A stretch of 57,615 nucleotides of DNA. Origin: Dialister succinatiphilus YIT 11850 (GTDB taxonomy: Bacteria; Bacillota; Negativicutes; Veillonellales; Dialisteraceae). The notes beneath the pieces were generated by a model that was not told where the DNA came from, ran no database searches, and saw only the letters and a program-made list of their open reading frames with translations. Numbering within the stretch: the stretch's first letter is position 1; the number at the start of each line of letters is the position of its first letter. This document shows positions 1 through 57,615 of the stretch, one piece after another. The stretch covers positions 674,252 to 731,866 of the forward strand of contig NZ_JH591188.1 of NCBI RefSeq assembly GCF_000242435.1, written 5' to 3'. The translations under genes and the position numbers were made by a program.

Positions 1-149
1 ACGAGGAAAACGAGAATGGAGGAAAATCCTTTGAGCTTGCAAGCGTTGGCCGCGCGCAGAATCTGGCCGACATGATAACGACGGAAGAACGCCGAAGTTT
101 TCTTCGAGATGGATTCCATCTGCTGGGTGGTTTGTGATATACTTTTCAT
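1..149 (-). CDS. IS4-family transposase, N-terminal part (runs off the window)
   Basis: The minus-strand frame opens at the ATG at 149-147 and stays open to base 1, giving about 49 residues. The stretch GQILRAANACKLKGFS closely matches GQILRSANACKLKGFS in the transposase at 56181-57476, so the two are homologous but not identical. This copy shows the native N-terminus (MKSISQTTQQMES...), which the right-hand copy lacks. The catalytic part is outside the window, so whether the gene is intact cannot be judged. Confidence 0.8.
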   Translation of the reverse strand, partial: MKSISQTTQQMESISKKTSAFFRRYHVGQILRAANACKLKGFSSILVFL

Positions 150-222
150 AGCATGAGCCTCCGGTGCTTGGTATGTTTTTGAGCCAACATAATTATACCA
201 AACTGGCAAGACTCATGCTATT
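150..222 (-). promoter_or_regulatory. Leader hairpin of the IS4-type transposase
   Basis: ATAGCATGAG next to the transposase start and CTCATGCTAT about 60 bases upstream are inverted copies. Inside them TTGGTAT and ATACCAA also pair, giving a long imperfect stem. A TATAAT lies within it on the minus strand. It could hide the ribosome-binding site in read-through transcripts, a known way IS elements limit transposase; this role is inferred. Confidence 0.45.
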
Positions 223-392
223 TTTCTGTTTACAAAGCCTGGACTTTCAAGGGGTGCAGGGGATTTTTACCTGCGAAGTTTGAGTTCTTTATATTATTCT
301 TTTTGCAAGCGTCGATGTTCCATCGGAGGCATTAGGAATTATCTCTTGCGTATATCTTTAACTGCGCTGGCATAGCTATTATTGAAGATACC

Positions 393-560
393 ATGTATGA
401 CGATAATAGTTATGCTACAACGTTGTTCATGCACGTTGACTTTGACAACGAACAAGTCCCTGATGCTGATACCTTGTTGAATTCAGCCATTAGCTGGAAA
501 AGCATAACTGCTTTAATAATGCTTAATAATGCATGCTTGCAAAATTTGCCAGTAATGTAG
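393..560 (+). CDS. Possible small ORF or remnant in the AT-rich leader region
   Basis: A 55-residue frame (MYDDNSYATTLFMHVDF...) lies between the IS end and the first gene of the AT-rich cluster. The same frame is open upstream to a stop near 333, so it may be the tail of a lost gene. No family was recognised and there is no clear Shine-Dalgarno sequence. Apart from this, 285-597 holds only AT-rich DNA with no recognised signal. Confidence 0.2.
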   Translation: MYDDNSYATTLFMHVDFDNEQVPDADTLLNSAISWKSITALIMLNNACLQNLPVM

Positions 561-597
561 CAATATCCTATAAAGGGTTTAATAGGGAGGTAAATAT

Positions 598-954
598 TTG
601 CTAAATGAAATTGTTCATAAACCTTGGGGGCGTTATATTATTTTATATAGGGGGCTAAATTATAAAATGAAGCTTATTGAAATCAACCCTGGAGCCAAAT
701 TAAGTTTGCAGCTTCATGCTTATCGCAGTGAGCATTGGATCATAACTGGTGGAATTGCACTTTGTACTCTTGGAAATAAGAGTATGATTTTCAGAAAAGG
801 GGAGAGTCTAGATATTCCTGTTGGGGTTAAGCACCGGTTAGAAAATATAGGGAATTCTTTGCTTTGTGTTATTGAAGAGCAAAGAGGGAAATATATTGAA
901 GAAGATGACATTACACGTCTTGATGATATATATGGAAGAATTAAAGATAAGTAA
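598..954 (+). CDS. Cupin, type II mannose-6-phosphate isomerase C-terminal-like
   Basis: A 118-residue single-domain protein that aligns by eye with the C-terminal cupin of bifunctional ManC/PMI proteins: it opens with KPWGRY, has the EINPGAKLSLQLH metal-site region and IPVGVKHRLEN, and ends with EDDITRLDDIYGR. In that family the cupin interconverts fructose-6-phosphate and mannose-6-phosphate; here the guanylyltransferase half is absent. The start is TTG, chosen because GGGAGGT at 585-591 is ideally placed. It is first in a same-strand cluster and probably supplies or edits a hexose or related sugar phosphate. The exact substrate is unknown. Confidence 0.75.
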   Translation: MLNEIVHKPWGRYIILYRGLNYKMKLIEINPGAKLSLQLHAYRSEHWIITGGIALCTLGNKSMIFRKGESLDIPVGVKHRLENIGNSLLCVIEEQRGKYIEEDDITRLDDIYGRIKDK

Positions 955-1007
955 TTAATTGATGAGATGATAACCATTAAGATTATTACCAATATAAGGT
1001 GGATAAA

Positions 1008-1943
1008 ATGAAAACAATATTAGTAACTGGTGGCGCAGGGTTTATTGGCTCACATTTATGTAAAAAGCTTTTGCAAAGTGGTAATAAGGTAATTTGTTTG
1101 GACAATATGTCTACTGGTTCATATGATAACATAGCCAGTATGCTTCCTAATCCTAATTTTAAATTTTATAATGCAAACATTGTTGATGCTCTTCAATTTG
1201 ATGCAAATGAAATTTATAACCTGGCTTGCCCAGCAAGCCCAACTCAGTATCAGCAAGATCCAATAATGACATTAAGGACTTGCTTTTTAGGAGCATTAAA
1301 TGTACTTGAATTGGCTAAGAATTTAGGTGCTCGTGTTCTACAAGCTAGTACTAGCGAGATATACGGAGATCCTTTGATACATCCACAGTTTGAAGATTAT
1401 AATGGAAATGTTGATATTACTGGACCTCGTGCTTGCTATGATGAAGGCAAGCGTATTGCGGAAACTCTTTTTTTTGATTACAAGAGAAAATATGGAGTGG
1501 ATATTTGTGTGGTTAGGATTTTTAATACATATGGTCCTAACATGTTGATTAACGATGGGAGAGTTATTCCCAATTTCATTGCTCAAGCTTTACAGGATAA
1601 AGATATTACTGTTTATGGGAGTGGCTTGCAAACACGAAGCTTTTGCTATATTGATGATTTAGTTAGTGGGCTTATAACTGCTATGGGAAAAAATAATTTT
1701 TCTGGGCCGATAAATCTTGGAAACCCATATGAAATGACAATATTAGATTTGGCAAATCTCATAATTAAGCTAATAAATTCAAATTCAAATATTATTCATA
1801 TGAAATTACCAATGAATGATCCTGCTCACCGAAAGCCTGATATCGAAAAGGCACGAGCAGTCCTTGGGTGGAGGCCCTATACATCAATCGAGGAAGGAAT
1901 TGAAAAGACGATTAAATATTTCAAAGAAAAGTATAAATTCTAA
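1008..1943 (+). CDS. NAD-dependent sugar-nucleotide epimerase/dehydratase, UDP-glucuronate decarboxylase-like
   Basis: About 311 residues of the extended short-chain dehydrogenase family. Visible are the nucleotide-binding TGGAGFIGS at the N-terminus, the active-site ASTSEIYGDP and the YDEGKRIAE (YxxxK) motif. The run NLACPASPTQYQQDP and GPRACYDEGKR resemble UDP-xylose synthases, which convert UDP-glucuronate to UDP-xylose, more than dTDP-glucose dehydratases. ATG 1008 is preferred to the in-frame GTG 999 because AAGGTGG at 995-1001 sits six bases before it. It probably makes the activated sugar used by one of the cluster's glycosyltransferases. Substrate is inferred from sequence resemblance only. 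Confidence 0.8.
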   Translation: MKTILVTGGAGFIGSHLCKKLLQSGNKVICLDNMSTGSYDNIASMLPNPNFKFYNANIVDALQFDANEIYNLACPASPTQYQQDPIMTLRTCFLGALNVLELAKNLGARVLQASTSEIYGDPLIHPQFEDYNGNVDITGPRACYDEGKRIAETLFFDYKRKYGVDICVVRIFNTYGPNMLINDGRVIPNFIAQALQDKDITVYGSGLQTRSFCYIDDLVSGLITAMGKNNFSGPINLGNPYEMTILDLANLIIKLINSNSNIIHMKLPMNDPAHRKPDIEKARAVLGWRPYTSIEEGIEKTIKYFKEKYKF

Positions 1944-2022
1944 ATGCCATTATTTTTATGTACAATAATAAAATAAATGAAAATGAGGAACTAGTGTTTT
2001 ACCCGCTTGTGAAGTGACTATT

Positions 2023-3291
2023 ATGAGAGAAAAAATCAATTATCTATTAAAGACAATTAATAACCTTTGCAATAAAAGAGTAATGGTTATAGGGGATGTA
2101 TTTTTGGATGAATATGATTTTGGGGAAGTGAATACAGTTTCTACCGGTATAAAAGTTCCGATTGTAGAAGCAAAAATTAGTAGGAATTCTCTTGGCGGCG
2201 CTGGAAATGTAGCTGCGAATATATCAGCATTAACATCTAATGCCTCTTTTCTGACGCAGTATGCTAATGACGATTCAGGCAAGAAAATTGAACAATTGCT
2301 TATTCAATACAATATTTCAACTCGATGCTTCCCGGCAAATAGGAGTATAGTTAAAAAGCGTATATATATTGATCATCAACAGGTAATGAGACTAGACCAA
2401 AATGAATATACATATATTAATCATAAAATGATTCGCGATGAAATTAGAAAGAGCAAGTGTGATGTAATTGTTGTTGCGGACTATTCTTTCGGAATGGTAG
2501 ATCAATTTGTTTTAGATTGTTGCAAAGAAAAGTCTTTGTGTGATCATATCCCCTTAATATTTTCATCTAGAAAAGTAGAAGAATTTGATACTAGTGACAT
2601 TTCATTGATTGTAGTTAATGAAAGAGATGATTCGAAGTCCATTAAGTACAATTTCAATTTGCAAAATGATACAAATACAGACATCATAATTACAAGAGGC
2701 CCTTTAGGAATTAAGGCTCTTGTGAATCATAAAATTTATGATGTCTCAACTGTTAAAGATTTACCAGTTAATGTGTCAGGTGCTGGTGATACCGTATTGG
2801 CAATAGTATCATTGCTATATCAATCAGGTATTGACGTCGAAACATATCTATGCTTAGCAAACATTGCAGCTGGAATAGCAATCAAGAATGAATTGACTTA
2901 TAGATTACGGCAAGAGGATTTAATATCACGTTTATTTGAATTAGAATGCATGCATGCTAAATACCATAAATGTGTAGATTTAGATTCTGCTAATATAATT
3001 GTTAATACATGGAAAAAGCAGGGGAAAAACATTGTTCTTATTGATAAGTGTTTAAATCCTTTAGACAGTGAATGGTTAATGATGCTTGAGAAAAATAAGA
3101 AAAATAATGATAAGATTATTCTTACAATACGAGCTAATGAGAGTGAAAATAGGCTCCTCATCAATAAGCTTAGTAATCAGACTATATTATTATCATTTAT
3201 AGGATTGTTTGACTTAATTGTTATTCTTGGAAGTGAAGGAGCGAATGACGTAGTAGAGGTTGTCAAACCAGATATACACATTCAATCATAG
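2023..3291 (+). CDS. HldE/RfaE-like sugar kinase with degenerate nucleotidyltransferase tail
   Basis: The first roughly 300 residues are a PfkB-type kinase like the N-terminal domain of HldE, which makes heptose-1,7-bisphosphate: IGDVFLDEYDFG, LGGAGNVAANI and catalytic NVSGAGDT are present. The last roughly 110 residues keep the layout of the HldE cytidylyltransferase-like domain (VLIDKCLNPLDSEW, LFDLIVILGSEG, VKPDIHIQ) but lack the catalytic HxGH and stop before the usual KGGDY. So the kinase looks active and the adenylyltransferase does not. The in-frame GTG at 2014 is an alternative start. Two nucleotidyltransferase-type genes nearby could replace the lost activity. The substrate could be heptose-7-phosphate or another sugar phosphate. 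Confidence 0.75.
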   Translation: MREKINYLLKTINNLCNKRVMVIGDVFLDEYDFGEVNTVSTGIKVPIVEAKISRNSLGGAGNVAANISALTSNASFLTQYANDDSGKKIEQLLIQYNISTRCFPANRSIVKKRIYIDHQQVMRLDQNEYTYINHKMIRDEIRKSKCDVIVVADYSFGMVDQFVLDCCKEKSLCDHIPLIFSSRKVEEFDTSDISLIVVNERDDSKSIKYNFNLQNDTNTDIIITRGPLGIKALVNHKIYDVSTVKDLPVNVSGAGDTVLAIVSLLYQSGIDVETYLCLANIAAGIAIKNELTYRLRQEDLISRLFELECMHAKYHKCVDLDSANIIVNTWKKQGKNIVLIDKCLNPLDSEWLMMLEKNKKNNDKIILTIRANESENRLLINKLSNQTILLSFIGLFDLIVILGSEGANDVVEVVKPDIHIQS

Positions 3292-3357
3292 CAATGATTA
3301 AATATTGTGGGTATTAATACTAATAATGATACCTGGCTGATATAGGAAGCGATATAT

Positions 3358-4077
3358 ATGACAGATTTAGATACATTATATGAAGTTATGAAAATAGTTT
3401 CTGGAGATAGCAGCAACAAGACGTCTGATATTCCATTATTTTCTTTTGAAGGACTTCCTGGTTCTGGTAAAACAACACAGATAAAACTGGTTACGGAACA
3501 ATTGGAGCGTTCATATGGGAAAGGGTATTACATAGATTTACCAACAAAATCATCAATTGGATTAATTTTAAAAAACTTATATTCTAATCCAACAAAATGG
3601 AATGAATTACGGAAAAAGGCACCCTGGTTTAATCCTATTTTTATCTCAGCAGATTTGCGCTTAGCTTTGGATGAGGCTAAAAAAGAGGGGGCTAGATTTG
3701 CCATCATGTCTAGAGGTATTTTATCCACATACTACTATAATTTAGATGCTTATGATAGACAAAGTCTCAATGAACAATGGGATTCTTTGAAAAATGATTT
3801 AAAAGCATTTATCATTCCTACAGCTATTATTTTTTTGCGTTTGCCGGTAGAAGAAGCACATAAGAGGGTTATTATTCGAAATCGTGGGCCTTTACGTAAA
3901 ATGGATGAAATCTCAGAAATGAAAAAAGATGAAGTCAAGTTGGGAGAATATCTGACACGGTTAAATCATATTCCGGTACATTATGTAAATGCAGCTGGTA
4001 CAACAAAATCTGTAACTTCAAGAATTGTGAAAGTGTTAGAGGGTTATTTTCATGACAATCATAATGGGACAATATAA
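3358..4077 (+). CDS. P-loop nucleoside/nucleotide kinase, thymidylate kinase-like
   Basis: A 239-residue protein with a Walker A motif GLPGSGKTT at residues 32-40 after a short polar extension. The acidic/arginine region SADLRLALDEA and IMSRGILST resemble the DR(Y/H) region of dTMP kinases, and RNRGPLRKMDE resembles a lid. It is diverged enough that dTMP is unlikely to be its only possible substrate; phosphorylation of a pathway intermediate fits the context better. Its end overlaps the next gene by 14 bases, suggesting translational coupling. Confidence 0.65.
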   Translation: MTDLDTLYEVMKIVSGDSSNKTSDIPLFSFEGLPGSGKTTQIKLVTEQLERSYGKGYYIDLPTKSSIGLILKNLYSNPTKWNELRKKAPWFNPIFISADLRLALDEAKKEGARFAIMSRGILSTYYYNLDAYDRQSLNEQWDSLKNDLKAFIIPTAIIFLRLPVEEAHKRVIIRNRGPLRKMDEISEMKKDEVKLGEYLTRLNHIPVHYVNAAGTTKSVTSRIVKVLEGYFHDNHNGTI

Positions 4078-4729
4078 TGGAGATAATTACCAATTAACGC
4101 GTTTTTATGAAAATGAAATTCCGGGTTATATTTTTAAAGCGATAGTGCAGCTTGTAAAAAATGAAAATGTAATTATTCGTGGTGGGTTATCGTACGTTTT
4201 ATTATTTGAAAGGGAGAATTATATTCTGAAGGATATTGACCTTTTGGCATTAAATGGTAATGTGGATAAGTTAGTTCCTTATTTTTATAGTGCAGACATT
4301 GTGTATATAAATAAAAATACTCATGGGGAATGTGTAATAACTGCATTTTGGAAAAATCAGGATACCTATTACAAGGTTGATATTTTGATGAATTCTCAAA
4401 TAGAAGGCGAAGAAACATGCTTTTGGCGAGGAAATAAATGCAAGACGATTACAAAGTCTTTCTTATGGATGGATCGAATGAGAAAAATAGCTGAGAGAAA
4501 GCAAAGACATCATTCTAAAGAGAAAACCTTAAATCATTATTGGGTTGCTAAGTATATTTGTGAATATATGTTATCGACAAAATATTTACTTCATCCAGAA
4601 CATGCAAAGTTTATTTCTTCGAAAATAAAAGAAGTAAAAAATTCATTAGTAGATTTAGTAGAGGAAAAGGAACTCAATGCTTTTCTAAAGCTAAATGATT
4701 TTATAATAAATAAATCATTAGGCAATTAG
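4064..4729 (+). CDS. Putative nucleotidyltransferase-fold protein
   Basis: About 221 residues. IIRGGLSYVLL followed by LKDIDLLAL is the GG...DxD signature of minimal nucleotidyltransferases of the pol-beta superfamily, and a third acidic position may be in YYKVDILMNS. The C-terminal half is helical and charged. The frame opens at ATG 4052; ATG 4064 is the second choice and neither has a strong Shine-Dalgarno sequence. The gene overlaps the kinase before it. It may transfer a nucleotide to a sugar or small molecule, possibly replacing the dead transferase domain of the HldE-like protein; this is inference. Confidence 0.55.
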   Translation: MGQYNGDNYQLTRFYENEIPGYIFKAIVQLVKNENVIIRGGLSYVLLFERENYILKDIDLLALNGNVDKLVPYFYSADIVYINKNTHGECVITAFWKNQDTYYKVDILMNSQIEGEETCFWRGNKCKTITKSFLWMDRMRKIAERKQRHHSKEKTLNHYWVAKYICEYMLSTKYLLHPEHAKFISSKIKEVKNSLVDLVEEKELNAFLKLNDFIINKSLGN

Positions 4730-4857
4730 GAACGATGGGATTCCAACAGAGTTAATGCTGATAACTTTGGAAACTTTGATAATCAAGTGTATTGATTGTA
4801 TTCCTGCGAATTTTCTTTTATATTGAGATTGTCGGATCTTCTGATTTGGAGGTAAAC

Positions 4858-5859
4858 TTGAGGATTTTAATTTGTCAATTGAGAAACCATGGAGACATTA
4901 TAAGATGTTTTCCTTTGATTGATGCAATCAAAGCTATATATAAGGACGCTTTCATTGGGTTTACTTGCTTTCCGGAAATGATTGAAACCTGTGCTTTATG
5001 CCATAATATTGATGTTGTTATTGCTCAGCCTCGGTTTAAGTCTGTAACAGATACGCAAGATGAAACTAGAGTTCTTGATTGTAGTATTTTAGAGGATGCG
5101 GTAGCAGAAGCTAGAAAATATAATTTTGATTTGTATATTGATTTACATGGTGTATTTCAAAGCGCATTGTTTGGTGCGATATGTGGTATAAGAACACGCT
5201 TGGGAAGAAGTAAAGAAACAGCTAAAGATGGGGCATCGCTTTTTTATACTGTGATAGCAGAAGTAAAAGAAAAAGAACTTAATAGAATGGAGAGACATTT
5301 TATCATTACTCGTAAAATTTTAAAAAATGTCAAGCCTGTTTATATACAGGTAAAGAAAAAAGACTATATTACAATCTTTCCTGGGAGCAGCAAAAAAGGA
5401 ATATTAAAAAGATGGAGTACGGATAGATATATAAAAATCGCTAATAAATATAGAGATAAATATTACGTTAGAATGGTCTTAGGTCCTGAAGAAAGTGATC
5501 TAGTGAGGTATATTCGTAATCGGATAGATATTGATATAGTAGAATGTAATTCTTGGGAAAAAATAAGTGAACTAATATCGGAAAGTGGTATTGTAATAGG
5601 AAATGATGGCGCATTTGTACATTTAGCAGTATGGAAGGGCATACCATCTATAATGATTTGTGGACCGTTGTCGCCGGTAGTTAATGGAATATGGAAATAT
5701 GGTATTGGGCAAACTATTTCTGTCCCAAAACATTGTATATGTAACTATTTGTGGCAAGGAAAATGTGATTATAATCATTATTGCATTGATAAAATTACTG
5801 TTGCAGATGTGATTAAAGCAGTTAGTCGTTTGGAGATATATTTAAATGAGAGAATATAG
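4858..5859 (+). CDS. Glycosyltransferase family 9 (heptosyltransferase-like)
   Basis: About 333 residues with the GT-B layout of ADP-heptose:LPS heptosyltransferases: N-terminal RILICQLRNHGDIIRCFP, central IFPGSSKKGILKRWS, and IGNDGAFVHLAVWKGIP, the counterpart of the family's GNDSGxxHLA. The C-terminal cysteines (CICNYLWQGKC...YCIDKI) are also typical of GT9. The frame is open from ATG 4792, but GGAGGT at 4848-4853 directs initiation at TTG 4858, which restores the family N-terminus. Together with the HldE-like kinase it suggests transfer of an activated heptose-like sugar. It overlaps the cysteine desulfurase gene by 14 bases. Confidence 0.85.
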   Translation: MRILICQLRNHGDIIRCFPLIDAIKAIYKDAFIGFTCFPEMIETCALCHNIDVVIAQPRFKSVTDTQDETRVLDCSILEDAVAEARKYNFDLYIDLHGVFQSALFGAICGIRTRLGRSKETAKDGASLFYTVIAEVKEKELNRMERHFIITRKILKNVKPVYIQVKKKDYITIFPGSSKKGILKRWSTDRYIKIANKYRDKYYVRMVLGPEESDLVRYIRNRIDIDIVECNSWEKISELISESGIVIGNDGAFVHLAVWKGIPSIMICGPLSPVVNGIWKYGIGQTISVPKHCICNYLWQGKCDYNHYCIDKITVADVIKAVSRLEIYLNERI

Positions 5860-7045
5860 AGCAGATTTTGCTGTGTATCGGAATAATCCGGATTTATGCT
5901 ATTTAGACTATGCGGCTACAACCTTTATGCCGGACTCAGTTATAGACGCTTGGATTAATTTTCATCAGTATTATGGCATAAGTATTGGTAGAGGTAGCAA
6001 TTATCTATCTGCTAAAGCAAATAGAATTTTCGAAGAATCGTCAATGAAAATTCTTGACTTTTTTCATGCTACTAAAAAGTATCAGCTTATTTACACAAAA
6101 AATGCAACCGAATCAGCTAATTTATTGGCATCTATTTTGGTAAACATGATAAATCCAGGAGACATTATTGTAACAACTGAGTATGAACATCATAGTAACC
6201 TGTTGCCATGGATAAAATTAGCATCGGATAAAGATGCGATCGTTCTAAAATTACCAATATTACCGAATGGAAATATTGATTATGATTTTATTGAGCGCTC
6301 TCTATATGACAAAATTAAAATAATAACTGTAACTATGGAATCTAATGTTAATTCTTATACGCCACAAATTGAAAAAATAAAATTATTGAAAAAAGAAACT
6401 AATGCAATACTCGTTTTTGATATGTCACAAGTCGTAGGACATTCGAAGGTTGATTGCGATTCAATTGATGCTGATGCTTATTTTATGTCAGCTCATAAAA
6501 TGTATGGCCCTAAAAATATAGGTGGGCTATTAATAAAAAATGATATATGTGAAGAATTACCTCCGTTTATGCTAGGCGGAGGTATGGTTTGGAGCAGCTT
6601 AGGCGGAAAGCCTACATGGTATAAGGATTTTAGAAAATATATGGCAGGAACATTTGATGTCGGACTTGTTTTTGCTTGGGCTAAAGCGTGCGAATATATG
6701 AGAGAAATCGGCATGACTCAGATTGCAAGTTCTGATTTTAATCTAAAGAGGTATTTGAAAGAGAGTGTGGCTCATCTTCATAAGTTCTGTTTAATTCCTG
6801 AAGGGACAGAACATGGTTATTCGCTAAGTTCCTTTACACTTGATGGAATTCATTCTCATGATGTTGCTGCGCTGTTATCAGAGGAACATATTGTTATAAG
6901 AACAGGTCATATGTGTGCACAACCTACGTTACAGGCTTTTCATCAAGAAAGTATTTGCAGAGTATCATGGGGGATTGGCACAGATGTATCTGATGTAGAC
7001 CGATTTATAGATGCTATTAGTGAAAGAGTGAATAATAGAAAATGA
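5846..7045 (+). CDS. Cysteine desulfurase (SufS/CsdA-type)
   Basis: 399 residues of the class V aminotransferase fold. PLP-site features are visible: TEYEHHSN near 111-118, FDMSQ at 191-195 and the Schiff-base lysine K218 in SAHKMYGP. The active cysteine is C357 in RTGHMCAQP, equivalent to the RxGHHCAQP loop of group II enzymes. It should take sulfur from L-cysteine as a persulfide and hand it to an acceptor. The next gene, overlapping by four bases, encodes an IscU/SufU-like scaffold, so the acceptor is probably its product. Placement in an AT-rich biosynthetic cluster rather than a suf operon argues for a dedicated pathway role. Confidence 0.9.
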   Translation: MREYRADFAVYRNNPDLCYLDYAATTFMPDSVIDAWINFHQYYGISIGRGSNYLSAKANRIFEESSMKILDFFHATKKYQLIYTKNATESANLLASILVNMINPGDIIVTTEYEHHSNLLPWIKLASDKDAIVLKLPILPNGNIDYDFIERSLYDKIKIITVTMESNVNSYTPQIEKIKLLKKETNAILVFDMSQVVGHSKVDCDSIDADAYFMSAHKMYGPKNIGGLLIKNDICEELPPFMLGGGMVWSSLGGKPTWYKDFRKYMAGTFDVGLVFAWAKACEYMREIGMTQIASSDFNLKRYLKESVAHLHKFCLIPEGTEHGYSLSSFTLDGIHSHDVAALLSEEHIVIRTGHMCAQPTLQAFHQESICRVSWGIGTDVSDVDRFIDAISERVNNRK

Positions 7046-8844
7046 TAGACCATAGTTATAATCCAATGTGGGCGCCTGATTTTGTCCTTGAATCAAGTGG
7101 AGTGGCATGTGGAGATAAGATATCTCTTTATGCGATTAATGTTCATGGAAAAATATATTTTCAATATTTCATGAAATCTTGCAATGTTTCAAGAAGAATG
7201 GCTGATTATCTAGAGAAAGCTTTTTCCGGTAAAGATGAAGCTGAAATTCGAAATCAACTGGAAAGACTAATTAAAGGGGATTATAACGAGAAGGAAAATT
7301 GGATCTATGAATATATCCCCAATAGACAAGGGTGCATAGAGGCGCCGGTTAGTCTTCTTAAAGCATTATTTTTTCAAAATAAATCTTGTATTGTAAAACA
7401 CCACTCTTTGGATTGCGATGCATGCGTCGAAATGAGGAGAATTAATTGGGATATCCCTGCTTCTGCTAGCATTGATGCTAAGAAAACGGTACATAATATT
7501 TATCAGGCAATTCGAAAAGAAGAGGATATGACTGAATCTAGATTGCAAAAATTAGGTTTGGCACAACTCTCAGATAAGGAGCAACTTGAATTTGAACAGC
7601 TCATGCGTTCTATGACACCCACTGAAATAAAGAAAATGAAGAGCCTTCGTTTAGCAGCTTTATTTTTGAATAATTGCTATAAATATGATATATCCCCGAA
7701 TGCGGCTGTTGTTTCTTTAGCGTATAAGCAGCTCGTAAGTATGAAAGTCGCAGATAAAGAGATTGAAAATGTCAAAAATTTTATAAATTCGAATAATTTA
7801 AATATTGAACTGGTAAAGGGGAGCAGGCTTAATTCATTATATCCTCAAGGCTTTTTGAGAACTCATATGGATTATGATTTTCTAGCTCAAAACCTTAATG
7901 AAGCATTTTTATTAATTGATTATTTGGTCAATAATTGTGATTATAAACTTGTTTTAGGCGGTTCTGTACCTTTTTCATTTAAATTGGTTGAACATAGAAA
8001 TAAAGAAATTATTACAGGACATATTCATTTGGAAAAAATCTTACAGGATCAATTTCAAGCTGTGATTGATATTAATATGGGGGGATTTCCATTAGGACGA
8101 ACTGATGTTATTCAAGCTGCAGAACAATTAAGCCCTGAGGATTTAGCCTGCATAACGGTAGCGCATTTGTTTAAGCATGATCACGCTTTTATTAAGGATA
8201 TCAATGATTTATATTATATGTTACGAGGCAATTGGTTAAATAAAGGCATTTTAAATCAAAAGATAAGGGAATATGGCTTGGAATTTCTATTTGGAAAGGC
8301 AGTAAGTTTTATAAATGATAAGTTTGGGCTTCAAGATAACGGCTTGAATCATATTATCAAACACCCTCTTTGTTTTATTACCAATAATGATTGGCCATTT
8401 TCTAGGAGTTCACATTTTAAGGTTAGGATGATAAATTTACTGCTGAGTAGTATAAATCAATATGGTGTCATTAATGGAATAACTGAGACAAAAAAACAAT
8501 TATTGGGGACCTCAAGCCAAAGAGTTCCGGCAATGTTTTCTAGTGCCTTTCATTATTTGAATCAAAGAACATATTTGTTTCCAGTAGTATTTTTCTCACA
8601 CTATGTCGATATAGATGAAAATAAGGGCGTGATGAGAATCGGAAACTATCCGATTTATACTTATGATAATATTGCAATACTTCCAATTGGAATTTTTTTG
8701 ATGCATCACAATAAAAATGAATCAATTGATAGAAGACAATTGGAGAAAAATATTGATGAAGTATTGGGGCTGATAGGTATAACGGAAGAAGACTGCAATT
8801 ATTCTTATTTGATGGAAGCGAGAAAGGATACATGGTTATATTAA
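7042..8844 (+). CDS. IscU/SufU-like scaffold fused to an NTP_transf_5-like nucleotidyltransferase
   Basis: 600 residues. The first roughly 140 resemble U-type Fe-S scaffold or sulfur-acceptor proteins: VACGDKISLYAINVHGKI (C23), MKSCNVSRRMADYL (C47) and LDCDACVEMRRINW (C125, C128) match the three conserved cysteine positions. A helical linker follows. From about residue 260, SLYPQGFLRTHMDYDFL and VLGGSVPFSFKLVEH resemble the nucleotidyltransferase family PF14907 (NTP_transf_5), with the DxD-type acidic pair in DYDF. The gene starts four bases inside the desulfurase gene, so the two are coupled. The fusion suggests sulfur or a cluster is delivered to a nucleotidylated substrate. Domain calls are by eye; the fusion itself is a continuous open frame. 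Confidence 0.7.
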   Translation: MIDHSYNPMWAPDFVLESSGVACGDKISLYAINVHGKIYFQYFMKSCNVSRRMADYLEKAFSGKDEAEIRNQLERLIKGDYNEKENWIYEYIPNRQGCIEAPVSLLKALFFQNKSCIVKHHSLDCDACVEMRRINWDIPASASIDAKKTVHNIYQAIRKEEDMTESRLQKLGLAQLSDKEQLEFEQLMRSMTPTEIKKMKSLRLAALFLNNCYKYDISPNAAVVSLAYKQLVSMKVADKEIENVKNFINSNNLNIELVKGSRLNSLYPQGFLRTHMDYDFLAQNLNEAFLLIDYLVNNCDYKLVLGGSVPFSFKLVEHRNKEIITGHIHLEKILQDQFQAVIDINMGGFPLGRTDVIQAAEQLSPEDLACITVAHLFKHDHAFIKDINDLYYMLRGNWLNKGILNQKIREYGLEFLFGKAVSFINDKFGLQDNGLNHIIKHPLCFITNNDWPFSRSSHFKVRMINLLLSSINQYGVINGITETKKQLLGTSSQRVPAMFSSAFHYLNQRTYLFPVVFFSHYVDIDENKGVMRIGNYPIYTYDNIAILPIGIFLMHHNKNESIDRRQLEKNIDEVLGLIGITEEDCNYSYLMEARKDTWLY

Positions 8845-8848
8845 TAAA

Positions 8849-9805
8849 ATGAAAAAATTATGTCTTGTTACCTATACCAGAAAAAATGAATGTTATACAC
8901 AAGCAATAGATTTAATTGCTCAAAAGCTAAATGAAGATTTCATGGGAGATTTTAAAGTAGTAATTTGTTGCGAAGAGATGATTCATGTTCCTCAAAGTAA
9001 TTACGAAATAGATATATTCCTAAAAAAGGGGACTAAATACAGAAAGCTTATATCCTTAATGGAAAATGATGACTCTTTATATTATTTGAGTATTGATAAT
9101 GATATTTCCGGTAATATACCTGCAATTAGACAATTTGTAAAAAAATTAATGTGTCAAAGAGTTGATATTGGTTGGGGGCGTATTTATGTAGACTCTCCAC
9201 ATGGGTTAATATCCAACTTGGTTGGAGTTGATAAATTACTTTCACATAATTTAATCAGACCCACATTATGGAGTCTAGGTGTTGGAATATCGGTTCCTGG
9301 ACAAATTTTTTGTATTAAAGGCGGGCGATTTAGAGGGAATTTAATCAATTTAGATACATTTTTAGATGATTTAGCACTAGGCCTATATGTAAATGTTAAT
9401 AATTGCAAAAAATATATTGTAAATAAGAACCTGGGGTACGAACGTCCAAACAATCACTTTTGGGGATTATGGAATCAGAGAAAAAGGTGGGCAATTGGAT
9501 ATGGCTCAATACTTAAAGGCGTATTTGGAATAAATAATTATAGGTGGAAGGTTATAATACATGGACTGGGATATCATTTTTCTTGGATATTGAACTGGGC
9601 AATTGCAGGACTGCTTCTGGTGAAATTTTTCCCGATTTGTATTTTGTATCTTATATTTCTTAGCTTTATAATTGTAGGGAAAAATTTAAAAATGCTTCCT
9701 TACGCTTTTCTTTATCAATTTATATTTCCATTATTTCATGTTGTATGGATGATCAGTCTAGTAAGATTCCTTTCAAAGGGTGATTCAAATGAATATTATT
9801 CATGA
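8849..9805 (+). CDS. Membrane glycosyltransferase family 2
   Basis: 318 residues. GT2 hallmarks are IDNDIS (DxD) near residue 79, LDDLALG (catalytic aspartate region) and QRKRWAIG (Q/RxxRW). The C-terminal third has two to three hydrophobic segments (about residues 235-310), so the enzyme is probably held at the cytoplasmic membrane and acts on a lipid-linked or exported acceptor. It most resembles the ceramide-glucosyltransferase-like or cellulose-synthase-like branch. It starts four bases after the scaffold fusion gene and ends 17 bases inside the radical SAM gene. The donor and acceptor are not readable. Confidence 0.75.
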   Translation: MKKLCLVTYTRKNECYTQAIDLIAQKLNEDFMGDFKVVICCEEMIHVPQSNYEIDIFLKKGTKYRKLISLMENDDSLYYLSIDNDISGNIPAIRQFVKKLMCQRVDIGWGRIYVDSPHGLISNLVGVDKLLSHNLIRPTLWSLGVGISVPGQIFCIKGGRFRGNLINLDTFLDDLALGLYVNVNNCKKYIVNKNLGYERPNNHFWGLWNQRKRWAIGYGSILKGVFGINNYRWKVIIHGLGYHFSWILNWAIAGLLLVKFFPICILYLIFLSFIIVGKNLKMLPYAFLYQFIFPLFHVVWMISLVRFLSKGDSNEYYS

Positions 9806-11015
9806 TAAGTATATTATACAAAATGAAACATATCTAAAGGGAATGATATTAACAAATGGGATTGTTTTTACACAAAATGCATTGAATGTAGCTCTGATTG
9901 AAAAAGCTAAAATTCAAAACCAGGTATACAATATGCCTATTAATTCTGAAGCCAACAGACCTCAGGAGCTTATCATAACCAATAGGAAAGATAATTATAG
10001 TACAGTTGTATCATGTGTTTCTCCGGTTGATGAAAGCAAGGCTGTTATTATAGATGCAGATTATAGTGGTGAGCTTCTTGCTATTGTTAATAAAAAGATA
10101 TTAGATGATGTAGTTATACATTATGTACAAGAGCCAACTTATTACCATAAAAGAATCACAAACGGAGAATTAGTAAAGAGGTATGTATCTGCATGTGGGT
10201 TAGATGAATTAGATATACTCCCGTGGAAGGGGTGCTCCATATCGAAACCATGCCGTTTTTGTGGAGTTAATAACTATATAAGAAGAGGTGATGTAACAGC
10301 AACTGCAGTTGCTTCGAGTATATGTTTTTGGAATAAAAGATCTTATGATTATTTGAGAAATCTACAGGAAGCGATAAATATCGCATTGAAAGATGCATGT
10401 TATAAGGAACATTTCCATTTGATACTAATAGCTGGCAATTTAGCAAACGATAAATTGGATTTGGAATGTAGAATATTTAGTGAAATAGCCCAATTTATAA
10501 TGCCTTTAGCTGGGCATAAAAGTAGGGAGGGGATAGTGGCGGTTATTTCACCACCTAATGATATAAATCTACTTAGATTACTAAAAAACAGTGGCGTTAC
10601 TAATGTTGTTTTTAACCTAGAAGCTGTAACCGAAGAGGGCTTTAAAAAGTATTGTCCAGGGAAAAATGATTTAGGATTTAATTATTTTATGGATAGGCTA
10701 AATGCTGCTGTTGATATTTTTGGTAAAGGGCATGTATGGAGCAACCTTGTCTTAGGACTGGAATCAGTTGATTTGATGTTACCTGAATGTGAAGCTTTAG
10801 CCGAACGGGGAGTTGTTATGAGTGCGAATGTGTTACATTTTGATAAAGGGAATACTTTAGATTGTGGTGCTCCAGAACTTGGAGACGTTGTTAATTTTTT
10901 CTTTGAATTAGAAAGAATCAACAGTAAACATAATTTTATCCCTTTTTATTGTGCCAAAGCGCTTAGAACGAGTCTAACTAATGAGGCACATGAAAAAAGA
11001 ATTGTATTAAAATAG
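9789..11015 (+). CDS. Radical SAM enzyme with CX5CX2C cluster motif
   Basis: About 408 residues from ATG 9789. The likely [4Fe-4S]-binding cysteines are C149, C155 and C158 in KGCSISKPCRFCGVNN, a CX5CX2C spacing instead of the usual CX3CX2C; this variant is known in HmdB-type enzymes. Downstream LILIAGNLA, VVFNLEAVTEEGFKKYCPGK and VWSNLVLGLES match the barrel strands of BioB/HmdB-like proteins. About 130 residues precede the motif, with no recognised domain. Next to sulfur-donor genes, it could perform sulfur insertion, methylation or carbon rearrangement. The reaction cannot be told from sequence. Confidence 0.75.
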   Translation: MNIIHDKYIIQNETYLKGMILTNGIVFTQNALNVALIEKAKIQNQVYNMPINSEANRPQELIITNRKDNYSTVVSCVSPVDESKAVIIDADYSGELLAIVNKKILDDVVIHYVQEPTYYHKRITNGELVKRYVSACGLDELDILPWKGCSISKPCRFCGVNNYIRRGDVTATAVASSICFWNKRSYDYLRNLQEAINIALKDACYKEHFHLILIAGNLANDKLDLECRIFSEIAQFIMPLAGHKSREGIVAVISPPNDINLLRLLKNSGVTNVVFNLEAVTEEGFKKYCPGKNDLGFNYFMDRLNAAVDIFGKGHVWSNLVLGLESVDLMLPECEALAERGVVMSANVLHFDKGNTLDCGAPELGDVVNFFFELERINSKHNFIPFYCAKALRTSLTNEAHEKRIVLK

Positions 11016-11027
11016 GAGAGGCTAATT

Positions 11028-11858
11028 TTGAAAGTTAAATACTTAGGCACCGGTGCAGCAGAGGGAATTCCAGCATTATTTTGTCATTGCGCTATATGTG
11101 AACAAGCGAGAGTATTAGGTGGGAAAAACATAAGGACTAGAGCGCAGGCACTTATTGATAATGAGTTATTAGTTGATTTTGGACCGGATACATTTTTTCA
11201 TACATTGAAATATAATATTAGATTGGCTGATATTGAATATTGCTTAATTACTCATAATCACGATGACCATTTATATGCACAAGACCTGAGAGCTCGAAAG
11301 CGAAGTAGAGCAATTTTAAGACCCGGAACACCTCCATTAAACGTTTATGGAAGTTTAGGGGTTAAGAATGCATTGTGCCCTGATAAAGAGGGTTTTATAA
11401 CTAAAAATAAAAGTGTACGTTTTGTATTATTTAATGCATATGAACGAAAACAAATTGGAAAATTTACTGTGACCGCATTGCCTGCCGTTCATGGTGGGGA
11501 TAATCCTTTTGTATATGTCATACAAAAGGGAGGCTCTACTTTCTTATATGCACATGATACGGATTATTTTATGGATGAAACCTGGAAATTTATTAGAGAT
11601 TTAAATTTTCATTTTAATGCTGTTTCGTTAGATTGTACTGAAGGTAAAAAGCATATTGATTATATGGGACATATGAACTTTGAAAAAATGGTATATTTTT
11701 GTAAAAAAATGCAAAGTATCCATGCCATAAATGATAAAACTCTGATTATTGCAAATCATATTTCACATAATGGTTTAGTGAACTATGCAGAGGCATGTGG
11801 AATAGCGCAGAATTATGGAATAATAGTTTCGTTTGATGGAATGGAAGTGGAAGTTTAA
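11028..11858 (+). CDS. PhnP-like metallo-beta-lactamase-fold hydrolase
   Basis: 276 residues. LGTGAAEGIP at the N-terminus and THNHDDH (H76, H78, D80, H81) are the metal-site motifs of the metallo-beta-lactamase fold. FCHCAIC (C19, C21, C24) matches the zinc-binding cysteine loop found in PhnP, a phosphodiesterase acting on phosphoribosyl cyclic phosphate. Further ligands are probable in AVHGGDNP and YAHDTDYF. Start TTG 11028 follows AGGAGAGG. It probably opens a phosphodiester or cyclic phosphate in the pathway, or acts on a sulfur or lactone bond. It abuts the following kinase gene with no gap. Confidence 0.75.
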   Translation: MKVKYLGTGAAEGIPALFCHCAICEQARVLGGKNIRTRAQALIDNELLVDFGPDTFFHTLKYNIRLADIEYCLITHNHDDHLYAQDLRARKRSRAILRPGTPPLNVYGSLGVKNALCPDKEGFITKNKSVRFVLFNAYERKQIGKFTVTALPAVHGGDNPFVYVIQKGGSTFLYAHDTDYFMDETWKFIRDLNFHFNAVSLDCTEGKKHIDYMGHMNFEKMVYFCKKMQSIHAINDKTLIIANHISHNGLVNYAEACGIAQNYGIIVSFDGMEVEV

Positions 11859-12452
11859 ATGTTAATAATTATATTTACGGGACCTCCTGCAAGTGGGAAA
11901 AGCAGCATTGCAAATCGGGTAGGAGAGATATTAGGGATTAATGTTATCTCAAAAGATGAATGCAAAATACGACTTTTTGAAACCTACGGATTTACAAATC
12001 ATGCAGAAAAGAAAAAACTTAGCATCCAAGGCGAAAAGAATATGTATAAGGAATTGCTTAATTATGTAAATACGGATAAGGATATAATTGTTGATAATAA
12101 TTTTAAGAATTTTGATGAATTAAGGAAGATTATAAGAGAATCAACAAATGATGTTCAAACTATTTGTTTTAGTTGTATGGCTGATTATCCTATACTGGCT
12201 GAAAGGTACAATGCACGCATACAGAGTGGTAGTAGACATCAAGCATTATATACGTTGAATGTTTATCCAGTAATAAATGGTATCAGTAAGTTTCACCCAA
12301 TTATTACATCGCAAGATGTGGAAAGAATTGAAGCAAATGTGAAAGAAAAGAGCTTTGGAAATTGTGTGCAATACATAAACACTAATAATATAAAAAGAGA
12401 CTTTACCCAAATTGTTACAGATGTAATACATTATATTGAATTGTGTAGGTGA
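11859..12452 (+). CDS. AAA/zeta-type P-loop kinase
   Basis: 197 residues with Walker A GPPASGKSS at residues 8-16 and the family layout of small-molecule kinases related to zeta toxin and chloramphenicol phosphotransferase: ISKDECKIRLF (catalytic-base region), DIIVDNNFKNFDELR, and CFSCMADYPILAERYNAR near the lid. Within this cluster it is more likely to phosphorylate a pathway intermediate than to be a toxin, since no antitoxin gene is adjacent. The ATG directly follows the stop of the metallohydrolase gene, and the gene ends four bases before the next ATG. Confidence 0.65.
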   Translation: MLIIIFTGPPASGKSSIANRVGEILGINVISKDECKIRLFETYGFTNHAEKKKLSIQGEKNMYKELLNYVNTDKDIIVDNNFKNFDELRKIIRESTNDVQTICFSCMADYPILAERYNARIQSGSRHQALYTLNVYPVINGISKFHPIITSQDVERIEANVKEKSFGNCVQYINTNNIKRDFTQIVTDVIHYIELCR

Positions 12453-12456
12453 GAAA

Positions 12457-13623
12457 ATGAAGGAATGGGCTAAAATAGTATTAGAATCAAAAAATCCCAA
12501 AGTTTTATTGATGCTTTCCGGTGGCAAAGATAGTATTGCAACTGCAATTTTGCTTAAAGAAAATAACATCAATGTAGAGGCTATTCATTTTATTCATGCA
12601 TGGGGATCCTCTATACCTACTAATGAGGCCAAGAGAATTTGTAGCGAGTATTCAATCCCTTTGAAGATTGTAGATTTTACAGCAGAGTTTTGTTCATCAA
12701 TTTTAGGATATACAGGTGGCCGACCTTGTTTGCTGTGTAAAAAGGAAATGTATAAGAAGTTATTAAGTATAATTTGTGAAAAAGATTATGGTTGGTTAGC
12801 TATTGGTGACAATGCAGATGATCGTACTACTATAGCACGTATTAAGAATTATATCCTAGATAGTAGTGCGAATAAGAGCCTGGAATGCACAAGCTATTTT
12901 GGATCTGAAATGGGAATTAAATTGCCAGATGGGATGAGAGTATTAAGGCCTATTATTCATATGAAAGCAATAGAAGTCGAATCATTCCTTGCAAGGAAAC
13001 ATGTCAAAGTTCGCAGGATAAATTCAACTGGAGATAAGTATTTTGAATATCATAGGGAAGGATGCCCAATTCAATTTGCTGATTTAGGAGTACCGTTAAC
13101 AACCAGCATATTTAATAAATTGAAAGTATATAATGAGGCTGTGACGGAATATGCACGAGAAAATCATTTTTTGGCATCTGTGCATATTCCATCTACTTTT
13201 GTGGTTACTGTTCCGAAGGGGTATGAAGAAAAATCCTTACAATATTTAATTAGTAGAGGCCTGGATGTTAACCTTGAGATAAATAGACAAAAAAATGAAG
13301 GGAAAATGTATTTTGCATATATAAAAAATATATCTGCAGAACTTTTAAAAAGTCGAATGTATAAAAAAATTGTGTCGCGAATGAGTGAGAGGCTAGAAAT
13401 TAAATGCATAAAGGACGAATATAGTATAGCTGACAAGTTAATATCTGCAGATGTAACTGGTCTCGGAGTGCATTTATCTTTCTTTTTTGACTTTGTAAAT
13501 ATGAGAGCAATGATTCATTTAGAGTTTTATGATGATTCAAGTCTTAGAAGGGAGTTCGGAATTTTTGATAATTTAATTGTTGAATTATTTCACACAAGAG
13601 ATTACATTGTGGCTCATAACTGA
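12457..13623 (+). CDS. PP-loop ATPase, TtcA/TtuA-like thiolation enzyme
   Basis: 388 residues from ATG 12457, preferred over TTG 12436 because TAGGTGAG precedes it. The PP-loop SGGKDS is at residues 21-26, so the substrate is activated by adenylation. C91 and C94 (RPCLLCKK) and C203 (REGCPIQF) reproduce the CxxC...C pattern that holds a [4Fe-4S] cluster in tRNA-thiolating TtcA and TtuA. GDNADDRTT and RPIIHMKAIEVESFL are also family-like. The last roughly 170 residues do not resemble the TtcA tail and may hold another substrate domain. It is last in the AT-rich cluster and the likely user of sulfur mobilised by the desulfurase/scaffold pair. Confidence 0.75.
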   Translation: MKEWAKIVLESKNPKVLLMLSGGKDSIATAILLKENNINVEAIHFIHAWGSSIPTNEAKRICSEYSIPLKIVDFTAEFCSSILGYTGGRPCLLCKKEMYKKLLSIICEKDYGWLAIGDNADDRTTIARIKNYILDSSANKSLECTSYFGSEMGIKLPDGMRVLRPIIHMKAIEVESFLARKHVKVRRINSTGDKYFEYHREGCPIQFADLGVPLTTSIFNKLKVYNEAVTEYARENHFLASVHIPSTFVVTVPKGYEEKSLQYLISRGLDVNLEINRQKNEGKMYFAYIKNISAELLKSRMYKKIVSRMSERLEIKCIKDEYSIADKLISADVTGLGVHLSFFFDFVNMRAMIHLEFYDDSSLRREFGIFDNLIVELFHTRDYIVAHN

Positions 13624-13878
13624 GATATGATTCACTGCACATCTCAAAAGGAATTACGCAAATCAGAAATTACCAAGAAGCAAATAGCACATTATATTGC
13701 AGTGGGTATTCAAATTGGGACACATAATTTTATGGGTGTTCAAAGGTACTTAATTGGCCTTTGGAAACTAGCATAAAATTTAAACATTACGTTGTTTTGC
13801 AGTTACACGATACGTGTGTAAAATCATATGATACATTCTTTGAAACCTAGCAAATATGTCTGTTAGCGGTGAGTAAAA

Positions 13879-14196
13879 TTCGGAGGAGGAAGCCTATGGC
13901 CTTTTCCCGTGTCTGTGGAGCCGGAAGCAGGGAAGGTATGGCTCACTAATGTATACCGTTTTAAAGGACTGGAAGCCAAGGCGGTGCTCCTGGTCGACGT
14001 GGAAATGTCTGCACTGCCCAATCCTTTCACCAGACGGCTGATTTACACCGGCGGCTCCAGGGCTGCAGCTTATTTGAAACTGGCACTGAAAGAGGATATC
14101 CCAAAGAACGGCTGTGGGGCCCTTCTTTCCCAAATGGGAGCGGAAGGGAAGAATGCCAGGGACCTGGCCGCTTTCTGGGACATGGAAATCAAATAG
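13879..14196 (+). pseudogene. C-terminal remnant of a UvrD/NERD-type helicase
   Basis: The frame resumes at about 13873 and reads VYRFKGLEAKAVLLVDVEMS and RRLIYTGGSRAAAYL, which match the UvrD_C_2 region (motifs V-VI) of superfamily I helicases. Everything upstream, including the Walker motifs, is missing. Base composition changes sharply at about 13880 from AT-rich to GC-rich, so this is the edge of the AT-rich insertion. A GTG at 13909 could start translation but the product would not be a helicase. Confidence 0.7.
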
Positions 14197-14592
14197 CACT
14201 GTGAAAATAGCGGAAACTTTATGAGGTGCGCAGATCGTTAAATGTGCCATTGTCATTACGAGGGGCGGGAATGCAGCCTGGAAATTCTATTTCTTTCATG
14301 GCATCAAGTGCAGTGTGGCGGGAGATCTCTCGACTCAGAGCCTCAATAGAGCAGAAAGCACATACCACCCATAACGACATGCCGCTCCGCTCGAGATGAC
14401 GAAGCGGCGGGAGGGGATACGAAAAAAGCCGGGCGCCTGCCATTGTGAAATGGCAGGTGCCCAGCTTTGGCTTTTCTATAGATATTTGCCTTTAACAAGC
14501 ATTATGTAATTTGACTGTTTTGTGATTCAATCCAAACACGTGGCTTTTCCAGACAGGCCGCAATGGGCACGGGTTTACGCATGCCGGTTTCT
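14197..14592. other. Intergenic, repeat-like
   Basis: No gene seen. It contains GTCATTACGAGG and a near-inverse CGAGATGACGAAGCGG, a short palindromic unit of the kind dispersed in many genomes, and the terminator of the minus-strand Rpn-family gene. Confidence 0.4.
14422..14466 (-). terminator. Terminator of the Rpn-family gene
   Basis: GGGCGCCTGCCATT and AATGGCAGGTGCCC form a 14-bp stem with one mismatch. On the minus strand it is followed by CTTTTTTCG, an intrinsic terminator about 130 bases after the stop at 14593. Confidence 0.6.
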
Positions 14593-15468
14593 TCAGATGC
14601 CATATTGTTCATAGAGCTTGTTTCTATAGTCTCTATCAATAGATGCTTTTGCCGCATCGGCGGTTTTACCGGCATTCAGCAAGATGGCGATAAGTCTGCC
14701 TAGTTTATCTTCTCCCTTTTCAGTGGCGTACTCGAGCTGGGCTTCCCGGTCCATGATGGCCATTTCACGATTGATGTAGCGGCGTCTTTCTTCGGTATTG
14801 TTGAGGAAAATTTGAGCGGCATCCATGGCGCTTCTGATAGCGGGTTCACTCATGGCGAGTTCCTCCTTTCCTTTCTTGTCGAGCTTGTTGGCAAAATAGG
14901 CCAGCCAGCGTTCCATTTTTGTCATAGCGGCGACTGGTTTGGGCGGTTCCGCAGCGTATTTGGGAATTTCCAGGAAATGAAGCTCCAGGTCCTCCGTCAG
15001 CTGGTGGCCGGTCTGGATATTGTACAGCCCATACACGGCGTGGGGCTCTTTCTGCGGGAGCAGGTTGAAGGCGAGCAGATTCACGGTGATGGCGGGCTTC
15101 AGCCGGTTGTAGGAATATCCTCTTGGCAGTGACATGAGGTACATCTGCGCCCAGTAGTAGAGGGTGCGGCGTTCCATGTTCTTCTCATTGATGACTTGGA
15201 CTTCTACGTCGACCTGTTCGCCGGAGTCCAACACACAGGCGATATCGAAACGGGTGGCCTTGTCGCTTTCATTCTCCGGACTCATTTCCGCATTTGAGAA
15301 CCGCAGGTCCCGTATGGGATGATGCAGCGTGTCCATGAGAACGGCATTCAGGAAATCAATAGTAATCTGTTTGCGCTCTTCCTTACCGAAGATGAATTTA
15401 AAAATAACATCGTTCAGTGGATTGTAATTTGTTATATCCAGGTGCTGGAGATTTTCCGGGATCTGCAT
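14593..15468 (-). CDS. Rpn/PD-(D/E)XK nuclease-family protein (PF12784-like)
   Basis: 291 residues. It opens with YNPLNDVIFKFIFGKEE, the usual start of Rpn-type recombination-promoting nuclease / transposase-like proteins, followed by the catalytic region FDIACVLDSGEQVDVEVQV (D...ExQ) and RTLYYWAQMY. Family members bind and cut DNA and are linked to RecA-independent recombination or phage defence. The start is set at ATG 15468 because AAAGGCGG is correctly spaced; GTG 15477 is an alternative. It stands alone with its own promoter and terminator and lies between two helicase remnants. Confidence 0.85.
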   Translation of the reverse strand: MQIPENLQHLDITNYNPLNDVIFKFIFGKEERKQITIDFLNAVLMDTLHHPIRDLRFSNAEMSPENESDKATRFDIACVLDSGEQVDVEVQVINEKNMERRTLYYWAQMYLMSLPRGYSYNRLKPAITVNLLAFNLLPQKEPHAVYGLYNIQTGHQLTEDLELHFLEIPKYAAEPPKPVAAMTKMERWLAYFANKLDKKGKEELAMSEPAIRSAMDAAQIFLNNTEERRRYINREMAIMDREAQLEYATEKGEDKLGRLIAILLNAGKTADAAKASIDRDYRNKLYEQYGI

Positions 15469-15509
15469 GGATGACACCGCCTTTCATCAAACAGTCTCTC
15501 CTTTCCTCC

Positions 15510-15539
15510 ATTATAGCATGATACGATAAACAGTGTACA
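15510..15539 (-). promoter_or_regulatory. Candidate promoter of the Rpn-family gene
   Basis: On the minus strand TGTACA and TATAAT are separated by 18 bases, and TATAAT lies about 40 bases upstream of the start codon. Confidence 0.4.
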
Positions 15540-15602
15540 GGCTGCATAGGAGTGCAGTCATTTATAAAATTTACACAGACAGTGATAGTATGAGGTGGGG
15601 TA

Positions 15603-15760
15603 TGGCCATTTTTTCATCCCATGTGGTGGATTTTCATGGCAGCGAGGAGGAGAAGCTGGCATATAAAGTGCTTCACCGTCTGCCAAATGACTATGTTTTT
15701 TTACTCCTTCCGCTGGTTGGAGATAACGGGAATCGGATTTCCCTCATTTTTCTTTTTATG
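15603..15760 (+). pseudogene. N-terminal remnant of a NERD-domain protein
   Basis: ATG 15603 opens MAIFSSHVVDFHGSEEEKL followed by AYKVLHRLPNDYVFLLLP, which resembles the first strand and helix of NERD nuclease domains (GE.k.y..L..LpddY.v). The similarity fades after about 45 residues. NERD domains are commonly fused to the UvrD-type helicase whose C-terminus lies at 13879-14196, so both fragments may come from such genes. The order (C-terminal piece first) means a rearrangement or two copies rather than one simple insertion. Confidence 0.4.
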
Positions 15761-15849
15761 AGAAGCAGAACCCCATATACTGTCCATGTGCTCTGCTACA
15801 ATTAAGATACAAGCTGTTGATTTCATAATACACAGAAAGGATGAGTCTT

Positions 15850-16164
15850 ATGAAAGTAGTCAAAGGCAATTTTGGAGAAGGGAAAGGGAAGGCCCCGGTT
15901 GAGGGAAAAGCATTGGAGGAGGTGCCCTTTGAGCATAAGCTGGTGGACTTTGCCAAGGCAAAGGAGGAGATGGAGGAGGAAACGAAGGGGGACCGCGCTC
16001 TGGATGATTTCCTCTCCTCCCTCACGCCGGAGCAGCTGGCGGCGCTGGACAGGGTGACAGAGTCCATGGCGGACGAAGCCTTCGATGCCCTGGACGATGC
16101 GGACGAGCTCATGGATGAGCTGGATGAGGAAATCGACAGGCTCTTTGACGGTCTGGATGATTGA
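15850..16164 (+). CDS. Small acidic protein of unknown function
   Basis: 104 residues, very rich in Glu and Asp. No signal peptide or membrane segment is visible. The C-terminal part (ALDRVTESMADEAFDALDD...) looks like an amphipathic acidic helix. AGAAAGG at 15834-15840 makes ATG 15850 a better start than ATG 15841. It ends ten bases before the LRAT-fold gene and is probably co-transcribed with it. The charge could suit a partner or inhibitor that masks a basic surface; this is a guess. No family recognised. Confidence 0.6.
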   Translation: MKVVKGNFGEGKGKAPVEGKALEEVPFEHKLVDFAKAKEEMEEETKGDRALDDFLSSLTPEQLAALDRVTESMADEAFDALDDADELMDELDEEIDRLFDGLDD

Positions 16165-16174
16165 AGGTGAAAGT

Positions 16175-16660
16175 ATGGACGATATCTGCGATGCCCTTCT
16201 GGGCTATGCCCTGAAGCGGGTGGTTCTGGGAGCCCATGATTATCCGGAGTCCCACAAACGCCTCTACCCCGGCGACGTGCTCTCTGTCTCCCGCTGGGGC
16301 AATCTGTATGAACATTTTGCAGTGTACATCGGCAAGGGTCTGGTGGTACACTACGCCTCCGATGACGGCGACTGGGGCGGCGACGTGCGGGTGAGAAAGG
16401 CGGCGCTGGACGACTTCGTGGCCGACAGTGACGGCTATCGCATCTGCCGTTTCCCGAAATCCATGCCCATCGCCGGCTACCACCTCTACAGCCATAATGA
16501 AACGGTGGAGCGGGCCCTGTCGAGGCTGGGAGAAACGGACTACAGCCTCTTTTCCAACAACTGCGAACACTTCGCCATCTGGTGCCGGACAGGATTGTCA
16601 TTGTCAAAACAGGTGGAAGAGTTTCTGAGGGAAATCGTAAGGGACACGCCTTTAGCGTGA
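16175..16660 (+). CDS. LRAT/NC-domain protein (NlpC/P60-related thiol acyltransferase fold)
   Basis: 161 residues. LYPGDVLSVSRWGNLYEHFAVYIG carries the first conserved His of the lecithin retinol acyltransferase family and NNCEHFAIWCRTG carries the catalytic NCEHF cysteine. Family members transfer acyl groups or hydrolyse lipids or amides; bacterial members are mostly uncharacterised. The frame opens earlier (16085), but GAAGGTGAA before ATG 16175 and the preceding gene's stop favour the later start. No signal peptide is seen, so the product should be cytoplasmic. It sits with the acidic protein upstream and the membrane-module genes downstream. Confidence 0.75.
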   Translation: MDDICDALLGYALKRVVLGAHDYPESHKRLYPGDVLSVSRWGNLYEHFAVYIGKGLVVHYASDDGDWGGDVRVRKAALDDFVADSDGYRICRFPKSMPIAGYHLYSHNETVERALSRLGETDYSLFSNNCEHFAIWCRTGLSLSKQVEEFLREIVRDTPLA

Positions 16661-17186
16661 GGGGTGACGGCCCTGCGGGCCGAGGGCGCGGTTTTTCAAT
16701 TTTATCATAAGAGGCGCCCTTCATCATTTAAAGGGCGCCTACCATTGCCGCCGGAGGCGGCTTTAGGCTCCTTCCCCAGGAAGGAGCTGGGCGAAGCCCT
16801 GAGGATAGGTCCGAAATTTAGAGGAATTGCTTTTTATGCAACTGACTCCCCTATCCTCCGTCGCCTTCGGCGCCCCCTTGCTGGGGAAGGAGGGCTTTTC
16901 CTCTTCGTCGTGCAGCACTGGTGACATAAAGTAAATCCCGTAACGCTGACTACAAAACGCATCGCCGAAGGCGATACCTCCACCCTTTGAACCCTTTGAA
17001 CCTTCTGAACCCTCACGCCGCAGGCGTGACCATAAGCCGCTGTCAAACTTAAGGACCCTCCGGCCTTTAGGCCAGTCCATCTTAAGAACCTTTCTCCTTG
17101 AAAATAGGTTATAATGAAGAAAACACATTACACGCAATACTCAATACTCAATACTCACAGTCTTTGATTTCATGGGGAGGTCAGGT
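16661..17186. other. Intergenic, dispersed-repeat rich
   Basis: No gene seen. The region begins with a GC-rich inverted repeat (GACGGCCCTGCGGGCCG), holds a copy of the 57-bp hairpin repeat at 16765-16820, a GCAGCACTGGTGACATAAA motif near 16912, and a TATAAT at 17110-17115 just upstream of the HNH gene. Confidence 0.5.
16765..16820 (+). repeat. Dispersed intergenic hairpin repeat, copy A
   Basis: It contains CTCCTTCC...GGAAGGAG and GGGCGAAGCCC hairpins followed by GATAGGTCCGAAA. A near-identical copy lies at 25133-25189. Confidence 0.75.
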
Positions 17187-18584
17187 ATGGACGAGGAGGA
17201 AAGGCGCCGGCGGCGGGCGGAAAATGCATTGGGAGCTCTGGCAGCGGGGGCTTCGGTGGATGAATCGGTGCGGCGGCTGGCTGAGGTGTATCGGAAGCCT
17301 TTGGAGTATAGGGGGAACCGGAAGCTCTTTGACGACGGCATGGCGAAGCGGCTGGCGAAGGAGAATCTCTTTGCTTCGGGGAAGGCGGTGAAGGATCCCT
17401 ATACGGGCAAGAAGCTGTTTCTTCGGAAGCAGGAGGCGAAGCTGGCCTATGGGAAGAAGTGGACGGAGCATCTGGCGGAGGCGGACCATGTGGAACCGGT
17501 GCACCGGATTTTTGAGGCCCATAAGGACGATGCCTGGGTCACCAATAGCGACATCAAGGATGCGGTGAACAGCCCGGAGAATCTGAAGACTATTTCCCGG
17601 AAGCTGAATAATGCGAAACGGGATCGGAGGAATTCGGATTTCTACGGTGATGACAGGTATCTGGCGGATAAGGATATCCACCTTTCCAAAGAGGCGAAGG
17701 AGCGGGCCTTGGAGGACGGCCGGCAGGCGCGCAGCCATGTGGACCGGTCCCTTACCTTGAAGGGGGCAGGAAATCTGGCCGCCGAGTTTCATAACGCCGG
17801 TGTAAAGGCCGCTGTCGGAGCAGCGGTGTTTTCGGGTGCCATGGCGGCGGTGGATAATATGGTGGCAGTGATTGAAGGGAAGAAGGAGCCCGGTGAAGCC
17901 ATCAAAGACCTGGTGAAGGCGACGGGCACGGCGGCAGCCCTTTCCTATTTCGCCGGCGGCGCAGTGAGTGTCATTTCCCATAGCCTTTCGGCATCTTCCA
18001 ATTCCCTGGCCCGCATGCTGGGACAGGCAGGTGTGCCGGGAAAGGTGGTGGCGGCGGTTCTTGCCACGGCAGGGATTATTAAAAATTATATCTATGGAAA
18101 TATCACCGCTTCCGAGTGTATTGCCCAGCTGGGGGAAACGGGGATTGCCACGTCCACCGCGGCGGTCGGCATGTATGCGGGAGCTGTGTTGATACCGCTT
18201 CCTGTCATCGGTTCACTCATCGGCGGTATGGTGGGGTATATGCTGTCAGGAAAGGTGTTTACCGCATTGAGCGGCGCCCTGTCTTCGGCAAAACTGGCCC
18301 GAAAGGAGCGCATCCGCATCGAAAAGGAATGCGGGGAATCCATTCGCCGGATACAGGAGTACCGGCGGGAGCTGGATGAAATCACGGAGACATATTTCAA
18401 GGAAAACCGGAAGGCCTTCGATGAAGCCCTGGGGGATATGGTGTCGGGCCTGAAGCTGGGGGACGCAGACGGCTATATCCATGGGGCAGACAAAATCATT
18501 CAGCAGCTGGGAGGCAAAGTTTCCTATCATAATATGGATGAGTTTGATGAATTAATGAAGAGTGATACCATCATTAAATTATAA
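17187..18584 (+). CDS. HNH nuclease fused to a hydrophobic glycine-rich membrane region
   Basis: 465 residues. Residues about 60-155 look like an HNH nuclease: DPYTGKKLFL, then EADHVEPVHRI (D100, H101), then NLKTISRKLNNAKRDR with the closing Asn. From about 190 to 350 there are four hydrophobic Ala/Gly-rich segments, including LIPLPVIGSLIGGMVGYML, which look membrane-inserting. A charged helical tail follows. ATG 17187 is chosen over ATG 17172 because GGGGAGGT precedes it. It ends 11 bases before a glycine-rich protein of an unnamed family, so the two are probably translated together. Membrane-linked nuclease architecture is typical of toxins and defence effectors; this role is inferred. Confidence 0.65.
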   Translation: MDEEERRRRRAENALGALAAGASVDESVRRLAEVYRKPLEYRGNRKLFDDGMAKRLAKENLFASGKAVKDPYTGKKLFLRKQEAKLAYGKKWTEHLAEADHVEPVHRIFEAHKDDAWVTNSDIKDAVNSPENLKTISRKLNNAKRDRRNSDFYGDDRYLADKDIHLSKEAKERALEDGRQARSHVDRSLTLKGAGNLAAEFHNAGVKAAVGAAVFSGAMAAVDNMVAVIEGKKEPGEAIKDLVKATGTAAALSYFAGGAVSVISHSLSASSNSLARMLGQAGVPGKVVAAVLATAGIIKNYIYGNITASECIAQLGETGIATSTAAVGMYAGAVLIPLPVIGSLIGGMVGYMLSGKVFTALSGALSSAKLARKERIRIEKECGESIRRIQEYRRELDEITETYFKENRKAFDEALGDMVSGLKLGDADGYIHGADKIIQQLGGKVSYHNMDEFDELMKSDTIIKL

Positions 18585-18595
18585 GGAGGTACATC

Positions 18596-19603
18596 ATGCC
18601 TATTCCATTCATTCTTGGCGGTATTGCTGTGGCGGCCGGTCTTGTGGGAGCAAAGAAGGCGAAGGATGCCAGCGATAAAAATGCCCGGGCGAAACGAATC
18701 AACCGCAGAGCTGACGAAAAGTTTGAGAACGCAAAGAAAGCGCTCCTTGCTGCCCGGGACGAGGCAGGCAGGGCCCTGGAAAATCTGGGGCAGGCGAAGG
18801 TGGATATCCTTCATGGCAGTGTCACCCGTTTCGTGGATACCTTCGGAAAGATTCATCATGTGGAGCTCACCGGTTCTGCCGGAATGGACGAACTGGCAGA
18901 ATTTACGGTGAACGAAGATGCCTTAAAGGAAATGGGGGAACTGGGCAGTCTTGCTTCGAAAATGGTTTCGGGCACGGTGGAAGGACTGGCTGCCGGAGGC
19001 CTCATGGCTTTCGGCGCCTACAGCGCCGCCGGCCTTCTGGGCACTGCCGGTACGGGAGCAGCCATTGCAGGTCTTTCGGGGGCGGCGGCCACCAATGCTA
19101 CCCTGGCCCTCCTGGGAGGCGGCACCCTGGCGGCCGGAGGCCTTGGCATTGCAGGAGGCACCGCTGTGCTGGGCGGTCTGGTGGCAGGCCCTGCCATTGC
19201 GGTGATGGGTTTCATGATGGATGCCAAAGCCGATAAGAATCTGGACATAGCCAAGAGCAAACGGGCCAAAGCGGAAAAAGCGGAGGCGGAAATGAAGCTG
19301 GCCGGAGATGCCTGCCGGGCCATCGGGAAAAGGGCGAATATGTTCAGACATCTGATTTCTGAAATCGACCCTATTTTCAAGTCTCTCATCGGGAAGATGG
19401 AAGCGGTGGTGAAGGAAGAGGGCACAGACTATAGGGACTATGGCGAAGAAGAAAAGAAAACCATTGCCATGGCCCTTGCCACCGCCGGTGCCGTGAAGGC
19501 GGTGCTTGATACGCCGATTCTTACCAAAGAGGGGGCGGTGACAGAGGAGTCCCTTACGGCCTATAAAAAGGTGGAGGCCTTCCTGCCGAAGGTAGAGGGA
19601 TAA
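18596..19603 (+). CDS. Glycine-rich membrane-associated protein, paralogue 1 of an unnamed family
   Basis: 335 residues. Layout: short hydrophobic N-terminus (FILGGIAVAAGLVG), a basic helical region about 30-80, a long Gly/Ala-rich hydrophobic stretch about 119-208 and a charged helical C-terminal domain. RBS AAGGAGG precedes the ATG. The C-terminal pattern (YRDYGEEEKKTIAMALATA, then TKEGAVTEESLTAYKK) recurs in the genes at 23090 and 24143, which are shorter in the hydrophobic middle. The glycine repeats could form a membrane hairpin or oligomeric pore. Function unknown; position behind the HNH gene suggests a partner. Confidence 0.65.
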   Translation: MPIPFILGGIAVAAGLVGAKKAKDASDKNARAKRINRRADEKFENAKKALLAARDEAGRALENLGQAKVDILHGSVTRFVDTFGKIHHVELTGSAGMDELAEFTVNEDALKEMGELGSLASKMVSGTVEGLAAGGLMAFGAYSAAGLLGTAGTGAAIAGLSGAAATNATLALLGGGTLAAGGLGIAGGTAVLGGLVAGPAIAVMGFMMDAKADKNLDIAKSKRAKAEKAEAEMKLAGDACRAIGKRANMFRHLISEIDPIFKSLIGKMEAVVKEEGTDYRDYGEEEKKTIAMALATAGAVKAVLDTPILTKEGAVTEESLTAYKKVEAFLPKVEG

Positions 19604-19923
19604 TGGATTTCCCCTGCCTGGCCTGCGGCCTCTGCTGCGAAAAGGCCCGGTACGTGAAAGAACTGAGGCCCTTTTTTGATGAAAAAGGACAGTGCTCCTT
19701 TTATGACAGGAAAAGCAGAAAATGCCGTATCTATGACTGCCGTCCCGCCATCTGCCATACGAAAGTCATGTATGAAAAAAGGTTTCGCGCCTTTATGACG
19801 GAAAAGGACTATATCCTGGCCAATCTTTCTGTGTGCCTGGCGCTGAACAGGGCCGCCGGGAATCGGGATAATGAGGAAAGAATCCGGAACATCATGGAAG
19901 AAATCGAGGAAAGGGCTGATTGA
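19603..19923 (+). CDS. YkgJ-family cysteine-cluster protein
   Basis: 106 residues. CLACGLCCEKARYV near the N-terminus and CSFYDRKSRKCRIYDCRPAIC form the eight-cysteine pattern of the YkgJ/CxxCxxCC family, thought to bind zinc or an iron-sulfur cluster. The function of the family is not known. The start overlaps the last base of the preceding stop codon (TAATG), so the gene is translationally coupled to the glycine-rich paralogue. The gap to the next gene is about 110 bases. Confidence 0.85.
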   Translation: MDFPCLACGLCCEKARYVKELRPFFDEKGQCSFYDRKSRKCRIYDCRPAICHTKVMYEKRFRAFMTEKDYILANLSVCLALNRAAGNRDNEERIRNIMEEIEERAD

Positions 19924-20032
19924 AACATGGAGGTCCTGGGGAGGCACTGGTGTCATTGGAGCATGGGGTTTCTTCTCTTGGCTCATTTATGGATACATCT
20001 GTGTTTACTTTGGATTCCTGAAAGGAGGATTT

Positions 20033-21250
20033 ATGCGTAAAAAAACGATGGCCGACGGCATACTGGGCATTTCCATTGCCGCCGCCCTGGCATCGGCGCC
20101 TTTTCAGGAAAGCAGTCTGGCTGCAGGAGCCTTGTTTCACCTTTCCTTTGCCGCTTCCGTAGGCGGCTTTGCAGACTGGTTCGGCGTCACTTCTCTTTTC
20201 AGGAAGCCCCTGGGCGTACCTTTTCGGACCAGCCTCATCTCCAAAAGCCGGGATAAAATCGTGGCCATGGCCAGAGACATGGTGACGGAGGAAATCCTCT
20301 CCGAACGGCGGCTGAAGAGGCTGCTGGTGAACCATGTGCCGTCAGCAGTGGTAGAGCGGTGGCTGAAGGAGCACCGGCAGGAACTCAGCCGTATCCTGAC
20401 CGACGGTCTGGAGGCCGCCTTTTCCTCCCTCCACGAGGAATGGCTGTGGCAGATGGCAGGAAAGAGCCTTTCTGCTCTGCTGCCTGCCATCGACTGGGCT
20501 GCCATTCTGGCGTCGGTGATGCTTTCCTTTAAAAAGTATGAGAAAAAAGAAGCCCTTTCGGAGGCCCTGGCAGAGGAAGTACGCCATTTCCTGCAGGATG
20601 AGTTTACTTTGGAAGAAATAGGACATATTTACCACGCCGCCTGGGACCATTATGAGGCTCATGGGCCTTTGCATTTTCACCGCCTCTTCCGGAAGGCCGT
20701 AAAGGACAGGGATGAGGAATTCATCAAAGGCATCCAGAAAAAGATTTTTGACCTGGCTGATACCCTGACTCATGAGGACAGCGAGGTAAGAAAGGCATTG
20801 GGCGAAAAGTATGACAGACTGCTGGAAAGACTGTCCACCGACAGCCCCTGGAAACAGGAGCTGAACCGGAAAATTTCCCATATGGCAGAAACAGTGCTGG
20901 AAGAAAAGGGGAAGGATTTCTTCCTGGAGGCATGGCGGGTCCATCATGAAGAGCTGGCAGGCCTTCTGGCGGAGAAAATCCTACTGTACGCTGAAAACAT
21001 GATGGAAGATGAGGGAAAACGGCGCCGCTTCGACGCCTGGCTTCTCTCCATGGCCCTGCCCCATGTGAAGGAAATCCATGAGGCTGTATCATCGGTGGTG
21101 GAAAAGAAGCTCTCCCAGTACGACGGAAGTGCCATGGCCCGCCTTGCAGAGGAGGCGGCGTCGGAAGAAGTGGCGGCCATTCGCATGAACGGCTCCCTCT
21201 TCGGCGCTCTGCTGGGGCTCGCCTTTTTTGCAGCGGGGGTGATGATATGA
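20033..21250 (+). CDS. DUF445-family membrane protein A
   Basis: 405 residues. The N-terminus carries two hydrophobic segments ending in the DUF445 signature ASVGGFADWFGVTSLFRKPLG and LISKSRDKI. A long charged helical region follows and a final hydrophobic segment (GSLFGALLGLAFFAAGVMI) closes the protein, so both ends are in the inner membrane. The start is set by AAGGAGGA before ATG 20033; the longer frame from 19871 overlaps the YkgJ gene and is rejected. E. coli YjiN is a family member of unknown function. It overlaps the next DUF445 gene by four bases. Confidence 0.85.
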   Translation: MRKKTMADGILGISIAAALASAPFQESSLAAGALFHLSFAASVGGFADWFGVTSLFRKPLGVPFRTSLISKSRDKIVAMARDMVTEEILSERRLKRLLVNHVPSAVVERWLKEHRQELSRILTDGLEAAFSSLHEEWLWQMAGKSLSALLPAIDWAAILASVMLSFKKYEKKEALSEALAEEVRHFLQDEFTLEEIGHIYHAAWDHYEAHGPLHFHRLFRKAVKDRDEEFIKGIQKKIFDLADTLTHEDSEVRKALGEKYDRLLERLSTDSPWKQELNRKISHMAETVLEEKGKDFFLEAWRVHHEELAGLLAEKILLYAENMMEDEGKRRRFDAWLLSMALPHVKEIHEAVSSVVEKKLSQYDGSAMARLAEEAASEEVAAIRMNGSLFGALLGLAFFAAGVMI

Positions 21251-22521
21251 AACGGTATCAGCGGGCCAATCTTCTCATGGCGGCTGCTTTCCTTCTCTTT
21301 CTTGTCACCTTTTGCTTAAGCCGCTGGAGTCCCTGGCAGAAAGAGACCTGGCTTTCTGTGCTCTATTTCCTGGCCCAGTCCTGCTTCATCGGCTGCGTGG
21401 CGGACTACATTGCCGTGGAAGCTCTTTTCCGGCGGCCCTTCCATCTGCCGGTGGGACGGCTTATCCCCAAAAGCAGAAAGCGCATTATTAGAAAGCTGGG
21501 CGAGGTCAACCGCACCCTCCTTTCCAGAGAAAACATGCTGAAAAAAGTGGAAACTTTTTCTGCTTCCCGTCTGGTGTTCAGCCGTCTTGAAAAAGAAGAA
21601 AATCGGAAAGGCCTGGAAAGAAATCTGGCGGAAAAAGCAGGGACCTGGTTCGTTTCCTTTGTCAAAGCCCATAAAAACGATGCCGCCTCCATGGCAAGAA
21701 GGGAAGGAGAAAAGAAGCTCGCTTCCTTTACTGCCTTTGCTAAAGAGAAAATCCTTTCTGAAATGAATCGGGAAGAGTGGCTTGACAAAATTCTGGAGGA
21801 AGCGGAAAAAAGGACCAGAGACGAGAAAAATAGAGAGGCCCTGGCCCGCTTTCTGGAGGACCGGGGAGATAAAGAAGAAAAGGGATTCTTCGGCTCCCTG
21901 GTCTATGGCCTTGGAAAATTTTTCGGCGCCATAGACTACGACAGCCTGGCAGATTCTGCCATGGATGCCCTGGGGGAAGAAATAGAAACCTGGAAGGAAA
22001 AAGACAATCCCTTCCGCAAGACACTCCTTTCCGGCTGGGACAGTATGGTGAGACGGTTCCTGGAAGAAGAGGCCACGGAAAGAGCACTGGGGGATTTTGG
22101 CAGAATCCTCTTCGCTTCCTTTCCGGTGGAAGATAAAGTGGAAGAGGCGGTGGACCGTTTCATGGAAGAATGGGGAGAAGGCAGGGCCTTCCATGAAAAA
22201 TTGGTTCCCCAGCTGGAAAATGCCCTGCACCACGCTATCACCGCCGCCGGCCATGACGAGGGCTTCCGAAAACGAATGGACCGATTCGCCAGAGACCTGG
22301 CCGTGGAAATCATCTCCTATGAACACGGCTGGCTGGCCCCTGCCATGACGGAAGTGCTGGAAAACTTCACAGACCGGGAGCTCAATGAATTTGTGGAATC
22401 CAAAGTATGGAGCGAACTGGAAGGCATCCGTATCAACGGCGCCCTGGTGGGCCTCCTGGCAGGCTGCGCCTTCTATGTGTTCCTCATGTGGGTATGGGTG
22501 CCCTTTGTGGGAAAATGGTAA
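21247..22521 (+). CDS. DUF445-family membrane protein B
   Basis: 424 residues with the same plan as its neighbour: N-terminal segments LLMAAAFLLFLVTFCLS and the signature CVADYIAVEALFRRPFHLP, then RLIPKSRKRIIRKLG, a long coiled charged region, and a C-terminal ALVGLLAGCAFYVFLMWVWV membrane segment. The ATGA overlap with gene A implies coupled translation, and the two may form a heteromer. The large helical domain between membrane ends could bridge the periplasm or a lipid surface, but no role is established for the family. Confidence 0.85.
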   Translation: MKRYQRANLLMAAAFLLFLVTFCLSRWSPWQKETWLSVLYFLAQSCFIGCVADYIAVEALFRRPFHLPVGRLIPKSRKRIIRKLGEVNRTLLSRENMLKKVETFSASRLVFSRLEKEENRKGLERNLAEKAGTWFVSFVKAHKNDAASMARREGEKKLASFTAFAKEKILSEMNREEWLDKILEEAEKRTRDEKNREALARFLEDRGDKEEKGFFGSLVYGLGKFFGAIDYDSLADSAMDALGEEIETWKEKDNPFRKTLLSGWDSMVRRFLEEEATERALGDFGRILFASFPVEDKVEEAVDRFMEEWGEGRAFHEKLVPQLENALHHAITAAGHDEGFRKRMDRFARDLAVEIISYEHGWLAPAMTEVLENFTDRELNEFVESKVWSELEGIRINGALVGLLAGCAFYVFLMWVWVPFVGKW

Positions 22522-22644
22522 ATGAAGGCAGCGGTTCATGGCGGGATCAGGATTGGAAAGGAAATCCCGTATCCCGAGAAACCTTAAAATTATTAGGCCT
22601 CTTTGGGGTCTCGGATTTTCTACGAAAATCCAGCTATCCTCTAA

Positions 22645-22680
22645 CGCCAAAACCCCTTTCTATAAAAAGGGGCTTTGGCG
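22645..22680 (+). terminator. Terminator after the DUF445 pair
   Basis: CGCCAAAACCCCTTT and AAAGGGGCTTTGGCG form a near-perfect 15-bp stem with a short loop, followed by CTTTG. The U-tract is weak. Confidence 0.55.
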
Positions 22681-22992
22681 CTTTGTTATGCAGCCATGGT
22701 GACACAAATGCAAGACCTAACGATGACTTTATCATGATTGACTAAAGGGCTGTCTACACCCCTCAGCCCCATAGGGACGTCAATCCAAAGAAACGTAAGA
22801 ACCCCTGCCTGCGGAGCTGGCATCAAATGTCCCTTTTGAACCTTCAGGGTCCGCAGAGCCCTTTCTTTTCTGTTGCGTCTTATAAATTTTTTCTGTAATG
22901 AAAAAAGGTTTTTATAAAATCTGTCTTTTTCTAATGGTGTATAATTAATGGTGTAAGAAAAGGCCTTGCGAAAAGGCAGGAGGAAGAGAGCC

Positions 22993-23088
22993 GTGGCGGA
23001 TGAAGAAGAAACGGGTTTCTGTTATTGTGCTGATTCATGGTCCAAATCCCCGCGGGTGGGGTTTCCGATAGTCCAAAGGAGGAATTGA
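22993..23088 (+). CDS. Possible leader ORF upstream of paralogue 2
   Basis: GTG 22993 follows AGGAGGA and encodes 31 residues, ending one base before the ATG of the next gene, over its ribosome-binding site. A second frame from ATG 23000 encodes MKKKRVSVIVLIHGPN... and stops at 23071. A GC-rich stem (CCCCGCGGGTGGGG) lies inside. Translation of the leader could couple to or regulate the next gene. Evidence is only position and RBS. Confidence 0.25.
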   Translation: MADEEETGFCYCADSWSKSPRVGFPIVQRRN

Positions 23089-23089
23089 T

Positions 23090-23908
23090 ATGACTATAAC
23101 TTATGTTCTTCAGGTTCTTCAGGCAATGGAAGATGGGAAAATTCAGGATCCAACCTATATCAAGGATCTGGAGGGTGAGCTTCATAAAGCATTCCGTCGT
23201 GTAAGAAGAAGACTGCTTCGCCTTCGCAGCCGCGCCCAGTATGAAATCGGTGAAATGGACCGGGCCAAGGTATCCGCTACTTCCAGCCATATGGAAGAAT
23301 TTACCAAGTACTGCGCCATGATTCGCAATTTTAACATGAAAGACTGCGAAGGCCTTCCGGGAATTGAAAGCTTCCTGAAGGAAGGCTTTAAGGTCGATGA
23401 TATGATTGCACGGGCAGATAAAATTGCCAGTCTGGAAGCGGTAAGCGCTGCTGCTTATTCTCCCATGGCCCTGGGATTTGGTATCCTGGACAGCTTTGCT
23501 ATCCTGCCGAAGGTGAATATTGACAATAAACGTTTCCACAGCATGGATATGACCTACATTCATGAACTCATCGAAGAGCTAAAGAATTATCAGAACCATG
23601 TGAGAAAACTCACTGCCTCCATTGATGAAATTGGTCGGAAGGCCAGGGAAGAGGCAGACTGCCTCAATGATCTTCATGATTATTTCGTAGACGGCATTGA
23701 TGATTTGAAAAACATTCTGGAAAGAAAAGGAGAAGACTGGAACCGCTATTCCCAGTCTGAAAAGATGCAGGTGGCCCGGGCTATCCAGTGCGCCCAGCTC
23801 ATTACCATCCTCTTCCCCCATCTCTTGAATGACAAAGGAGAAGTGAGTGAGGAAAGCGAAAAGGCTATCGAAAAGGCAAAGAAGGCACTGGCTTTCCGGG
23901 ATGCCTGA
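23090..23908 (+). CDS. Helical protein, paralogue 2 of the unnamed family
   Basis: 272 residues. It shares with the 18596 and 24143 genes a basic helical N-terminal region (here AFRRVRRRLLRLRSRAQYE), a gxxEFTKYCAMIRNF-type segment, a short hydrophobic middle (LEAVSAAAYSPMALGFGIL), and a C-terminal domain with FVDGIDDLKNIL, WNRYSQSEKMQVARA and GEVSEESEKAIEKA. AAAGGAGG precedes the ATG at 23090. There is no signal peptide; the short hydrophobic patch may be membrane-peripheral. No known domain was recognised. Confidence 0.65.
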   Translation: MTITYVLQVLQAMEDGKIQDPTYIKDLEGELHKAFRRVRRRLLRLRSRAQYEIGEMDRAKVSATSSHMEEFTKYCAMIRNFNMKDCEGLPGIESFLKEGFKVDDMIARADKIASLEAVSAAAYSPMALGFGILDSFAILPKVNIDNKRFHSMDMTYIHELIEELKNYQNHVRKLTASIDEIGRKAREEADCLNDLHDYFVDGIDDLKNILERKGEDWNRYSQSEKMQVARAIQCAQLITILFPHLLNDKGEVSEESEKAIEKAKKALAFRDA

Positions 23909-23942
23909 AAGAAGCGGAATAGGGCGGTAAGTGCGATTCTTT

Positions 23943-23971
23943 TTCCATAGAAACTTTTTATATGTTATAAT
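23943..23971 (+). promoter_or_regulatory. Candidate promoter upstream of paralogue 3
   Basis: TATAAT at 23966-23971 lies in an AT-rich stretch about 170 bases before the gene, after a GC-rich upstream gene. The -35 match (TTCCAT region) is poor. Confidence 0.3.
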
Positions 23972-24142
23972 CATATATAGATATATAGGGAATCGCTGGT
24001 TTATTTCCTGGAAATCATGAGGAAGAGCTGTAGGCAGATGTATATCTGCAGGCGGCTCTTTCATTCCTGTTTCCTTTATGCATTTCACTTATCAGTGCTT
24101 CCCGGTTTCGATAGATCATACTGATTGAAGGGGGAACGAGTC

Positions 24143-24958
24143 ATGTCGATTTCTTTTATTCTGCGCATGATTGCAGGGGCAGTCAGCGGTAATTCCAATT
24201 CTGCCCGTCCGGAAAGCATCAACGGCGAAGTGGAAAGGGCCAGAAGAAGGGCTACGAAAAGAATCAACCGGGCCAAGGTCAGGGCCCAGGATGAACTGGG
24301 AGAGCTGGACCGTGTGAGAATCACCCTCATGTCCGGCGATATGAAAAAATTCACCAGCCTCTTTGCCCAGCTGAAAAATGTGGACTTCCACGACTGCGAT
24401 ACGCTGGCAGGACTGGAACATTTCAATAAGGAAAGAAAGAACTGGCGGGAAATGGAAAAATTGTCCGCTAAAGCCATGAGTGTGGTTACCCTGGCAGGTG
24501 CAGTGGATGCTGTCGGATTTGGCGCCGGCGTGCTGGATCAGTATGCCAAGGTACCGGAAATCAAAGGACTGGATGTGACCGGGGGAACAGAAGATGTGAA
24601 TGCCCTGAAGGATATGAGCGCCCGTCTTCAGGAATTCCAGAAGGATGTGAAGAACATGTGCATCCGCATGCAGCTGGTTCGCCACGAAGCCAGAAAAGCG
24701 GAAGATGCGCTCCTCGACCTGTCCGATTACTTTGAAGATGGCATTGAAGATATCAAATCCATTCAGAATGATGCTGGCAACGACTGGAAGAAATACTCTC
24801 CAGCCCAGAAAATCTTAATCGGCCGCACAGCCCAGATTGCCCGCCTCATCCGCGCCCTTTCGGAAGTTCGTTTCCTTAATGATGACGCCACTTTGCGCCC
24901 TGAAATTCAGGAGTCTGTAGACGCAGCGGAAGAACTGCTGGACGAACTGGGAGCTTAA
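24143..24958 (+). CDS. Helical protein, paralogue 3 of the unnamed family
   Basis: 271 residues from ATG 24143, preferred over TTG 24125 because GAAGGGGG precedes it. The family pattern is clear: ARRRATKRINRAKVRAQDELGE, then FTSLFAQLKNVDFHDCDTL, a short Gly/Ala-rich middle (GAVDAVGFGAGVLDQY), and the C-terminal YFEDGIEDIKSI, WKKYSPAQKILIGRTA and LRPEIQESVDAAEELL. It is closer to paralogue 2 than to the glycine-rich paralogue 1. A strong terminator follows, so this is the end of the transcription unit. Function unknown. Confidence 0.65.
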   Translation: MSISFILRMIAGAVSGNSNSARPESINGEVERARRRATKRINRAKVRAQDELGELDRVRITLMSGDMKKFTSLFAQLKNVDFHDCDTLAGLEHFNKERKNWREMEKLSAKAMSVVTLAGAVDAVGFGAGVLDQYAKVPEIKGLDVTGGTEDVNALKDMSARLQEFQKDVKNMCIRMQLVRHEARKAEDALLDLSDYFEDGIEDIKSIQNDAGNDWKKYSPAQKILIGRTAQIARLIRALSEVRFLNDDATLRPEIQESVDAAEELLDELGA

Positions 24959-24971
24959 TAACAGCCATAAC

Positions 24972-25011
24972 AAATCGGCATCCCTCCTTAGGAAGGGACG
25001 CCGATTTTTTT
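24972..25011 (+). terminator. Terminator after paralogue 3
   Basis: AATCGGCATCCCTCC and GGAAGGGACGCCGATT pair around a short loop, followed by a run of seven T. A canonical intrinsic terminator. Confidence 0.85.
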
Positions 25012-25132
25012 GATTCGTGAGCCGTGGGAGTGGTCTGCTATCGGCTATCCGCTGGTCGCATGGTTTCCAGAGGAAGGAGGCTCTGGCACTTCGCCATGCA
25101 GCATTGATGACACAAGGGGATTTCCGCAGCGC

Positions 25133-25189
25133 AGGCTCCTTCCACAGGAAGGAGCTGGGCGAAGCCCTGTGGATAGGTCCGAAAATTTA
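25133..25189 (+). repeat. Dispersed intergenic hairpin repeat, copy B
   Basis: It matches 16765-16820 almost base for base, with the same CTCCTTCC/GGAAGGAG and GGGCGAAGCCC stems. A GCAGCATTGATGACACAA motif precedes it at 25098. The rest of 25012-25350 holds no gene; a TATAAT at 25314-25319 may serve the next gene. Confidence 0.75.
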
Positions 25190-25350
25190 AGGAGAACTGA
25201 CGGCCCTGGTCTCCGCTGCTTTCAGCGGTATCCGACACCCGCTGAAACCTTTTCCTCACCGCATCATATTCCTCTATGAAATCAGTACTCAATCAGCCAA
25301 ATTTATTGTACAATATAATAGGTGTTGAATCAGACAGGAGATGATAAGGG

Positions 25351-26007
25351 TTGAAGAGATTTCAAAAGTGGACACTGGTCTTAGGGGTCTCTCTGGCTTT
25401 TTCCTGGGGAGGGATGGCCGAAGCTTTTGAGCCTTATTACCTGAATGGGGACAAGACCTATCCTATGATACAGAATACCGGTGGTATTTATAACGACGGT
25501 GCTACAGGCCTTTTTCTTGATTTGTCTACTTTGACGGTGGAGGATGTCTTTGAAGACGGCCTTCAAACAAAGGTGAAAATAGTAGATGTGAAGTCTGCTC
25601 AAACCTATACGGAGAGCTGGATTCATGTACGCTACAGCGTGGATGGAAAGGCCTGGGCCCTGGGGCAGGACGGGCGCTGGCGGGAAATCCCTTCCAATAC
25701 GGAGGATCCCGCAGCGCTGACCGTGTATTTCATCAGACAGGCCATGACCGATGACAGTACCCGTGACCGGCTGTCCGGTGAAATTGACCAGATCATGGAG
25801 ACAAAGAAGGACAATCCGGGAAAAACAGCGCCCGATGATGCGATTCCCCTGATGGATGTACAGGCTCCGCTCGCACAAAACGGGGTGAAGGAAAAGGGTA
25901 GCGTCCAGAAGGGAAATGACGATGCCGATCAAGTGACCGTAACCATTACGGAAGCGCCGAAGGTGGAAATTACATCGACTCCGCCGCCACAGGTGGATAT
26001 TACATAA
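25351..26007 (+). CDS. Secreted protein of unknown function
   Basis: 218 residues. A Sec signal peptide is clear: basic MKRFQKW, hydrophobic TLVLGVSLAFSWGG and a cleavage site around AEA-FEP. The mature part (YYLNGDKTYPMIQNTGGIY...) looks like a small beta-rich domain reporting residues such as YSVDGKAWALGQDGRW. The tail is low-complexity and Pro/Thr-rich (APKVEITSTPPPQVDIT). Start is TTG 25351. It probably acts in the periplasm or envelope. No family recognised; it is followed within 32 bases by the phosphoribosyltransferase gene. Confidence 0.6.
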   Translation: MKRFQKWTLVLGVSLAFSWGGMAEAFEPYYLNGDKTYPMIQNTGGIYNDGATGLFLDLSTLTVEDVFEDGLQTKVKIVDVKSAQTYTESWIHVRYSVDGKAWALGQDGRWREIPSNTEDPAALTVYFIRQAMTDDSTRDRLSGEIDQIMETKKDNPGKTAPDDAIPLMDVQAPLAQNGVKEKGSVQKGNDDADQVTVTITEAPKVEITSTPPPQVDIT

Positions 26008-26038
26008 AGGATATACATTATTTTTTTCGAGGTGTATG

Positions 26039-26590
26039 ATGGCAAAAAGACATTACGAACTTCATGTAGCCGGCTGCACAAGGCAGCTTCCCATTCTGAA
26101 TATTTCCGATAAATTGGCCATTGCGGGATTTGTTATCCTGGGAGATACGGAAATCGTTGAAAACTGTGCCAAAGAATTGGCTTCCAGGGTGCCAAAAGAT
26201 ACGGATATCATCATGACGGCAGAAACGAAGGGAATCCCTCTGGCTCACGAGCTGGCCAGTGTGCTGGGCATGAAGAAGTATATCGTAGCCAGGAAATCCG
26301 TGAAAGCCTATATGGAAAATCCCATCTGGGTGGAAGATGAATCCATTACCACTGCCGGTAAACAGCGTCTCTACCTTATGGATACGGATGTGGAACTCCT
26401 GAAGGGAAGAAATGTGCTCCTGGTGGATGATGTCATCAGTACCGGCGGATCCATGAAGGCCATGAAACAGCTGGCTGAAAAGGCAGGGGCCCATGTGGTG
26501 GGTGAAGCAGCCATTCTGGCAGAAGGGGATGCTGCTAAACGGAAAGATATTATCTATCTGGAACCGCTGCCCCTGTTTGATGCGGAATAA
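26039..26590 (+). CDS. Purine phosphoribosyltransferase family protein
   Basis: 183 residues. VLLVDDVISTGGSMKA is the PRPP-binding motif of type I phosphoribosyltransferases, and TAETKGIPLAHELASVLG and YIVARKSVKAYM match the adenine/xanthine branch. The reaction would be base plus PRPP to nucleotide, in purine salvage. CGAGGTG favours ATG 26039 over the adjacent ATG 26036. It lies upstream of guaA, so a xanthine/guanine salvage role is attractive, but the gap of 730 bases means they are not obviously one operon. Confidence 0.8.
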   Translation: MAKRHYELHVAGCTRQLPILNISDKLAIAGFVILGDTEIVENCAKELASRVPKDTDIIMTAETKGIPLAHELASVLGMKKYIVARKSVKAYMENPIWVEDESITTAGKQRLYLMDTDVELLKGRNVLLVDDVISTGGSMKAMKQLAEKAGAHVVGEAAILAEGDAAKRKDIIYLEPLPLFDAE

Positions 26591-26762
26591 AACAGGGCCG
26601 CCGTGACACGCCCTGGCGGGCGTGAGGGTTGACGGCCCTGTGGACCGAAGGTTCTAAGGGTTCTGAAGATTGACGCGCCGCTGGCGCGAGGGTTGTGGTG
26701 GGCGGCTTCGCCGCCGGTTTGTAGAAAACAGCTTTAGTGGGTTAGTGCACTAGTGAGCTGGT

Positions 26763-26850
26763 AAAAACCAGACAACCGGGCTTTAGCCCGAGAAAAACAG
26801 GCAAACCGCCCTGACGGGCGTTGGAAAACCATACAACCGCGCCTTTGGCA
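26763..26850 (+). repeat. Three short tandem hairpin units
   Basis: Units AAAACCAGACAACCG, AAAACAGGCAAACCG and AAAACCATACAACCG are each followed by a short self-complementary GC segment (for example GGGCTTTAGCCCG). Spacing is about 29-31 bases. Confidence 0.5.
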
Positions 26851-26941
26851 TCGGTCGGGCAATTCATAGGAAGGTCCTTTTATGTGCAGGCAAAGGACCA
26901 ACTTTGCCCGACTTGTAGACCCTCTGCAGGGTCTCCACATT

Positions 26942-27102
26942 GGAAATGCACCCCTTTTGCCGCCTGCGGCGGCGTCTCCCCCGGAGGGGGAGATTTGCTC
27001 TATGAAAAACATAGAGTTACTTAAGTTAGCTCAAGGCTGAGCAGTGAATAAACTTCCCCCTCCGGGGGAAGTGGTGCGCAGCACCCAAAGGGGTGCATTT
27101 CC
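26942..27102. repeat. Long inverted repeat, about 160 bp
   Basis: GGAAATGCACCCCTTT at 26942 is repeated in inverse as AAAGGGGTGCATTTCC ending at 27102. Inside the arms are two mirror hairpins, TCTCCCCCGGAGGGGGAGA (26975-26993) and CTTCCCCCTCCGGGGGAAG (27053-27071). The structure resembles a miniature element; no terminal duplication was identified. Confidence 0.6.
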
Positions 27103-27266
27103 ATCGGGCGAAGCCCGGCTTTACGGTTTTCGCTGCCTCTGGCAGCATATAAAATTCATCGCCAAAGGCGATACCTTTCCCCTGAGCAAAAGCGAACGCA
27201 ACCCTGCTACACAACCCGCCGCCGTCAGGCGGCTAACCTGCGGCGCCAGCCGCTTTCCAAATGTGA

Positions 27267-27272
27267 TATAAT
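27267..27272 (+). promoter_or_regulatory. Candidate -10 box of guaA
   Basis: TATAAT lies 50 bases before the guaA start. No good -35 was found at 16-18 bases. Confidence 0.35.
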
Positions 27273-27322
27273 AAGGAATACATTGTTTACGTTACTGATA
27301 TTGTCTCCACAGGAGGAAACAG

Positions 27323-28861
27323 ATGAAACATCAGGAAATTGTTATGATTGTTGACTTTGGCGGCCAGTACGCCCAGCTCATCGCACGGCGTGTCCGCGAA
27401 TGCGGCGTTTACTGCGAAATCCTGCCATACAACAAGAGCGCTGAGGAAATCCTTGCCCAGAATCCGAAGGGCATTATTTTCTCCGGCGGTCCATCCAGTG
27501 TTAATGCAGAAAATGCACCCCAGGTGGATCCCGGCGTGTTCAAAGCAGGAGTACCGATTCTGGGCATCTGCTACGGCATGCAGCTCATGGCTAAGGAACT
27601 GGGCGGTGAAGTATCGAAGCCTGAAAAACATGAATACGGCCACACTGATTTTTATCGCAACGGCAGCAGCGCCCTCTTTGAAGGCGTTTCCGAAAAGACC
27701 GCTGTATGGATGAGCCACGGCGACGCAGTGACCGATATGCCCGCCGGCTTTGGTCTCACCGGTCATACCGACCTCACGCCTACCGCAGCCATGGCCGATG
27801 AAGCCCGTCGTTTCTTCGGCGTACAGTTCCATCCGGAAGTAGTTCACACACCGGAAGGTACCACCATGCTGAAGAATTTCCTCTTCAAGATCTGCGAATG
27901 CAAAGGCGGCTGGTCCATGGGCAACTACATCGACATTGTCGTGGAAAACATCCGCGAAAAGGTTGGCAAACACAACGTCATCTGTGCCCTCTCCGGCGGC
28001 GTAGATTCCTCTGTAGCAGCCGTGCTGGTGCATAAAGCCATCGGCGAACAGCTCACCTGCGTCTTCGTAGACCACGGTTTCCTCCGCCTCGGCGAAGCAG
28101 AACAGGTAGTGGATACCTTCAAGAATAAATTCAACATGAAACTGGTGCACATCGACGCATCCAAGCATTTCATGTCCCTCTTGAAGGGCGTCACCGAACC
28201 GGAAAAGAAGCGTAAAACCATTGGCGCTGAATTCATTCATACCTTCCAGGAAGAAGCCAATAAGCTGGAAGACGTGAAATTCCTGGTACAGGGCACCCTG
28301 TATCCCGATGTGGTAGAGTCCGGTACCGCCACCGCTTCCACCATCAAATCCCACCACAATGTAGGCGGCCTTCCGAAGGATATGAAGTTCCAGCTCATTG
28401 AACCGCTCCGCGAACTCTTCAAGGATGAAGTCCGCGAACTGGGCCGTCAGCTGGGCCTGCCGGAAGAAGTGGTCAATCGTCAGCCATTCCCGGGACCGGG
28501 CCTGGCTATCCGTATCATCGGCGAAATCACACCGGAACGGCTGGATATCCTCCGCCGCGCTGATTTCATCGTAAGAGACGTCATTAAACAGCATGGCCTC
28601 TATAATGATATTTGGCAGTCCTTCGCCATCCTCCCCGCAGCTATCCGTTCCGTAGGCGTACAGGGCGACGAAAGAACCTACGACTACACCGTAGGCATCC
28701 GCGCTGTCACCTCCTCCGACGGCATGACGGCTGATTATTTCCGCTTCCCCTGGGAAGTGCTGGACGAAATGAGCCGCCGTATCTGCAACGAAGTGGCTGG
28801 AGTGAACAGAGTGGTCTACGACATCACCTCCAAGCCGCCGAGCACCATTGAATGGGAATAG
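27323..28861 (+). CDS. guaA: GMP synthase (glutamine-hydrolysing)
   Basis: 512 residues, full length. The N-terminal class I glutamine amidotransferase has [17 protein letters not shown] and nucleophile loop [19 protein letters not shown] holds the catalytic His/Glu. The synthetase domain has the PP-loop [14 protein letters not shown] and the C-terminal dimer domain ends in PPSTIEWE. It converts XMP to GMP with glutamine and ATP in the cytoplasm. AGGAGG precedes the ATG. The last bases are duplicated at 36155 and, as a longer piece, at 45250-45404, marking an integration hotspot. Confidence 0.98.
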
Positions 28862-28863
28862 TT
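28850..28863 (+). repeat. attL-like direct repeat at the guaA stop
   Basis: GAATGGGAATAGTT spans the guaA stop codon and is identical to 36155-36168. Integration at the 3' end of guaA is a known habit of tyrosine-recombinase islands. Confidence 0.55.
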
Positions 28864-28868
28864 GCAAC

Positions 28869-28918
28869 AAGCCTCACAAATCGCTTAACCAAGCCATTTG
28901 TGAGGCTTTCTTTTTTTT
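28869..28918 (+). terminator. Terminator after guaA
   Basis: AAGCCTCACAAAT and ATTTGTGAGGCTT form a perfect 13-bp stem followed by CTTTTTTTT. Confidence 0.9.
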
Positions 28919-28961
28919 CAAAAGTTCCAAAAGTGTACCAAAATACAATAGGTTTCACCTC

Positions 28962-29261
28962 GGACTCAACGCGGCTTTGCCGCAACGAACTCACTATCAT
29001 ATTACAACCATGTACCATTCGTCATAAATTCTGGCTGTACACGGGATTCACGCGGCCTTTTTTGCCCGTCAGGTACCGACCAGAGGAAGGCGCAGGGCGG
29101 TTGCCAAAACGGACAGCTGTAGCTGGACGCCTTGTTCAGGACGTCCCCTATGGAATCGCAGCCAGGCGATAAATGGGAACTCTGTTTACTGGCTACAAAA
29201 AATACACGGCCTCTGGCCTTGTGCGTAGGGGCCGTCCCGGTTAGGGCGGCCCGTTGTGAGA
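28962..29261 (+). repeat. 300-bp direct repeat, copy 1
   Basis: It begins GGACTC and contains GACCAGAGGAAGGCGCAGGG. The inner roughly 180 bases are almost identical to copy 2, the first 100 bases more diverged. The period between copies is 359 bases. No convincing reading frame is conserved. Confidence 0.85.
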
Positions 29262-29320
29262 TGCGGCCACAGCCCATTATGCTATAATGGCAGGTTTTTA
29301 CGAGCCACGTCACTTTTTTC

Positions 29321-29620
29321 GGACTCTATGCGGCTTCGCCGTGACAAACTCACGATTGTCTTACGACCATGTGCCATTCGTCATAAATTCCGGCTATGCA
29401 CAAATTTCAGGCGGCCTTTTTGGCCCGTCAGGTGCCGACCAGAGGAAGGCGCAGGGCGGTTGCCAAAACGGACAGCTGTAGCTGGACGCCTTGTTCAGGA
29501 CGTCCCCTATGGAATCGCAGCCAGGCGATAAATGGGAACTCTGTTTACTGGCTACAAAAAATACACGGCCTCTGGCCTTGTGCGTAGGGGCCGTCCCGGA
29601 CAGGGCGGCCCGCTGTGAGA
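29321..29620 (+). repeat. 300-bp direct repeat, copy 2
   Basis: Second copy of the sequence at 28962-29261, same strand. Both end in GGGCGGCCCG(T/C)TGTGAGAT. The separating 60 bases contain TATAAT near 29283. Could be a duplicated non-coding RNA or decayed gene fragment. Confidence 0.85.
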
Positions 29621-29730
29621 TTCAACCACATATTTTTTTGTGCCCAAAGCCCACCCTAAAAGTTAGGTCTGTTTTTTCTACGTCAGGACTCTTTCTTTCC
29701 TGATTTCCAGCAGGCCGCCTATATTCAAAA

Positions 29731-29787
29731 AAAGAGCATTTTATGAGACTCTCTGATGAGAGGTTCATAAAATGCTCTTTTTTTATA
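29731..29787 (+). terminator. Strong hairpin with T-tract
   Basis: AAAGAGCATTTTATGA and TCATAAAATGCTCTTT form a long perfect stem, followed by a T-run. It would end transcription through the duplicated repeats. The 270 bases after it are AT-rich and precede the adhesin. Confidence 0.8.
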
Positions 29788-30057
29788 AAAAATTTTTCTA
29801 TAACATTTTATTAATATATTGTTAATGCTAAATATTAATTATTTACAATAAAACGAATAAAGATGTATTAATAAATGAAGATAATAACAGCTGGTAATGA
29901 CGATTCAAAAGCTTAATAAAGCCATTGAATAAGGAAAATAAGTGCTATAATAATATCAACAAATACACATATTATTTGTATAAAAATCTAAATAATGGAA
30001 TAAGGCATATCGGAGAATATTACATGATATATACGGTGAAATCATTATAAGCAAAGG

Positions 30058-30484
30058 ATGTGCAAAGTCATGGAAAAATATTTAAGGTCATTTGTAGCAA
30101 AACAAAACATTGCTACGTTGTCGTTTCGGAATTGGCTAAAAGTCACTGCAAAACGACAGAAAGTCGTACGGCAAGAAATAAAACAGCATTGACGGTGGCG
30201 GTGCTGCTGGCACTGGGGACGTTCTCGCCAATGATGATGCCAACAGCTGAAGCCTTAACTGTGCCAGATACTTGGGGCGGAAGTCAGAATTCAGCAACAG
30301 TTACAAAAGATGCAATCGTAGCGAGCGGCTCAATAGTGCTACGGGGGCTGCCGATGTCGTAGCTGACAGCTATGAAAATACAGCTATTGGAGAATACACG
30401 ACGGTAGTCGGTGGCAGATCCAATCGGGCATTTGGTGATGAATCATCGACATCTATATGCAGTTGGTACAATGGAGGTAAGTGA
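30058..30484 (+). pseudogene. N-terminal fragment of a trimeric autotransporter adhesin
   Basis: It begins with an extended signal peptide region (KIFKVICSKTKHCYVVVSE) typical of type V secretion, then a hydrophobic core TALTVAVLLALGTFSPMMM and AEA cleavage site. The natural ATG at 30070 is out of frame by one base in a run of five A (30074-30078); six A would restore it. A second frameshift near 30325 separates ...VASGS from NSATGAADVVADSYENTAIG, a YadA-head-like repeat. The fragment runs into the start of the next adhesin gene. Confidence 0.75.
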
Positions 30485-32371
30485 TGAAAAAAAGGTATAT
30501 AGCCACTATTTTATTACTTTATTTGGCATGTGGACCGGTAATGGCTTTTGCAGCAAACCAAACGAAGGGCAGTACTGGCATTGTTATTGACGGAGATAAT
30601 AATACCGTTTCCAGTTCGAATTCCATTACGCTTGGCAATGAGATTAGCTCTCTTGGCGGCGCTAATGTTGCTATGGATACAAAAGCAAGGCAGGGAATCA
30701 GGAAAAACCACTAAATCCGAATAATGCGAATGGTGCAACTGCCATTGGTACAGGATCCCAGGCAACTAACTATAGAGCAACGGCTCTTGGCGATTACACC
30801 GTTGCTTCTGGGACAGATTCTATTGGCATAGGGACAACAGCCAAGGCAACAGGTGATCGATCCATATCAGCAGGACTTTTATCACAGGCATCAGGCGTGA
30901 ATGCCATCGCCATCGGGGATAAAACCGTATCGAGCAGTAATGACACGGTGGCCATTGGTGAAAGGGCAAGCGCAACGAGCAGCCAATCAATCGCCATTGG
31001 CAGTGCTTCATCCTCTTCCGGTTCCTATAGCGTGGCCATAGGGTTGAATGCAAAAGCGACGAATGGTTGGTCTGTTGCCTTGGGCAATAGTTCAGAAACC
31101 GCTGCAGCTGTTTCAACCAGCACCATGGCAGTCGGAGGAAAGACCTATCAGACGGCCGGTGGAGTTGCAATGAGTACGGTAAGTGTGGGGAATGAAGCAG
31201 TCAAGCGCACGATTACGAATGTTGCAGCCGGCCGTGTAACAGATTCTTCGACAGATGCCATAAACGGCAGTCAGTTATTTGCAATAAATCAGAGTGTTGA
31301 TGCGAATGCCCAAAACATTGCAAAGGGAATGAATTTTGCTGCAGATACCGGGACTCCTTACACGGCACAGTTGGGCAGTACCGTTTCCATTAAAGGCGGG
31401 AAAAACCTGTCCACTTCGGTAGATAAGGGGTCCATTACCGTACATATGTCGGACACTCCTGTGTTTACGGCAGTAAAGGCAAGTACTATTACCGGCAATA
31501 CAATTAAAGCGGGTGATACGGTTACACTCAGTCAGCAGGGCGCTGATATGGGGGGAACAAAATCACTCATTTGAAGGATGGCGATATTTCTCCTACTTCA
31601 ACTGATGCAGTGAATGGAAGTCAGCTGTATAGCACAGAAAACCGAATTAATTTTTTGGACAGTCAGGTCAATCGTCTAGGCAGTCAGATTAATCGGGTAG
31701 GTGCAGGTGCTGCGGCTCTTGCCGGACTCCATCCTCTAGATTTTGATCCCGATGATAAATGGGACTTTGCAGCGGGGTATGGTAATTACAAAAATGCGAA
31801 TGCAGTGGCTATTGGTGCCTATTATCGCCCAAATAAAGATGTCATGTTTAACGTGGGAGGTTCTTTCAGTGGTGGAGAAAACATGGTGAATGCAGGCATC
31901 AGCTGGAAATTTGGACAAAAGAACCATGTTTCTCGTTCGAGAGTTTCGGTGGTCAAAGATGTGCTGGCGTTGCAACAGCAGGTAGCTATTCTAACGAAAG
32001 AACTGGAAGCGTATAAGTCTATAATTGGTAATAACGGGAATGCGTCTATGAAGCGCAATATAAATTTCCCTGATGTGCCTGGAAACCATTGGGCGTATAC
32101 TTATGTGCAGACCTTGGCAGATAAGGGATATCTGAAGGGCTATCCGGATGGCGAGTTTAAAGGCAATCGTGCCTTGACCCGTTATGAATATGCAGCCATC
32201 ATCTATTGTGCGCTGCAGAACGGAGCACCTTCCGACGGAAATATGATAAGATCGATGGATGAATTTGGGACGGAAATTTCAAAAGCCAGAGAACTCGACC
32301 GCTTCCGGGTAGATAGGATTTCCGGTAAGGATAATGATCGAAAAAGTAAAATGAATGCAGATTCCTACTAA
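30484..32371 (+). pseudogene. YadA-like trimeric autotransporter with C-terminal SLH domain, frameshifted
   Basis: ATG 30484 opens a conventional signal peptide (KKRYIATILLLYLACGPVMAFA). Head repeats follow (TALGDYTVASGTDSIGIG, NAIAIGDKTVSSSND), then neck and stalk (STDAINGSQLFAINQSV, STDAVNGSQLYSTENR) and the membrane-anchor region ending in AGISWKFGQK. After the anchor come a coiled coil (VLALQQQVAILTKELEAY) and an SLH domain (FPDVPGNHWAYTYVQTLAD, GYLKGYPDGEFKGNRALTR). Frameshifts lie near 30700 (an A5 run) and at a G6 run at 31552-31558, so the gene is off as read. The SLH tail would be periplasmic and could tie the adhesin to peptidoglycan. Confidence 0.75.
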
Positions 32372-32377
32372 TGACTT

Positions 32378-32425
32378 AAAGGGATCGTGCATGATGGTTT
32401 TCACTATCATGCACGGTCCCTTTTT
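32378..32425 (+). terminator. Terminator after the adhesin
   Basis: AAAGGGATCGTGCATGATGG and CTATCATGCACGGTCCCTTT pair with few mismatches and are followed by TTTTTC. Confidence 0.85.
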
Positions 32426-32485
32426 CTTTGAAATACTATGGACAATCGCATAATCAATCAAAGCGCATAGTTGAAAACTTTGATT

Positions 32486-32668
32486 TTATAATTTTTCCGT
32501 TCGTCTTGAAAGGGTCTTATCGTCGAGGGCGTTATCGAAGTCCTGCAAGCGGCCGTCGGATTTCATCCGTTTAAACAAGGTCGTTACTCGGTCTTCCCCT
32601 TCCTCCAATCCTTCCTTAAATCCTTCTCTTTGTTCCTCCAGCAGCCATTGTTCCAATTCCCGACTCAT
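32486..32668 (-). CDS. Small charged protein, Rpn-tail-like
   Basis: 60 residues from ATG 32668 (MSRELEQWLLEEQREGF...). Repeated EG(x)EEG segments resemble the helical tails of Rpn-family proteins, so it may be the surviving C-terminus of such a gene or a small stand-alone protein. GGAGGT lies upstream on the minus strand at 32675-32680. No function can be given. Confidence 0.4.
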   Translation of the reverse strand: MSRELEQWLLEEQREGFKEGLEEGEDRVTTLFKRMKSDGRLQDFDNALDDKTLSRRTEKL

Positions 32669-32734
32669 GGTGAACACCTCCTTCATTTTTATGATATTGG
32701 TTGGATAGATGCCTCGTCACGCTGCTTTTCCTTT

Positions 32735-33012
32735 CTACATGCGGGAAACAACCTCATAGAGGTTTTGGGTACACTGCATGATGTCTATGTAAGAAATCTC
32801 ATTGGCATAAGAATACTTCTGTTGATAAGATTTCCACATTTCCATTAAATGGAAATCCTGCTGAAGGGCAGAGATAATCTGAGGACCCGTAGTCAAAAGC
32901 AGCAGGGAACCGCGCTTCGTGCAGGTGGCATGAAAAGCATCTTTCAATAGCAACTGGTCGATTTTATCTTTATAGACACTGGTCAGCTCATATAAATCGT
33001 AGAAGTGGTGCT
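32735..33012 (-). pseudogene. C-terminal fragment of an AbiEii/AbiGii-type nucleotidyltransferase
   Basis: The minus-strand frame reads FYDLYELTSVYKDKIDQLLL, AFHATCTKRGS and MEMWKSYQQKYSYANEISY, which matches the C-terminal part of AbiEii toxins (DFYDIYLL...W..YQ..YSYA). AbiEii is the nucleotidyltransferase toxin of type IV toxin-antitoxin and abortive-infection systems. Its 5' part, including the catalytic region, is cut off by the IS3 element beginning near 33017. No antitoxin AbiEi is present in the window. Confidence 0.7.
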
Positions 33013-33087
33013 AGCATATAAATAGGACAAGTCAAACTGAGGTTTTCCATAAAGTGATACAATAAAAGTATATATAGGGGCCTTAGT

Positions 33088-33369
33088 ATGACGAAGTTCA
33101 ACAAACAATTCAAAGTGGATGCTGTCCAATATTACCATGATCATCGTGACTTAGGACTGATTGGGTGTGCCCATAATTTAGGAATTTCCCAACAGACACT
33201 GTCCCGATGGCAAAAGCAATTGCGGGATAATGGGGAAATGCCATATCGCGGATCCGGAAACTATGCATCTGATGAAGCCAAGGAAATCGCTCGTTTGAAA
33301 CGTGAATTACGAGATGCCAAGGATGCCATCAATGTCTTAAAAAAAGCGATCAGCATTCTAGACAAATAA
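33088..33369 (+). CDS. IS3-family transposase OrfA
   Basis: 93 residues with an N-terminal helix-turn-helix (FKVDAVQYYHDHRDLGLIGCAHNLGISQQTLSRW) and a C-terminal leucine-zipper-like helix (EIARLKRELRDAKDAINVLKKAISIL). It binds the element ends and is the first part of the OrfAB transposase. Near its end is a run of seven A followed by G (33339-33345), a typical -1 frameshift site for making the fusion. Confidence 0.9.
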   Translation: MTKFNKQFKVDAVQYYHDHRDLGLIGCAHNLGISQQTLSRWQKQLRDNGEMPYRGSGNYASDEAKEIARLKRELRDAKDAINVLKKAISILDK

Positions 33370-34280
33370 TCCCTGCCATTTACCATAGCGTCAAACAGGA
33401 AGCCGAAAAAGCCCATCAGGAGAAACGCCATTTTTCGGTATCTGGAGTGCTGGCAGAACTGGGCGTTTCTACATCAGGTTACTATGGATGGAGTCATTGC
33501 AAATTATCCAAACAAGCTACGCACCGTAAGGAGGTAAAAAAACAGATTCAAACCATTTACGAAGATTCAAAGCATATCTATGGAGCACCCAAAATTACTA
33601 AATTGCTTCAAAAGAAAGGTGAATGTATTTCCGAAAGGACAGTGGGCCTTTACATGCGGCAAATGGGGATTCGTGCTTGTTGGGTCAAGCATTATACCGT
33701 TACGACCCAGAGCCGTTGTTTGGATGCCATATTGGTTAACATTCTGCAAGAACAATTTAATCCGCCAAGACCAGACACAATCTGGTGCAGCGATATTACT
33801 TATATTTGGACCACTGAAGGATTTGTGTATCTGGCCAGTATCATGGATTTGTTTTCTCGAAAAATCATTACCTGGAATTTATCCCGGAAGTTGGATGCAT
33901 CTGGCATTATTAGGATGCTTCAAACGGCAAAGCAAACCAGGAATCCAGGCCGTCTGGTAGTAATCCACACTGACCGCGGTTGTCAATATCTTTCGCAATC
34001 CTATATCAAGGAAACCGCACAGATGTGCCGCAGCTATTCGAAGAAAGGCTATCCATGGGATAATGCCTGCATAGAATCATTCCATACCTTGATTAAGCGA
34101 GAATGGCTGAATCGATTTAAGATTGAAAATTATCAACAAGCCTATATGCTGGTGTTTGAATACATTAACACGTTTTATAATACCGTTCGAATTCACAGTC
34201 ACTGTAACTATATGTCACCAAATGACTATGAGAAATTATATGCAAACTACAAGAAAAAGACAGCTTTGATTGCTGGATAA
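33366..34280 (+). CDS. IS3-family transposase OrfB (DDE integrase)
   Basis: The frame is open from just before the OrfA stop; the first ATG-type start of the isolated ORF is 33447. Catalytic DDE residues are visible: CSDITYIWT, IHTDRGCQYLS and NACIESFHTLIKRE. HTH_21 (YGAPKITKLLQKKG) precedes the core. The protein should be made as an OrfAB fusion by -1 frameshifting. It appears intact. Confidence 0.9.
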   Translation: MIPAIYHSVKQEAEKAHQEKRHFSVSGVLAELGVSTSGYYGWSHCKLSKQATHRKEVKKQIQTIYEDSKHIYGAPKITKLLQKKGECISERTVGLYMRQMGIRACWVKHYTVTTQSRCLDAILVNILQEQFNPPRPDTIWCSDITYIWTTEGFVYLASIMDLFSRKIITWNLSRKLDASGIIRMLQTAKQTRNPGRLVVIHTDRGCQYLSQSYIKETAQMCRSYSKKGYPWDNACIESFHTLIKREWLNRFKIENYQQAYMLVFEYINTFYNTVRIHSHCNYMSPNDYEKLYANYKKKTALIAG

Positions 34281-34333
34281 CTGATTGATAGAAACCTCAA
34301 TTTAATTTGTACTCAAACTTGACATAGGACCAG

Positions 34334-35144
34334 ACTTTTCAAGTGGAAGCTTTGGGAGACTTGGTTGAGAAAGGGAAGAGTGCGTTGAATTTTTCTATGG
34401 TTGAGGACTCGGCCGAGTTTTGTTTTACTTTCGGAAAAGATACGAATATGAAAATCGGCAAAATTCAAAATACCTTTGATACACCGCGTCAGAATAAATC
34501 TGTTTTTATTCCTGCTAAGGAAGTCTTATCGCTTTTTAACATCATCTTGAAATCGCGAGATCAAGATTCGTTATTTGGATTTGACGATACGTATCTTGAC
34601 TTGGTTAAGGCACTGCAAATTGCTCCACAGCGGGGGCGGAATTTTGATGCTTTTGCTGATGGACGAAAAAAATTGGAACAGGTCATCAAGGGGAAGATAG
34701 AATACGATGATCAAAAGAATGAATGGTACTATAAACGAGGAAATGCGCGCTTTACGATTGGGATGACCTCAGAAGGGGTAAAAAAAAATTGCTATTTTCA
34801 ATCGATTGCTCTCTAATCGTTATTTGGATAACCACGCAGTTATCCTTATTGATGAACTGGAATCGGCGCTTCACCCGAAGGCCATTTCCGATTATTTAGA
34901 TATGATTTTTGAATTGTCTCAAGCGGGGATTCAGTTCTTTATTGCGACTCATTCACATTTCGTCGTAAAAAAATTGTATCTTTTAGCTAAAATGCATAGC
35001 CTGTCCATTCCGGTATTGTCTTTAACAGCCGATGGGAAGAAGCCATCTTATGATGATATGGAAGACGGGATGCCTGATAATTCTATTATTGATGAATCCG
35101 TTCGATTATACCAGCAAGAAGTGGATTGGTCGTTGGGAGGATAG
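34334..35144 (+). pseudogene. AAA ATPase (OLD/AAA_21-type), truncated and frameshifted
   Basis: The frame emerges directly from the IS3 end (TFQVEALGDLVEKGKSALNF), so the Walker A part is missing. The remainder ends with Walker B LIDELESALHP and switch IATHSHFVVKKLYLLA, then GMPDNSIIDESVRLYQQEV. A run of nine A at 34780-34788 shifts the frame; eight would read VKKIAIFNRLLSNRYLDN. Such ATPases often pair with a nuclease or small partner in phage-defence loci. The adjacent gene starts two bases after its stop. Confidence 0.75.
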
Positions 35145-35146
35145 GT

Positions 35147-35948
35147 ATGCTTACTTTTGAAGAATCTAGCATGAAATTTTCTTTTGAGGAAAATAGATCC
35201 TTTTATCGCTTAAGCCCCGCCAGAAGACTCCCACCTCTTAGGTGGGGGATGAATGGCTGGGCTTGTGGTATAATATCAATAGCAGTTAGAACTTCTGCAA
35301 GAACAAAAAAGTATTTTCAATCAACGGTCTTTGAGCCGTTTTCGGAGGAGCACTCCCTCTTGCCGCAGCACGACGTAATAGGCGAATCGCGACGGGTAGA
35401 AAAGAAGTGCAAAATGTGTATCTACTCAAGTAAGCAGAACTTCGATTTCAAGGGACTGTGTAGGGGCTTTTGGACAGCCCTTTGAGAATAAGGATATCCT
35501 GACAGCTAACTCCTCTGGGATAGGCTGTCAGGCGTTAGTCCATGTATCAAACTTCTCAAGAATCTCCCGCTTCTATAAGCGGGAGAGGTTCAACGAGGCT
35601 AAAACATCTGCACCGAACCCTAACAGTCACGAAGGGATGGCTTTCAACCAGTTCATTGATGAAATTGCTAAAAAATTTCTTGATTCCCTGTTGATTTGTA
35701 GTGCCATTCATAGTGAGGTACAAAGTGTGAGTGGCAGTATTGTATTAGGGAAAGAGCTCCAAAGACATTTATATTCTCAACCTAAAATCCAATTCATCTT
35801 AATCATCAAAAATCATCAGAAAGAATGGTGTAATTCAGTACAAGAGGCTTTACAGAAACGATTACATGCTCTATTGAAAATATGGAAAGCAGAAGTTTTA
35901 GTTTTGAATGAAGCACAGGCAAGGATATTTCACTTATGTCAATCGTAA
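35147..35948 (+). pseudogene. Partner gene of the AAA ATPase, interrupted by an IS200/605-like relic
   Basis: ATG 35147 follows GGGAGGATAGGT. Twenty codons (MLTFEESSMKFSFEENRSFY) read up to TTTTAT at 35201-35206, where a 388-bp insertion begins. Joining 35206 to 35595 restores one frame of 137 residues continuing EAKTSAPNPNSHEGMAFNQF and ending ARIFHLCQS. The product shows no signal peptide or membrane segment and no recognised domain. Its place behind the ATPase suggests a two-gene system, now inactive in both parts. Confidence 0.65.
35207..35594 (+). mobile_element. 388-bp IS200/IS605-like relic
   Basis: It begins after TTTAT and ends in TCAAC, as IS200/605 elements do. A left-end hairpin (CCCACCT/AGGTGGG, 35230-35246) and a right-end hairpin (TCTCCCGCTT/AAGCGGGAGA, 35563-35586) are present, with no terminal inverted repeats and no target duplication. 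No TnpA or TnpB gene is inside, so it is non-autonomous. It may still carry the guide-RNA part that lies near the right end in TnpB elements; this is not shown. Confidence 0.6.
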
Positions 35949-36154
35949 AGTATTGATAACTAAGGGGCAAGCTGTCTGAATTTTTATGTTGTTTTTGGCT
36001 ATGTTCTGATGAGGAGATTTTTCAGAGATGAAGTGTACCAAAATTGTACCAAAATATAGTGTAAATCACGAAGATAGACCTGTTTTTACGAAATGGATGA
36101 ACCAGAAATGCGATAATTAAGCCATTTCAGTTTGGCGAAATTCAGTAGAGCATA

Positions 36155-36168
36155 GAATGGGAATAGTT
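36155..36168 (+). repeat. attR-like direct repeat
   Basis: GAATGGGAATAGTT, identical to the guaA stop region at 28850-28863 and in the same orientation. Confidence 0.55.
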
Positions 36169-36178
36169 TGAACAATTC

Positions 36179-36226
36179 AAAAAGCATGACCTCATCGGCA
36201 GCACCGAATGGAGGTCATGCTTTTTT
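36179..36226 (+). terminator. Terminator, perhaps a displaced guaA terminator
   Basis: AAAAAGCATGACCTC and GAGGTCATGCTTTTTT form a long perfect stem with T-run. It lies 11 bases after the attR-like copy of the guaA end, the place a guaA terminator would occupy. Confidence 0.8.
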
Positions 36227-36390
36227 GCGTGTGTATAAACTGCAAAATTCTATGTTTAATTCCTATGAATTCATAACCTGTAGTAAATTACAGGTGTTTT
36301 TTTATTTCATAATCAGCTATTCTATATATGAAAGGAAAGCTGATTTTATTGATTCCTAATCAATAGGGAAGTGAAAAGGAGGTAAGTATT

Positions 36391-37905
36391 ATGGGTTTGA
36401 TCAAAGCAGCCATGGGTGCCGCCGGCGGCGTACTGGCCGACCAGTGGAAGGAGTTTTTCTACTGCGACAGCATGCCTGCCAACATTCTTATGATGAAGGG
36501 GCAGAAACGGACCAGTTCCCATAATCGCAGTTCCAATACCGGCGGAGAAGACAATATTATTTCCAACGGTTCCAAAATCGCCGTCAACAGCGGCCAGTGC
36601 ATGATGATAGTGGAGTCCGGCAAGGTGGTGGATGTATGCAGCGAACCGGGGGAATACATTTATGACAAATCCACAGAACCTTCCATTTTCACCGGCACCC
36701 TGAAGCAGGGCATAAAAGATATGTGGGGCCAGATGAAGGAACGGTTCACCTTTGGCGGCGACACGGGAAAGGATCAGCGGGTCTACTATTTCAACATGAA
36801 GGAAATCCTTGGCAACAAATACGGCACGCCTCAGGAAGTCCCCTTCAAAATGAAAGATCCCGATACGGGGCAGATTCTGCTCATCCGCCTGCGCTGCTTC
36901 GGCGAATACAGCTACCACATTGTGGACCCAGTGCTTTTCTATACGGGTGTGGTCGGAAATGCAGCGGATGTGTTTGACCGCAGTCAGATCGACAGCCAGC
37001 TGAAGTCGGAGCTTCTGAACGCGCTGCAGCCGGCCTTTGCCAGACTGAGTGCCCAGCGCATTGACTATGTGGAGCTGCCGGGGCGGACTTTCGAAATCGC
37101 CGATGCCCTGAATGATGTGCTGTCCAAGCGCTGGCGGGAGCTCCGGGGGCTGGAAATCGTGTCCTTCGGCATTAACAGTATCAAGGCCAATGAGGAGGAT
37201 GAAGCTAAGATTCAGAAAGTGCAGATGAGCAAGACTTTTGCCGATCCTTCGATGGCCATGGGTGCTATGGCCGATTCCACCAGTGATTCCATGCGTATGG
37301 CTGCCCAGAATGAAGGGGGCGGCGGCGCGGCTTTCGGCTTTATGAATATGAATATGGCTGGAAACGCAGGAGCCGGCTTGTATCAGCAGATGGCTCAGCA
37401 GCAGGAGTTTATGAGGCGGCAGAAGGAACTCGATGAGATGGCCCGCAGGCAGGAGATGATGGACCGGCAGAAGCTTATGGATAAGCAGGCCCACGCGGAG
37501 GTGGCCCGGGCAGCAGAAGGATCTGCTGCCGGCGGCTGGACCTGTCCTCAGTGCGGCACTGTGAACCAGGGCAAATTCTGTCCGGGCTGCGGTGCCAGAA
37601 AGCCGGAACCCAAGCCGGCGGAAGGTGCCTGGACCTGCCAGTGCGGACAGACGGGCAATACAGGAAAATTCTGCATGAACTGCGGAAAGACAAAACCGGA
37701 ACAGAAGGAAGAAAAGGGCTGGGTCTGCCCAGGCTGCGGCGCAGTGAATCAGGGAAAATTCTGCATGGAATGCGGCAGTCCGAAGCCGGCAGGAGCTCCG
37801 CTCTTCAAGTGTGACAAGTGCGGCTGGCAGCCGGAGGATCCCCATCATCCGCCGAAATTCTGCCCCCGGTGCGGTGATCCTTTTGACGATAAAGACAAAC
37901 AGTAG
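36391..37905 (+). CDS. SPFH-domain protein with C-terminal zinc ribbons (YdjI-like)
   Basis: 504 residues. An N-terminal SPFH/band-7-like domain (about 20-270; DQWKEFFYCDSMPANILMMKG, SQIDSQLKSELLNALQPAF) is followed by a Gln/Met-rich helical linker (about 310-370) and four zinc ribbons: WTCPQCGTVNQGKFCPGCG, CQCGQTGNTGKFCMNCG, WVCPGCGAVNQGKFCMECG and FKCDKCGW...FCPRCG. B. subtilis YdjI of the membrane-stress YdjFGHI set has this plan. AAAGGAGG precedes the ATG. It probably forms membrane-associated assemblies. The following two genes encode the expected partners. Confidence 0.8.
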   Translation: MGLIKAAMGAAGGVLADQWKEFFYCDSMPANILMMKGQKRTSSHNRSSNTGGEDNIISNGSKIAVNSGQCMMIVESGKVVDVCSEPGEYIYDKSTEPSIFTGTLKQGIKDMWGQMKERFTFGGDTGKDQRVYYFNMKEILGNKYGTPQEVPFKMKDPDTGQILLIRLRCFGEYSYHIVDPVLFYTGVVGNAADVFDRSQIDSQLKSELLNALQPAFARLSAQRIDYVELPGRTFEIADALNDVLSKRWRELRGLEIVSFGINSIKANEEDEAKIQKVQMSKTFADPSMAMGAMADSTSDSMRMAAQNEGGGGAAFGFMNMNMAGNAGAGLYQQMAQQQEFMRRQKELDEMARRQEMMDRQKLMDKQAHAEVARAAEGSAAGGWTCPQCGTVNQGKFCPGCGARKPEPKPAEGAWTCQCGQTGNTGKFCMNCGKTKPEQKEEKGWVCPGCGAVNQGKFCMECGSPKPAGAPLFKCDKCGWQPEDPHHPPKFCPRCGDPFDDKDKQ

Positions 37906-37927
37906 TCCATGAAATGAGGTGAGGAAT

Positions 37928-39028
37928 ATGGCCAATACATCTGTAGGCTATACATGTCCGAACTGCGGCGGTCCTCTGTCATTTTCCCCCGGCGCCGCCA
38001 AAGTGACCTGTCCGTACTGCGATACGGAATTCGAGACTGCTAAAATCGAAGAGATTTTTGCAAAGCAGGAAAAAATGGCGGCGGAAGCCCAGGCGGCAAA
38101 GGAGGCCAAATGGCATACGGAAGGCGCAGGCGGTGAATGGAGCGAAGAGGAAGCAGCTGCCATGAAGGCTTTTACCTGCTCTTCCTGCGTCGCGGAAATC
38201 GTCAGTGACGGCAACACCATGGCCACGGAATGCTGCTACTGCGGTAATCCGGTGATGCTGCCCAGCCGGTTTAACGGTATGCTGAAACCGGATTTCGTCA
38301 TTCCCTTCAAGAAGACCAAGGAAGATGCGGTGGCTCAGCTGAAGGAGTTTTACAAAGGCAGATGGCTCCTGCCCAAAGCCTTTACTGCAGGCAACCGGGT
38401 GGAATCCATCCAGCCCATGTATGTGCCTTTCTGGCTTTTTGATTCGGAAGTGACGGCGTCGGCGGAATTCAAGGCGGAGTCGGATACGGTCTATGAAACC
38501 CAGGATGAACGGGTCACGGAAACGAACGTGTATCGCTGCGACCGCAGAGGAAAAATGCGTTTCCGGCGGATTCCTGTGGATGGCAGCAATAAAATGGACG
38601 ATACCTATATGGAGAGCATCGAGCCCTACGATTACGGAGATCTCAAACCCTTCAGCAGTGCCTACATGGCAGGGTGCCTGGCCGACAAGTACGATGTGGA
38701 TGCGGAAGCCGCCGCACCCCGGGCTGATGAGCGGGTACGCAAAAGTGCCGTAGGTGTTCTGGAGGATACGGTAGAAGGATACATGCGCCGCGAGCTGGTG
38801 AACGATGTGATTAACAAGGGCGAAGGCAGCGTTTCCTACGCCATGGCTCCGGTGTGGATACTAACCACCCGCTATGAGGACAAGCCCTATACATTCATGA
38901 TGAACGGCCAGACAGGAAAAATGGTGGGCAGCCTTCCCTGGGATAAGAATAAGGCCAATCTGTACTGGGCCGGCAGCACCGCTGTACTAACCGCTGTATT
39001 CTATTTCCTTGTCAGAATGTTTGTGTAA
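37928..39028 (+). CDS. Zinc-ribbon membrane protein (YdjG-like)
   Basis: 366 residues. Two N-terminal zinc ribbons are visible, YTCPNCGGPLSFSP...VTCPYCD and FTCSSCVAEIV...ECCYCG, followed by a mixed domain (PMYVPFWLFDSEVTASAEF) and a single C-terminal membrane segment (WAGSTAVLTAVFYFLVRMFV). In B. subtilis YdjG works with YdjH and YdjI at the membrane. GAGGTGAGG favours ATG 37928 over GTG 37919. It is 22 bases after the SPFH gene and its partner TPM gene starts 13 bases downstream. Confidence 0.8.
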   Translation: MANTSVGYTCPNCGGPLSFSPGAAKVTCPYCDTEFETAKIEEIFAKQEKMAAEAQAAKEAKWHTEGAGGEWSEEEAAAMKAFTCSSCVAEIVSDGNTMATECCYCGNPVMLPSRFNGMLKPDFVIPFKKTKEDAVAQLKEFYKGRWLLPKAFTAGNRVESIQPMYVPFWLFDSEVTASAEFKAESDTVYETQDERVTETNVYRCDRRGKMRFRRIPVDGSNKMDDTYMESIEPYDYGDLKPFSSAYMAGCLADKYDVDAEAAAPRADERVRKSAVGVLEDTVEGYMRRELVNDVINKGEGSVSYAMAPVWILTTRYEDKPYTFMMNGQTGKMVGSLPWDKNKANLYWAGSTAVLTAVFYFLVRMFV

Positions 39029-39041
39029 GGAGGGGAGAGGC

Positions 39042-39794
39042 ATGAAGAAATATGTGTTACCACTGTTTATGTTTCTGGCAGCTCTTTTCCTCACTGTCAC
39101 TGCAGCGGCATCCGACGTTTTGGGACTCCATGACGGTGCTAAGCTTCTGCAGACCTCCGAACGCACTGCTGTCATGAAAGAACTGCAGGATGTGGAAAAG
39201 CGTTACGGTGTAGGAATGGCAATTATCACTGTGCCTTCTACAAACAAAATGAAAATCGGAGACTATGCCAACAAGCTTCTGGACAGTACTTTCAAGGATG
39301 GGAAAAAGGGTAATATGGTTCTTGTCCTGGCCATGGATACAAGGGATTACTACATTGCCACTGACAAGGCCATGAAGGAACGGATTACCGATGCAAAGGG
39401 CATCCCGGCGCTGGAAGAAAAATTCCTGCCTGCTCTCAAGAAGAGTGATTATGCCGGAGCCTTTACGGCTTATGCCCGGGGCGTGGGAGAACAGCTGGCT
39501 TATTACGAAGAAAACGGGAAAGCCTATGATCCGAAAAGCGGCTTCAGCCCGCTGGCCCTGGCCATCGCCCTGGCCATAGGCGGGGCCTGCGGCTTCCTCA
39601 TCCGCGCCGGCCTCATCCGCGGTATGAGCAACGTGGTGCCTGCGCCGGCGGCGAATACGTACCTGGACAGAGAGAGCTTCGAGCTGCTGGATAAGGAAGA
39701 CACTTTCCTCTATATGAATGTCACCCGTACACCTAAAGCAAAGAAGAATGACAGCACCGATGCCGGCCATGGAGGAGGCGGCGGTAAATTCTGA
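39042..39794 (+). CDS. TPM-domain protein (YdjH/YgcG-like)
   Basis: 250 residues. Signal sequence KKYVLPLFMFLAALFLTVTAAA; TPM domain about 25-150 (GAKLLQTSERTAVMKELQDV, GNMVLVLAMDTRDYYIAT); then a membrane segment FSPLALAIALAIGGACGFLI and a Gly-rich tail GHGGGGGKF. TPM proteins are extracytoplasmic and single-span. GGAGGGGAGAGG directs ATG 39042; the frame from 39009 overlaps the upstream gene. As third member of the module it probably carries the outside-facing part. Confidence 0.85.
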   Translation: MKKYVLPLFMFLAALFLTVTAAASDVLGLHDGAKLLQTSERTAVMKELQDVEKRYGVGMAIITVPSTNKMKIGDYANKLLDSTFKDGKKGNMVLVLAMDTRDYYIATDKAMKERITDAKGIPALEEKFLPALKKSDYAGAFTAYARGVGEQLAYYEENGKAYDPKSGFSPLALAIALAIGGACGFLIRAGLIRGMSNVVPAPAANTYLDRESFELLDKEDTFLYMNVTRTPKAKKNDSTDAGHGGGGGKF

Positions 39795-40081
39795 TATTCC
39801 ATCCTGTTTACTCCATTCTTTTGGTCACTGTGCCTGCGGGGGCCGGATCATCATGGGTATCGGTGGTATTCGGGCTTCCGGGAAAACGCTGATTCAATCG
39901 TTGCAGCCTTTCATTCTTGAATTTTGGGGCAATCCAGGGAATATGATGACGCGAACAGCAGGCTGTTTAAGAATCTCCTGACGAAGTGGTACATCAAAAT
40001 TCTTATAAAGGCATACTCTGCGAATGAATCAGTGCTTTTCTGGTACAGTGGGCATTTGGAAAGAAATCCGGGAGGTTCACT

Positions 40082-40552
40082 ATGAGATTTGGAAAGATAC
40101 TGCTCATGGGACTGATGGCGGCCTGCCTTATGGGAGCTTCGTCCCGGGCCTGGGACGAAGGGAATACAATCTGTCCCGGCGATGGCGGTGCGGAAGCTGA
40201 GCAGATCCGCATTTTTATAAAGAACTGGAAAAAGGTTTATCCCATGGACGGGGAACCGGTACGGGAATTTGCGGTCACTGACCTTGACGGCAATGGTCTT
40301 TTGGAAATCCTGGTACGTTCTCCGGAAAGTGAAGACATCCCTGTTGTGTATGAAGTGACACCGGATCATGACGGACTTAAAAAGAGAAATAAAAAATGGT
40401 ATAGCCGCCAGATTTCCGGCCAGTCCATTGCCTGGTTCGTCATGCATCCGGAAACAGCGGCGGGTCCCTGGACAGGGAATATCGATGACGCTGAAGCGAT
40501 GCTGCAGGACAGCTATGATGTAAACACAGGCCGTAAAGAAGCCTTTGGTTAA
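40082..40552 (+). CDS. Small secreted protein of unknown function
   Basis: 156 residues with a Sec signal peptide (RFGKILLMGLMAACLMGASSRA). VTDLDGNGLLEIL resembles an FG-GAP/VCBS or EF-hand-like calcium loop (DxDGNG). IRIFIKNWKKVYPM and AWFVMHPETAAGPW give no family. GGGAGG precedes the ATG. It is probably periplasmic. The 287 bases before it hold no recognised gene. Confidence 0.6.
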   Translation: MRFGKILLMGLMAACLMGASSRAWDEGNTICPGDGGAEAEQIRIFIKNWKKVYPMDGEPVREFAVTDLDGNGLLEILVRSPESEDIPVVYEVTPDHDGLKKRNKKWYSRQISGQSIAWFVMHPETAAGPWTGNIDDAEAMLQDSYDVNTGRKEAFG

Positions 40553-40600
40553 GAAGGAGCAAAAGGACTATCATCTTTGCAAATGAAATCGTAAATAAAT

Positions 40601-40642
40601 AAAGGAACCGCACAGGATACTTCCTGTTGCCGTTCCTTTTTT
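40601..40642 (+). terminator. Terminator before the two-component locus
   Basis: AAAGGAACCGCACAGGA and TCCTGTTGCCGTTCCTTT form an imperfect stem, followed by TTTT. A TATAAT at 40666-40671 downstream may start the next operon. Confidence 0.7.
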
Positions 40643-40731
40643 GTTCTGGTATGGGGCTCTTATGCTATAATGAAGGTAACAATTATTCGATGCATCCTTC
40701 TTTCGAGAATCCCCGGGGGCAGGTGAGGGCT

Positions 40732-43095
40732 ATGGGGAAATGGATCAGACTTTTATGGCTTGGCCTTCTCTTCTGGCTGTCCGCACTTACGGCGGTCTCG
40801 GGAGCAGTTATCCTGTACAACCATGACGAAGGAGAAAGCTATGGCCGCATTCTTTCTGAAAGAGGGGCAAAGGTGCAGGGGATTCCGTCATCCCAGCTGC
40901 TGCACCATCTTCCGGAAGATGATGTACAGGCTGTAGAAGCTTACGATGTACAGGCGGCAGTGCTGCAGGGAGGCAGCCGCACCTCCTATCAGTGGTATCC
41001 CCAGTATACGGCCACCGTAGTTCTGGCTGTATCAGACAGCTGCCCGGTACCGGTTACAGGATGGCAGAGTCTCTCTTCCGCTCCTTTATCCCTGGCTGTG
41101 ACCGGCACCAATCCGGCCCGGCTCTTCTTCATACAGGCCATGAGCTATGGGCTGAAAGGAGATCTATCCGGCAGGGCAGGGGTGGAACTGCTGAGGCAGC
41201 TTCAGGAGGATGGGCGGCTTTCAATGGAGGAAGGAGAAAATCGGCCTTCCGCGGATGTTTATGTGCTGTTCGATTACCAGGTCCGTGAGTGGCAGAGACA
41301 GGGCATTCCTGTACATCCGGTAGTCCCTGAGGAAGGAACTCTGGCGTTCAGGAAGGGACTTCTGGCTAAGGAGTCTTTATCCTTTGACAGCCAAAAATTG
41401 TCGGAGGCGCTGGAGGGCGCAGGATATGCTCTCTCCCCGCCGCCCGGGGCCCGCTTCGTTTCTGATGCGGAAGCCTTTCTGCAGGCCGGCGATGATATTC
41501 CCCGGCAGATTACCAATCATGTTTTCCAAAGCTGCCGGCCCACCATCCTCACCGGTTTCAGTCATATGGTCTGGTATACGGTAACTTTGTTCTTTGTCAT
41601 CCTCTGGGGCGGACGCCTCAGGCGGCAGGTGCTGCAGCCCCAGGTTCGCCGGGCCTATCTGGGGGTCATCATTACCCTGTGCTGCTGGATACTTTTCCGG
41701 GAAATCAAACTGAGCCTGCCCGGTTTCATGAATGACGGCATACGCTATATCTGGTACAGCTATTATCTTTTCTATGGTATCCTGATTTCTTTTCTTCTAT
41801 GGATCGGCTACAGCGCGTCCTATGCCTTTCTTACCAGGCCCTGTCCCCGGTGGATGAAGGGAATCTTCGCAGGAAATCTGCTTCTTGCCTTCCTGGTGAT
41901 GACCAATGATTTCCACCAGCTGGTCTTTACGCTGCCTGCTGGTCTGGCGGCGGCTTACAGCCGTCATGGCTATGGGCCCCTGTATTTCGTCCTGGCTGCT
42001 GTCTATGGCATGGAGCTTCTGGCTGTGAATGGCGTGCTCTGTTATACCTCCCTCTCCAGGAAGGTGAGCCATCCCGCCCGGATGATCCTGCCCCTGGCCG
42101 TTGTGGTGGGATATGGAATCTATGTGGTCGGGTATGCTTTGCCTGGTTCCCCTTTCCAGCCATCGGAGCTGGTGCTGGTGACGATCTGGACTGTTCTTCT
42201 TTGGCTGGAACTGGTGACAAGGGGAAAATTCGTCCCGGCCAATGAGGGGTACATAGACTTTTTCCGCCATTCCAGCCTGGCCATGCAGCTCTATGATCAT
42301 GACGGGCACCTGGTCTATACATCCAGTGGCACGGCTCCGCTGCGGGGAGAGGACTTTGAAGTACAGTCCATGCCCATTTCCGGCGGCCTGGTGCGCTGGT
42401 ACAGGGATGTAGGCCCTCTGCGTCGGCGGCAGGCTCTTTTGGAACGTCTTAACCAGGATCTGAACTGGTCCTATGAACTCCTCAGTTGTCTTAGTGATAT
42501 CCGCCGTCAGGCGATTGAGCAGGGTGTCACCCTTAGAGTTTACAGAGAACTGGAGGAAATCATTGCCCGCAAGCAGCCGGCCATCCGGCACAGGCTGGCT
42601 TATCTGAAGACCGCAAAGCCCGGGCCCCACACCGATGCAGTCATCAGCCGTCTTCATATTCTGGCCTGCTATTTGAAAAAGCGATGTATTCTTCTTCTGC
42701 AGGGAAAGGAGGCAGGCATGCTGGATGCCCGGGAACTGGCTATGGCGGTGGAGGAATCCTGGCGATATTTGGAAAAGGCTGGGCTCCGGGGCTCTGTGGG
42801 CTTTGATTTAAAGGGAAATCTGCCGGTGCAGGCAGCCCTGACCCTCTATGATATTTTCGAGGATGTGGGAGAAGAGGTGCTGGCCCGGGGAGAAGATTTT
42901 TGGCTTTGTCAGTTCAAAGAGACGGAGAAGGACTGGATTTTTTCCGTAGTGCTGGAAGAAAAAGAAGGAGAACCCCGCCCTGCTTCCTGGCAGGCTCTGT
43001 CGGAGTATGATGTTTCTGTGCAATGTGATGACACGGGCTATGGCACAAGACTCACGGTTCGGCTTTCCAGGGAAAGCACCGATTCATTCACATAG
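40732..43095 (+). CDS. Multi-pass sensor protein, 7TM histidine-kinase-like with degenerate kinase end
   Basis: About 787 residues from ATG 40732, chosen by CAGGTGAGG; the upstream frame lacks support. Order: signal/anchor (GKWIRLLWLGLLFWLSALTAV), an extracytoplasmic domain about 30-300 resembling a substrate-binding fold, seven hydrophobic segments about 300-510, then a PAS-like stretch (SSLAMQLYDHDGHLVYTSSG) and a helical region RLNQDLNWSYELLSCLSDIRR. No clear phospho-acceptor His box or ATP-binding N/G boxes are seen at the C-terminus. So it may sense and pass signals to the true kinase encoded 12 bases downstream. Confidence 0.65.
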   Translation: MGKWIRLLWLGLLFWLSALTAVSGAVILYNHDEGESYGRILSERGAKVQGIPSSQLLHHLPEDDVQAVEAYDVQAAVLQGGSRTSYQWYPQYTATVVLAVSDSCPVPVTGWQSLSSAPLSLAVTGTNPARLFFIQAMSYGLKGDLSGRAGVELLRQLQEDGRLSMEEGENRPSADVYVLFDYQVREWQRQGIPVHPVVPEEGTLAFRKGLLAKESLSFDSQKLSEALEGAGYALSPPPGARFVSDAEAFLQAGDDIPRQITNHVFQSCRPTILTGFSHMVWYTVTLFFVILWGGRLRRQVLQPQVRRAYLGVIITLCCWILFREIKLSLPGFMNDGIRYIWYSYYLFYGILISFLLWIGYSASYAFLTRPCPRWMKGIFAGNLLLAFLVMTNDFHQLVFTLPAGLAAAYSRHGYGPLYFVLAAVYGMELLAVNGVLCYTSLSRKVSHPARMILPLAVVVGYGIYVVGYALPGSPFQPSELVLVTIWTVLLWLELVTRGKFVPANEGYIDFFRHSSLAMQLYDHDGHLVYTSSGTAPLRGEDFEVQSMPISGGLVRWYRDVGPLRRRQALLERLNQDLNWSYELLSCLSDIRRQAIEQGVTLRVYRELEEIIARKQPAIRHRLAYLKTAKPGPHTDAVISRLHILACYLKKRCILLLQGKEAGMLDARELAMAVEESWRYLEKAGLRGSVGFDLKGNLPVQAALTLYDIFEDVGEEVLARGEDFWLCQFKETEKDWIFSVVLEEKEGEPRPASWQALSEYDVSVQCDDTGYGTRLTVRLSRESTDSFT

Positions 43096-43107
43096 GAGGG
43101 AAACATT

Positions 43108-44499
43108 ATGGTTAACTTATACACACTTCCTTCCTGGGAAATCCTGCTTTTCATTGTTGTTTCCATGGTTCTCTTCCTGGTGAACAGCGTCCTTTATTAT
43201 TTCCTCATGCCCCAGGCGGAATTCAGCCATCTGGGACGGAAATGTCTGGAAGGGAGCAGTCTTATCCTGCTTCTGGCAGTTATGGCGGTGTTATATGAAA
43301 TTTTTACGGACGGCAGGGATGGTATCGTTTATGCCCACGGCACCGATATCTGGCGGTGGGCTGCAGTTTTGTCGGGTACGCTGAGTGCTCTGTACTGGTT
43401 TCGTGACCGACGGGCCCGGAGCCTGTGGATTTTAGGGGCTTCCCTTCTTTTATGGCCTGTATTTGATGACATCCTGCCCTGGTCCCTGGCCCTTTCCCTG
43501 GCCTTCCTGGCATGGCGGCTGCTGCGCCTTTTCCCTGAAACTTATGGCCGTTACCGGCAGCAGCTCACGGCCCGCTCCATCCAGACGGCGGTGGACTGCC
43601 TGGATGAGGGCCTTCTCATCAGTCAGGAAAAAGGGGAACCGGTGCTTGTAAATTTCACCATGTACGAGGTGATGGAGAAGATTCTTGGCACGGTAGTTCG
43701 CAATGGCAATATTTTCTGGCACCTGCTGCCCCTTTGTGACGGCAGGCCGGGTCTTTCCATGGAGCGCCACGGGCCGGATATGCTCTTCATCCTGGAGTCC
43801 GGAGAGGCCTGGCTCCTGCAGCGCCATCCCATCCACTTTCGCAGTGAGTCCGGCTGGCAGATTACTGCATCCGATGTGACGGACCTCTATCGGTTGAACC
43901 AGGAGCTGGACGAAAAGAACCGGGTGCTGAAGGAGCGGAATGCGGCGGTGAAAGATGCACTCGGAAACATGGTGGAACTGCAGACACGGAAGACTATGGA
44001 AAATCTGCGCTATAAAATCCATGATATATTAGGGCAGCGCATTACCATCCTGCAGCGGCTCCTGAATAATCAGAATATCAGCGATTACAGAACCATTCTT
44101 CCCAGCCTGGAAGACATGATGGCAGATCTGCGAGAGGACAGAATGGCAGACCCGAAGGAAGAACTGGATGCACTCATTGCTGCTTATGGCAGACTGGGGG
44201 TCTCGGTCATCCAAAAGGGGGCTTTGCCCGATGATACCTTTCGGGCGGGAGAATTTGTTCATATTATACGGGAAGCCCTCACCAATGCACTTCTCCACGG
44301 GCAGGCCGGATCCATAACAGTGACCTTTGGCAGGGACGGAGAGACAGCCCTTAGGATTGTCGATGATGGCAGGGGATTAAAAGGCCCTCTTCGGCGGGGA
44401 ACCGGCCTCAGGGCCATGGAACAGTGCGCCCGGAATCTGGGAGCAGACCTTCAGTATAAGACTGCACCGCACTTTATGATTATTTTAAGGAAACACTGA
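43108..44499 (+). CDS. Sensor histidine kinase (HisKA_3/HATPase type)
   Basis: 463 residues. Five or so N-terminal membrane segments (LLFIVVSMVLFLVNSVLYYFL onward), then a PAS-like region, a helix with phospho-acceptor His in RYKIHDILGQRI, and an ATPase domain with N-box HIIREALTNALLHG and G-box IVDDGRGLKG. This is the NarX/DesK type that pairs with LuxR-family regulators. AGGAGGG precedes the ATG. The response-regulator gene follows after 34 bases. Confidence 0.85.
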   Translation: MVNLYTLPSWEILLFIVVSMVLFLVNSVLYYFLMPQAEFSHLGRKCLEGSSLILLLAVMAVLYEIFTDGRDGIVYAHGTDIWRWAAVLSGTLSALYWFRDRRARSLWILGASLLLWPVFDDILPWSLALSLAFLAWRLLRLFPETYGRYRQQLTARSIQTAVDCLDEGLLISQEKGEPVLVNFTMYEVMEKILGTVVRNGNIFWHLLPLCDGRPGLSMERHGPDMLFILESGEAWLLQRHPIHFRSESGWQITASDVTDLYRLNQELDEKNRVLKERNAAVKDALGNMVELQTRKTMENLRYKIHDILGQRITILQRLLNNQNISDYRTILPSLEDMMADLREDRMADPKEELDALIAAYGRLGVSVIQKGALPDDTFRAGEFVHIIREALTNALLHGQAGSITVTFGRDGETALRIVDDGRGLKGPLRRGTGLRAMEQCARNLGADLQYKTAPHFMIILRKH

Positions 44500-44533
44500 T
44501 TCATTCAATGCTTTCTGGAAATGGAGGATGTCT

Positions 44534-45157
44534 ATGATTCGGCTTATGATTGTGGATGACCAGAAAATCCTGCTGGAGGGACTGGTCAAAATCTTTGAAG
44601 GGCAGAGCCATATTGAGGTAGTGAGTGCCCTGCCCTTTTCAGAGCTGGTGGAGCCGGTCTGTGACCAGCTTCATCCCGATGCGATTCTCCTGGATATCTG
44701 CATGGAGGGAAAGAACAGCGGCATTATTCTGGCAAAGCGCCTGAAGGAGCGGAAGAACCCTCCTAAAATCATCATTATGACCGGATTTCAGGATATCAGC
44801 TTTCTGGAAATGGCCCGAAGCGCCGGAGCGGACAGCTTTATCTACAAAGAAAGCACGGCTCGGGAATTTATGGACTGCCTGGAGAAGACTATGGCAGGGG
44901 AGCATATTTTTCCCGATGTCCGGGGTCAGGTGACCTTCGGCATCCAGGGGGTGACACTGACAGATCGGGAACTGGATATTCTGCGCCTGGTCTGCCGCAA
45001 CCTGTCTTACAAGGAAATAGCAGATGAACTGCACATCAGCATACGAACTGTCAGCTTCCATGTGAGCAATATGCTTCGTAAGACAGGACATAAAAGTTTA
45101 ATCGGCCTGGCTGTGGAAGCGGCGGACAAGGGCTATGCGCCGGGGATCCGGAAATAA
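44534..45157 (+). CDS. NarL/LuxR-family response regulator
   Basis: 207 residues. Receiver domain with acidic pair VDD (D8, D9), phosphorylated D54 in ILLDICMEG and the conserved K near FIYKES; then a LuxR-type HTH: LTDRELDILRLVCRNLSYKEIADELHISIRTVSFHVSNML. GGAGG at 44523-44527 directs ATG 44534. It should be phosphorylated by the adjacent kinase and control transcription; the targets are unknown, perhaps the secreted-protein or SPFH genes nearby. Confidence 0.9.
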   Translation: MIRLMIVDDQKILLEGLVKIFEGQSHIEVVSALPFSELVEPVCDQLHPDAILLDICMEGKNSGIILAKRLKERKNPPKIIIMTGFQDISFLEMARSAGADSFIYKESTAREFMDCLEKTMAGEHIFPDVRGQVTFGIQGVTLTDRELDILRLVCRNLSYKEIADELHISIRTVSFHVSNMLRKTGHKSLIGLAVEAADKGYAPGIRK

Positions 45158-45158
45158 G

Positions 45159-45208
45159 GCGGTCTGCCGGAAAGCACGAATCCATTCCGGGCAGTCTGCT
45201 TTTATAAG
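45159..45208 (+). terminator. Terminator of the two-component operon
   Basis: GCGGTCTGCCGGAA and TTCCGGGCAGTCTGC pair imperfectly and are followed by TTTTAT. Confidence 0.6.
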
Positions 45209-45249
45209 AACTTTATGCATTACTTTGTCAGGAAACTCCTTACATCGCG

Positions 45250-45404
45250 GATACTTCCTCCGACGGCATGACAGCTGATTATTTCTGCTTCCCTTGGGAA
45301 GTGCTGGACGAAATGAGCCGCCGTATCTGCAACGAAGTGGCCGGAGTGAACAGAGTCGTCTACGACATCACCTCCAAGCCGCCGCGCACCATTGAATGGG
45401 AATA
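45250..45404 (+). pseudogene. guaA: Duplicate 3' end of guaA
   Basis: About 155 bases encode [20 protein letters not shown] and onward to PPRTIEWE and a stop, nearly the same as the last 50 codons of the intact gene at 27323-28861, with about seven base differences. No start or upstream part exists. It is oriented like guaA and has its own strong terminator, as a displaced original 3' end would. Confidence 0.9.
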
Positions 45405-45411
45405 AATGCTC

Positions 45412-45457
45412 AAATCCCCGCAAATCTTGATTTTTCAAGATTTGCGGGGATTTTTAC
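45412..45457 (+). terminator. Terminator after the guaA fragment
   Basis: AAATCCCCGCAAATCTTGA and TCAAGATTTGCGGGGATTT form a perfect 18-bp stem followed by TTTAC. The rest of 45458-45699 shows no gene. Confidence 0.9.
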
Positions 45458-45699
45458 TATTTTCATAGGGACGATTGTGTACAATTATGTATCCTGATTC
45501 TTCGGGTGATGGCCTGTTTCTTCCATGAACTGGTCATGTTTCTTCTGTACATGCAGCAGGAAATGATCCGGCTTCCCGGCAGATACTGATTCATCCGGAA
45601 ATTAAAGGATTTCTCGGGAGCGTTTGGAGTATTTTTGTTCCTTCAGATTTTTGATTTCAGTGAGAAGCTTCTGAAGTTAAAGATCCTCCAGAGAGTTTA

Positions 45700-46113
45700 T
45701 CAGCTCTTTGGAAGATCTTTTTCGTGCTTAAATCCCCAGCACATGATGGCATAGAACACCGGGAGCAGGTCCCTGCCCATAGGAGAGAATGAGTATTCCA
45801 CGTGAGGCGGAATTTCGTTAAACTGCCTGCGGGTGATCAGACCATGGGCTTCCAGTTCGCGCAGTGTCTTTGTCAGCATGGTGTTCGTGATACCGGTCAG
45901 ATCTTTTTTCAGAACGCCGAACCGTACGGTGTCATAGATGCAGAATTCATAGAGAACCTGGGTTTTCCATTTCCCCTGCAGCATTTTAAGGAGAGGGGTC
46001 ACGGGGCAGTTTCCGCTATCCGTTAAGATTCCTGTTTTCACTTTCTGCAAATACTCTTCATAACTCATATAGTTCTGATCAGAATTCTTTTGTGATGCAT
46101 TGTCTGATGGCAT
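45700..46113 (-). CDS. HxlR-family transcriptional regulator
   Basis: 137 residues. NCPVTPLLKMLQGKWKTQVL, RFGVLKKDLTGITNTMLTKTL and RELEAHGLITRRQFNEIPPHVEYSFSPMG are the winged-helix hallmarks of HxlR regulators, including the usual N-terminal cysteine. These respond to aldehydes, quinones or redox stress and usually control a divergent neighbour. It is divergent from rarA (180-base gap), but a rarA link is not typical, so the target may be elsewhere. Confidence 0.9.
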   Translation of the reverse strand: MPSDNASQKNSDQNYMSYEEYLQKVKTGILTDSGNCPVTPLLKMLQGKWKTQVLYEFCIYDTVRFGVLKKDLTGITNTMLTKTLRELEAHGLITRRQFNEIPPHVEYSFSPMGRDLLPVFYAIMCWGFKHEKDLPKS

Positions 46114-46293
46114 ACATTCCTCCAGTATACTTTCTGATACTAAGCAAGTAAAAACTGAGTACTTGCATATTATTATGGAACAAGTATAATAAATGTACTT
46201 GGTAAAGTCAACGTCTGAAGACTGGTATCACAGTGCCTGTAATGGTGGGCCGCATTGTGAGACAGAAGATAAGTGAAGGTGGTGTCAACGTAG

Positions 46294-47679
46294 ATGAATC
46301 TTTTCGATTATGCAGCGGAAGGCCTGAAAGAAAAGGAGGCTCCCCTTGCTGCCAGGATGCGTCCTAAGACTTTGGAAGAGGTGGTTGGTCAGGAGGATAT
46401 TATAGGGAAGAATAAGCTCCTTTACCGTGCAATCAAAGCGGACCGGATCAGTTCGGTTATCTTTTATGGACCGCCGGGCGTGGGGAAAACGACTCTGGCT
46501 CGTGTCATCGCTGGTACTACATCCGCTGATTTCCATCAGGTGAATGCAACGATTGCAGGAAAGAAAGATCAGGAGGAGGTTGTGGCAAGAGCCAAGGAGA
46601 ATCTGGGCTGTTACGGAAGAAAAACAATTCTCTTTATTGATGAAATTCATCGGTTCAATAAGGCGCAGCAGGACTATCTGCTGCCATATGTGGAAGACGG
46701 AACGGTGATTTTGATCGGTGCCACAACAGAGAATCCCTATTTTGAAGTGAATGGTGCGCTTCTTTCAAGATCGAGAATTTTTGAACTGAAACCGCTGTCG
46801 AAGGAGAATATTCTGACTCTGATTCACAGGGCTTTCGTTTCAGAAAGGGGAGTTAAACCATACCATGCTGATATCACGGAGGAGGAGGCAGATTTTCTGG
46901 CGGATATCGCTGATGGCGATGCCCGCGCCGCGCTGAATGCTATAGAACTTGCTGTGCTCACAACAGATCCGGGAAGTGATGGAAAGATACATGTCACACT
47001 GGAGGTGGCAGAGGAATGTATACAGAAGAAGGCCATCCGCTACGATAAGACCGGGGATAATCATTACGATACCATTGCTGCTTTTATTGAGTCCATGTGT
47101 GGCTCCGATCCGGATGCGGCCCTTTATTATCTGGCCCGTATGCTGGAAGCAGGCGAGGATGTAAAGTATATTGCACGCAGAATGCTGGTAGCTGCATCTG
47201 AAGAAGTCGGTAATGCCGAACCCATGGCAATCTGTGTGGCAGCATCGGCGGCAATCGGCGTAGAGCGCGTTGGCATGCCGGAGGGGAGAATCATTTTGGC
47301 ACAGGCCGCTTCCTATATCGCTTCAGCTCCCAAATCCAATTCTGCTTATCTTGGCATTGAGAAGGCTCTGGCCATTGTCCGGAAGACAGGAAATCTACCG
47401 ATTCCTTCCTACCTGCAGGACTCTAGTTATAAAGGTGCCAAAAAGCTGGGACGGGGGATTGGTTACAAGTATGCCCATAATTATCCGAACCACTGGGTGA
47501 AGCAGCAGTATCTTCCGGATGAGATTCGTGAAGAGAAGATATATGAGCCTAATGATATCGGTCATGAGACAGACATTAAAGCTTATTTCAGAAAAATTGG
47601 AAAAGACCCGGAAAGGTATGCTTTTGTTGACCCATCGCTGTCAGGAAAGCCCTGGAAACCATGGGAAGATAAAAAATGA
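46294..47679 (+). CDS. rarA: Replication-associated recombination protein A (RarA/MgsA)
   Basis: 461 residues, full length. LAARMRPKTLEEVVGQEDII, Walker A FYGPPGVGKTTLA, Walker B ILFIDEIHRFNKAQQDYLLP, sensor GATTENPYFEVN and arginine-finger region SRSRIFEL are present; the C-terminal MgsA tetramer domain contains EEVGNAEPMAICVA. RarA is an AAA ATPase acting at stalled replication forks. GGTGGTGTC precedes the ATG, a moderate RBS. Confidence 0.95.
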   Translation: MNLFDYAAEGLKEKEAPLAARMRPKTLEEVVGQEDIIGKNKLLYRAIKADRISSVIFYGPPGVGKTTLARVIAGTTSADFHQVNATIAGKKDQEEVVARAKENLGCYGRKTILFIDEIHRFNKAQQDYLLPYVEDGTVILIGATTENPYFEVNGALLSRSRIFELKPLSKENILTLIHRAFVSERGVKPYHADITEEEADFLADIADGDARAALNAIELAVLTTDPGSDGKIHVTLEVAEECIQKKAIRYDKTGDNHYDTIAAFIESMCGSDPDAALYYLARMLEAGEDVKYIARRMLVAASEEVGNAEPMAICVAASAAIGVERVGMPEGRIILAQAASYIASAPKSNSAYLGIEKALAIVRKTGNLPIPSYLQDSSYKGAKKLGRGIGYKYAHNYPNHWVKQQYLPDEIREEKIYEPNDIGHETDIKAYFRKIGKDPERYAFVDPSLSGKPWKPWEDKK

Positions 47680-47896
47680 TACCTGGGAATGGGCGAAAAC
47701 GCATCCCAATGAAAGGCTTTTGATTGAAGATACAAAGAAATGACGCCGTGCGTAAATCATGAGCCTGTATGGGATCATGGTGGAGCTTGAAAAGGCTTAT
47801 TGGATAGGGCGCAGGACCCGATGGCATCCATTGGCAGAGTATAATCAAGATACTTTGACGAATGGCTGTCATCCCGGGCAGATGAAGGAGAATATG
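47680..47896 (+). pseudogene. Possible decayed small gene between rarA and the UvrA-like gene
   Basis: Short frames such as DTWEWAKTHPNERLLIEDT, VELEKAYWIGRRTRWHPLAE and DEWLSSRADEGEYDEERQ follow each other in different frames, as if one coding sequence had frameshifts. No family recognised and no intact frame. Confidence 0.25.
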
Positions 47897-50404
47897 ATGA
47901 AGAAAGACAATCACAGGATACAAAGGCTGCCGAGAAATATTGAGGTACGGGGGGCCAAAGTCCACAATCTGAAAAATATTGATGTGGATATCCCGCTCCA
48001 TGAAATCGTAGCGATTGCCGGTGTTTCGGGATCGGGGAAATCCTCACTGGCTCTTGGCGCGCTCTATGCGGAAGGGTCCCGCCGGTATTTGGAATCCCTG
48101 TCTACCTATACCCGCCGGAGGATGACACAGGCGGAGCGGGCAGATGTGGATGATATCAGATATGTGCCAGCGGCTCTTGCGCTGCGCCAGCGCCCGGGAA
48201 TTCCGGGCATCCGCAGTACCTTCGGAACACTTTCTGAACTTTTGAACAGTCTGCGTCTTATGTTTTCCCGGCTGGCAAGTCACCGCTGCCCCAATGGCCA
48301 TTACTGCCCTCCTTCGCTTTCTGTGGCAGCCATGCAGGAAATCACCTGCCCTGTATGCGGGGTAAAATTTTATGGTCCGGGAGCGGAAGAACTTGCCTTC
48401 AACAGCAGCGGCGCCTGCCCGACCTGCGGAGGGACAGGGGTGGTCCGAAATGTGAATGAGGCAGCCCTGGTGCCTGATGATTCCAAGACCATCGATGAGG
48501 GAGCTGTAGTTGTCTGGGGAACTCTGATGTGGTCGCTCATGAAGGATATCGTGCGCACCATGGGCGTCAGGACAGACGTGCCCTTTCGCGACCTGACACC
48601 GGAAGAAAAAGAAATCGTCTACCACGGAGAGCTGAAGAAGCACCATATCCACTATGTGAATCCAAATACACTGGAACCGGCGGAGATGGATTTCAATTAT
48701 TACAGCGCCGTGAATTCCGTGAAAAATGCCCTGGCTAAAGTGAAGGATGAAAAGGGAATGAAGCGGCTTGAAAAATATCTGGAAGAGGATGTGTGCCCAG
48801 ACTGCGGGGGAACCAGGCTGTCGGAAGCGGCCCGGGGTCCCCGTCTTAGAGGAATCGGGCTGGATCAGGCATCGGCCATGACCCTTTCTGAGCTGATCCC
48901 CTGGGTACAGGGAGTTCCTTCCTCGCTTCCGGAAGAGATGCGTCCCATGGCGGAAAATATATGCGAATCGTTTATGGATGTTTCCAAGCGGCTCATGGAC
49001 CTGGGACTGGGGTATCTTTCGCTGGACCGGGCGGCTTCTACGCTTTCTACCGGCGAGAGGCAGCGCGTACAGCTGGCAAGGGCAGTAAGAAACCGTACAA
49101 CCGGTGTGCTCTACGTTCTTGATGAGCCATCCATTGGACTTCACCCTTATAATCTTCAGGGCCTCACCGGAGTGATGGATGATTTGCAATCCGATGGAAA
49201 CTCTGTCATCCTTGTGGATCATGATACGCAGGTGTTGAAGCATGCTGACTGGATGATAGAGATGGGGAAGGGTGCCGGTGCGGAAGGCGGAACGATTATT
49301 TCCCAGGGAACAGTGGAAGATATTTCGAAGAATCCGGAATCTGTCATAGGCCCCTATCTGTCCGATCACTATGAATCAAGAATCCGACCCGTCACAAAGA
49401 GAGAGGCCCTGTTTGACAAGGGGGCGATTCATCTGGAGACTGGGGCCATCCATACGGTGCATCCTCTGGACGTGCGGATACCGATGGGGCGTCTGACGGT
49501 AGTGACAGGGGTCTCCGGATCCGGAAAAACGACCATGGTCCTGGAAAGTCTGATTCCCGCCCTGAGGGCTGAAATCAGCGGACAGAAGCTGCCTTCCCAT
49601 GTGAAGAAGGTAGAGGCAGACGGCATTACCCAGGTCAAGCTCATCGATGCTACGCCCATTGGTATCAATGTACGTTCCACGGTAGCCACTTATGCCAATG
49701 TACATGACGGACTCAGAAAAGTATATGCCCGAACGGCAGATGCCCGGGAACATCACTATAAGGCAGGAGATTTTTCTTACAACACAGGGAAACTCCGCTG
49801 CCCAACCTGTGACGGCACAGGCGAGATTTCACTGGATGTCCAGTTTCTGCCGGATGTTCAGATTCCCTGCCCCGACTGCCGGGGATCCCGGTACAGAAAG
49901 GAAGCCTATGACATTCACCGCAAGGCCAAAGATGGAAAGGAATACAGCCTGCCGGAACTTATGAATATGAGTGTGGATCAGGTGCTCAACGCCCTGGGGG
50001 GACTTAAACTCCTGCAGCAGCGCCTGCAGGTGCTGCATGACCTAGGACTTGGATACCTCACACTGGGGGAGGAAACGCCGGGACTCTCCGGCGGCGAGGC
50101 ACAGCGGCTGAAACTGGCCAGCGAAATGGGAAAAGGGCAGAGTGATTCCGTATTCGTCTTCGATGAACCTACCATAGGGCTGCATCCGCAGGATGTGAGG
50201 ACGCTTCTCCATGTTTTCCAGACCCTCATTGATCATGGGGCAACACTGGTTGTTATCGAACATGATCTCGATGTCATAAGGAATGCGGATTACATTGTAG
50301 ATATGGGACCGGGAGGAGGAAAGGAAGGCGGCCGGATCATTGCCCGGGGTACGCCTGAGGAAATCCGGCAGAATACAGACAGTTTGACCGGCAGGTTCAT
50401 ATAA
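47897..50404 (+). CDS. UvrA-like ABC ATPase (UvrA2-type)
   Basis: About 835 residues, shorter than canonical UvrA (about 940). Two ABC modules are complete: Walker A GVSGSGKSS with signature LSTGERQRVQLARA, then GVSGSGKTT with LSGGEAQRLKLASE, each followed by DEPSIGLHP/DEPTIGLHP. Zinc fingers CPVCG...CPTCGGTG and CPTCDGTG...CPDCRG are present. Class II/III UvrA paralogues often lack the UvrB-interaction part and give resistance to DNA-binding drugs. AAGGAG at 47885-47890 sets the start at ATG 47897, not the far upstream 47759. Confidence 0.85.
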   Translation: MKKDNHRIQRLPRNIEVRGAKVHNLKNIDVDIPLHEIVAIAGVSGSGKSSLALGALYAEGSRRYLESLSTYTRRRMTQAERADVDDIRYVPAALALRQRPGIPGIRSTFGTLSELLNSLRLMFSRLASHRCPNGHYCPPSLSVAAMQEITCPVCGVKFYGPGAEELAFNSSGACPTCGGTGVVRNVNEAALVPDDSKTIDEGAVVVWGTLMWSLMKDIVRTMGVRTDVPFRDLTPEEKEIVYHGELKKHHIHYVNPNTLEPAEMDFNYYSAVNSVKNALAKVKDEKGMKRLEKYLEEDVCPDCGGTRLSEAARGPRLRGIGLDQASAMTLSELIPWVQGVPSSLPEEMRPMAENICESFMDVSKRLMDLGLGYLSLDRAASTLSTGERQRVQLARAVRNRTTGVLYVLDEPSIGLHPYNLQGLTGVMDDLQSDGNSVILVDHDTQVLKHADWMIEMGKGAGAEGGTIISQGTVEDISKNPESVIGPYLSDHYESRIRPVTKREALFDKGAIHLETGAIHTVHPLDVRIPMGRLTVVTGVSGSGKTTMVLESLIPALRAEISGQKLPSHVKKVEADGITQVKLIDATPIGINVRSTVATYANVHDGLRKVYARTADAREHHYKAGDFSYNTGKLRCPTCDGTGEISLDVQFLPDVQIPCPDCRGSRYRKEAYDIHRKAKDGKEYSLPELMNMSVDQVLNALGGLKLLQQRLQVLHDLGLGYLTLGEETPGLSGGEAQRLKLASEMGKGQSDSVFVFDEPTIGLHPQDVRTLLHVFQTLIDHGATLVVIEHDLDVIRNADYIVDMGPGGGKEGGRIIARGTPEEIRQNTDSLTGRFI

Positions 50405-50641
50405 TGACATGATAGGGGATGAAGTTGTTCTCCTGTATGCTCCGGGAAAATGTTTTTCTCTGCCCTTTGCCTTAGAAACCCGGGATAGATGCGTAAAATT
50501 CCTCAAAGGTTTCCATTCAGTGCCGAGGATTGCATTTGCGCCATAAAAGTAGATAATAAAAGGATAAGAAAAACCTCCCTCTCTGGTCGGAGGCTTTTCT
50601 GCTTTTTGTGGAATAAAAACCAATGAAAAGAGGATGAGAAA

Positions 50642-50956
50642 ATGACGTTACAGGAAACAGCAGAAAAAACTATGGACATACGAAAGATATATCATGCCCT
50701 GGAAAAGGAAATGCACAGGAAAGAATGGACCTCGGAAGAAGATGCACTGGCTTTTCTTACGGATGCCGCTCTCATCGGACGCCTTGTTATGGCCAAAGAA
50801 GGCCGCTGGCCCAGCAGCGAAGAATCCATGCTTCCTTCCAAAATAGGAGAATGCGTATGGTGGCTTGCTGTACTGGCGGAGGAAAATGGTCTTTCCTTCG
50901 CTGACTGTGTGGAAACGTTTCTGAAAGAAAAAGAAGGATTTCTGAAGCAGGAATAG
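50642..50956 (+). CDS. MazG-like pyrophosphohydrolase-fold protein
   Basis: 104 residues. EEDALAFLTDAALIGRLVMAKEG and SKIGECVWWLAVLAEENGLSFADC resemble the helical MazG-like/dUTPase fold, in which a pair of EXXE/D segments binds magnesium. Here only part of the acidic residues is seen (E and C/D in SKIGECVWWL), so activity is doubtful. Such proteins cut nucleoside triphosphates. The gene stands alone; AGAGGATGAG precedes the ATG. Confidence 0.5.
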   Translation: MTLQETAEKTMDIRKIYHALEKEMHRKEWTSEEDALAFLTDAALIGRLVMAKEGRWPSSEESMLPSKIGECVWWLAVLAEENGLSFADCVETFLKEKEGFLKQE

Positions 50957-51169
50957 ATGGGAAAGAGAACTGATATGCATGGATTCTACTCTGATGCGGA
51001 GAAGCTTTGCAAAGCCTGAGGAAAATTGTCACAGACCGTGAAACAGGACAAAACTCATGGCAATGACAAATAGAAGAACCCTTCCGGATACAGTGCATAT
51101 ACCGCTCATTCGTGGTATACTTAAAAAGCGAAAAAATCTGTATTTGTAGGCTTTCATAAGGGGCTCACC

Positions 51170-52390
51170 ATGCATAACGAACAAAAGGTAACAGACCATA
51201 TCTACTGGATTGGCGGCAATGATTTCGTTTCTACCCGGTTTGAGAATCTCATTCCCATTTCCCGGGGGATTTCTTATAACAGCTATTTTATTGATGACGA
51301 AAAGACGGCGGTACTGGATACAGTGGATTCAGTGATTCGTGATGTTTTTATGGACAACGTATCCCATCTGCTCCATGGCAGGCAGCTGGACTATATCGTC
51401 ATCAACCATATGGAGCCGGACCACAGCGGTTCCCTTCTGGCCCTGGCCAGGGCCTATCCTGAAGCGAAAATCATTGCCACGCCTCAGGCTCAGAAGATGA
51501 TTGGCCAGTATTTTCATGTGACCCTGAAGGACCGCTTCCTTTCCACTGACGAGAAGCTGGAAATTTCCCTGGGCACCCACCGGCTCCGTTTCCTGAAGGC
51601 GCCCATGGTGCATTGGCCGGAGGTGACCTTTACCTATGAAGAAACGGAAAAGGTGCTCTTCTCTGCCGATGCCTTCGGTACTTTCGGTGTGCTGAACGGC
51701 TCTGTTTTTGCCGACGATGTGGATTATGAAGAGGAATATCTCCCGAGCTTCAGGAAATATTATGCCAATATCGTGGCTCGTTACGGTATGCAGGTACAGA
51801 TGGCTCTGAAAAAGGTAGAGAAACTTGATATAAAGTATCTCTGCTCTCTCCACGGCCCCGTTTTCCGCAGGAAGGAAGATATAGCAGGAATCACTGCCCT
51901 TTACAGGAAATGGGCATCCTGGGAGCCCGAAGAACAGTCTGTTTCCATCTTCTTTGCCTCCCCCTATGGCAATACGGCCATGGCTGCCCAGATCCTGGCA
52001 GGAAAGCTGGCGGCTAAAGGCGTCAAAAACCTGAAGCTGGTGGACCTCTGCAGCTCCTCCATTACAGAAGCCTTCCCGGAGGTTCTTCGCCGGAGCCATA
52101 TGGTGCTGGCGGCGGTGACCATGAACATGGGCCTGAACCCCGTGATGAATGCAGTCTTGGACCTCTGCCATGAAATGGACGTGCAGAACCGCACCATTGC
52201 CATTGTTGGAAACAGCAGCTGGGCGCCGAACGTAAGCGGTAAACTGATGATGGAAAAAGTACAGAATTGGAAGAAATGCACTGTTCTGGGAGAACCGGTC
52301 CATATTTCCTCCGCTCCTGCCGACGATGATACCCTAGAAAAACTGGCAGGGCTCATAGCTGACGATATAATGAAAGAAAAGAAGGCATGA
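51170..52390 (+). CDS. FprA-type flavodiiron protein
   Basis: 406 residues. A metallo-beta-lactamase-like diiron domain with HMEPDH (H80, E82, D84, H85), then a flavodoxin domain starting SVSIFFASPYGNTAMAAQIL and VAA-type FMN loops (VTMNMGLNP, VGNSSWAP). These soluble cytoplasmic enzymes reduce O2 or NO in anaerobes, so the host is probably an anaerobe. The stop overlaps the next gene's region, giving an operon with the adaptor lipoprotein and a DNA glycosylase. Confidence 0.95.
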   Translation: MHNEQKVTDHIYWIGGNDFVSTRFENLIPISRGISYNSYFIDDEKTAVLDTVDSVIRDVFMDNVSHLLHGRQLDYIVINHMEPDHSGSLLALARAYPEAKIIATPQAQKMIGQYFHVTLKDRFLSTDEKLEISLGTHRLRFLKAPMVHWPEVTFTYEETEKVLFSADAFGTFGVLNGSVFADDVDYEEEYLPSFRKYYANIVARYGMQVQMALKKVEKLDIKYLCSLHGPVFRRKEDIAGITALYRKWASWEPEEQSVSIFFASPYGNTAMAAQILAGKLAAKGVKNLKLVDLCSSSITEAFPEVLRRSHMVLAAVTMNMGLNPVMNAVLDLCHEMDVQNRTIAIVGNSSWAPNVSGKLMMEKVQNWKKCTVLGEPVHISSAPADDDTLEKLAGLIADDIMKEKKA

Positions 52391-52392
52391 TA

Positions 52393-53490
52393 ATGAATAA
52401 ATGGATGGCCTGTGCGGCAGCCTTTTGTGTCTCTGCGGCCCTGCTCCTAGCAGGCTGCGGAAGCCGCCCCACAGTACATGTAATGAAAGCAGAACCAAGC
52501 AGGGAACCCTTTACCTTGGAGACAAAGGCGGCACCGGAAGCTCTTCATACGGCTCCCGTGATTCCCCAGGTCTCTGGAAATCTGATTTCCAACCCTCCCG
52601 ACGTAGGTACTATTGTCAATGCAGGGGACGAGCTCTTTAAAATCGACTCCTCCCAGTATGAGTCCCAGGCGGCGTCGCTTCGAAGCCAGATTGCTGCCGC
52701 CTCTCAGGCAGCAGCGCCGTCTCCCTCCTACAGCTACAGTGCTCCTGCTGTAGATGACAGTCTGGAAGCATCCCTGCTGAAACAGGGTATCATCACCAGG
52801 GCGGAATATGAACGAATTAAAGGCAGAAAAGGCGGCGCCGCCCAGGCAGCACCGGCTGCAGCACCCGCACCGGCAGAGGCACCAGCCCAGCTGGTGGCCT
52901 CCCTCCAGACACTGGAGAAAACCATTGCGAACTGCACTGTCCGTGCCCCCATCAGCGGCGTCATTTCCCAGGTATACATCGGCGACACCCATCTGGCTAT
53001 GGCAGGAAAACCGGCTCTCGTTATCCGCCAGGATTCTCCGGTCACTGCTTCCGTGCAGATTCCATCCAAGCTGGATAACGTGATGGATAAAGCCAAAGAT
53101 GATAAAACGCTGACTGTCACCATGAGCGACGGCTCAGAAGTGTGGTATGGTGAACTGAAAAAACAGCCCAATGAAAACGGTGATAAGCTGACGACCTACA
53201 AAGTGCAGGTAGATAATCCCGACGATGAGATTACCATCGGCAATGAATACAGCATCCGCATCGAAAGTGGCCAGAACGTTTCCTGCTACATGATTCCCAA
53301 GTCTGCTATTATCGGTGACAGCACCGTGGCTGTTGTCAATGATGACAACCTGGTGGACATGAAATCCGTTTCCATTGCCAGCGACACCGGCGGCTACGTC
53401 CTCGTCATGGACGGCCTGGCAGAAGGAGACCGGGTCATTACAGATCCGCCCAAGAGCCTGGACATGGGCATGCAGGTAGACGTGAAATGA
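52393..53490 (+). CDS. Periplasmic adaptor (MFP/HlyD) lipoprotein
   Basis: 365 residues. Lipobox ALLLAGCGS sets it as a lipoprotein of the envelope. HlyD/RND adaptor plan: biotinyl-lipoyl halves (PQVSGNLISNPPDVGTIVNA and CTVRAPISGVISQVYI), an Ala/Pro-rich helical hairpin about 95-170 that is short and low-complexity, and a beta-barrel with membrane-proximal domain (NVSCYMIPKSAIIGD). GAAGG before ATG 52393 favours it over ATG 52387. No inner-membrane pump or TolC gene is adjacent, which is unusual; partners must be elsewhere. Confidence 0.85.
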   Translation: MNKWMACAAAFCVSAALLLAGCGSRPTVHVMKAEPSREPFTLETKAAPEALHTAPVIPQVSGNLISNPPDVGTIVNAGDELFKIDSSQYESQAASLRSQIAAASQAAAPSPSYSYSAPAVDDSLEASLLKQGIITRAEYERIKGRKGGAAQAAPAAAPAPAEAPAQLVASLQTLEKTIANCTVRAPISGVISQVYIGDTHLAMAGKPALVIRQDSPVTASVQIPSKLDNVMDKAKDDKTLTVTMSDGSEVWYGELKKQPNENGDKLTTYKVQVDNPDDEITIGNEYSIRIESGQNVSCYMIPKSAIIGDSTVAVVNDDNLVDMKSVSIASDTGGYVLVMDGLAEGDRVITDPPKSLDMGMQVDVK

Positions 53491-54077
53491 AATGGGAAAG
53501 AGAAGACTTCCTTGGTGACGCTGTCACTACAGCCCAAAAACTGATAGGCGCCGTCATTGTTCGACGCTCTCCAGAAGGCGTCACCGCCGGTCGTATTGTA
53601 GAATGTGAAGCCTATGGGGAAACCTATAAGGGACACAAAGACGACGGGGCCCATGTATTCAAAGGCCTCACACCCAGGACAAGAATCATCTTTGGCGAAG
53701 GTGGCCATGCCTACGTATACCTCATTTACGGCATGTATACCTGCCTCAACTTCGTCTGCGGGCATGCCGGTGAGTCCGGCTCCGTCCTTATCCGCGCTCT
53801 GGAACCACTGGAAGGCCTGGACCTCATGAAAAAAAGAAGAAACCAGACTAAGGAAAAGCTCCTTACCTCCGGCCCCGGCCGCCTCACCCAGGCCATGGGC
53901 ATAGACATGACCTTCTACGGTATGGATCTCACCGGAGATACCCTTTACGTGGAAAGCAGAGAAGACGGCCCCTGGCCCATTGAAGTGACCAAAAGAAAAA
54001 ACATAGACTACGCCACTTATGGAAAAGACTTTCCCTGGCGATTCCTGCTGAAGGGAAATCCCTATATATCCAAATAG
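53487..54077 (+). CDS. DNA-3-methyladenine glycosylase (AAG/MPG family)
   Basis: 196 residues. AQKLIGAVIVRRSPEG, IVECEAYGE, GHAYVYLIYGMYTCLNFVC and TSGPGRLTQAMGI are the AAG family motifs; Glu in VECEAY is the catalytic residue and the Tyr in the VYLIYG segment intercalates DNA. It removes alkylated purines in base-excision repair. It overlaps the adaptor gene by four bases and is the last gene of its operon. Confidence 0.95.
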   Translation: MKWEREDFLGDAVTTAQKLIGAVIVRRSPEGVTAGRIVECEAYGETYKGHKDDGAHVFKGLTPRTRIIFGEGGHAYVYLIYGMYTCLNFVCGHAGESGSVLIRALEPLEGLDLMKKRRNQTKEKLLTSGPGRLTQAMGIDMTFYGMDLTGDTLYVESREDGPWPIEVTKRKNIDYATYGKDFPWRFLLKGNPYISK

Positions 54078-54078
54078 A

Positions 54079-54127
54079 AAAAGAGGCTGTGAAAAAATGT
54101 AAATCATTTCTTCACAGCCTCTTTTTA
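54079..54127 (+). terminator. Terminator after the glycosylase operon
   Basis: AAAAAGAGGCTGTGAA and TTCACAGCCTCTTTTT form a perfect 16-bp stem with T-run. Confidence 0.9.
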
Positions 54128-54194
54128 TGGTGAGATATGAAACTGTCAGCAGGTAGAGGAGGGGTGGCATGCGAAAACGCTCCTTAGACTTCTT

Positions 54195-55031
54195 TTATTT
54201 CGTCAGATACTTCCGGTTCACTTCATTTCTCTTTTCCACCGGCAGTTTCATATAATGGGGATCCATGGCGCTGACCCAGGAGCCGTAGGCCGGATTGGGA
54301 AGGACGATGAAGCGGGTGCCGAAGTCCTTTGCGCTGGTATCTATGATATGCTGCCGCTCTGCTAAAGATTTTCCTTTAACTCCCAGAGGGAAATCGCCTG
54401 CATTATCGCCCAGATAGAGAAGAACCTGGTGAGATTTCTCTATCTTTGCAAAACGGGGCATTTTATCACTGTTTTTCGTAAAGAGAAGGACATGATTCCT
54501 GTCGGCAGAAGGAAATCCCAGAGTTTTCAGATTGTCTATGGTCACATCCAGATTATCCGGCTTGTACCGGTTGGATACATAGAAAATCTCCACTCCCCTG
54601 GCAGATACCTGCTTTAGGAAATCCAGAGCGCCGGGCATGGCGGCAGATTTTCCTTCATGTACCCGGTCATGCCACCACCACCCGTCCCAGTACCCCTTTC
54701 CCCGGGATGCATAGGTGCCCATGGCGCGGGTATTATCCAGCACCGTCTCATCACAGTCGAGAATGATGGCAAAGGGCTTGTGACGGAAAGGGGTCTCCTT
54801 CATGGCCTTGTTCAGAGAAGAAAGAGCCGTATTATAGGCTTGATAGCAGAGAGCCCGGTACTCTGCAGAAGTGCGCATCCACAAAAGCCCCATGGTCTCC
54901 TGCTCCGCCAGTTGACGGGAAGAAGCAGCACGGGAAAGACTGGTTTCGTAATCGGCGAAAACCTCTCTAGTACACAGGCAGGATGCAGAAAGCGAAAGAG
55001 CCGCAGCAAACATAAGAATTTGACGTTTCAT
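54195..55031 (-). CDS. HAD acid phosphatase, e(P4)/class C type
   Basis: 278 residues from ATG 55031 (AGGAGGTTCCC upstream). Signal peptide KRQILMFAAALSLSASCLC, probable cleavage before DYETS. HAD motifs: ILDCDETVLDN (DxDxT), VSNRY, and LGDNAGDF. The layout WDGWWWHDRVHEGKSAAMPG fits the e(P4) family, envelope-bound enzymes that dephosphorylate NMN and other nucleotides. The longer open frame reaching 55463 adds an unrelated N-terminus and is rejected. It faces the glycosylase operon. Confidence 0.9.
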   Translation of the reverse strand: MKRQILMFAAALSLSASCLCTREVFADYETSLSRAASSRQLAEQETMGLLWMRTSAEYRALCYQAYNTALSSLNKAMKETPFRHKPFAIILDCDETVLDNTRAMGTYASRGKGYWDGWWWHDRVHEGKSAAMPGALDFLKQVSARGVEIFYVSNRYKPDNLDVTIDNLKTLGFPSADRNHVLLFTKNSDKMPRFAKIEKSHQVLLYLGDNAGDFPLGVKGKSLAERQHIIDTSAKDFGTRFIVLPNPAYGSWVSAMDPHYMKLPVEKRNEVNRKYLTK

Positions 55032-56109
55032 GGGAACCTCCTGAAAAAATATATTACTTATCATACCATAAAAAACCTTTGCTGAAATAAAAAAGGCAGC
55101 ACAAAAACACGGATACCTATCCGTGCCAGTCAGTATTGCAGGCCTCTTGGAATCAGGCGGCAGCGCTAAACCGCAGGAAAAACCTGTGTCAACCCTGCTC
55201 TTGTCGTCCGGGAATGCGGGCTCATGCTGCAAGGGATGGTATCCGTGCTTTCGATTGGTTGTGAAGCTTTTTACGAATCTGCAGAATCCGTTCCCATTTC
55301 CCCGGGCCCCGGGAAATAGTGGAGAAAAATCAGGAGCCTGTATACAGGGATTCTTGATTTCCCTGCTGCCAAAGCTGCATTCCGGCCGGAATATTCGCGA
55401 CATACATGACAGATTGGGACATAGAATCCTCCATGGAGTTTCCTGATTTCCTTCTCCATACATTTATATTGCATAAGCCCCTCATTTTTACAACCTCCCT
55501 CAAAAGATTTGTTATAAAAAGCAGATACAGCTTCTATGTAGAGAATTTGCTCTGTCCCAGATGGCAAGTGGAGCGGAAGGAAAGAACGCAGCGCAGATTC
55601 CTTTCACAGAAAGGAGCTCCGCGTCAGCGGTGAGATCAGGGCTGAGAAAAAAATTCAAAATTTTTTCTCCGGGGGGGTCAAAAAATCAAACCTTCTGCGA
55701 TGTTAGTATCAGAGGGATGAAAAGACCTCATGAGATGATGAATCCCATCTTCAAATGCCTTTTTCCACATCCGCGGTAGAGAAGAGGGCAGGGAAGAAGG
55801 GAAACGTCAGGAAATTTCCCTTTCCACCCTCCCTTCTCCTAAAGCCGGCCGGCAATAGACAGAATCAAATGCAGGATAAAAAACGGAAGACAGAAAAGCA
55901 ATAAGGAAGAGCGCTCGCAGGACTTTCCTCTCTTTAGCGACAAGTATCGAGCAGCACCCATGTATTGTGGGAGAGCCAAGGCGCGGACGCCGTATCTACT
56001 GGTTGAACTTACCTGGAGACTCCCCTGATAGGCTTTTCTGTTTTTTGCGTGGGAGTTTTGATGCAATATAAAACGGACGGGTGGTTAATCCGTCCGTTTA
56101 TATTATTAT
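55032..56109. other. Long region without a convincing gene
   Basis: The minus-strand frame from ATG 55485 (51 residues, good GGAGGTTG before it, MEDSMSQSVMYVANIPAGM) is a weak small-ORF candidate. Around 55640-55675 a palindrome AAAAAATTCAAAATTTTTT occurs, and 55839-56066 is open on the minus strand but codes for nothing recognised and contains several hairpins. The last part is a terminator (56069-56102) at the IS border. Confidence 0.4.
56069..56102 (+). terminator. Hairpin next to the IS end
   Basis: AAACGGACGG and CCGTCCGTTT pair around GTGGTTAAT and are followed by ATATTATTA. It lies just outside the IS4-type right end. Confidence 0.6.
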
Positions 56110-57525
56110 CTCAAACTTCGCACACGGAAAACATCCCGTATGCCTTGATAAATCAGCTTGAACTGAATGTCGAAAGCCATTCACGCACACTTCTGTGCAC
56201 GCAGACGACTCATCCAAAGAGCGGGCAGATCGTTCAGGAATCGTTCCAAGAGCGATTCGACCAGCAAGACTTCTGACGGATATTCTGCCCGAAGCTGCTC
56301 CGCAAACTCCTGCAACACGAGGCGAAGCGCTTCCATGTACTTCAAGTCCGGAAGCTCATCAAGCCCCAGATAGAAGAGCTCGCCGAGGCTTCGCCCATCC
56401 GTGTTCTCACGTTCCTCGACAGCCAGGAGCATATATCGTGTGCAGACGACGGCAACATGCGCCGTCATCGCATCGTAAGAGACGGAACGGCAGTCTTTGC
56501 CGAGTCGCAGGTAAGACTTGCACGCCTTGAAGAACACCTCGATGCCCCAACGTTTCCCGTAGAGCTGGATAACCTCTTCTTCTGAAAGCGAGAGGTCTGT
56601 CGTGACGAGGACGAGATAATCCTTCCTCTTGTTGCGGTTTCGGACGAAGACCAGCCGCACAGGCACAAGGGATTCTCCCTGTTTCATTGCGACAGCATCG
56701 ACGGACAGAAGGTAGCGCGAACGCCCGCGACGCTTCTTGTGTTCCTTGTAGATGGCCTTGACGTTCGAGATCTTCCCTTCGCAGAGATAGCGCACCTTCT
56801 TGCTCTTCTTTGCCATGGCGGTGACGTCGTAACCGAGGTCATGGATGGCTTTCAGAGAGGATGGCGAGCAGAACCATGTGTCGAAAAGGACGTATTGCGC
56901 GGGAACGCCAGCGGCTTTGACCTCCTGCAACAACTTGAGGACAACGGCAGGCGCTTCCATCTGCGCGAGCTTGCGCTGCTTTCCACCGTTGCTCCTGGCA
57001 TCGACGGACGCGTCGGCCTCGTTGAGACGATTCTTTCCCTTCGATGTCGAAAGGAGGCAGAACGTGAGCGGCAGGAAGGTGTTCCCATCCGTCCAGCCAA
57101 GGACGAGCAGGCGGAAGCCCTTCGTATAACGGTGGCTCACATGGTCGTAGACGTTCGCCAAGAGTTCCACGCGCTTGGAGCGCGAGCGGCTGAAGAGCGA
57201 ATCGTCGACGATGATAGCGCAACGACGTCCGGCGTCTGTCAACGGTTTGATGGTTTCGTTGATGATCCGCGCCGCAAGGAGCAGCGTGAACCTGCGCCAG
57301 TTCGTGTGACAGGAGTTCAAGAAGCGGTAGGCCGTGTCCTTGCCAAACGGCAGGGATTCCTCGTGAAGCCGGCGTTGCATGTAAAGCGAGCGGTTCTCGA
57401 AGATGATGCTGACGAGCACAAGGAACACCAGAATAGCGGAAAAGCCCTTGAGTTTGCATGCGTTGGCAGACCGCAAAATCTGGCCGATGCGATATTGGTG
57501 GAAGAACAGCGAAGTTTTCTTCCTT
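56110..57525 (-). mobile_element. IS4-type insertion sequence, second copy, 5' end replaced
   Basis: Its downstream inverted repeat CTCAAACTTCGCA is at 56110-56122. The transposase matches the first copy up to KKTS near 57520, then homology stops: the native first 15 codons, leader hairpin and outer repeat are missing and unrelated DNA follows, including palindrome GTAAAATTTTAC at 57529-57540. So another element or a recombination event has cut the 5' end. Confidence 0.75.
56181..57476 (-). CDS. IS4-family DDE transposase, N-terminus lost
   Basis: 431 residues from TTG 57476; homology to the left copy continues upstream to about 57522 (KKTSLFFHQYRIGQI), with a stop in frame just before. Catalytic residues are IVDDSLFSRSRSKR (D), YVLFDTWFCSP (D) and YGKRWGIEVFFKACK (E of the YREK-like motif). 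A truncated start without a proper RBS makes activity doubtful. The C-terminus is complete, ending in LRAQKCA. Confidence 0.85.
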   Translation of the reverse strand: MRSANACKLKGFSAILVFLVLVSIIFENRSLYMQRRLHEESLPFGKDTAYRFLNSCHTNWRRFTLLLAARIINETIKPLTDAGRRCAIIVDDSLFSRSRSKRVELLANVYDHVSHRYTKGFRLLVLGWTDGNTFLPLTFCLLSTSKGKNRLNEADASVDARSNGGKQRKLAQMEAPAVVLKLLQEVKAAGVPAQYVLFDTWFCSPSSLKAIHDLGYDVTAMAKKSKKVRYLCEGKISNVKAIYKEHKKRRGRSRYLLSVDAVAMKQGESLVPVRLVFVRNRNKRKDYLVLVTTDLSLSEEEVIQLYGKRWGIEVFFKACKSYLRLGKDCRSVSYDAMTAHVAVVCTRYMLLAVEERENTDGRSLGELFYLGLDELPDLKYMEALRLVLQEFAEQLRAEYPSEVLLVESLLERFLNDLPALWMSRLRAQKCA

Positions 57526-57615
57526 AGTGTAAAATTTTACTCGGTAGGGGAATTTTTCCAGAAACAATAAAAGAGGAAAGCCTCCCCTTGAGTGGAAATG
57601 TTATAATTTCCGTGG

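Follow-up and report, generated by a model that had tools for sequence, protein, structure and literature searches.

In Dialister succinatiphilus, a SufU-like domain and an NTP_transf_5-like nucleotidyltransferase domain are joined in a single protein of 600 residues, encoded at 7042..8844 (+) of the window (the whole 57,615-nucleotide stretch of DNA that was analysed), and this fusion is genuine. The protein would combine a dedicated persulfide acceptor of the SufU type with a pol-beta-like nucleotidyltransferase and, together with the cysteine desulfurase encoded upstream, feed a small-molecule sulfuration pathway, a reading that we hold with somewhat more confidence than doubt.

The ORF tables contain the continuous 600-codon frame that the earlier note had described, as well as the four-base overlap (ATGA) between the start ATG of the fusion gene and the stop of the preceding SufS-type gene (5846-7045). 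A scan covering 84,980 species with one genome each, based on short peptide patterns and thus mainly detecting close relatives rather than being exhaustive, returned a single full-length relative, L002:2995-4788, from an uncultured Clostridia MAG. Both proteins share 29% identity over their whole length. The Clostridia gene also lies directly 3' of a SufS-type desulfurase gene, with a seven-base overlap, and the two desulfurases are 36% identical. As this two-gene unit is kept at such a large distance, an assembly, sequencing or frameshift artefact is ruled out; a fusion created by sequencing or assembly was rejected because the full-length homologue has the same one, and the shared upstream desulfurase excludes chance. 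Thus, the occurrence of the same gene pair in one distantly related bacterium indicates a real but very rare device. Single-sequence or two-sequence-profile searches of about 1,800 plasmids, viral contigs and sampled genomes of both lineages (the genomes in partly overlapping samples of 300 from the phylum, 300 from the class, 398 and 391 around the MAG and 195 of its family) found no third family member, the additional matches being other NTP_transf_5-like proteins. No description of this architecture was found in the literature searched, a scope outside which most subscription papers fall.

The SufU-like domain covers about residues 1-113 (7042..7380, +) and carries C23-G24-D25, C47 and R95-x2-C98. 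With a two-sequence profile of this domain, the top match among 177,635 PDB sequences is the T. maritima SufU/NifU protein 6a6f (E = 1.1e-4); of the six further matches, two are B. subtilis SufU, albeit weak (E 0.5-0.6). Aligned by hhalign with a profile of 23 SufU proteins from related genomes, it reaches a score of 32.8, against 22.8 for the best of 60 column-shuffled controls, and CGD, C47 and RxxC fall in register with the SufU motif. The IscU/SufU-like domain that had been proposed therefore emerges from the two-sequence profile but not from the single-sequence test, in which PF01592 (NifU_N) of Pfam gives no match to the fusion at E<=1. An HMM built from the 23 SufU relatives ranks the fusion top of 450 window and locus frames, without significance (E 0.37). 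As for the cysteines, C23 and C47 had been rightly assigned, whereas the profile and hhalign alignments designate C98 of R95-x-x-C98 as the third one, instead of C125/C128.

All these zinc-site residues, C23-G-D25, C47 and R95-x2-C98, are kept in the Clostridia protein, the sole homologue found, so that a lack of conservation, which the earlier note had named as grounds for refutation, is not observed. The spacing between the first and second cysteines fits (x23 in the fusion, x24 in its homologue, x24 in SufU). That between the second and third is shorter, with C47-x50-C98 in the fusion and x56 in the homologue, compared with x63 in the SufU proteins compared and with the range of about 61-63 residues that serves as the criterion for SufU membership. 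The Gly and Ser that stand beside the second cysteine of SufU are also absent. Since both Pfam membership and cysteine spacing fail, the domain is filed as SufU-like and not as a standard SufU. Behind it, outside the SufU alignment, sits the C125-x2-C128 motif, which belongs to an additional invariant stretch, H120-x4-C125-D-A-C128-x4-R133-I-N-W136 (7399..7449, +), identical in both homologues. The AlphaFold models reach a pLDDT of only 37.5 at full length and 36.0 for residues 1-140, too poor for use, because merely two sequences were available for the prediction. Their element order E-E-H-H-H agrees with SufU, and helices start at C47 and near C98, which is no proof at such pLDDT values (36-38). 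A Foldseek search with the N-domain model (pLDDT 36.0) returned noise only and no SufU.

The preceding gene (5846..7045, +) had been predicted to encode the expected sulfur donor, and it does specify a SufS-type desulfurase, found upstream of the fusion in both loci. TIGR01979 is the best of 19 models, at 318.6 bits (below its cut-off of 475), and alignment with the host SufS locates K218 for PLP and C357 for the persulfide. In the SufU-SufS complex of M. tuberculosis, zinc is held by the SufU cysteines together with Asp42 and by SufS His354 (PMC10216065). The strictly conserved interface residues are His352, His354, Asp355 and His371 in SufS and Cys40, Gly41 and Arg128 in SufU, and SufU contributes Asp42, Cys67 and Cys131 as additional conserved contacts (PMC10216065). 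E. coli SufS carries a Tyr in place of His354 and is not a working partner for SufU (PMC10216065). H336-S-H338-D339 and R352-T-G-H355-M-C357 are kept in the window desulfurase, as in the host's own SufS, and the N-domain of the fusion keeps the counterparts of M. tuberculosis SufU C40, G41, D42, C67, R128 and C131. With these residues retained on both sides, the pair has the requirements of SufU-type transfer. The Clostridia desulfurase keeps H-A-H-D and has an Asn at the position of H355, the third interface histidine of the window enzyme. The best matches to SufU, the RxxC motif and the SufU-specific histidine of the partner suggest that the acceptor resembles the zinc-dependent sulfurtransferase SufU more than an IscU Fe-S scaffold.

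An ordinary SufS-SufU pair is encoded elsewhere in the host genome, so that the pair described here is additional. Like the zinc SufU proteins of B. subtilis, M. tuberculosis and T. maritima, the fusion possesses CGD, a second Cys 23-24 residues further on and RxxC, and the gene of its SufS partner lies directly upstream. Unlike them, it is joined to a nucleotidyltransferase, has the shorter C47-C98 spacing and the extra CxxC motif, and is located outside a SUF operon. In PADLOC, the window desulfurase matches SspA and DndA, which reflects general desulfurase similarity. No Dnd/Ssp partner genes were seen among the genes of the surrounding island and, the matches being generic, an anti-phage reading was set aside.

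The C-terminal half contains the NTP_transf_5-like domain that had been announced (residues 238-425; 7753..8316, +), identified by Pfam and motif alignment. PF14907 scores 28.6 bits in the fusion, slightly below the 31.2 cut-off, and 46.0 bits in the Clostridia homologue, above it. KG260, R273, D277, D279 and D343 align with this homologue and with a clear NTP_transf_5 member (L003), and the catalytic acidic triad D277, D279 and D343 is kept. The fusion shares with the family the KG, R-x3-D-x-D and later D motifs as well as the K-D-x-N-D helix region, and differs from it by the N-terminal SufU-like domain. NTP_transf_5 proteins are known mostly as stand-alone ones encoded near peptide or exopolysaccharide gene clusters. 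In the fusion, no domain is assigned to residues about 140-237 and 426-600.

The pair belongs to an island of 13 co-directional genes spanning 13 kb (598..13623, +), delimited by composition and ORF tables. Its GC content is about 31-38%, against about 48-57% just downstream, and the island is probably transferred, foreign DNA. It encodes cupin, NAD-dependent epimerase-like, heptose-7-phosphate kinase-like and thymidylate-kinase-like proteins, a small protein with a nucleotidyltransferase motif (by eye), GT9 heptosyltransferase-like and GT2-like proteins and a P-loop kinase. Downstream of the fusion come a radical SAM protein of the variant_rSAM family (9780..11015, +; NF045502, 138.8 bits, cut-off 125), a PhnP-like phosphodiesterase of the metallo-beta-lactamase fold (11028..11858, +; PDB 3g1p, E=3.5e-7) and a TtuA/LarE-like protein of the PP-loop type that bears SGGKDS and C98-x2-C101 ... 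C210 (12436..13623, +; PDB TtuA, E=1.5e-6). With LarE and TtuA models at about 33 bits, the latter is a candidate [4Fe-4S] sulfur insertase. A [4Fe-4S] LarE takes its sulfur from a cysteine desulfurase, and transfer of a cluster-bound sulfide to the substrate has been proposed (PMC9283937). On this precedent, the PP-loop protein would be a natural client for activated sulfur.

Within the island, the HldE-like protein (2014-3291) is only partly matched over its second, nucleotidyltransferase domain, where LNPLDSEW stands (by eye) in place of the usual HxGH. Heptose nucleotidylation may therefore fall to another island gene. The 225-residue product of 4052-4729 has no Pfam match and displays a motif like that of small pol-beta nucleotidyltransferases (RGG...KDIDLLAL), which makes it a candidate second nucleotidyltransferase of the island. 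Upstream of the island, an IS630-like transposase (by eye) is split over two overlapping frames (L007 7836-8898). Beyond the far end of the island are genes that, by eye, encode a cysteine-hydrolase-like protein (16085-16660), an HNH-like one (17172-18584) and one rich in glycine (18596-19603). In scans for promoters and terminators, the number of sites in the island did not exceed that in shuffles.

The neighbours of the Clostridia pair differ, namely a MoaA-like radical SAM protein, a P-loop kinase, a CYTH protein and a protein without Pfam match. No PP-loop gene was seen near that pair, on a contig that stops about 0.8 kb upstream of the cluster. Neither plasmids nor the related radical SAM loci of other genomes yielded a cluster similar to the island. 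One such genome has a locus (L056 9255-15727) where three related genes of the variant radical SAM type are interspersed, by eye, with genes for sulfonate-type ABC transporters and for S-adenosylmethionine synthase.

A three-step scheme may be proposed. In the first step, drawn from the conserved residues, SufS would form a persulfide on C357, while zinc would be held in the SufU-like domain by C23, D25, C47 and C98; when the two proteins dock, SufS His338 would take over a zinc position, leaving C23 free for sulfur. The sulfur would then move onward for insertion into a small molecule, either via the CxxC-C PP-loop insertase of the island or, through C125/C128, to the compound on which the nucleotidyltransferase acts. 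The nucleotidyltransferase half would add a nucleotide to that compound, activating or tagging it. Sulfur may plausibly be handed directly to a nucleotidylated substrate.

The dedicated-acceptor reading draws on the same fusion and upstream desulfurase in the distant Clostridia MAG, on T. maritima SufU as top profile match, on the motifs that hhalign places in register, on the zinc-site and contact residues of the domain and the H352-x-H354-D355 and R-x-G-H-x-C counterparts of its partner, on the separate SufS-SufU pair of the host, on the retained D277, D279 and D343, and on the C98/C101/C210 PP-loop protein in the same island. Against it stand a family of two members only, models of pLDDT 36-38 and a Foldseek search without SufU, the short C47-C98 spacing, the lost Gly/Ser, the Asn of the Clostridia desulfurase and the lack of a PP-loop gene seen near that locus. 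The N-terminal domain could instead be a dedicated Fe-S scaffold that supplies clusters to the island's radical SAM and PP-loop enzymes, with the nucleotidyltransferase acting separately. A radical SAM gene near the pair in both loci (though of different subfamilies), the CxxC-C cluster motif of the PP-loop protein and the fold and cysteines common to IscU and SufU fit such a role, which is nevertheless rather unlikely given RxxC and top matches of the SufU and NifU types, a partner carrying the zinc-swapping histidine of the SufU type that is absent from E. coli SufS, and a SUF pair already present in the host.

For comparison, ThiI and MOCS3/Uba4 carry AMP-transferring and persulfide-carrying domains on one chain, using PP-loop or E1-like and rhodanese domains, whereas the present protein has pol-beta-like and SufU-like ones; SufE3 (SufE-NadA) of plants likewise joins an acceptor for desulfurases to a client enzyme, but the acceptor fold and the client are different ones. 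The Dialister fusion alone might be a complete activation-and-sulfuration enzyme in the style of ThiI/MOCS3, in which a nucleotide added onto a hydroxyl, phosphate or carboxylate is displaced by the C23 persulfide via C125/C128. This is a doubtful proposal: the CxxC motif is conserved along with both halves and the catalytic acids are kept, but we know of no pol-beta-like enzyme that drives sulfur substitution, and the island includes a separate PP-loop candidate for the sulfur step. That the SufU-like domain is vestigial or regulatory and devoid of sulfur transfer activity seems highly improbable, as all four metal-site residues and the adjoining desulfurase are conserved across 29% identity, even if the sequence has diverged far from SufU and Pfam NifU_N goes undetected.

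Proteins that accept sulfur from desulfurases are as a rule free-standing and work in housekeeping pathways. The attachment of a SufU-like domain to a client enzyme, together with a desulfurase of its own in a transferred island, points to a specialised sulfuration pathway and to a metabolite containing sulfur that is as yet undescribed. It also provides the NTP_transf_5 family, whose function is uncharacterised, with a defined activity context. A single protein that takes persulfide from its own desulfurase and delivers it, with CxxC as relay, to a substrate nucleotidylated by its other half is a long shot in our estimate; if true, such delivery would be a new route of sulfur insertion for a sugar-nucleotide or nucleoside natural product.
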